In this document: positions 1 through 34,401 of the stretch, piece after piece
Layout: the number at the start of each line of letters is the position of its first letter
How positions within the stretch are numbered: position 1 is the first letter of the stretch
From: Deltaproteobacteria bacterium
Lineage (GTDB): Bacteria > Myxococcota_A > UBA9042
Direction of reading: 5' to 3'
DNA: 34,401 nt
Assembly: GCA_016218865.1 (NCBI GenBank)
Contig: JACRCU010000104.1
Location: forward strand, 1 to 34,401
Notes under the pieces: generated by a model
Told to the model about the DNA's origin: nothing
The model's input: only the letters and a program-made list of their open reading frames with translations
The model's database searches: none
Program-made: the position numbers and the translations under genes

Positions 1-51
1 AGGATCCAAAGTCCCGCTGCCATGAAGGGCAGTTGCCGGATGCTGCGTGTC

Positions 52-83
52 AAAAAACCTTGAGGTCGCGAAAAAATTTCGCG
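52..83 (-). terminator. Possible weak terminator after xseA
   Basis: Read on the minus strand, a perfect 7-bp inverted repeat (CGCGAAA / TTTCGCG, 3-nt loop, positions 83-67) is followed nine bases later by a run of six T (57-52). It lies just past the xseA stop codon. The stem is AT-rich at its top and the T run is displaced, so this is only a candidate. Bases 1-51 show nothing I can name. Confidence 0.3.
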
Positions 84-109
84 TCGCCGTTTTCGTCCCG
101 TCCTGTCGG

Positions 110-1456
110 CTAATCCCGCGGCTCGACCAGAGTGACCGCCGCACCAAAACGCCCGTCGCGCAGCAGCACCTGCACCTGGTCGCCCACCGCCACGCCGCCA
201 ATGCCCGCCACCGCCGGACCGTCGGCCCGCCGCACAATCGCGTAGCCGCGCTCCAGGGCCGCGGTGGGACTCAGCACCGCCAGCACGTCGCGCCGCCGCT
301 GCCACCACTGCCGGCGCTGGCTCAGCATGGCCCGGCCGGCGGTCAACAGCCGCTGGTGCTGGGCCTCCAACTGGCGCCGCTGCCCCGCCAATTTGCGCAG
401 CGGGTGCGCGATCTGCAGCCGCGACCGCAGCCGTTCGAGCTTGCGCCGCTCGCCGTCCAGCTGCCGCGTCAGGGCCCGCGCCAAGCGCTGCTGCAGGTCA
501 TCCAGCTGCACCGACCGCATCGCCGTCACCGCGTCGCCGCTGCCCAGCCGTGCCTTCAACTGCTGCAAGTGCCGCCGATCACTGCCCAACTGCCGTTGCA
601 CGCTCTGGGCCGCCCGCCGCTGCCACTGCACCAGCCAGGCCACCAGATCGGCGTGGCGCGGCACCACCATTTCGGCCGCCGCGGTCGGGGTCGGCGCGCG
701 GCTGTCGGCGGCCAGGTCGGTCAAAAGCGTGTCGATCTCGTGGCCCACCGCGCTGACGATGGGGGTCTTGCAGGCCGCCACCGCCCGCACCGCCGCTTCT
801 TCGTTGAAGGCCCACAGGTCTTCGGCGCTGCCGCCGCCGCGGCCCACCACGATGACGTCGGCCCAGCCCAGCTGGTCGATGAATTCGATACCGGCCGCGA
901 TCGACGCCGCCGCGCCCTCGCCCTGGACCTTGACCGGCACCACCAGCACCCGCACCGGGCAGCGCTGGCGCAGGATCCGCAGCATGTCGGCCACGGCCGC
1001 GCCGGTGGGCGAGGTGACCAGCGCCACGGTCTTGGGCAGGTACGGCAGCGGCTTTTTGCGGGCGGGGTCGAAAAGCCCCTGGGCGTTCAGCTTTTCTTTC
1101 AGCTGTTGCAGCGCCAGCCACTGCGCGCCCTGGCCGGCCGGCTCCACGTTCTGGGCGATGAGCGCGTAGGCGCCGCCGGGCACCCACACGTCGATGCGCC
1201 CCGTGACGACCATCTGCTGGCCCTCGCGCGGCAGGTGGCGCAGGCGGGCCGCCACGGTCTTCCAAAGCCGCACAGAGAGCTTGCTGCCGGCGTCCTTCAG
1301 GTCGAAGTAGTAGTGGCCGGCCGAGATCGAGATGCGGCTGACCTCGCCCTGCACCCGCACCGCCGGCATGGGCGACAAAAGGCCGCGAATTTGCTCGTTG
1401 ACCGCGGTCACCGTCAGGGCGGTGGACGGCGGCGCAGCTTCGTCGTTCCAGGCCAT
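110..1456 (-). CDS. xseA: Exodeoxyribonuclease VII large subunit
   Basis: This is the catalytic large subunit of exonuclease VII, a cytoplasmic nuclease that degrades single-stranded DNA from either end and works with several copies of XseB. The 448 residues match the usual family length. An N-terminal OB fold (about residues 15-108) is followed by the catalytic core, with the family motifs VVGRGGGSAEDLWAFNEE (203-220), SAVGHEID (235-242) and SRAPTPTAAAE (252-262). A long charged, coiled-coil-like region fills the C-terminal half. The ATG start is supported by an AAAGGA Shine-Dalgarno sequence six bases upstream. It is the last gene of a minus-strand run, 15 bp after the DUF1287-like gene. 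No xseB-like frame is visible in the 109 bp left before the window edge, although xseB commonly follows xseA. Identification is secure. Confidence 0.96.
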   Translation of the reverse strand: MAWNDEAAPPSTALTVTAVNEQIRGLLSPMPAVRVQGEVSRISISAGHYYFDLKDAGSKLSVRLWKTVAARLRHLPREGQQMVVTGRIDVWVPGGAYALIAQNVEPAGQGAQWLALQQLKEKLNAQGLFDPARKKPLPYLPKTVALVTSPTGAAVADMLRILRQRCPVRVLVVPVKVQGEGAAASIAAGIEFIDQLGWADVIVVGRGGGSAEDLWAFNEEAAVRAVAACKTPIVSAVGHEIDTLLTDLAADSRAPTPTAAAEMVVPRHADLVAWLVQWQRRAAQSVQRQLGSDRRHLQQLKARLGSGDAVTAMRSVQLDDLQQRLARALTRQLDGERRKLERLRSRLQIAHPLRKLAGQRRQLEAQHQRLLTAGRAMLSQRRQWWQRRRDVLAVLSPTAALERGYAIVRRADGPAVAGIGGVAVGDQVQVLLRDGRFGAAVTLVEPRD

Positions 1457-1471
1457 GCGGATCCTTTGGAG

Positions 1472-2401
1472 CTACAAGGTAGTGCCAATCGGCCCGCGAC
1501 CCGCGCCCAGATCCAGCGCCTGGCGGATGTGCTCCAGGTGGGCGGCGGTCAGGCGGAAGTGGTGCAGCAGGTTGTAATTGCCGCGGATCGGCAGCTCGCG
1601 CGGCGCGTGGTCGGCCGGGTCCAGGACCAGGATCTGCGGGTTGCCCGCCTCGTCGGCCACGTCGGACACCACCGCCGCCAGTTGCCGCTGCGAGCCGCGC
1701 TTGCGCTGCACGACCACGATGTCGCCGGCCTCGAAGCTGCTCGCCGGCTCCACGGCCACCTTCTCGGCAAAAGTGCCCAGGAACACCAGCAGGTTGTCGG
1801 TCGTCCAGGTGCGGCGGCGCTCGTCCAGCGTGGGCGCCGGCTTGCTGGCCAGCCCGTAGGCCTGCGGGTTGCGCGTCCGGTGCCGCACCAGCGCCGACTT
1901 GAGCGACAGGTTGCCGGCCAGGGCGCGCTCTAGCAGGTCCAGGTGGCTGCCCGAATTGGCGCGCGGATCGTCGACCGAGTAGGTGGTAGGCGTCACCTTG
2001 CGGCCCAGGTGGTCGCGGGCGGTGGCCAGAAGTTGCTGGGCGACCGTCTCGACTTTGGCCTCGTTGCGCGGCCGGGACTTGCTCGCGGGCTCGCCGGGAG
2101 TCGCCACCGGCGCGGGACCGGGCACCGCGGGACCGCTGCCGACCGCCGCCGCGAGCGCATTCGCCGGCACCGCGCCGACCTTGGCTTCTTCGACGTGGCC
2201 GACGCCGATGTGGGTCGCCGCCCCCAGGTCGCGGCCGATCACCCGCACGCCCATGTACGCCACCGCCGCCGCCAGCAGCGCCAGCAGCACGGTCGAGTGG
2301 TTCCAGCTCAGCTTGCGCCGCCGCTGGCCACCCAACACGGGTCGCGATCGATCCTGGTGGAGCCGCACCATCGGGGTGGTCTGCCTTGGCAGCGCCCGCA
2401 T
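1472..2401 (-). CDS. Membrane-anchored DUF1287-like protein
   Basis: This protein has a basic N-terminus, one hydrophobic segment (about residues 35-52), a Pro/Ala-rich linker and a globular C-terminal domain, so the bulk is probably periplasmic. The C-terminal half contains RRTWTTDNLLVFLGTFAEKV, then SFEAGDIVVVQ, AAVVSD and a closing YNLLHHFRL. This order recalls DUF1287 proteins (E. coli YijF type: an RRVPNL-like stretch, GDIV, HIGIVSD, GHYR). The N-terminal CTDV motif of that family is not evident, so it is a divergent member or a look-alike. The function is unknown. Three in-frame starts are possible: TTG at 2410, ATG at 2401 and ATG at 2371. None has a convincing ribosome binding site, and I give the first ATG. 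It is probably cotranscribed with xseA, 15 bp downstream. A 117-bp gap (2411-2527) separates it from trmFO. Confidence 0.6.
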   Translation of the reverse strand: MRALPRQTTPMVRLHQDRSRPVLGGQRRRKLSWNHSTVLLALLAAAVAYMGVRVIGRDLGAATHIGVGHVEEAKVGAVPANALAAAVGSGPAVPGPAPVATPGEPASKSRPRNEAKVETVAQQLLATARDHLGRKVTPTTYSVDDPRANSGSHLDLLERALAGNLSLKSALVRHRTRNPQAYGLASKPAPTLDERRRTWTTDNLLVFLGTFAEKVAVEPASSFEAGDIVVVQRKRGSQRQLAAVVSDVADEAGNPQILVLDPADHAPRELPIRGNYNLLHHFRLTAAHLEHIRQALDLGAGRGPIGTTL

Positions 2402-2527
2402 AGCGCCCAAGGGCGCGCTCGTACCCAGAGCCTGGGGCGTGCTGCGCTGGCGAGGTACGGCGCAGGGGCCCGGCCCGTCAAGGCGTAGATTGTAACTGAT
2501 GGGGATGACGTGACTTTGAAAAAGCCC

Positions 2528-3946
<1,419 letters not shown>

Positions 3947-3949
3947 TTG

Positions 3950-4765
3950 TCATTTTCCTAGGATCGCGGAGTCGAAGTGCGCGACGATCGGACAGTGGTC
4001 CGAGCCCAGCACATGCGCATCGATGCGCGCATCGCGCAAGTGGGGCGCCGCCGCCGGCGAGCACAGCGCCAGGTCGATGCGCCAGCCGATGTTCTTCTGC
4101 CGCACGCCAAAGCGCTGCGACCACCAGCTGTAGGCGCCGGTCGCCGCCGGGTGCACGCGCCGGAAGGTGTCGGTCCAGCCGGCCGCCAGCCAGCGCTCGA
4201 CCTCGGCGCACTCGACCGGCAAGAACCCCGACGTCTCGCGGTTTTCCTTGGGCCGGGCCAGGTCGATGGGCTGTGGCGCGGTGTTCCAGTCGCCCAGCAC
4301 CGCCACCGGGTGGCCCGCGGCGATCTTCTCGGCCGCCAGGTCAAAAAGCCGCTGATAGAACGCCAGCTTGTAGGGCACGCGGTCGTTGCTGCGCTTGCCG
4401 TTCGGCAGGGTCGCGCCGTTGCCGTTGGGGAAGTAGGCCGACACCACCCACAAGTCGCCGAAGCGGGCCCACAACACCCGACCTTCGCAGTCGAATTCGG
4501 GGCGGTCCAGGCCGATGCGCAGCTCGTCCCAGCGCTGGCGGGCGTAGATGGAGACGCCGCTGTAGCCGGCCTTGTCGGCGGCGACGAAGGCGGTGTGCCA
4601 GCCGGCCGGTTCGCGCACCTCGGCGGGCAATTGCTCGGGCTTGGCGCGCACTTCTTGCAGGCAGACCACGTCGGCGTCGCAGGCGTGCAGCCAGGCGGCA
4701 AAGCCCTTGTCGCTGCAAGCGCGCAGCCCATTTACGTTCCACGATGTCAGGGTCAGATTCGGCAT
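3950..4765 (-). CDS. xth: Exodeoxyribonuclease III
   Basis: This is an AP endonuclease and 3'-5' exonuclease of base excision repair in the exonuclease III family. From the ATG at 4765 the protein has 271 residues, close to E. coli XthA. The exonuclease-endonuclease-phosphatase fold motifs are in order: SWNVNGLRA (N10), VVCLQEVRA (E38), YSGVSIYAR (69-76), a Tyr at 111, GDWNTAP (D159, N161) and the terminal GSDHCPI (D256, H257). An in-frame GTG 21 bp upstream (4786) lies between the predicted -10 element and the ATG and would add seven non-conserved residues. The ATG at 4765 fits the family N-terminus. No Shine-Dalgarno sequence precedes it, and the predicted transcription start is within a few bases, so the message may be leaderless. 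It heads the minus-strand run xth-trmFO-DUF1287-xseA. Confidence 0.95.
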   Translation of the reverse strand: MPNLTLTSWNVNGLRACSDKGFAAWLHACDADVVCLQEVRAKPEQLPAEVREPAGWHTAFVAADKAGYSGVSIYARQRWDELRIGLDRPEFDCEGRVLWARFGDLWVVSAYFPNGNGATLPNGKRSNDRVPYKLAFYQRLFDLAAEKIAAGHPVAVLGDWNTAPQPIDLARPKENRETSGFLPVECAEVERWLAAGWTDTFRRVHPAATGAYSWWSQRFGVRQKNIGWRIDLALCSPAAAPHLRDARIDAHVLGSDHCPIVAHFDSAILGK

Positions 4766-4773
4766 GGCGGCGC

Positions 4774-4802
4774 AAGCTAGTCGCACCGCCAGCGGATTTC
4801 AA
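4774..4802 (-). promoter_or_regulatory. Predicted sigma-70-type promoter for xth
   Basis: On the minus strand, TTGAAA (4802-4797) and TAGCTT (4779-4774) are separated by exactly 17 bp. The transcript would start near 4767, almost at the xth ATG (4765). This agrees with the absence of a ribosome binding site there. Confidence 0.5.
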
Positions 4803-4921
4803 CCTTTGTGCGGCAACTGCCGGCCGCGTGTCGGGGAGCTTGCCGCGTCTGCCCCTTGCTGCCATGCTCCGCCGGTCCGGCGCTCGCCCCCCTGGCGCCC
4901 GGAGCCCCTTTGCGAGGCCGC

Positions 4922-7654
4922 ATGCTGCGCTATCTGGTTCCGCTGCTGTTGCTCCTGACCGGCACCACAGGTCTGGTCTACGAAGTGGTGATGGGGCGGC
5001 TGCTGTCGCTGCACCTGGGCTCGTCGGGGGCCTCGCAAGCCGTGACGCTGGCTACCTTTTTGGGCGGCATGGCTCTGGGCGCGGCGCTCGCCGATGGTCC
5101 CGGGCGGCGGCTGGTGCAGCGCCTGGGCCGGCCGCTCGACGCCTACGCGGCGCTCGAAGGCTTCATCGGCCTGTGGGCGCTGGCGTTTCCCTTTGTATCC
5201 GCCGTGGGTTTCGACCTGTTCGTGTCTGTGGCGGGCGGGCTCGACCCCGCGGGCGCCGCGACCACCGTGGCCAAGCTGGTGCTGGCGGCGGCGCTGATCC
5301 TGCCCCTGACTACCGCGATGGGCGCGACGTTGCCGGTGCTGGCGGCGGGCGTGCAGCGGGCCGACGCCGAGCACGGCGTGCAGCTGGTGTCGCGCTACTA
5401 CGTGGTCAACGCCACCGGTGCCACCCTGGGCGCCGCGCTGGCCGGTTTCGTACTGCTCGAGGCCCTGGGTCTGTACCAACCGCTGTACTTGGGCGGCGCC
5501 GTGAACCTGCTCGTCGCCGCGGTGGCGCTGGTGGGGGCGCGCCGCTGGTCCGCGACTGCTCCGGTGCCCGCCGTGGCCACCGAGGGTGCGGAAACTCCGC
5601 CCAGCGACGTGGCGCCGCCCTGGGACCTGATCGTCGCCGCCTTCGCCACCGGTTTCGTGGCCCTGTGCGCCGAAGTGCTGTGGACGCGGCTGGTCGGGTT
5701 GGTGCTCGGCTCGTCGGTGTATGCGTTCTCGTTCATGCTGGTGGTGTCGATCTTCGGGATCTCGCTGGGCAGCGGCGTGGCGGCGGCGCTGATCGGTCGG
5801 GGTGCCAACCCGTCGCGGGTCCTGTCGTTTTCCCAGGCCGGCGCGGCGGCCGCGGCGACCCTGCTGCTGGTGCGCCTGGACGCCCTGCCGGTCGAGCTGG
5901 CCGAGCTGCGCGTCGCCCTGCCGGCACAGATCGACATGTACCCCACCTGGCTGCTGCAGTCGTTCGGCTGGGTGGCGCTGCACTTGCTGCCGGCGGCGGC
6001 GTGCCTGGGCGCCTCGTTTCCGGCACTTCTGGCCGCAGCGCGCGCCCGCGGGGCCAGCACCGATCGCGCCACGGCGCGCATCCTCTCGGCCAACACCATC
6101 GGCAACTTGCTGGGATCCTTGGGCTGCGGCTTCGTGCTGATGCCGGCCCTCGGCATCGAGGGCGCGATGATGCTGGGGGTGGTGCTGTCGCTGGCGGTGG
6201 CGGTGCTGACCATGCCGCGGCCGCGGTTGATGCTCGATGTGGCGGTGCCGGGCGTGACGGCGCTCACGGCTGGCCTGCTGCTGGTGGTGGCGGCGCCCGA
6301 CGGTTTCACCTTGACGGCCGGCCTGTTTCGCCTCCGCGACAAGCAGCCCGAGCAGATCCGCCCGCACCTGGCCGCGCTGCGCAAGCACCTGCGGGTGGTG
6401 TTCCGCCACGACGGCAAGGACGCCACCATCACCGTCAACAGCACGGCCGACGGCTACATGAGCCTGCGCACCAACGGCAAAAGCGACGGCGGCACCTCGG
6501 CGGACATGCTGACGCAGATCTACTCGGGTTTCCTGGGGTTGCTGCATCGGCCGCAGGCGACCAAGGCCTTCGTGGTGGGCTTCGGCACCGGCCAGACTGT
6601 GACGGCGCTGGCCGCCCACCCGCAGGTCGAGGTGCTCTGCGCCGAACTGTCGCCGGCGGTGGTGGACGCGGCAGTCCTGTTTGCCGACGCGAACTTGCGG
6701 GTGTACGAGAACCCGCGCGTGCGCATCCAGGTCGCCGATGCCCGCGAGGTCCTGCGCACGCTGCCCGACCACAGCCTGGACATCATCGCCAGCGAGCCGT
6801 CGAACCCCTGGCTGGCGGGCGTGGCCGACCTGTTCACCCAAGAGGCTTTTGCCCGTATCCATCAGAAGTTGCGCCCCGGCGGCGTGCTGGTGCAGTGGCT
6901 GCAGTCGTACGAGACCAGCGACGACGTGGTCAAGCGCATCGTCTGCACCCTGCAGAGCGTGTTCCCGCACGTGGCGATCTACCGCCTGACCTCGGGCGAT
7001 TTGGGGCTGGTGGCCTCCGATCAGCCGCTGACCATCGACTTCGACAAGGCCCAGGCGCTGCTCGCCCATCCCGAGGTGCAGAAGCTGTTCGACACCCTGA
7101 AGCGCCCGGATCTGCCCAGGACCATGGACGAAGTGCTGTTCGGCCAGCTGTGTGGCGCGCGCACGGTGCAGGCGCTGTGCCAGGGTTTTGCCGACCCGCT
7201 GCGCGAAGAGCGTCCACAGATCGAGTACCGCGCGCCCCGCGACTTCTTTGCCGCGGCCTCGGCCAAGCGGATCGTCCGCCGCCTGGACACGCGCTGCGGC
7301 CCCGATCCCGCCGCCCTGGGCGACACCGATCTGGTGCGCTGGCTGGCGTTGCACCCCATGGACGAGGAGCGCAAGGCCGCGCTGTTCAAGCACATCAAGG
7401 CTGTGAACCATCCCTCCGACACCTCGCTCGGCGGCTCCCTGGTCGAGCCGGCCAAGCTGCCCAAGGCCCTGCGCAAGGATCTGGAAGGGCTGCAACCGTT
7501 CGCCGATGCGCCGGCCGAGAAGCGCCAGGCCACCTGCGCCCAGCTGAAGAAGACCGCCGAGTGGCTGATGAACCAGCCCTACACCATCCTGGGACCCGCC
7601 AGCCGCGACCCCGTCGCCCAGGGCTGGGCCGAGGGCTGCAAGAAGCTGCAATAG
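4922..7654 (+). CDS. Fused MFS-like transporter / spermidine synthase-like protein
   Basis: This 910-residue membrane protein belongs to the fused MFS/spermidine synthase type. The first 500 or so residues contain many hydrophobic helices in two blocks split by a linker, beginning with LTGTTGLVYEVVMGRLLSLH, a signature of the family N-terminus. A soluble domain follows with the spermidine-synthase-type Rossmann motif VVGFGTGQT (551-559), an acidic residue after the next strand (VLCAELSP), VADAREVL, and the family hallmark SEPSNPWLAGVADLFTQEAF starting near residue 624. About 200 further C-terminal residues are not recognised. Whether such proteins make polyamines is unproven. The ATG at 4922 (GAGG seven bases upstream) is preferred over the in-frame ATG at 4808, because residues added by the latter are unlike the family. 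It is divergent from xth, and a gene for an FAD protein follows after 21 bp. Confidence 0.85.
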   Translation: MLRYLVPLLLLLTGTTGLVYEVVMGRLLSLHLGSSGASQAVTLATFLGGMALGAALADGPGRRLVQRLGRPLDAYAALEGFIGLWALAFPFVSAVGFDLFVSVAGGLDPAGAATTVAKLVLAAALILPLTTAMGATLPVLAAGVQRADAEHGVQLVSRYYVVNATGATLGAALAGFVLLEALGLYQPLYLGGAVNLLVAAVALVGARRWSATAPVPAVATEGAETPPSDVAPPWDLIVAAFATGFVALCAEVLWTRLVGLVLGSSVYAFSFMLVVSIFGISLGSGVAAALIGRGANPSRVLSFSQAGAAAAATLLLVRLDALPVELAELRVALPAQIDMYPTWLLQSFGWVALHLLPAAACLGASFPALLAAARARGASTDRATARILSANTIGNLLGSLGCGFVLMPALGIEGAMMLGVVLSLAVAVLTMPRPRLMLDVAVPGVTALTAGLLLVVAAPDGFTLTAGLFRLRDKQPEQIRPHLAALRKHLRVVFRHDGKDATITVNSTADGYMSLRTNGKSDGGTSADMLTQIYSGFLGLLHRPQATKAFVVGFGTGQTVTALAAHPQVEVLCAELSPAVVDAAVLFADANLRVYENPRVRIQVADAREVLRTLPDHSLDIIASEPSNPWLAGVADLFTQEAFARIHQKLRPGGVLVQWLQSYETSDDVVKRIVCTLQSVFPHVAIYRLTSGDLGLVASDQPLTIDFDKAQALLAHPEVQKLFDTLKRPDLPRTMDEVLFGQLCGARTVQALCQGFADPLREERPQIEYRAPRDFFAAASAKRIVRRLDTRCGPDPAALGDTDLVRWLALHPMDEERKAALFKHIKAVNHPSDTSLGGSLVEPAKLPKALRKDLEGLQPFADAPAEKRQATCAQLKKTAEWLMNQPYTILGPASRDPVAQGWAEGCKKLQ

Positions 7655-7675
7655 CTAGAAAGTATTGGACTCGTC

Positions 7676-9367
7676 ATGCAAACCGTTGATGTGCGCCTGC
7701 CGGCCGAGCCGGGCGGACCCACCCCAGAGACCCACCCCGAGCTGCTGGCCCTGACTGCCGAGGCCCTGGGCCTGGCGCCTGCCGACCTGGGCTGCGTGGC
7801 CGTGCGCCGCCGCTCGCTCGACGTGCGCCGCCGCCGCGAGCCGGCCTGGGTGCTGCGGGTCGACGCGTTCCTGGCGGGCGAGACGCCGCCGGGCGACCAG
7901 CTGCCGCCGCTGGTCCGGCCGCGGCATCTGGCCAAGAAATCAAATGGTTTGCACCCGATCATCGTCGGCGCCGGGCCGGCCGGCCTGTTCGCGCTGCTGG
8001 CCTTTGCCGATGCCGGGATCGCCTGCACCCTCATCGACCGCGGCGGTCCGGTCGAGACCCGCAACCTGGCGGTGCGCGATCTGCGGGTGCACGGTCAACT
8101 CAACCCCGAGTCCAACCTGTGTTTTGGCGAGGGCGGCGCCGGCACCTACTCGGACGGCAAGCTCTACACCCGCAGCAAGCACCCGCGCGTCCGCGAGGTC
8201 TACGAGCGGCTGGTGGCGCTGGGCGCCGGCCGCGACATCCTGGTCCAGGCGCACCCGCACATCGGCACCAACCGCTTGATCAAGATGCTCAAGGTGTTGC
8301 GCGAGGCGATGCTGGAGGCGGGGCACACCTTGCACTTCGGCCGGCGCGTCGACGACCTGCTCATCGACACCACCACCAGCCCGGCCAGCGTGCACGGCGT
8401 GATCTTGGACGATGGCAGCGAAGTGCGCGGCGGTCCTGTGATTTTGGCGACCGGCCACTCGGCGCGCGACACCTACCGGATGCTGGCCGGTCACGGCGTG
8501 GCGATGGAGCGCAAGGACTTTGCCGTCGGCGCCCGCGTCGAGCACCCGCAAGCGCTGGTCGACAAGGTGCAACTCGGCCACCTGGCAGGCGATCCGGTGG
8601 TGGGCCCGGCCGAGTACTTCGTGGCCCAGACCGTGCCCGGCGGCCGCGGCGTCTACTCGTTCTGCATGTGCCCGGGCGGCTTCATCTTGCCGTCGCCGAC
8701 CACGCCCGGCTGCCTCAACGTCAACGGCATGTCCAACTCGAACCGCGGCAGCGGCTACGCCAACGCGGCCCTGGTCGCCCAACTCAAGGCCAGTGAATTC
8801 TACTTCGCCAAGCCGGGCGATCTGGACGGCGATCCCGAGTTCGGTGCCCACGTCGCCGGCGGCGCGCTGCTCGGCGTGGCCCTGCAAAACCGCTTGGAGA
8901 AAGCCTGCTTCGTCGCCGGCGGCCAGAACTACTCGGCCCCGGCTCAGTACCTGGGCGACTTTGCTCAAGGCCGCGACACGCCCGAGCTGCCGGCCCACTA
9001 CACCTATCGGCCGGGGCTGGTGCCCGGGCGCATCGACCAGCTGTTGCCGCCGCGGCTGGTGCGCGATCTGCAGCAGGGCGCCCGCCAGATCGACCGTCTG
9101 CAATTCCGCGGTTACCTGTCGCGCGAGGCGGTGATCGTCGGCGTGGAGACCACCACCTCCAGCCCGGTGCGGCTGATCCGCGGCGCCGATCGCCAGTCGG
9201 TGTCGCACGCCGGCCTGTATCCGTGCGCCGAAGGAGCGGGGTACGCCGGCGGCATCGTCAGCTCGGCGATCGACGGCCTGGAAGCGGCCGAGGCGATCCT
9301 GGCGGCGGCCGGTGTGGTCTCGCCCGTGGGCGCTAGCTCCGCCGCTGACGCTCGGTCCCTGGAGTAA
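7676..9367 (+). CDS. FAD-dependent dehydrogenase (COG2509-type)
   Basis: This 563-residue flavoprotein is of the uncharacterised FAD-dependent dehydrogenase type (COG2509; HI0933/GidA-like FAD fold). About 90 N-terminal residues precede the dinucleotide-binding motif IIVGAGPAGLFALLAFADAG (GxGxxG at 98-103). These are followed by an acidic end of strand two (LIDRG), then NLCFGEGGAGTYSDGKLYTR, a stretch conserved in this family, and a late glycine-rich LYPCAEGAGYAGGIVSSAIDG motif typical of the FAD-binding C-terminus. The substrate is unknown. It starts 21 bp after the spermidine-synthase-like gene and is probably cotranscribed with it, although the ribosome binding site is weak. Its last 35 bp overlap the 3' end of the convergent HD gene. 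The family assignment is confident, the reaction is not. Confidence 0.88.
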   Translation: MQTVDVRLPAEPGGPTPETHPELLALTAEALGLAPADLGCVAVRRRSLDVRRRREPAWVLRVDAFLAGETPPGDQLPPLVRPRHLAKKSNGLHPIIVGAGPAGLFALLAFADAGIACTLIDRGGPVETRNLAVRDLRVHGQLNPESNLCFGEGGAGTYSDGKLYTRSKHPRVREVYERLVALGAGRDILVQAHPHIGTNRLIKMLKVLREAMLEAGHTLHFGRRVDDLLIDTTTSPASVHGVILDDGSEVRGGPVILATGHSARDTYRMLAGHGVAMERKDFAVGARVEHPQALVDKVQLGHLAGDPVVGPAEYFVAQTVPGGRGVYSFCMCPGGFILPSPTTPGCLNVNGMSNSNRGSGYANAALVAQLKASEFYFAKPGDLDGDPEFGAHVAGGALLGVALQNRLEKACFVAGGQNYSAPAQYLGDFAQGRDTPELPAHYTYRPGLVPGRIDQLLPPRLVRDLQQGARQIDRLQFRGYLSREAVIVGVETTTSSPVRLIRGADRQSVSHAGLYPCAEGAGYAGGIVSSAIDGLEAAEAILAAAGVVSPVGASSAADARSLE

Positions 9368-10721
9368 TCGCCAGCATTTCTGGGGCCTTTTCGCGCACTG
9401 CCTGCAGGTAGTAGGCCGGCTCGCGCAGCGCCTCCAGCCGTCCGGCATCGCACTCGGCCTCCAGCCACTGCTGGATCCGCCCCAGCCACGGCCCGGCCTG
9501 CAGCTGCGTCTGCTCCAGCACGTAGGTCCCCAGACCCTTGGGCAGCGGCGGCACGCGCTGGGCCTCGGCGATGATCTCGGGGATGCGCCCGGCCAATTCC
9601 GCCGTCAAACCTTTGACTTCTGCGATGCGTCCGGCGCGCTTGGTGGTCCAGTCCGACCGCGAGAATGCCAGCACGTCGTCCAGGTGTTCGCCCAGCTCGC
9701 GCACCAGCCGCCGCACCGCGCTGTCGGTCCAGTCGTTCAGGTAGGCGTTGGCGCGGGCGTGGTGGGCGATCACGTAGGTCACGCGATCGCGCAGCTCGGC
9801 CGGCAGCCGCAGCCGCGCCGCCACGCCTTCCATCAGCAGCGCACCCACCGCCTCGTGGCCAAAGAAGTGCACCTTGCCGTTCCGCACCGTCCGCGTCAGC
9901 ACTTTGCCGGTGTCGTGCATCAGCGCCGACCACCGCACCACCAGCCGCGGTGGGCACTTTTCCACCACTTCCAGCGTGTGGCTCCAGATGTCTTTGTGGT
10001 GCAGCGGGCAGCTTTTGTGGAAGCCCGCCATCGCCACCGCCTCGGGCACCATCACCGTCATGGCACCAAGATCCGCGAGCAATTGCAGGCCATTGGCCGC
10101 ATGTGGCCCCAGCAGCACCGTGTGCAGGACCCGCCGCCAGTCGGCGCGATCGACCAGCAGCCAGCTCGCCGGATCGCGGCGCAACGTCCGCACCACGTCG
10201 TGCGAGGGCTGCAGCCCGGTCCACGCCGCCACCGCCGGCCAGCGCAGGGCCTCGGTAAGGCTCAGTCCCGCCTCACCTTTGCGCGGCCAGCCGGTCTGCC
10301 AGCGCAGGCGACCCTGCTCGGCCTCGGCCAGCGACTCGCCCAGCCAGGTGCCGTCGCCCAGCTGTGCCACCGCCAGCGCGCGGATCGGCTCGTCGGACAG
10401 CCACTGGGTCACCACCGCGGGCCACGGATCGGCGCTGGCACTCACCTCGATCTGCAGCGGCAGACCCGCCGGCGGCGGTGGCGCGTCCGGCCGGGTCAGG
10501 ACTCGCCAGAGGCAAATATCATCAAGAAGTTCGCGGTGATCGGGCAGGGCCGTCGCGTCGAGGACCGTGCCCGCGACCAGGGTCTGCAGCGCCGGCCAGC
10601 CGCGCAGGGCACAGTTGCCCGCGGCCGCCATCCAGGTGCGCAGTGTGGCCAATTGTTCTGGCGCCACGCAGGGGTAGACCCACTCGCTGCCCAACGCCTC
10701 GCGCTCTTGACTGCTCACCAC
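9333..10721 (-). CDS. HD-domain protein related to CCA-adding enzymes
   Basis: This 462-residue protein resembles the C-terminal half of bacterial tRNA nucleotidyltransferases. Residues 195-225 (DWRRVLHTVLLGPHAANGLQ and following) match their RNA-binding helical region. An HD phosphohydrolase domain follows: HHKDIWSHTLEVVEKC (241-256), ALMHDTGK with the HD pair at 269-270, FFGHE (287-291), and VIAHHARAN further on. The N-terminal third should carry the nucleotidyltransferase head, but I find no GGxVRD or DxD motif there. It is therefore probably not a working CCA-adding enzyme; a phosphatase or phosphodiesterase role is more likely. Start: GTG at 10721 (a second GTG follows directly), with GGAGG five bases upstream. 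The 3' end overlaps the convergent FAD gene by 35 bp. Confidence 0.82.
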   Translation of the reverse strand: MVSSQEREALGSEWVYPCVAPEQLATLRTWMAAAGNCALRGWPALQTLVAGTVLDATALPDHRELLDDICLWRVLTRPDAPPPPAGLPLQIEVSASADPWPAVVTQWLSDEPIRALAVAQLGDGTWLGESLAEAEQGRLRWQTGWPRKGEAGLSLTEALRWPAVAAWTGLQPSHDVVRTLRRDPASWLLVDRADWRRVLHTVLLGPHAANGLQLLADLGAMTVMVPEAVAMAGFHKSCPLHHKDIWSHTLEVVEKCPPRLVVRWSALMHDTGKVLTRTVRNGKVHFFGHEAVGALLMEGVAARLRLPAELRDRVTYVIAHHARANAYLNDWTDSAVRRLVRELGEHLDDVLAFSRSDWTTKRAGRIAEVKGLTAELAGRIPEIIAEAQRVPPLPKGLGTYVLEQTQLQAGPWLGRIQQWLEAECDAGRLEALREPAYYLQAVREKAPEMLAITPGTERQRRS

Positions 10722-10762
10722 GGCTTCCTCCCGCCCGCATTGGCCATGCCGGCGGCGGCGGC

Positions 10763-10791
10763 GGTGTAACCGGCCCGGCCGTCGCGGTCAA
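10763..10791 (-). promoter_or_regulatory. Predicted promoter for the HD-domain gene
   Basis: On the minus strand, TTGACC (10791-10786) and TACACC (10768-10763) are 17 bp apart, about 40 bp upstream of the GTG start. The -35 box is good and the -10 box only fair. It stands back to back with the plus-strand element at 10816. Confidence 0.4.
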
Positions 10792-10815
10792 GGGGTAACG
10801 AAAAGCACTTGCTGG

Positions 10816-10847
10816 TTGACACCACTGCGGGCCGATGGTACTACAAT
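10816..10847 (+). promoter_or_regulatory. Predicted promoter upstream of the (SHG) repeat peptide gene
   Basis: A perfect -35 TTGACA (10816-10821) is followed after 17 bp by TACTAC (10839-10844) and after 20 bp by a better -10 box, TACAAT (10842-10847). The next plus-strand gene is the repeat peptide at 11277, so its leader would be about 420 nt long. A second, closer promoter cannot be excluded. Confidence 0.45.
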
Positions 10848-11276
10848 TGAGGAGTCGCGTTGCCTTCCTCCGTCCCCCCGGGGTAGGCAGCTGGGCGACA
10901 GACGGTGGGCGACCGACAAGCAGGTTGCTCGCGAGAGCGCAAGAACCGGCGGAATCGTCCGCACCGAAATGGCTTCAGGATCGCATGCTTTGGCGCGCAA
11001 TCCACCGGGTTCCACCGGCAAGAAGGCCACACGGTAATGAGTCTGCACGGTAGCGATGCCGCGCACTGTTGAACTGAGACGAGTAGAAACAACGAGTTCG
11101 GTCGGGAAGTTGTGTATCCCCCAGTGTCCGGTCGGCCGCCGCGTCGTTACCCCAGCGACCTTGGCCGAGCACCGCAGCGACCCGACACCCAAGCCTGAGC
11201 GCTGGCAACCGCCGCCTTCAGGACGCGACCAACCAGGACCAGCCGCCAACGCCTTAGAGCGCCTAAAGGGGAGACG
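10848..11276 (+). other. Long apparently non-coding leader before the repeat peptide gene
   Basis: About 430 bases lie between the predicted promoter and the repeat peptide gene. The base composition is less GC-rich in places than the coding regions. Short frames exist on both strands, but none combines a ribosome binding site, a family match and typical codon usage. I could not recognise SRP RNA, tmRNA, RNase P RNA, or a riboswitch. It could be a structured 5' leader or a small RNA, or simply spacer. Confidence 0.4.
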
Positions 11277-11591
11277 ATGAAGAAGACCCTTCCGAAGTTG
11301 AAGAAAAGCGCAGCCGACTTCCTGTCTCCGGAAGAGGGGGCGATCAGCGAGAAGCAGGAAGCGCGCGTGTCGACCTTCTTGACCCTGTCGAGCGGCGACG
11401 GCAGCGTGCTGCCCGGTGGCGACGTCAACCTGTCGGCCGAGCACTGCAGCCACGGCTCGCACGGTTCGCACGGCAGCCACGGCTCGCACGGCTCGCACGG
11501 CAGCCACGGCTCGCACGGCAGCCACGGCTCGCACGGCAGCCACGGCTCGCACGGCAGCCACGGTTCGCACGGCTCGCACGGCTCCTGGTAG
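11277..11591 (+). CDS. Ser-His-Gly repeat peptide, HxsA/RiPP-precursor-like
   Basis: This gene encodes a 104-residue peptide of two parts. Residues 1-57 form a charged, leader-like segment (MKKTLPKLKKSAADFLSPEE at the front, a Gly-Gly at 47-48 and a single Cys at 57). Residues 58-102 are fifteen perfect Ser-His-Gly units, and the chain ends Ser-Trp. The frame is supported by AAAGGGGAG (11265-11273) just before the ATG. The arrangement, a leader plus a C-terminal His-Xaa-Ser repeat, recalls HxsA precursors of the His-Xaa-Ser system, which are associated with radical SAM proteins HxsB and HxsC. No radical SAM enzyme, HxsD or peptidase is encoded in this window, so modification is inference only. 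A metal-binding (Ni, Zn, Cu) His-rich peptide is the main alternative. There is no signal peptide or membrane segment. The gene stands alone between two long non-coding stretches. Confidence 0.75.
   Translation: MKKTLPKLKKSAADFLSPEEGAISEKQEARVSTFLTLSSGDGSVLPGGDVNLSAEHCSHGSHGSHGSHGSHGSHGSHGSHGSHGSHGSHGSHGSHGSHGSHGSW
11448..11582 (+). repeat. Fifteen 9-bp tandem units encoding Ser-His-Gly
   Basis: The array is fifteen contiguous 9-bp units of the form Ser codon-CAC-GGC/GGT. Ser is AGC in units 1, 4, 7, 9, 11 and 13 and TCG in all others. This gives higher-order blocks of 27 bp (AGC-TCG-TCG: units 1-3, 4-6, 13-15) and 18 bp (AGC-TCG: units 7-8, 9-10, 11-12). GGT replaces GGC in units 2 and 13. 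There are no spacers, so it is not a CRISPR array. Confidence 0.97.
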
Positions 11592-12286
11592 TCGGCCGAC
11601 GGCCTCGCAGTTCCGCAGCGCCGCCTGACGCGTTGCCGGACGATGGGCTCTCTCGACCACTGGCCGCCGAGGCAGATCCTGTAGAGCCCAGGGCAGTTCC
11701 GTGGTATTCGGGGTCTTGACCCGAACGTCTTTGCCTTTTTGCTCCCCCACATCGCCAGTCGGCACACCGGAGCGCCGGGCGCGAAGCCTTGCCTTGGCCG
11801 GCCGTAGCCGCATGCGGCGCGACACCGATCGCACCGCTCGTTCGCTGCACTTCCAAGCAGTTGCCTTGCCAGGGCGCGGAATGGGGCGCAAACGGATCGC
11901 GCACCCGGCGCGTGACCTGCCCACCCATGCCGGTTCGTGTTTGGCGGTGTCTCCGGGGCGATCGGCCGTGCGGCAACCGCCGGTCTGCGGGTTGCTGTTG
12001 CCGGATCAGTGGCCTGTACACCGGACCACCACGGCGAAATCGCCGAGTCCAGCTGGGCACGGCGATCCGCCCGGTCGCCGTGGCCCGCGGGAACCGCCCG
12101 TTCCGTTGCGCCCTTGCGTCGCGACGGCGAAGGACGATTCTAGAACTTTCAATCCGAAACCTCCGAGCCCCAGAGCAACGGAAATCCCGTCGGACGAAAG
12201 CTCAAGGATGCTGGGTGGGTCGCAAGCGGGCGCTGCCGCGACCCGCCGCGACGTGGATCGTTGGATGCGGGTTTATGATCAGCGCT
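11592..12286. other. About 700 bp without a convincing gene
   Basis: Between the repeat peptide gene and the convergent sigma-like gene I find no supported CDS. The longest open frames (for example 11701-12459 plus) are rich in Arg, Pro and Ser and match no family. They look like GC-rich chance frames. The stretch holds one terminator-like hairpin (11707-11740). The rest could be a decayed gene, a small RNA or spacer. Confidence 0.45.
11707..11740 (+). terminator. Possible terminator downstream of the repeat peptide gene
   Basis: TTCGGGGTC and GACCCGAA form an 8-bp stem with one bulged G and a 2-base loop (11707-11725). A pyrimidine-rich stretch ending in TTTTT (11736-11740) follows. It lies 115 bp past the peptide stop codon. 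The T run is displaced by about ten bases, so efficiency is doubtful. Confidence 0.4.
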
Positions 12287-12823
12287 CTAGGCCTCGCTCA
12301 GCCCCAAGCCCTGAGCGAGCGGCCCGCGCAGCCGTTCGAGCAACCGCTTGTGGGCGCGGCCGAGGGCATCGGCACTTTCGCCGACCAGTGCGGCGGCCTC
12401 GTTCAGGCTGCGATCGCCGTAATAGACCTCGCGCAGCACCAGCGCCTCGCGGGTGCTGAGGTCGCGGCCCACCTGCCGCAGCACCTGCCGTACCGCCAGC
12501 GGGGTCGACGTGCGCTGCAGCGGCGCCGTGGCATTGCGCGTCGCCAGCACCTGGCGCAGATGGGCCAAACGCCGCTCGCGGCGGAGCAGGTCGCGGGGCT
12601 GGCCGTACATGCGCCAATAGGCGTGGGTCAGCGCGCGCGGGCCGCGGGCCGGGTCGAAGCGCGCCATGCTCTGGGCGAAACCAAAGAGCGCCTCGGCGCG
12701 CAGTTCGCCGGCGGCCGCGCCGCTGTGGCTCAGCCGACCGGCAATGGTGCCGGCCAAGGTCAGGAAGTCGAGCGGTTGGCTGTGGCGGCAAGCCAGGCTA
12801 TACGTTGCGGCGGTCGGAGTCAC
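12287..12823 (-). CDS. Sigma-70-like RNA polymerase sigma factor (divergent)
   Basis: From a GTG at 12823 this gene encodes 178 residues resembling a compact sigma-70-family factor. Residues 40-85 read like region 2: LRAEALFGFAQSMARFDPAR, then G-P-R-A-L-THAYWRMYGQPRDLLRRERR. Compare the family pattern FDPxRGxxFxTYAxWWIxxxIxxxLRRxxR. Residues 108-168 fit region 4: DLSTREALVLREVYYGDRSL, then NEAAALVGESADALGRAHKR, a helix-turn-helix. Region 3 appears minimal. The start is set by GGAGG, five bases upstream of the GTG. Upstream extension of the frame would run into the promoter of the divergent L,D-transpeptidase gene. Which promoters it reads is unknown. Its neighbours are the repeat peptide gene (convergent, 700 bp away) and the transpeptidase (divergent). 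A non-sigma DNA-binding protein is the alternative. Confidence 0.72.
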   Translation of the reverse strand: MTPTAATYSLACRHSQPLDFLTLAGTIAGRLSHSGAAAGELRAEALFGFAQSMARFDPARGPRALTHAYWRMYGQPRDLLRRERRLAHLRQVLATRNATAPLQRTSTPLAVRQVLRQVGRDLSTREALVLREVYYGDRSLNEAAALVGESADALGRAHKRLLERLRGPLAQGLGLSEA

Positions 12824-13002
12824 GGGGCCCTCCAGAGCGCCGACGGCCGGCGCGGGCGGCCGAACGAACAGCAAGAAGCGTGCCGCAGTTGGTCGACGGC
12901 GATATTTCTCCGTCGTTATCCGCAGATGGGTGGTCAAACGTGAGGTGAAATCGCCGCGATGGCTGGGGTCGCCCGTCCCCAGGGTCGGCGGTCGCGATTT
13001 CG

Positions 13003-13030
13003 TTGACGCCGGCTGTGCTTCGATTATCGT
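13003..13030 (+). promoter_or_regulatory. Predicted promoter for the L,D-transpeptidase gene
   Basis: TTGACG (13003-13008) and TATCGT (13025-13030) are 16 bp apart. Transcription would begin near 13037, giving a leader of about 27 nt before the ATG at 13064. Confidence 0.5.
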
Positions 13031-13063
13031 CACCTCGCCGGCCCAAGCCGGCCGCGGGTCGCG

Positions 13064-15034
13064 ATGCAGTACAGCCACAATCGTCTTGGAAACCTACAGC
13101 ATTTTCTGGCAGCGCTGGTCGCGCTGGCCGGTCTGGCGGGTTGCGAAGGCCAGGATCAGCCCAAGAAGCCCACTGAGGCGGCGGCTCCCCAGGCCGAGTC
13201 CGCGCCCGCGCCCGTGGCGGCGCCGGCGCCCAAGCTTGCCGACATCGTTCAGAAAATCGCCATTGCAGCCAAGAAGGCCGCCGACGACGAGGCCGCGACC
13301 GTGGCCAAGCAGCAGAAAGCGGCGGGCGCCGACAAGAAGCTGCTGGAGCTGGTTGCGCCGAGCGGTACGCTGCGTTTCTACAGCCGCGACGGGACGTTGA
13401 GCAAGGACGGCGCCGACGTGCTGGCGCTGCTGGCCGAGCTCGATCGCCACGGCCTCGACAAGTCCGGCTATCGGCTGGGACAGATCGATCAGGCGACCGC
13501 GGCGGTGCCCCAGGCCTTTGCCGAAGAGCGCAAGATCTTGCTGACGCTGGAGAAACAGCCCCGGGCCGCCCTGGTGGCGGCGGCGGCGGCCCTGTGGTTG
13601 CGCGGCGGCGACGGGAGCGCGGTGGCCCTGTCGCGGGCTGGGGCCGAACAGCTGGGCGAGAACGGCCTGCGCGCCCTGGATGCGGCCGTGCCGGCGCTGG
13701 CGGTGGCGGCCCAGAAGTCGCGCGAGGCGCTGATCGCCGCCGATCAGGAGCTATTGCGGGCGGCGGCGCGCTACGTGGTCGACTTCGACTACGCCAACCC
13801 GGCCCATCCGCTCAAGTACACGCCGCCGGCGGAAGTGCGCAAGATGACGGAGAAGAACGCCGAGGCGATCGCCAAGGTGTTCAAGGACAACCAGGGCAAG
13901 CTGGGCGACGGCTTGAAGAAGCACTGGCCGAACCACCCGCAATACGTCTTGCTGCAGGGCGCTTACGACACCTACAAGAAGCTGGTGGAGGCGGGCGGCT
14001 GGCCGGCGCTGCCCAAGCTGACGGCCAAGCAGGTCAAGAAGGGCGAGATCGGCCCATACATCGTGGCACTGCGGCAGCGTCTGCAGGCCGAAGGCTACGA
14101 AGTGGGCAGCGGCGATCGCTTCGACGACGATCTGGAGGCCGCTGTCAAAGCGTTCCAAGGCCGCCACCAGCTGGACCCGGACGGCATCGTGACCGCGACC
14201 GTGCACAAAGAGCTGGAAGTAACAGCGGAAAAGCGCTTGAGGCTGATCCAGCTCGCCATGCAGCGCTACCGCGAGTCCGAAGGCAAGATGGCGGGGGACG
14301 ACGACTTTTTCCTGTTCGTGAACATTGCCTTCCAGATGCTGTGGGTCTACGACCACGGCGCGATCGTCGACAAGCACAAAGTGATCGTGGGCAACAACGA
14401 CACCGACAGCGATCAAGTCAGCGCGGTCAAGGGCAAGATCAACCGGACCAAGATGTTCTCGCACAAGATGGTGCGGGTGATCCTGGCGCCGAAGTGGTTC
14501 CCCACCTCGCGGGTCGTCGAGCTGGAGCTGCAGCCCAAGCTAGCCAAGGACCCGAGCTTCTTGGAGAAAGAGGGCTACGTCCGCGAGGTACAGCCCGACG
14601 GGACCGAGAAGTGGTACCAGAAGGCCGGCAAGTCGAACCTGCTGGGCGACGTGAAGTTTCAGGGGCCGAATGCCTTCAACATCTACCTGCACGACACGCC
14701 GTTCCGCGAGAAATTCTCGTTTGCGCGCCGGCCCTTCTCGCACGGCTGCGTGCGCGTCCACAAGCCGGTGGATCTGGCCGAGCTGATCCTGGGGCGCGAC
14801 AAGGGCATGAGCGCTCGGGAAATTCGCGACATCATCCAAGAAAAAGAAGAAAAAGAGATCAAGCTCAAGACCCCGCTGTCGGTGCACATCGACTACGCCT
14901 CCGCGGGGGTCGACGAAGAGGGCAACGTGATCTTCGGCGCCGATATCTATGGCTACGATCAAGCGTTCTTCGACGGCGTGCTGCCGGTGGAAGAGGCCAA
15001 GGAATACAAGGCCGGCTCGACCCGCGGCCTGTGA
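13064..15034 (+). CDS. Lipoprotein L,D-transpeptidase with peptidoglycan-binding domain
   Basis: This is a 656-residue envelope enzyme of the YcbB/ErfK (YkuD) type, which forms 3-3 peptidoglycan cross-links or attaches proteins to peptidoglycan. A lipoprotein signal ends at LAGLAGC, with Cys27 as the lipidated residue. It is followed by an Ala/Pro/Lys-rich linker and a helical region. A peptidoglycan-binding type 1 domain lies at about residues 328-385 (IGPYIVALRQRLQAEGYEVG and a following DPDG). The YkuD catalytic domain holds the motif PFSHGCVRVHKP, with His560 and catalytic Cys562. Upstream His in YLHDTP (about 543) also fits the fold. YcbB-type enzymes share this domain order of N-terminal scaffold, PG-binding domain and YkuD domain. 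The residue after the lipid Cys is Glu, not Asp, which would favour the outer membrane under the E. coli +2 rule. The start has a weak ribosome binding site. Confidence 0.9.
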   Translation: MQYSHNRLGNLQHFLAALVALAGLAGCEGQDQPKKPTEAAAPQAESAPAPVAAPAPKLADIVQKIAIAAKKAADDEAATVAKQQKAAGADKKLLELVAPSGTLRFYSRDGTLSKDGADVLALLAELDRHGLDKSGYRLGQIDQATAAVPQAFAEERKILLTLEKQPRAALVAAAAALWLRGGDGSAVALSRAGAEQLGENGLRALDAAVPALAVAAQKSREALIAADQELLRAAARYVVDFDYANPAHPLKYTPPAEVRKMTEKNAEAIAKVFKDNQGKLGDGLKKHWPNHPQYVLLQGAYDTYKKLVEAGGWPALPKLTAKQVKKGEIGPYIVALRQRLQAEGYEVGSGDRFDDDLEAAVKAFQGRHQLDPDGIVTATVHKELEVTAEKRLRLIQLAMQRYRESEGKMAGDDDFFLFVNIAFQMLWVYDHGAIVDKHKVIVGNNDTDSDQVSAVKGKINRTKMFSHKMVRVILAPKWFPTSRVVELELQPKLAKDPSFLEKEGYVREVQPDGTEKWYQKAGKSNLLGDVKFQGPNAFNIYLHDTPFREKFSFARRPFSHGCVRVHKPVDLAELILGRDKGMSAREIRDIIQEKEEKEIKLKTPLSVHIDYASAGVDEEGNVIFGADIYGYDQAFFDGVLPVEEAKEYKAGSTRGL

Positions 15035-15112
15035 GGGCCCCGGGGTCGAATTCGTATCGAAGTTGCGGGCCGGCTTTCGGGCCAGAACCCGCGCACTTGG
15101 GATGAACGCGGC

Positions 15113-15337
15113 ATGGTCGACGGCGACAGCAAGGAGCCCCCAGCCGGGCCGCGCACCCATGTGGCGATCCACATCCTGGACGACGGCCGGGTGATTTTTG
15201 GCGACCTTCCGCCCGAACTTGCCGAGGTTGCAGCGATTTTGCGCGGGGACCCGCCGGAGCAGCGCCCACCGGCCGCCGAGCCGGCGCCACCGGACTCCAG
15301 AGCGGAAGACTGCGACCGCGACGCGGCGGCTCATTGA
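15113..15337 (+). CDS. Small hypothetical protein
   Basis: This 74-residue frame begins at an ATG 78 bp after the L,D-transpeptidase stop. Its centre, THVAIHILDDGRVIFGDLPP followed by ELAEVAAILRGD, looks like a compact two-strand plus helix unit. It has the codon usage of its neighbours, and its last 25 residues are Pro/Ala/Asp-rich. I know no matching family. The ribosome binding site is poor, so it may be translated by coupling to the gene upstream or may not be a gene. The predicted promoter for the PpiD-like gene overlaps its stop codon. Confidence 0.5.
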   Translation: MVDGDSKEPPAGPRTHVAIHILDDGRVIFGDLPPELAEVAAILRGDPPEQRPPAAEPAPPDSRAEDCDRDAAAH

Positions 15338-15362
15338 CCCTGAGATAACTTTGCGTTTCAAT
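15334..15362 (+). promoter_or_regulatory. Predicted promoter for the PpiD-like gene
   Basis: TTGACC (15334-15339) and TTCAAT (15357-15362) are 17 bp apart, about 125 bp upstream of the PpiD-like ATG. The -10 box lacks the usual second-position A, so confidence is moderate. Confidence 0.35.
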
Positions 15363-15487
15363 ATCGCGCCTCGCGGTGGGCCTGCCGTCCGCCGCACTTT
15401 TGCCACGTGGGTCTGGCCCGCAGCTCGGCCTCGTGGTCCTGCCCCGAGGCACCGCCCCGTTCGTGATTCAGCCCCAAGGAGCGCCCC

Positions 15488-17617
15488 ATGCTCGAGGATA
15501 TGCGCCGGCACAGTCGATCTACCCTGATCTACGTGCTTTTTGGCATCCTGATTGCCGTGTTCATCTTGACCTTCAACACCGCCTCGCGGGTCGGCACGGC
15601 CAAGGACATCGAAAACGAAGCGATGGCCGATGTCGCCGGAACCACCGTCGACAGCGGCGAACTGAACCTGGCGATGCTGCTTTCGGCCGATCCGCCGCCG
15701 CCAGCGCTGGACCAGTTCCAGAAGTTCCAGGCCAAGCAAACCTACGAAGGGACGCGCTTTTGGCGTTCGGGCGGCATGCCCGAGCTGGTGACCCTGACGC
15801 CGCACCAGAGCGTGCCCGGGACCAAGATCGAGAAGGTCATGGCCGAGCTCGTGGAGTCGGTGCTGGTCAGCCAGGACGCCAAGGCCCACGGTCTGTCGGT
15901 CAGCGACATCGAGCTGGCGCGCCGCGTGGTGGCGCTGCAGCGGGCCAACGGCTCGGATATGGCCGACGAGAACGGCAATTTCGATCCGCAGCGCTACGAT
16001 CGCTTCGTCCGCTACGGTCTGGGCACCAGCAAGGGCGCCCTGGAAGACTTCCTGCGCCGCGAGATTCTGCGCGACAAGATGGCGATGGTGGTGACCCAGG
16101 GCATCGTCGCCGCGCCGCAAGAGGTCGAAGCGCTGTACAACGCCGACGCCAAGCGTCCGCGGCTGGAGGTGCTGACCCTGGACGCTGCCAGTGCCGCCAA
16201 GGCCGTGACGGTCAGCGACGCCGATGCCGACGCCTACGCCAGCGCCCACGCCGAGGCGGTGGCTGCCGAGTACAAGGCCCAGGAAAGCAAGTACAAAGTG
16301 CCGGACAAGTGGAACGTGCGCGGCATCCTGGTCGCCGCTGCGGCCGCCGACGAGAGCGCCGACGAGGCCAAGAAGAAGGAAGCCGCCGATCAGCTCGCCG
16401 CCAAGCGCGGTGCCGCCGAGGCGATCAAGGCCGACCTGCAAAAGGCTTGGAACGGCGACGTGTTGCTCGATCCCGTGGCGCCCAAGAGCGACGACCCGGA
16501 CAAGCCGGCGCTGGCAGTGGGCGAGCCCAAGACCGCCACGCAGGTCACCGGCGACGAGAAGAATCAGCGTTTGCTCCAGTACTTCAGCAAGGTCGCCAAA
16601 GAGAAGTCCGAAGACTCGATCTACAAGGACGAGGGCGGCAAGTACGTGGACGACTACGACGCCGAAGGTCTGGCGCGCCAGCCGTTCGGCCCCGAAGTGC
16701 GCGACGCGGTGGCCGCCGCGGGCGAGCTGCAGCTGATCGGCCCGGTGCAGGGCAAGAAGGGCTGGTGGCTGCTGGTGGTCGAGAAGAAGTTGCCGGGCAA
16801 GGTGACGCCGCAGGACGTGGCCAACCGCGAGATCGCGCGCAGCCTGGTGCAGAAAGAGAAGGGCGAGAAGGAGATGGACAACATCGCCAAGGCGGTGCTG
16901 CTGGCCGCTCAGGCGACCGCGACCACCCCGCTGGCCGAAGTCGTCAAGGCCTACGCCAAGCAGCAGGGCCTGGGCGAGGACGCGCTGAGCGTCAGCGAGA
17001 CACCGCCGCTGGGCAAGAGCCCGATGGAGTCGCTGCAGGACCTGTCGGCGCTGTTTGGCGGCCTGCCCAAAAACGACAGCCCCGACGACGTGCCGGGTGT
17101 GGGCCACAACCCCGAGCTGGCCAAGGCCGCCTGGGCGCTGAAGGATTCGGCGCCGCTGGCCGGTCAGGTCTTCAAGAGCGAAGACGGCAAGACCCGCTAC
17201 GTGGTGCGTTTGGCCGCGGCCAAGGCCACCGACGCCGCCGCCGAGCAGAAAACCAAGGACATGCTGGGCAAGAGCCTGACTCAGCTGCGCCGGCGCGAGG
17301 CCTACCGCGCCTACGTGGTCAAGCTGGTCACCGAGGCCACCGCCGCGGGCAAGGTCAAGCCGACCTCGGCGCTGGCGCTGAAGATCAAGGAAGAAACCGC
17401 CCGCCTGGCCGACGAGCAGAAGAAGGCCGGCGAAAAGGGCAACAAGGCCGCGGCTCCCGGTGGCGTTCAGGTCCAGATGGGCGATCAGCCGGCGGGCGGC
17501 GCTCAGCCGATCAAGATCGATCTGGGGAAGGGCGGGGCTCCGGCCGGTGGCGCGCCGATCAAGATCGACCTGCCGCCGCCGAGCCAGCCCGAGGCGCCGG
17601 CGGCTCCGGCCAAGTAG
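15488..17617 (+). CDS. PpiD/SurA-like membrane-anchored folding chaperone
   Basis: This 709-residue protein has one N-terminal transmembrane anchor (about 12-29, LIYVLFGILIAVFILTF) and a long periplasmic part, the architecture of PpiD. A SurA-N-like helical region (to about residue 230) includes QRANGSDMADENGNFDPQRY. The family signature GxFD becomes GNFD here. The middle (about 270-445) fits a parvulin-type rotamase domain, with VPDKWNVRGILV, an insert rich in charged residues, then DEGGKYVDDY and FGPEVRDAVAAAGELQLIGP. A second helical region with VGHNPELAKAAWALKDSAPL follows. The C-terminus is Gly/Pro/Ala-rich with two PIKIDL repeats. It should act in folding outer-membrane or secreted proteins. 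Rotamase activity cannot be judged from sequence. AAGGAG six bases before the ATG supports the start. uvrC follows after 15 bp. Confidence 0.82.
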   Translation: MLEDMRRHSRSTLIYVLFGILIAVFILTFNTASRVGTAKDIENEAMADVAGTTVDSGELNLAMLLSADPPPPALDQFQKFQAKQTYEGTRFWRSGGMPELVTLTPHQSVPGTKIEKVMAELVESVLVSQDAKAHGLSVSDIELARRVVALQRANGSDMADENGNFDPQRYDRFVRYGLGTSKGALEDFLRREILRDKMAMVVTQGIVAAPQEVEALYNADAKRPRLEVLTLDAASAAKAVTVSDADADAYASAHAEAVAAEYKAQESKYKVPDKWNVRGILVAAAAADESADEAKKKEAADQLAAKRGAAEAIKADLQKAWNGDVLLDPVAPKSDDPDKPALAVGEPKTATQVTGDEKNQRLLQYFSKVAKEKSEDSIYKDEGGKYVDDYDAEGLARQPFGPEVRDAVAAAGELQLIGPVQGKKGWWLLVVEKKLPGKVTPQDVANREIARSLVQKEKGEKEMDNIAKAVLLAAQATATTPLAEVVKAYAKQQGLGEDALSVSETPPLGKSPMESLQDLSALFGGLPKNDSPDDVPGVGHNPELAKAAWALKDSAPLAGQVFKSEDGKTRYVVRLAAAKATDAAAEQKTKDMLGKSLTQLRRREAYRAYVVKLVTEATAAGKVKPTSALALKIKEETARLADEQKKAGEKGNKAAAPGGVQVQMGDQPAGGAQPIKIDLGKGGAPAGGAPIKIDLPPPSQPEAPAAPAK

Positions 17618-17632
17618 CCGACCCGGCCCGCG

Positions 17633-19693
<2,061 letters not shown>

Positions 19694-19708
19694 GTTCGGG
19701 AGACGCGG

Positions 19709-20623
19709 TCAGCGCGGCGACGGCCGCGGACCCCAGGTCAGCACGCCGACCCCAGCAAAGATCAGCGCCGCGGCCGCCGCTACCTGCCAGCCGGGGCGTT
19801 CACCCAGGACGCCGCCCGCGGCCACACCGGTGATGAGCGGCTGCGTGTAGCTGAAGGCCGCCGCCGTCGACGCCGGCAGCACCAGCATCGCCCAGCCCGA
19901 CAGCAGGTAGCCCACCACGGTCGCCCCCACCACGATGTAGGCCAGGCCCAGCGCGACCTCGGGCGGCTGCGCGAGCCAGTCCGTCTGCACCAACGCGCTG
20001 CCGGCATAGGGCAGAATCAGCGGGGTGGACAGGCCAAAAGCCCAGCCCACGACCGGTCTTGCGCCGTAGCGGGCGATGAGCGGCCGGCTCAGCACCAGGT
20101 AGGTCGCGTACATGAGCCCGTTGGACGCCAGCAGCAGGTTGCCCAGGCTCCGCTCGGCGCCCAAATCCAGCCGCTCGGCCCCGACCAGCAGCAGCGCCCC
20201 CGCCAGCGCCACCGCCACACCCAACGTCTTGGTCCGCTCCAGTTTCTCGTGACCGAGCGCCGCCGCCACCAGCAGCGTCCACGCCGGAATCAGGCAGCCC
20301 AGCACGGCGGCGTTGACTGGGGTCGAGCGCGCCAAACCCTCGACAAACAGGGTCTGATTCAAGATCACGCCGATCCATCCCAGCGCCGCGCAGCGGGCGA
20401 TCTCGCGGCCGCTCATGCCCGCCCGCCACGGCCGGGTCAGCAGCAGCAGCAGCGGTCCGGCCAGCACGATGCGCGCCCCGACCAACACCTGCACCGACAC
20501 ATGGCGCAGCACCAGCACACCCACCACCGGCCAGACGCCCAGCACCAGCTGGACCGCCAGCAGGGCCAGCGCGGCCTGGGCGACACTCGGCACTGCCGGC
20601 TGCTGGGGAGTAGGTCGAGTCAT
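19709..20623 (-). CDS. EamA-family (DMT) transporter
   Basis: This 304-residue integral membrane protein has about ten hydrophobic helices in two halves, the drug/metabolite transporter (EamA/RhaT) arrangement. Recognisable stretches are LVGARIVLAGPLLLLL, then LGWIGVILNQTLFVEGLARS with TPVNAAVLGCLIPAWTLLVA in the first repeat. The second repeat has PLIARYGARPVVGWAFGLS, then ASTAAAFSYTQPLITGVAAG near the end. The substrate is not predictable. Two in-frame ATGs exist at 20629 and 20623. The second has TGGA seven bases upstream and is preferred. The 3' end lies 15 bp from the convergent uvrC with no terminator between them. Confidence 0.88.
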   Translation of the reverse strand: MTRPTPQQPAVPSVAQAALALLAVQLVLGVWPVVGVLVLRHVSVQVLVGARIVLAGPLLLLLTRPWRAGMSGREIARCAALGWIGVILNQTLFVEGLARSTPVNAAVLGCLIPAWTLLVAAALGHEKLERTKTLGVAVALAGALLLVGAERLDLGAERSLGNLLLASNGLMYATYLVLSRPLIARYGARPVVGWAFGLSTPLILPYAGSALVQTDWLAQPPEVALGLAYIVVGATVVGYLLSGWAMLVLPASTAAAFSYTQPLITGVAAGGVLGERPGWQVAAAAALIFAGVGVLTWGPRPSPR

Positions 20624-20736
20624 AAGCATTCCAGTAGGTTACGTGGTCGCGTCCGCGCGTCCCGCCGGCCGCGCACGCGCATCACAATGCGAACTGCGGG
20701 CCGCGTCAATGGCCGGGGTGCGCCAGGGCTCGGACT

Positions 20737-20766
20737 TTGCAAACTGCGCCGCCTGCTTCATACTCG
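20737..20766 (+). promoter_or_regulatory. Weak candidate promoter for the kinase gene
   Basis: TTGCAA (20737-20742) and TACTCG (20761-20766) are 18 bp apart, about 90 bp upstream of the kinase ATG. It is the best match in the divergent region 20624-20851, but poor at the last -10 position. Confidence 0.25.
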
Positions 20767-20851
20767 GGGCACCAAGGCCACGCCCCACAGGGCGGCGGCA
20801 CGGCCGCGGCACTCCACGTTTGGTTCACCTCGGGCAGGCCACGGGCAGGTC

Positions 20852-22141
20852 ATGGCATCCGTTCATCAGCGTTATCGCATCATCGACAAGATCGACGCCG
20901 GCGGTATGGCCGAGATCTACCGCGGCGTCGCCGTGTCGATGGATGGTTTCGAGCGCTCGGTGGCGATCAAGCGCATCCTGCCGTCGCTGACCCAAGACCA
21001 GAAATTCGTGACGATGTTCCTGGACGAGGCGCGGCTGTCGATGCAGCTGACCCACGCCAACATCGTGCAGATCCTGGATCTGGGCAAGATCGGCGAAACC
21101 TACTTCATGACCATGGAGTTGGTGGACGGCGCCAACTTGCGCAAGCTGATGCAGCGCTCCATCGACATGGGCCGGCCCTTCCCGGTCAACGTCGCGTGCT
21201 TCATCGCCATGGAGATGGCCAAGGGGCTGGCCTACGCCCACGAAAAGACCGATGCCAAGGGCCACTCGCTGGGCATCGTGCACCGCGATGTGTCGCCACC
21301 CAACGTGCTGCTGTCGCGCCAGGGCGAAGTCAAGGTGACCGATTTCGGCTTGGCCAAGGCGCGGTCGAACGTCTCCGTCTCGGAAAACGACGTGGTCAAG
21401 GGCAAATTCGCCTACCTGGCCCCCGAAGTGGTGGACGGCAAAGAGCCGGATGCCCGCGCCGACATCTACGCCATCGGCATCATCCTGTGGGAAATGCTGA
21501 GCGGTCGCCGGCTGTTTTCGGGCAAGACCGACATGGAGACCGTGGACCTGGTGCGCAAGGGCGAAGTGCTCAAGCTCACCAAACTCCGCGAAGACATAGA
21601 CGAAGAACTGGACAAGATCATCCAACGGACCCTGGCCAAGGCCCCCAAGCGGCGCATGCAGACCTGCCGGGAGTTCGAGCAGGAAGTCGCGGGCTACCTG
21701 GCCAAGAAGGGCTGGCGCGCCACTAGCGGCGACCTGGCCGGCTTTGTGCGCGAGCTCCTCGACGCCGACATCGAGGCCGAGACCATCGACATCGCCACCT
21801 TGTTGCACAACGAGTTGGAGGAGTTGCAGTTGGTCGGCAAGCTCGATCCCACGCTGGGCCAAGTGCCGCTCAAGGGGTCGGACCTCAAGGCGCGCTCGGT
21901 CAGCAAGCTGGAGGCCGGCAAGCTGCTGGATCGCCTAGACGGGGAAGTGCTCGACGACCTGGCCGACCCGGCGATCGCGGGTGGCTTTGCCGATCGGTTC
22001 GAGCCGGGTGCGGAGGCCCAATCCAAGGCCCAGACCGGTCGCCAGGAAGGTGTCGGTCGCCCGGGGTGGCTGATCCCGGCGGCGGTGGGCGGCGTGGTCG
22101 CCCTGGCGGCGCTGGCCTGGCTGCTGCTCGGGCACAAGTAG
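20852..22141 (+). CDS. Membrane-anchored Ser/Thr protein kinase
   Basis: This is a 429-residue Hanks-type kinase. The kinase domain spans about residues 8-280: glycine-rich loop IDAGGMAEIYRG, ATP-anchoring Lys in VAIKRIL (K40), C-helix FLDEARLSMQL, catalytic loop HRDVSPPN (H144, D146, N151), DFG at 164-166, and APEVVDGKEPDARADIYAIG. All key residues are present, so it should be active. The HRDVSPPN loop is characteristic of myxobacterial-type kinases. A linker of about 120 residues leads to one transmembrane helix (about 404-424, WLIPAAVGGVVALAALAWLL) and then stops at GHK. The kinase is therefore a cytoplasmic, tail-anchored enzyme without an extracytoplasmic sensor. The frame is open far upstream, but the ATG at 20852, with AGG ahead, begins the natural kinase N-terminus. 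Substrates are unknown. Confidence 0.93.
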   Translation: MASVHQRYRIIDKIDAGGMAEIYRGVAVSMDGFERSVAIKRILPSLTQDQKFVTMFLDEARLSMQLTHANIVQILDLGKIGETYFMTMELVDGANLRKLMQRSIDMGRPFPVNVACFIAMEMAKGLAYAHEKTDAKGHSLGIVHRDVSPPNVLLSRQGEVKVTDFGLAKARSNVSVSENDVVKGKFAYLAPEVVDGKEPDARADIYAIGIILWEMLSGRRLFSGKTDMETVDLVRKGEVLKLTKLREDIDEELDKIIQRTLAKAPKRRMQTCREFEQEVAGYLAKKGWRATSGDLAGFVRELLDADIEAETIDIATLLHNELEELQLVGKLDPTLGQVPLKGSDLKARSVSKLEAGKLLDRLDGEVLDDLADPAIAGGFADRFEPGAEAQSKAQTGRQEGVGRPGWLIPAAVGGVVALAALAWLLLGHK

Positions 22142-22222
22142 CGCACGCTCGGCTTCGTTCTACGCCCGCCGCGCGCCGCCTGCTTGGGCGGTAGCCCGAC
22201 CGGGCAAACCAAGGGGGATGCT

Positions 22223-22867
22223 GTGAAATTCTTTGTTGATACCGCCGACACGACCGAGATCCGCAAGGCGCTGGCGTGGGGCATTCTGGATGGGGTGACC
22301 ACCAACCCGTCGCTGGTCGCCAAGACCGGCCGCCGGTTCGAAGACGTGCGCACCGAGATTCTGGGCATGGTCAGCGGGCCGGTGTCGCTGGAAGTTACGG
22401 ATATGTCGCTGGAAGGTATGTTGAGTCAGGGGCGCGCGCTGGCGGCGCTGGGCTCGCAGGTGGTGGTCAAGCTGCCGCTGACCCGCGAAGGTATCGCAGC
22501 CTGCAAAGCACTGACTGATCAAGGGATTCGTACCAATGTGACCCTGTGCTTCTCGGCCAACCAGGCCCTGCTGGCGGCCAAGGCGGGGGCGACCTACATC
22601 TCGCCGTTCGTTGGCCGCCTGGACGACATCTCCATGGACGGGATGCGGCTGATCGAAGACATTGTGCAAATTTACAAGAATTATTCTTTTGGTACGCAGG
22701 TGCTGGTGGCCTCGGTGCGCAACCCGGTGCACATCCTGCAGGCGGCCAAGATGGGCGCCCACGTGTGCACGGTACCGTTCAAGGTGCTGGACCAGCTGTT
22801 CAACCATCCGCTCACCGACCTCGGCAACGAGCAATTCCTCAAGGATTGGGCCAAGGTTCCCGGCTAG
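22223..22867 (+). CDS. fsa: Transaldolase-like fructose-6-phosphate aldolase
   Basis: This 214-residue enzyme belongs to the small transaldolase subfamily (Fsa/TalC), forming a Schiff base with a keto-sugar phosphate. The usual length is about 215 residues. Motifs: [16 protein letters not shown] at the front, [11 protein letters not shown] (24-34), the Schiff-base Lys in VVVKLPLT (K83), [20 protein letters not shown], and [12 protein letters not shown]. The family contains both fructose-6-phosphate aldolases and true transaldolases, and sequence alone does not separate them here. The GTG start at 22223 is supported by AAGGGGG five bases upstream; the next gene lies 260 bp further on. Two short GC-rich stems just upstream (CCGCC/GGCGG and GCCCG/CGGGC, 22170-22205) might influence expression. 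Confidence 0.93.
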
Positions 22868-23128
22868 GTCTCGCCGGGCGGGCCTCGGCAGAACTTTCGC
22901 GGCGCGCAGAGCAACCATATGCTCTAGGTTTGGAGGCAGCGGCCGGCGCGCCCCGGACGCCGTCGCCGGTGGGCCACCCAGGACGGGCGCCCGCCGGTGC
23001 GCGCTCGAAGGCCGGACCCAGGGTAGGACCGCTGCAACGGTGCGTAGTTTCCCCATTGCCGGCCGGCGCCCCTAGCCTTGCTGGGAGTCGGCCTGCCCCC
23101 CTCGGCGGCGGTGCCGCCCAAGGCCACG

Positions 23129-25750
23129 ATGGCGCCAGATACCCACAGCCAAGCCGGCGGCCCCGATCTGCACTCGGATGCGTCCGGTCGGCGGCGGCAG
23201 CGCTTGCGCTGGGTGGCCCGCATCCTGATGTTGGCGGTGCCGGCTACCGCCTTGGCCTACCAGGGCGGGGCCCAGCCGGAGTCCGTGGCAGCCGTGGCTG
23301 CTCTGTTGGCCGTGGTCTGGCTGTTCACCCTCGCCGCGCGACCGCACAAGAATCCTTCGTTTATCGGCGGTTGGCTGCTGGTGGTGCTGGGCGGATGGAC
23401 GGCCCTGCAGGCGCTGCCGCTGCCGCGGGGCCTTACCGGGCTGCTGACGCCGCAGACGCTGCAACTGTGGGACCAGGGGCGCGAGGCCTTGGGGCTGCCG
23501 CAAGCGGCCTTGGTGGCGATGGCGTTGGCGCCGGGCGATGCCGCCTTGCAGGCGTGCGTCTACCTGCTGGCAGGCACGGTCGGCGTGTTGACGAGCACCC
23601 TGTTCATGGGCAGCCAAGGTCGGCTGTGGTTGCGCTACGTTTCGCTGGTGCTGGTGCTGGTGCCGGTCCTGTCTGGCTTGGCCTACCTGAGCGACGCGCT
23701 GCTCATCCCAGAGGGCTACCTGCCCGCGTCGCTGCGGCCGCGGCTCGAGCTGGTTCGCCTCATCAATCCCAACCACGTTGCGGCGGTGTGCAACCTGGGC
23801 CTGGGCATCGCGCTGGGCCACAGCGTCCACTCGCGCAACGTCACCCAAGAGATCCTGTTCGGCATCGCCGCCCTGCTCCTGGCCTCGACGGCGGTGGCCA
23901 CGGGGTCGCGCGGCGGGATCGTGGTGGCGGGCGGCACGCTGCTGGGGACCATTCTGGCCTCGCCCACGGCGCCGGCCTACATGCGCGTCAACCCGCGCGA
24001 CCGCCAAGCCACCGCCCGGCTGCGCTCGGCGGTCCTCGGCGCCATCGTGCTGCTGGTGGTAGTGGTGCTGGCGCTGCCCATCATCGAGCGCGAGATGGCG
24101 GCGCCCGAGCAGTTGGCCGCGGACCCCAAGCTCGGCCTGTGGATGAAGGCCCTGGTCGTGCTGCCCAAGGTGGCGGTGCTGGGCTGGGGGCCGGGTGGCG
24201 TCGCCATCCAGTTGAGTCAGGCGGTGCCCTCGTCGGTGCGCTTCGACTTCATCGAGAACTTCTTGGTCGACCGCCTGTTGGCCTCCGGCCTCTTGGTCGG
24301 CCTCGCCACCGTGATCGCCCTTGGGTGGTCGACCCGGCGCGGTCTGTTGCGGGTGGCCACGGTGCTCGACGGCAAGACCTTCGCCGTGGCCTGGTGCGCC
24401 TTCCTGGTGGCCAACCTGGTCGATTTCTCGTTCGAAGTCCTGGGTCCGCTGGTGCTGTTCGCGATGATTGGTGCGGCCTTTGGTTTTGCCGGCGTGCGCA
24501 CCGCCGCCGAGGCGGCCCAAGCCGAGCGGCGCGTCGGCAGCGGGCACCGGCGCAGCATGGCGGTGACCGGGCTGGCCCTGCTGGGCACGGCCGGACTCCT
24601 ACAGTGGCGCGTGGCTGGCGGGCTGAATCGCGAGATCGATCCCGTGCTTGCCAAGCTGCCTGCCCAGGAGGCGGCGGAGATGGTCGGCGCGCGCTTTGCT
24701 ACCGACGAGCACGCCTTGTACGTGGTGGCGCGCAAATGGCTCGACGCCAAGCAGACTACCAAGGCCCTCAAAGCGCTGGATGCGGCCGTCAAGCTGCGGC
24801 CCGCCGGTGCGCAGTTGCACCTGTTCCGCTTCGCGGCGCGCCTGGACGCCGGGCAAGTGGAAGGGGCGGCCGAGGACTTGATCTGGCTGTTCGGAGCCGA
24901 CAAGGCGACCGTGCAGCGCGCGCTGGACGTGTGCGTCCGCTCGGCCAAGGCCGAAGCCCTGCTCCTGGAGGTCATGCCCAAGGTGCCCCAGCGCAGCTAC
25001 GAGCTGGCCCTGCACTTCCGCGACAGCCGCCCAGACTTGGTCGAGCGCGTGGCGGTGTCGCTCCGCAAGCGCTACCCAGGGCAGGTGTTCGGCGTCGAGG
25101 TCATGCGCGCCGAACTGTACCTGCAGCGGGGCGCGCTGGAACCGGCCAAGGCGATTGCCGCGGCCCTGATGGCCAACGAATCGACCACAGACGACGGCTG
25201 GCGCGTGCAGGGCAACATCTTGCTGCGCGAGGGCAAGGCCTACGAGGCCCACCACGTGTTCAAGTACTTGTGCGGCAAGACCAACGAACTGGTGACGTGC
25301 CGCACGGCCATCGAGGCGGCGCGCGGAATGGGCCGGCACCAGGCCGCCCTGGAATACATCCGCTCGGTGGCGCCGGTTTTCCGCGTCGGGCCCAACTGGG
25401 CGACGATCTGGAACATGCACCTGGGCGGCGCGCTGATGGCCGTTGGCGACTACACCGAAGCGGTGGATGCACTGCGCAATGCCACGGGTCTGGATCCGCG
25501 CAATCTGGAGGCGGCACTGCTGCTCGCGCAAGCGCTGGAACACGAGATGCTTTTTGGCGAGTTGACCGAGCTGTCGAACCACCTGAGCGAGATCTTCCCC
25601 ACCAATCCGCAAGTGCGGGCGCTGGCCGACCACGTCGCCGCGGCGAGCCAGACGATCCCCACGCCCGCGGCCCGACTTGGGGCCGGGTTGCCGCGGGCGG
25701 CCACCCCTGCCGTGGGCCTTCCGGCTGGCGTGACGAAGCTGCGACCGTGA
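23129..25750 (+). CDS. O-antigen ligase-like membrane protein with TPR domain
   Basis: This is an 873-residue protein. The N-terminal 480-500 residues contain a dozen or so hydrophobic helices with features of the O-antigen ligase/polymerase (Wzy_C, WaaL) family: LVRLINPNHVAAVCNLGLGI, then STAVATGSRGGIVVAGGTLL, a late periplasmic-type loop with LGWGPGGVAIQLSQ and a final membrane block. The C-terminal 350 residues are soluble and TPR-like, for example TKALKALDAAVKLRPAGAQL, YTEAVDALRNATGLDPRNLE and ALLLAQALEHEM. Such proteins ligate or polymerise surface glycans; the substrate here is unknown, and no glycosyltransferases lie nearby. The frame opens at a TTG (23078). The ATG at 23129, with AAGG just upstream, is preferred. 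Nothing is recognised in the 261 bp before it. Confidence 0.8.
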   Translation: MAPDTHSQAGGPDLHSDASGRRRQRLRWVARILMLAVPATALAYQGGAQPESVAAVAALLAVVWLFTLAARPHKNPSFIGGWLLVVLGGWTALQALPLPRGLTGLLTPQTLQLWDQGREALGLPQAALVAMALAPGDAALQACVYLLAGTVGVLTSTLFMGSQGRLWLRYVSLVLVLVPVLSGLAYLSDALLIPEGYLPASLRPRLELVRLINPNHVAAVCNLGLGIALGHSVHSRNVTQEILFGIAALLLASTAVATGSRGGIVVAGGTLLGTILASPTAPAYMRVNPRDRQATARLRSAVLGAIVLLVVVVLALPIIEREMAAPEQLAADPKLGLWMKALVVLPKVAVLGWGPGGVAIQLSQAVPSSVRFDFIENFLVDRLLASGLLVGLATVIALGWSTRRGLLRVATVLDGKTFAVAWCAFLVANLVDFSFEVLGPLVLFAMIGAAFGFAGVRTAAEAAQAERRVGSGHRRSMAVTGLALLGTAGLLQWRVAGGLNREIDPVLAKLPAQEAAEMVGARFATDEHALYVVARKWLDAKQTTKALKALDAAVKLRPAGAQLHLFRFAARLDAGQVEGAAEDLIWLFGADKATVQRALDVCVRSAKAEALLLEVMPKVPQRSYELALHFRDSRPDLVERVAVSLRKRYPGQVFGVEVMRAELYLQRGALEPAKAIAAALMANESTTDDGWRVQGNILLREGKAYEAHHVFKYLCGKTNELVTCRTAIEAARGMGRHQAALEYIRSVAPVFRVGPNWATIWNMHLGGALMAVGDYTEAVDALRNATGLDPRNLEAALLLAQALEHEMLFGELTELSNHLSEIFPTNPQVRALADHVAAASQTIPTPAARLGAGLPRAATPAVGLPAGVTKLRP

Positions 25751-25775
25751 CGAAGGCGGTGGCCGACGCCGCACG

Positions 25776-25804
25776 TTGACAGCGCCGCGCGAGGTCGCTA
25801 GCGT
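25776..25804 (+). promoter_or_regulatory. Predicted promoter for etfBA
   Basis: A perfect TTGACA (25776-25781) and TAGCGT (25799-25804) are 17 bp apart. The transcript would begin near 25811, giving a leader of about 170 nt before etfB. Nothing structured was recognised in that leader. Confidence 0.5.
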
Positions 25805-25980
25805 ACCGACCGGTCCGTTTGCGACGCAGTGCGTCATCCAAGCGAGGCCTTCGCCGAAGTCACGAATTTGCGGGCACTTTGTCCCGACGCAGCCGCCCGC
25901 GCAGCCGGTGCGCACCCCGTCCGCGCACCCGTCCGCACACCAGTCCGCGGTGCACTCACAGACCGCACGGAGAGTCATCC

Positions 25981-26739
25981 ATGAAGATCCTGGTTTCTGC
26001 CAAGCGCGTCAGCGATCCCAATGCCAAGCTCGCCATCTCGGGCGACGGCAAGTGGGTAGAAGGCGACGTGGAATACGTGATGAACTACTTCTGCGAAAAC
26101 GCCATCGAGTGCGCTCTGGCGCTGGCAGAAGAACACGGCGACGTGGAGACCGTGGCGCTGGGCGTGGGTGAGTCGGACGAGACCGGGCGCTTCGTGCGCC
26201 AGGGGGCGCTGGCCCGCGGCATCGACCGCGGCATCGTGGTGTCGGCCGACGAGGCGATCATCGACTCGGACCTCATCGCCCGCGTCTACCAGAAGATCGT
26301 CGAGAAGGAGTCGCCGGACCTCGTCCTCATCGGCAAGCAGTCGGTCGACGGCGACAGCAATCAGGTGGGCCAGCTGCTGGCCGAATACCTGGACTGGCCG
26401 CAGGCCACCTTTGCCAGCAAGGTCGAGATCAAGGGCGACCAGATCGAGGTCACCCGCGAAGTCGACGGCGGCCTGGAAGTGGTCGCGCTGAGCATGCCCT
26501 GCGTCATCACCGCCGACCTGCGCCTGAACGAACCGCGCTTCGCGTCGCTGGCCGGCATCATGAAGGCCAAGAAGAAGCCGCTGGACGAGTACGAGCTGGA
26601 CGACCTGGACCTGGGCGACGCCGCCCCCAAGGTGCGCATCGCCAAGATGACCACGCCGAGTGGCCGCAAGGCCGGCGTGCTGGTCAAGGACGTTGACGAC
26701 CTGGTGGCCAAGCTGCGCGGCGAAGCCCGCGTGATCTGA
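25981..26739 (+). CDS. etfB: Electron transfer flavoprotein beta subunit
   Basis: EtfB pairs with EtfA to carry electrons from acyl-CoA and other dehydrogenases to the quinone pool through ETF:quinone oxidoreductase. The 252 residues fit the family: MKILVSAKRVSDPNAKLAIS start, the YVMNYFCENAIECALALAEE stretch, LVLIGKQSVDGDSNQVGQLL, and the recognition region ADLRLNEPRFASLAGIMKAK with the conserved Leu of the dehydrogenase-contact loop. It looks like a canonical group I ETF of aerobic beta-oxidation rather than a bifurcating one, although this was judged by eye. The ATG is preceded by GGAG at the right distance. etfA follows after 48 bp. Confidence 0.95.
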   Translation: MKILVSAKRVSDPNAKLAISGDGKWVEGDVEYVMNYFCENAIECALALAEEHGDVETVALGVGESDETGRFVRQGALARGIDRGIVVSADEAIIDSDLIARVYQKIVEKESPDLVLIGKQSVDGDSNQVGQLLAEYLDWPQATFASKVEIKGDQIEVTREVDGGLEVVALSMPCVITADLRLNEPRFASLAGIMKAKKKPLDEYELDDLDLGDAAPKVRIAKMTTPSGRKAGVLVKDVDDLVAKLRGEARVI

Positions 26740-26787
26740 TTGCCAACCGCACCGTACTCGCACTCGTTCCAGTAGGGAGTCCAAATC

Positions 26788-27756
26788 ATGAGCAAGATTC
26801 TGGTCATCGCCGACCACGACAATGTGGCGGCCAAGAAGATCACCCTCAACACCATCGACTTTGCCAAGCAGCTGATCGCCAAGAAGGGCGGCAGCTTCGA
26901 CATCGCCGTCATCGGCAACGGCTGCGGCAGCGCGGCGGCAGGCTTGACGGGCTACGGCGCCGGCGCGGTCCACGTGGTCGAGCACGCCGACCTGGCCCAC
27001 CCGCTGGCCCAGGGCTTTGCCAAGGTCGTCGCGGACCTGGCCAAGTCGATCGGCGCCGACGTGGTCGCGATGTCTGCGTCGAGCTTGGGCAAAGACGCCA
27101 TGCCGCGCGTCGCCGTTCGCCTGCAGGCGGGCATGGCCTCGGACGTCATTGGCATCGTCGATGCCGGCGGCGCGGTGGCCTTCCGTCGGCCGATGTGGGC
27201 CGGCAACCTGGTCGGCGACGTCGTCATCGATACGGCCGTACAGGTGGTGACGGTGCGCTCGTCGGCCTTCGACGCGATCGCCGCCAGCGGTGGCGCCTCG
27301 CCGGTGCAGAGCTTTGCCGCCGACCCGGGCGCCAGCCGCGCCAAGTTCGTCCGCTTCGAAGGAACCCAGTCGAGCCGCCCGGACCTGACCGAAGCCGCCG
27401 TGGTCGTGGCCGGCGGCCGCGGCCTGAAGGATCGCTTCGGCCCGATCACCGAGCCGCTGGCGGACTTGCTGGGCGGCGCCATCGGTGCCTCGCGCGCCGC
27501 GGTGGACGACGGCTTCGCGCCGAACGACTACCAGATCGGCCAGACCGGCAAGGTGGTCGCGCCGCAGCTGTACTTCGCCATCGCCATCTCGGGCGCCGTG
27601 CAGCACTTGGCCGGCATGAAGAACAGCAAGACCATCGTCGCCATCAACAAGAACGCCGACGAGCCGATCTTCAAGGTCGCCGACTACGGTCTGGTCGCCG
27701 ATGCCTTCACGGCGGTTCCGGAATTGGTCAGCAAGATCAAGGCTGTCCGCTCCTAG
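26788..27756 (+). CDS. etfA: Electron transfer flavoprotein alpha subunit
   Basis: This is the FAD-carrying partner of EtfB, with 322 residues. The N-terminal domain begins [20 protein letters not shown]. The C-terminal FAD-binding domain shows the usual series [74 protein letters not shown] and [23 protein letters not shown] upstream of the ATG supports the start. The gene sits directly after etfB, and mnmE begins nine bases after its stop, so etfB-etfA-mnmE may form one transcript. Confidence 0.96.
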
Positions 27757-27765
27757 CCGCGACCA

Positions 27766-29106
27766 TTGCTGCCGCCCGCTGAACGCGACACCATCGTTGC
27801 CCCGGCCACGCCCGTCTGGCCGGCCGGGGTGGCGGTGGTGCGCCTGTCGGGCCCGCAAGCCCACGCCATCGCTCAGCAACTGACCGCAAGGTCGGCCGAT
27901 CGCCCCGGGCAGCTGCAGCTCTGCGCCGTGACCGATCCGCGCGACGGCGGGCGCATCGACCGCGGCTACGTGGCCTTTTTCAAGGCGCCGCGCAGCTTTA
28001 CCGGTCAGGACGTAGCCGAATTCCAGGTGCACGGCTCGCCGGCCGTCGTGGACAAGCTGCTGGAGGTCTGCGCGGCGCTGGGTGCCCGCCTTGCCGAACC
28101 CGGCGAATTCACGTGGCGCGCCTACGAGGCCGGCAAGCTGGATCTGCTGCAGGTCGAGGCGCTGGCGGACCTCATCTCCGCCCAGAGCGAGACCCAGCGG
28201 CAGACCGCGCTGCAGCAGCTGGATGGCGGCCTGTCGGAGCGAATTACCAGGCTGCGCGCGCCCTTGCTGCACGTGCTGGCCCAAGTCGAAGCGCGCCTGG
28301 ACTTTGCCGCCGAGCCGCACCTGGCGCACCTGGACCCGGCGCCGCTGTTGGCCGATCTGGCGGAGCTGCAGACAGAGGTCGAGGACCTGGCGGGCACGGC
28401 CCAGGCCGGGCAGGTGCGGTTGCGCGGCGCGCGCGTGGTGCTGTTCGGCGCACCCAACGCGGGAAAGTCCACGCTTCTCAACGCCTTGGTCGAGCTGGAT
28501 CGCGCGCTGGTCGACGCCCGGCCTGGTACGACCCGCGACACGCTGGAGGTGCAGACTGCGCCGCAAGGGGTGCTCGTCACTTGGATCGACACGGCGGGAG
28601 TGCGCGAGGCCGAGGACCCGGTCGAGCGCGCCGGCACCGAGCGCGCCCGCCGCGAAGTGGAGCGCGCCGACGTGGTGCTGTGGTGCCGCGACGCCAGTGC
28701 CCCCAACGAGCCCGAATTGCCGTTGCCGGACACCCCGGCGGTGGTGATCGCCGTGGCCACCAAGGTCGACGTGGCGCCTGCGCCGGCCGACCAGTGGCCC
28801 GTGGCGGCGCCGCAGGGGCTGGGGGTGCGCGGCCTGCGCCAGCAGGTGGTGGCCCAAGTCCGCGAACTGGCTCGGGGGCCGCGCGGAGCCGAGGTCGTGA
28901 TCAGCCGCGAGCGCCACCGCCACGCGCTGTTGCGCGCCAGCGAAGGTCTGCAGCGGGCCCGCGCGGGGCTGCAGCGCGGCGAAGAGCTGGAGCTGGTGGC
29001 GGCCGATCTGCACGATGCTGCCGATGAACTGGCAGAAATGCTGGGACATCTTGCGCCGGACACCATCCTTGGGACGATCTTTGCCAGCTTCTGCATCGGC
29101 AAGTAG
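27766..29106 (+). CDS. mnmE: tRNA modification GTPase MnmE
   Basis: MnmE, with MnmG, installs the (carboxymethyl)aminomethyl group on U34 of tRNAs reading split codon boxes. The 446-residue protein has the folate-binding N-terminal domain (DTIVAPATPVWPAGVAVVRL, then DVAEFQVHGS), the helical domain and an inserted G domain. G-domain motifs are P-loop GAPNAGKS (228-235), GTTRDT (254-259), DTAG (275-278) and TKVD (332-335) where NKxD is usual. The C-terminus is the invariant FCIGK with catalytic Cys443. The start is taken as TTG at 27766, since there is no ATG ahead of the conserved DTIVA sequence and no clear ribosome binding site. Coupling to etfA nine bases upstream may explain this. mnmG is not in the window. 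Confidence 0.95.
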   Translation: MLPPAERDTIVAPATPVWPAGVAVVRLSGPQAHAIAQQLTARSADRPGQLQLCAVTDPRDGGRIDRGYVAFFKAPRSFTGQDVAEFQVHGSPAVVDKLLEVCAALGARLAEPGEFTWRAYEAGKLDLLQVEALADLISAQSETQRQTALQQLDGGLSERITRLRAPLLHVLAQVEARLDFAAEPHLAHLDPAPLLADLAELQTEVEDLAGTAQAGQVRLRGARVVLFGAPNAGKSTLLNALVELDRALVDARPGTTRDTLEVQTAPQGVLVTWIDTAGVREAEDPVERAGTERARREVERADVVLWCRDASAPNEPELPLPDTPAVVIAVATKVDVAPAPADQWPVAAPQGLGVRGLRQQVVAQVRELARGPRGAEVVISRERHRHALLRASEGLQRARAGLQRGEELELVAADLHDAADELAEMLGHLAPDTILGTIFASFCIGK

Positions 29107-29125
29107 TTGCACGGCGCCGCAAGTT

Positions 29126-29140
29126 GGACCAAAATGGTCC
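29126..29140. promoter_or_regulatory. Perfect inverted repeat before the winged-helix-like gene
   Basis: GGACCA-AAA-TGGTCC is a perfect 6-bp inverted repeat with a 3-base centre. It lies between the mnmE stop and the ATG of the small winged-helix-like gene. It could be an operator, possibly for autoregulation. There is no T run, so it is not a terminator. Confidence 0.35.
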
Positions 29141-29172
29141 GAGTTGCCGGCGCGGACCGGCCGGAGCGAGAC

Positions 29173-29415
29173 ATGACGGCGATGAGCGACGAGGCAACCG
29201 CCAAGAAGGGCGTGCTCAAGCAGCTGGCCCGCCAGGGCGGCGCGATGCACATCAAGGATTTGCACGAATTCAGTACCTTGCGCTTTGGCCGCGGCCACCG
29301 CGAATTCAGCGAGCTGATGGAAGCGCTGGTCGCCGAAGAGCTGGTGACCTACGACGCCGGCAGCTTCGCGCTGACCGACGCCGGCAAGAAGGCCACCGGC
29401 TCGATGCTCTTGTAG
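29173..29415 (+). CDS. Small winged-helix-like hypothetical protein
   Basis: This 80-residue protein has a pattern of short helices ending in a strand-turn-strand, as in winged-helix domains: KKGVLKQLARQGGAMHIKDL, then RGHREFSELMEALVAEELVT and YDAGSFALTDAGKKATGSML. The last stretch, LVTYDAGSFALTDAGKKA, closely resembles the wing of MarR- or PadR-like folds (LVxxxxGxxxLTxxGxxA). I do not recognise a specific family. It may bind DNA. The ATG at 29173 has GGAG upstream; an ATG at 29182 is the alternative. A perfect inverted repeat stands just upstream. Confidence 0.72.
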   Translation: MTAMSDEATAKKGVLKQLARQGGAMHIKDLHEFSTLRFGRGHREFSELMEALVAEELVTYDAGSFALTDAGKKATGSMLL

Positions 29416-29467
29416 GCGCGACCACCGGGAATAATCGACAATCGAGCGGCCTTGCACGGGGTGCCCC

Positions 29468-29495
29468 TTGCGCGGGCGTGGTTTCTCCTTAGAAT
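29468..29495 (+). promoter_or_regulatory. Predicted promoter for the VKOR fusion gene
   Basis: A good -10 box TAGAAT (29490-29495) follows a weak -35 TTGCGC (29468-29473) after 16 bp. The transcript would start near 29502, some 50 nt before the ATG. Confidence 0.45.
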
Positions 29496-29553
29496 TGCCC
29501 GCCGCCTGCCCTTGGGTGCGGCGCTCGCTTTCTCGTGCTGTCTGGAGTTCCTC

Positions 29554-32037
29554 ATGGCCAAAGACCTTGGCAATCCGCCACAATCGTCGCCCTCTGCCGC
29601 CACGCCAGCGGCGAATACCAACTTGCTGTACGGCATCTTGCTGCTGACGGCGGTAGGTATCGGTGTGTCGATCTACCTGCTGCGCCACAAGTTGCACATC
29701 ACGCTGGACCCCACCTATACGTCCAGCTGCAACCTGGGCGGCGCGATCAACTGCGACAAGGTGAACGTTTCGGGCGCCAGCGAACTGTTCGGCCTGCCGA
29801 TCAGCTTCTACGGCATCCCCACTTACCTGGTACAGCTGTACCTGACGGTGCTGGCTCTGCGCGGCCGCACCAGCCACGACCTGGCCAAAGTGGGCGAAAA
29901 GGCTCTTGACGCCGTGGCCGGCATCGGCCTGTTGACCAGCGGCTACTCGCTGTTCCTGGCGCTCTACAGCTCGGCCGTGGTCGAGGCCTACTGCCTGTAC
30001 TGCATTTCGCTGTACATCGTGAACTTTGGCGTCACCGCGCTGGCCATCGCCGCGGGACCCAAGACGGTGGCCAACACCATCCAGCGCTCGCTGGCCCTGC
30101 TGGTGTCGTTCGATCAGCCGGTGACCACGGCGCTGCTGGTACTGGTGATCGGCGCCGGCGGCGGCTGGCTGGGCTACGACCACAGCCGCGCTTCGCTGGA
30201 AGCCGAGTACAAGGCCAAGATCGACGCGGCGTTTGCCGGCGGGGATCAGGCGCTCAAGGCCGATGCCGGGTCGCCGTCGACCGCCCAGGCTGGCGCCAAC
30301 AACGTGGCCCCGCAGGCCGCCCAAGTGGCCCAGGCTCCGGCCGCCCGCCCCACCGGCGAGTGCGGCAAGCCCATGGGCAAGAAAACCGAAGACGGCTGGA
30401 CCATTTACGAGCCCTGCCTGGACGAGGAAGACATCCGCGACGCCTATGGCGCCAAGGACGCCAAGGTCACCGTGGTCAAGTACTCCGACTTCGAGTGCCC
30501 CTACTGCCGCTACCTGGCCATGACCATGGAGCCGCTGAAGCCCAAGTACAAGGACAAAGTCCGCTTCATCATGAAGCACTTCCCGATGAACCCCAGCTGC
30601 AACAAGTACATGGCGGGCTACGACAAGCACCCCAACACGTGCTTTGCCCACGCCGCCGCCCTGTGCGCCGGTCGCCAGGGCAAGTTCTGGGACATGCACG
30701 ACAAGCTCTATGCCAACCAGCCCAAGCTGGACGCCGAGACCGACCGCAAGGCCGCCGAAGAGCTGGGCCTGGACATGGCCAAGTACGACGCCTGCCTGAA
30801 AGACCCCAGTGTACAAGCCAAGTTCAACAAGGACATCGACGCGGCCTACGCCGCCGGCATCTACGGCGCGCCGCGCACCTACATCAACGGCCGCATGGTC
30901 ACCGGCTCGGCTTCCACGGCGATCTTGGAGTACTACATCCAAAAGGCGCTGGAGAATCCCACCTCGGCCGCGGCCCAGCAGCCGGTGGCGATGGCGCCCA
31001 AGCCCGACGGCAGCCACATGATCGCCGCCAAGACCAGCAAGGGCGCGTTCTACATCGACGCCTACGAAGCCGCCGTCACCAAGGACGGCAAGGCCGTGAG
31101 CCTGCCCGACGTGGAGCCGGCGATTGCGTCCTGGACCGAGGCTACCGACGCCTGTGCCAAGGCTGGCAAGCGCCTGTGCAGCGAAGAGGAGTGGGTCTCG
31201 GCCTGTGCCGGCGCCCTGCAGGTCGACAACAACAACAACCAGCAGTTCGCCGACGACGACGTCGAAGGCAACATGTACCCCTACGGCACGTTCTACGAGG
31301 CCGGCACCTGCGTCGACCAGGAAGACAAGTACAAAGGCAAGGCGCAAAAGACCGGCGCCAAGGCCAATTGCCGCACGCCGTCGGGCCTGTTCGACCTGGC
31401 CGGCAACATGGGCGAGTGGTCGGGGGTCACCAAAGAAACCGCCGGCCTGATGGGCGGCCACAACAATTCGGGCGAGCGCGCCGCCTGCAACCAGCGGTCG
31501 GCCAGCTTCGGCGTGGGCAACCGCAACCAGACCACCGGCTTCCGCTGCTGCGCCGACAAGGACGTGGCGCAAGGCAAGGTCAGCGCGAGCGATTTGAAGG
31601 GCGGCGACACCGACATGGTCGGCAAGCCGGTGCCGGCGTTCAAGGCCAAGGACTCGAACGGTCAAGAGATCGACTCGGCGCAGTTCAAGGGCAAGGTCAC
31701 CTTGGTCAACTTCTTTGCGTCGTGGTGCGGCCCGTGCAAGAAGGAGTTCCCCGAGCTGGTCAATCTGCAAAAAGAACACAAGGCCAAGGGTTTCCAGGTC
31801 ATCAGCATCGGCGTCGACCGCGAAGAAGGCCGCTCGCTCGAATTTGCCAAGGGCTTCGAAGCGCCCTGGGGCATCATCGCGGACGCCGAGAACGAGCTGA
31901 TGGGCAAGTTCAACGTCTACTCGATGCCGGCGACCTTCCTCGTCGACCGCCAGGGCGTGGTGCGGTTCTACGACACCGGCTTCAAGCCCGAAGAGCAGCT
32001 GCAGAAGCTGCGCGACGCCATCGCCAGCTTGCTCTGA
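29554..32037 (+). CDS. VKOR / DsbA-like / FGE-like / TlpA-like fusion protein
   Basis: This 827-residue protein joins four modules. Residues 22-205 are a vitamin K epoxide reductase-like membrane domain, with the loop pair C59 and C67 (SCNLGGAINC), the active-site motif CLYC (C147, C150) and several membrane helices, the last about 188-207. After an Ala/Pro linker, residues 300-465 form a DsbA-like thioredoxin domain with CPYC (315-318) and a cis-Pro loop at GAPRTYING (P440). Residues about 495-668 resemble the formylglycine-generating-enzyme/sulfatase-modifying-factor fold: SWTEATDACAKAGKRLCSEE, GLFDLAGNMGEWSG and TGFRCC. Residues 685-827 are a TlpA/ResA-like thioredoxin with WCGPC (724-728) and cis-Pro SMPATFLVD. 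The inferred role is periplasmic thiol oxidation coupled to quinone. TGGAG six bases before the ATG sets the start. A glycosidase gene overlaps its stop codon by one base. Confidence 0.88.
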   Translation: MAKDLGNPPQSSPSAATPAANTNLLYGILLLTAVGIGVSIYLLRHKLHITLDPTYTSSCNLGGAINCDKVNVSGASELFGLPISFYGIPTYLVQLYLTVLALRGRTSHDLAKVGEKALDAVAGIGLLTSGYSLFLALYSSAVVEAYCLYCISLYIVNFGVTALAIAAGPKTVANTIQRSLALLVSFDQPVTTALLVLVIGAGGGWLGYDHSRASLEAEYKAKIDAAFAGGDQALKADAGSPSTAQAGANNVAPQAAQVAQAPAARPTGECGKPMGKKTEDGWTIYEPCLDEEDIRDAYGAKDAKVTVVKYSDFECPYCRYLAMTMEPLKPKYKDKVRFIMKHFPMNPSCNKYMAGYDKHPNTCFAHAAALCAGRQGKFWDMHDKLYANQPKLDAETDRKAAEELGLDMAKYDACLKDPSVQAKFNKDIDAAYAAGIYGAPRTYINGRMVTGSASTAILEYYIQKALENPTSAAAQQPVAMAPKPDGSHMIAAKTSKGAFYIDAYEAAVTKDGKAVSLPDVEPAIASWTEATDACAKAGKRLCSEEEWVSACAGALQVDNNNNQQFADDDVEGNMYPYGTFYEAGTCVDQEDKYKGKAQKTGAKANCRTPSGLFDLAGNMGEWSGVTKETAGLMGGHNNSGERAACNQRSASFGVGNRNQTTGFRCCADKDVAQGKVSASDLKGGDTDMVGKPVPAFKAKDSNGQEIDSAQFKGKVTLVNFFASWCGPCKKEFPELVNLQKEHKAKGFQVISIGVDREEGRSLEFAKGFEAPWGIIADAENELMGKFNVYSMPATFLVDRQGVVRFYDTGFKPEEQLQKLRDAIASLL

Positions 32038-32825
32038 TGCCACCCCACAGTCGCCGGTCGCTGCTGGCTAGCTCGCTCGGGCTGGCGGCGCTGGCGGCCT
32101 GTCGCCATCCCCAGTCGATGCGGCCCCTGCGCTGGCAACGCGAGCCCAGCGGCCTGGAGTACGCCCGCACCGAGGTGCCGCTGGGCAGCGACCGCGCCAG
32201 TGTGGTGATCCATTTGCTGCGCCTGGACTTGCGGCGCCACGAGCTGCGGGTGGTGTTGGCGACCGCGCTGGGCAAGAAGCTGGCGTCGGCCGAGGAATTC
32301 CGTAGCCACAGCAAGGCTTTGGCTGCCATCAATGCCGGCTACTTCGACCCGGAGTACCGGCCGCTGGGGCTTCTGGTCAGCGGCGGCCGCGAGCTCGCGC
32401 ATTTGCGGCTGGTCGACCACGGTGTGTTCGCGATCGCCGGCGGGCGCCCATCGGTCGACCACGCGCGCACCTTCCACGCGCCGCCCGATTTGGAGTTCGC
32501 GGTCGAGTGCGGACCGCGCCTGCTGGTGGCGGGCGAGCGACCGCGCTTTCGCCGAACCGACCTGGCGCGGCGGGTGGCCATCGGCAGCGACTCGCTGGGC
32601 CGCGTGGTGCTGGCGGTGACAGAAAGTGTGATGGGCATTGACGAATTTGCGCGGTCCTTGGCGCTATCGGAGCCGGTGGGCGGGCCGGGCCTGCGCGACG
32701 CGCTGAACCTGGACGGCGGCTCGTCGGCCATGCTGGCGGCGCCGCTGTCCGGTGCCACGGCACAGGTGACCACGGCCGTGGAGGTACCCGTGGGGTTGGT
32801 GGTGGTGGCGCGCGGCCAGCCGTGA
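32037..32825 (+). CDS. Phosphodiester glycosidase-family lipoprotein
   Basis: This 262-residue protein has a twin-arginine-free basic start, a hydrophobic segment and the lipobox LAALAAC (Cys22), so it is a predicted lipoprotein. The mature part fits the phosphodiester glycosidase family (NAGPA, DUF2233): SVVIHLLRLDLRRHELRVVL-type opening, AINAGYFDPEYRPLGLLVSGG (the family pattern NAGYF), ECGPRLLV, and the hallmark ALNLDGGSSAML near residue 225. Related enzymes remove GlcNAc from phosphodiesters; bacterial members are associated with surface or exopolysaccharide processes. The ATG shares its A with the TGA of the upstream fusion gene (TGATG), so the two are translationally coupled. The substrate is unknown. 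Confidence 0.86.
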   Translation: MPPHSRRSLLASSLGLAALAACRHPQSMRPLRWQREPSGLEYARTEVPLGSDRASVVIHLLRLDLRRHELRVVLATALGKKLASAEEFRSHSKALAAINAGYFDPEYRPLGLLVSGGRELAHLRLVDHGVFAIAGGRPSVDHARTFHAPPDLEFAVECGPRLLVAGERPRFRRTDLARRVAIGSDSLGRVVLAVTESVMGIDEFARSLALSEPVGGPGLRDALNLDGGSSAMLAAPLSGATAQVTTAVEVPVGLVVVARGQP

Positions 32826-32991
32826 CGGCCGCCGCTGCGTCACGGAATTGCCCAGCAAACCGGCCAGAGGTTTTGATCTGCTGTGCAATTGAGGCAAACT
32901 ACAGGATCGAGCCGGCAGCGCGCGCCGCACATGCGCCGCTCCGAGCCCACCTGTGATGGTGCAAGGCATTATCTTGCATGGGGTTTTTCTG

Positions 32992-34401
32992 ATGTTCGCG
33001 ATCCAAGCCGCCCGCGCCGGCGCCACCATGCCCCCCTCTAGGGCCGCCCTTGCCCGCGTCAGGACCATCCTGCGCCCGGTGGCGGTGGCCCTGTTGTTGC
33101 CGCTGTGCTGGCTGACGGCCGCGCTGCCCGCCGGGTCGAGCGTGGGCGCGCAGGCCTGGGCCGACGAAGAGAAGAATGCCCTGGGTATCATCCACTTCGT
33201 CAAGCGCGGCGAGGTCGGCGCCCTGTCCGTGCAGCGCATCGAAGAGTACCTGCGGCAGATGCTCGACGCGGCCGGCTACGTCAAGATGATCCCGGCCAAG
33301 GCTACCGAAACGGGCAAGGCCGTGGGCGGCGGCAGCGGCAGTGGCGCACAGCGCGATCGCCCGGCTAGCCCGGCGGTCAAGGCTTTGGAGAAGGCCGACA
33401 AGCTGATGGCCGCCGCCCGCGACATGCTGGCCGAGAGCTCCGAAAACTCGGCCGACGCCACCAAGTTGATCACCGCCGCCGCCGACCGCTACGAGCAGAA
33501 TTTCGTCGAGCTGGTCGACTTTTCCAAGCTCAGCGATGCCTACGTGGCGCTGGCGAGCCTGGCCCACGACGCCGGTGACCAAAAGACGGCCGGCGAGTGG
33601 CTGACCAAGGCACTGGTCATCCAGCCCAGCCTGGTGGTGGATGCGCGCAAGCACAAGGATCTGAAGGTATTCGTCGAAAAGACTCGCCTGGCCTTGGAAG
33701 CCAAGCCGCGCACCGACGTGCAGGTGGAGTGCCGCGAGGAGAACGCCGAGGTCTACGTCGACGGCGTGAAAATCGGCACCGCGCCCGCGACCGCCAAGGA
33801 CCTGCTGACGGGCACCCACTACCTGCAAGTGCGCAAAAGCAATGCGGCTCCCTGGGGCCAGGCGGTTGCGGTAAAGGGCAAGCCGCTGTCGGTGCGCGCG
33901 GTTTTGCAGATCGAGGTGGCGCCGCAAGACGAGATCGCCGTAGGGGTGAGCGCGGACGACATCAAGGACATGGCCAACAAGGGCAATTTTGGCGAGAAGA
34001 TCTTCAAGAACTCCGGGAGCATGTTTGCCCGCCAGGTCGGCGCGACCCACCTGCTGTTCGGGCTGGTCAGCAAGCGCCCCAGTTCGCTGGAGCTGCACCT
34101 GTTCCTGTACAACGGCAAGACCAAGAAGACCTGTTCGATCGAGAAGATCGAGTACGCCGCCAACCTCAGCAACCTGCAGATGCAGACCCTGGATGCCGAG
34201 AGCAAGGTGCGCGCGGCCCTGCAGAGCTGTTCCAGCGACATCGCGGTCACGCCTGCCTGCTTTGCCGGTGCGCCGGAGCCCGAGCCCGACGCGCCCGACA
34301 TCGTCGCCCCGCCGCCCGACGAAAACCCCAGGGTCGCGCCCAAGGTGGAACCCAGGGTCGAGCCGGAGGTGGAGCCCAAGGTCGAGCCAAACGGGGAGCC
34401 C
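32992..34401 (+). CDS. PEGA-domain envelope protein, 3' end outside window
   Basis: This frame stays open to the window edge (470 residues visible, no stop). An N-terminal signal peptide (hydrophobic VAVALLLPLCWLTAALPAG, likely cleavage near AQAWA) is followed by a Gly/Ser linker and helical, TPR-like sequence (about 125-235: KALEKADKLMAAARDMLAES, later DAGDQKTAGEWLTKALVIQP). A PEGA domain (about 242-305) shows VECREENAEVYVDGVKIGTA. Next comes an unassigned domain (about 310-420). The visible end is Pro/Glu/Val-rich with repeated VEP units, like a periplasm-spanning stalk. PEGA proteins with TPRs are common in myxobacterial-type envelopes. In-frame ATGs at 32956, 32992 and 33028 are possible, none with a strong ribosome binding site; 33028 would give the shortest signal peptide. 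Confidence 0.75.
   Translation, partial: MFAIQAARAGATMPPSRAALARVRTILRPVAVALLLPLCWLTAALPAGSSVGAQAWADEEKNALGIIHFVKRGEVGALSVQRIEEYLRQMLDAAGYVKMIPAKATETGKAVGGGSGSGAQRDRPASPAVKALEKADKLMAAARDMLAESSENSADATKLITAAADRYEQNFVELVDFSKLSDAYVALASLAHDAGDQKTAGEWLTKALVIQPSLVVDARKHKDLKVFVEKTRLALEAKPRTDVQVECREENAEVYVDGVKIGTAPATAKDLLTGTHYLQVRKSNAAPWGQAVAVKGKPLSVRAVLQIEVAPQDEIAVGVSADDIKDMANKGNFGEKIFKNSGSMFARQVGATHLLFGLVSKRPSSLELHLFLYNGKTKKTCSIEKIEYAANLSNLQMQTLDAESKVRAALQSCSSDIAVTPACFAGAPEPEPDAPDIVAPPPDENPRVAPKVEPRVEPEVEPKVEPNGEP

Follow-up and report, generated by a model that had tools for sequence, protein, structure and literature searches.

A candidate His-Xaa-Ser repeat precursor encoded apart from its putative maturases in a lake myxobacterium

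The closest described relatives of the locus analysed here are the His-Xaa-Ser systems, which were reportedly introduced by Haft and Basu in 2011 as a set of HxsA, HxsB, HxsC and HxsD. These systems have so far been defined by sequence only, and the literature that we searched yielded no biochemical product for any Hxs system. Among rSAM/SPASM enzymes, reported bonds run from C2 of His to Cβ of an Ala two positions on (HaaB) and from C4 of Phe to Cβ of Ser (MscB; review PMC11002830). A repeat-core RiPP is represented by the poly-cyclopropylglycine TvgA/TvgB system, where the rSAM/SPASM maturase is clustered with its precursor (PMC9062424). The gene described below lies in a 34,401-nt stretch of DNA (the window), and its sequence points to an unlinked variant of the known, chemically unsolved His-Xaa-Ser system with an unexpectedly constant repeat number.

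The host is a lake myxobacterium, and the small protein it encodes ends in sixteen His-Xaa-Ser triplets. Its open reading frame, hxsA4, was read directly from the window and has an ATG start and 104 codons for amino acids. The features of the gene are as follows (window positions).

11267..11273 (+): Shine-Dalgarno sequence AGGGGAG, three bases before the ATG, read directly
11277..11591 (+): hxsA4, putative 104-aa His-Xaa-Ser repeat precursor, 91.6 bits to HxsA4 (NF038313) over residues 5-104
11277..11441 (+): predicted leader, residues 1-55, from alignment with 27 other members; dN/dS ~0.04-0.35
11442..11450 (+): first HxS unit, His56-Cys57-Ser58, from the alignment of 28 members
11451..11585 (+): core of fifteen His-Gly-Ser units, read directly; 15 units in 18 of 21 family orthologues
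11586..11588 (+): C-terminal Trp104, invariant in 28 of 28 aligned members

An earlier note on this DNA had described a small gene with a strong Shine-Dalgarno sequence, fifteen perfect SHG units, a single Cys57 and a terminal Ser-Trp, all of which can be read directly, and the SHG array was the top-scoring tandem repeat in the whole window. The note had also let a 57-residue leader end in this cysteine. Cys57 is indeed the only one, but it does not lie outside the core: it sits in the first HxS unit, where His56 and Ser58 are invariant and Cys57 is nearly invariant across the 28 aligned members, so that it is as much a core residue as a leader residue. Because the third residue changes in distant relatives (HSS, HAS, HTS and HVS at loci L047, L028 and L051) and His and Ser do not, the conserved register is His-Xaa-Ser, that is, one HCS plus fifteen HGS making 16 units, followed by Trp. 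The leader carries the family motif KKxLPKLKKxAADFLSxEEGAISxKQExRVSTFL.

Orthologues with the same leader, for which the earlier note had proposed a check, were found in every genome of the host's family (f1) that was searched; two of these orthologues are truncated at contig ends. Leader dN/dS was ~0.04-0.17 against the closer genomes and ~0.12-0.35 against the most distant ones, which indicates purifying selection. The family-wide orthologues and this selection on the leader together confirmed that hxsA4 is a real gene and that its array did not arise by chance. A GGGGA-type ribosome site was kept in most family orthologues; the other upstream DNA was not alignable, and no shared upstream or promoter motif was found among the orthologues beyond the ribosome site.

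Profile searches placed the protein in the HxsA4 family (NCBIfam NF038313, curated cut-off 55 bits, 93 model positions), with its 91.6 bits spanning model positions 2-93, and the 28 aligned members share the family's layout of a leader and an HxS repeat core ending in Trp. Other precursor models stayed below their cut-offs (HxsA3, 42.5 versus 65; HxsA2, 20.4 versus 48), and the original HxsA model (TIGR03979) gave 6.5 bits versus 121.65; the HxsA-type assignment proposed earlier thus stands, though by way of HxsA4 and not of the original model. No second HxsA4 was detected in the host genome, where the suggested search for other peptides sharing residues 1-57 returned only weak, low-complexity matches. 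More distant relatives were seen in an omnitrophote, in elusimicrobia, in the bacterium of L047 and on an archaeal contig, with HxsB-like genes nearby. The sole Pfam match was Collagen (34.5 bits versus a cut-off of 27.2), and glycine occupies every third residue of the array, as it would in a collagen-like or purely structural Gly-Xaa-Yaa protein. We consider this reading highly improbable, since the repeats lack Pro, the match follows from the glycine periodicity, and the conserved leader and HxsB partner are foreign to collagens. Moreover, Gly at every third residue does not hold across homologues: distant members that have HxsB nearby retain His and Ser and carry Ser, Ala, Thr or Val in place of Gly.

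At most f1 loci, hxsA4 is flanked by an HD-domain gene on one side and a sigma-factor gene on the other, the latter followed by an L,D-transpeptidase gene; at some short or divergent f1 loci one neighbour gene was not recovered. The neighbours in the window are the following.

9333-10721 (-): HD-domain gene
12287-13078 (-): sigma-factor gene (Sigma-70 family), region 2 over the cut-off, region 4 weak
13064-15034 (+): L,D-transpeptidase gene

The sigma-factor gene keeps its position across much of f1 and is divergent in sequence. The same neighbourhood (HD-domain gene, hxsA4, transpeptidase gene) was seen at L014 in a record titled Klebsiella pneumoniae, apparently a mislabelled myxobacterial MAG. 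Elsewhere in the window, positions 29452-32037 (+) encode an unusual thiol-redox fusion of 861 aa with VKOR, DsbA-like, FGE-sulfatase-like and redoxin parts. A search for plasmid carriage gave no match. The neighbours of hxsA4 matched HD-domain, sigma-factor, L,D-transpeptidase and FAD-protein families, and no local maturase was found among them. The statement of the earlier note that no maturase is adjacent therefore holds for the window; it does not extend to the genome, where a cluster of HxsB, HxsD_rel and rSAM genes occurs on another contig, C179. HxsB was identified there by TIGR03978 (505 bits versus a cut-off of 370; match G000:C179:5554-6954). The host assembly is 82% complete and split into 576 contigs. 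The cluster (locus L126 on C179) reads as follows.

355-1332: rSAM-like protein without CxxxCxxC (pseudo-rSAM)
1456-3456: rSAM protein of 666 aa (rSAM666)
3460-4695: rSAM protein of 411 aa (rSAM411)
4774-5244 (+): HxsD-like protein, TIGR03976 43.3 bits versus 50
5263-5499: HxsD_rel, NF038315 68.8 bits versus 41
5503-7017: HxsB gene
7217-8614 (+): two short proteins just 3' of hxsB, signal-peptide-like starts, no family match

Homologues of HxsB, HxsC and HxsD had been suggested as a check on the host genome, and only HxsB exceeded its cut-off. rSAM666 and rSAM411 are canonical rSAM proteins; they are nearest to HxsC and HxsC4 and lie far under both thresholds, the best cluster protein reaching 103 bits versus 267.9 for HxsC (TIGR03977) and 102.6 versus 500 for HxsC4 (NF038332). 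The sub-threshold HxsD match covers most of the model, and a protein over this cut-off is present in 40 of the 110 relatives. HxsD_rel is single-copy in the host genome and confined to the C179 cluster. A conserved acidic C-terminal tail, DDxxDFLDDPLGIAVPWEEK, was noted in the HxsD-like protein, and the two short proteins after hxsB look outer-membrane-like by eye and are kept in several f1 genomes. AlphaFold models of HxsD-like (pLDDT 83.8) and HxsD_rel (93.2) showed related small alpha/beta folds: the former is beta-beta-alpha-beta-beta-alpha with weak matches (E above 0.001) to RPB11/RpoL subunits in the PDB, and the latter gave weak ferredoxin-like and KH matches. We had asked whether HxsD might be a RiPP recognition element of the winged-helix type; neither model is winged-helix, so HxsD is not obviously such an element, the fold call itself being uncertain.

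The order pseudo-rSAM, rSAM666, rSAM411, HxsD-like, HxsD_rel and HxsB is kept across f1, apart from some genomes in which one piece is absent or was not recovered. Judged by coordinates, HxsA4 and HxsB are immediate neighbours on one contig in 14 genomes, which belong to 9 families; 39 genomes from 9 other families, f1 and the host itself included, have the two on different contigs. The distant genome G055 (L138) has the same six-gene order, HxsB and the HxsD pair included, running straight into hxsA4 and then a further rSAM gene, and shorter versions adjoin hxsA4 in 13 other genomes. An intermediate arrangement was found in G026, where hxsA4 adjoins pseudo-rSAM and rSAM666 and HxsB is on another contig. 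In the relative G010, hxsA4 is at 149.4 kb of C42 and HxsB at 170.4 kb of the 208-kb contig C39; if L012 (contig 42 of 50, 240 kb) is C42, as matching coordinates suggest, the two genes would be at least ~126 kb apart.

Co-occurrence was tight. Among 110 genomes, 51 had both HxsA4 and HxsB, 3 HxsA4 only, 6 HxsB only and 50 neither (Fisher p 9e-21), and the corresponding counts for 35 families were 16, 0, 3 and 16 (p 3e-7); these p-values ignore relatedness among genomes and are indicative only. Fragmentation or scores near the threshold mark most of the nine exceptions: in G003 and G012 a contig end interrupts hxsA4, a sub-threshold hxsA4 stands beside HxsB in G053 and G074, HxsB is in two pieces in G050, and completeness is 58% for G016 and 68% for G051. 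The remaining two are G054 and G105, the latter being the only genome with HxsC over the cut-off.

These comparisons suggest that the Hxs enzymes of C179 very probably modify the HxsA4 peptide, an assignment that draws on synteny in other lineages and on co-occurrence because the two loci are physically separate in the host. The genome does encode many further rSAM proteins (the HxsC model by itself gives 16 matches), and some related genomes have a second HxsB, so that enzymes other than the C179 cluster could act on the precursor. This is decidedly unlikely given the G055 arrangement and its shorter versions, and given that the single-copy marker HxsD_rel does not occur outside C179. The second HxsB copies themselves, seen in several f1 genomes (L128, L186-L191), have no HxsD or HxsA4 nearby, and no precursor was seen beside them; a repetitive stretch in L190 that was considered as one proved to be the gene of a Val-Pro-Asp rich protein read in a different frame.

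The peptide might instead act unmodified, its 16 His chelating zinc, nickel or copper without any maturation, as the composition of the core and the lack of an adjacent maturase in the host lineage would allow. We regard this as unlikely, because HxsA4 keeps so closely to HxsB across genomes, including linkage in cis elsewhere, and because distant members vary the third residue and conserve Ser no less strictly than His, which plain chelation would not require. The reading that we prefer, and hold to be likely, is a RiPP-type HxsA4 precursor, guided by its leader and matured in trans by Hxs enzymes encoded elsewhere. The earlier suggestion of processing by enzymes encoded elsewhere is borne out to the extent that the HxsB/HxsD_rel/rSAM cluster is on another contig in the host and directly adjoins hxsA4 in relatives.

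The repeat number turned out to be nearly fixed. Exactly 15 SHG units were found in 18 of 21 f1 genes (exceptions 11, 11 and 18), and 16 His, with the HC unit included, was the mode of the 67 arrays counted (30 arrays). Of the earlier expectation that the leader would be conserved while repeat number varies, only the first half survived. Serine codons fall into two classes, AGY and TCN, that are not interconverted by a single silent change. In sixteen orthologues with 15 units, the class differed at 6.68 of 15 positions per pair versus 7.06 expected after shuffling, that is, in 45% of core comparisons versus 4% at leader serines. Scrambling so close to chance implies that the array was rearranged to near saturation with its length unchanged, and a fixed count of 15 despite such rearrangement leads us to infer selection on array length. 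Length-neutral gene conversion could in part account for the constancy instead. The assemblies are drafts, in which a perfect repeat that exceeds the assembly word can break a contig, and higher counts may be under-seen; short arrays should escape this bias, and counts of 12-14 were not seen in f1.

We propose that the leader (~residues 1-55) would recruit a multi-enzyme maturase made of HxsB, a second and third rSAM/SPASM protein related to HxsC/HxsC4, the degenerate rSAM-like protein without CxxxCxxC, HxsD-like and HxsD_rel, and that this set would modify the 16 His-Xaa-Ser units in trans. A His-to-Ser bond in each unit is plausible because the HaaB and MscB bonds have been reported (PMC11002830). 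The chemistry that we tentatively favour, by analogy with His-containing triceptides and with less than even confidence, is an i/i+2 bond that joins the His imidazole with the Ser beta-carbon and is repeated along the array; with a fixed unit number, the product would have a defined length. More doubtful still is the fuller picture in which several trans-acting rSAMs would turn the 16-unit array into a rigid, cross-linked and perhaps metal-loaded rod of defined length, with the 15 HGS units held by selection and Tat export of the folded product in some lineages.

Leader removal, export and function of the product are matters of speculation, and neither a leader protease nor an exporter for HxsA4 was identified. 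By eye, f2 and f5 leaders have a hydrophobic stretch ending in ALA and f8 leaders one ending in ALG; f1 leaders have neither an ALA-type stretch nor a twin-arginine motif. The HxsA4 of G053 (L171 6016-6525 (-)) has a twin-arginine, Tat-like motif, TRRNFLSKTGW (TRRNFLSKTGWAVLAASGVA), inside its leader by eye, which suggests Tat export of the finished product there. Proteins with twin-arginine-like N-termini were also seen beside hxsD at L138 8121-8693 (-) and L172 4798-5421 (-), in cis-type clusters and with no Pfam match.

The analysis assigns a likely enzyme set to an apparently orphan substrate. Precursor and maturases are often unlinked in the host's phylum, and genome mining that is based on neighbourhood would miss the link. 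A repeat count that stays constant through near-complete Ser codon scrambling predicts a product whose length matters.

Among characterised systems, TvgA/TvgB resembles the present one in pairing a repeat-core, RiPP-type precursor with an rSAM/SPASM maturase; it differs in its motif, HxsB falls in another rSAM cluster (PMC9062424), and the Tvg maturase is clustered with its precursor. Triceptides with His motifs (HaaB, YhhB) likewise combine an rSAM/SPASM enzyme with a three-residue aromatic-Xaa-Xaa motif, whereas HxsB reaches only 67.4 bits to YhhB (cut-off 445) and 45.7 to AmcB (cut-off 425), scores that do not make it a maturase of triceptide-type three-residue cyclophanes. To the His-Xaa-Ser system the present locus is tied by an HxsB over the cut-off, HxsD-type small proteins, extra rSAMs and an HxS repeat substrate; it departs from that system in HxsC and HxsD models under their cut-offs, in an unlinked precursor, and in two HxsD-type and three rSAM-like proteins besides HxsB. 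Closest of all is the HxsA4 family, which the protein matches over its full length and above the cut-off, with leader, repeat core and terminal Trp, and within which the f1 gene differs by standing alone in a conserved slot between HD-domain and sigma-factor genes with its repeats nearly locked at 15.
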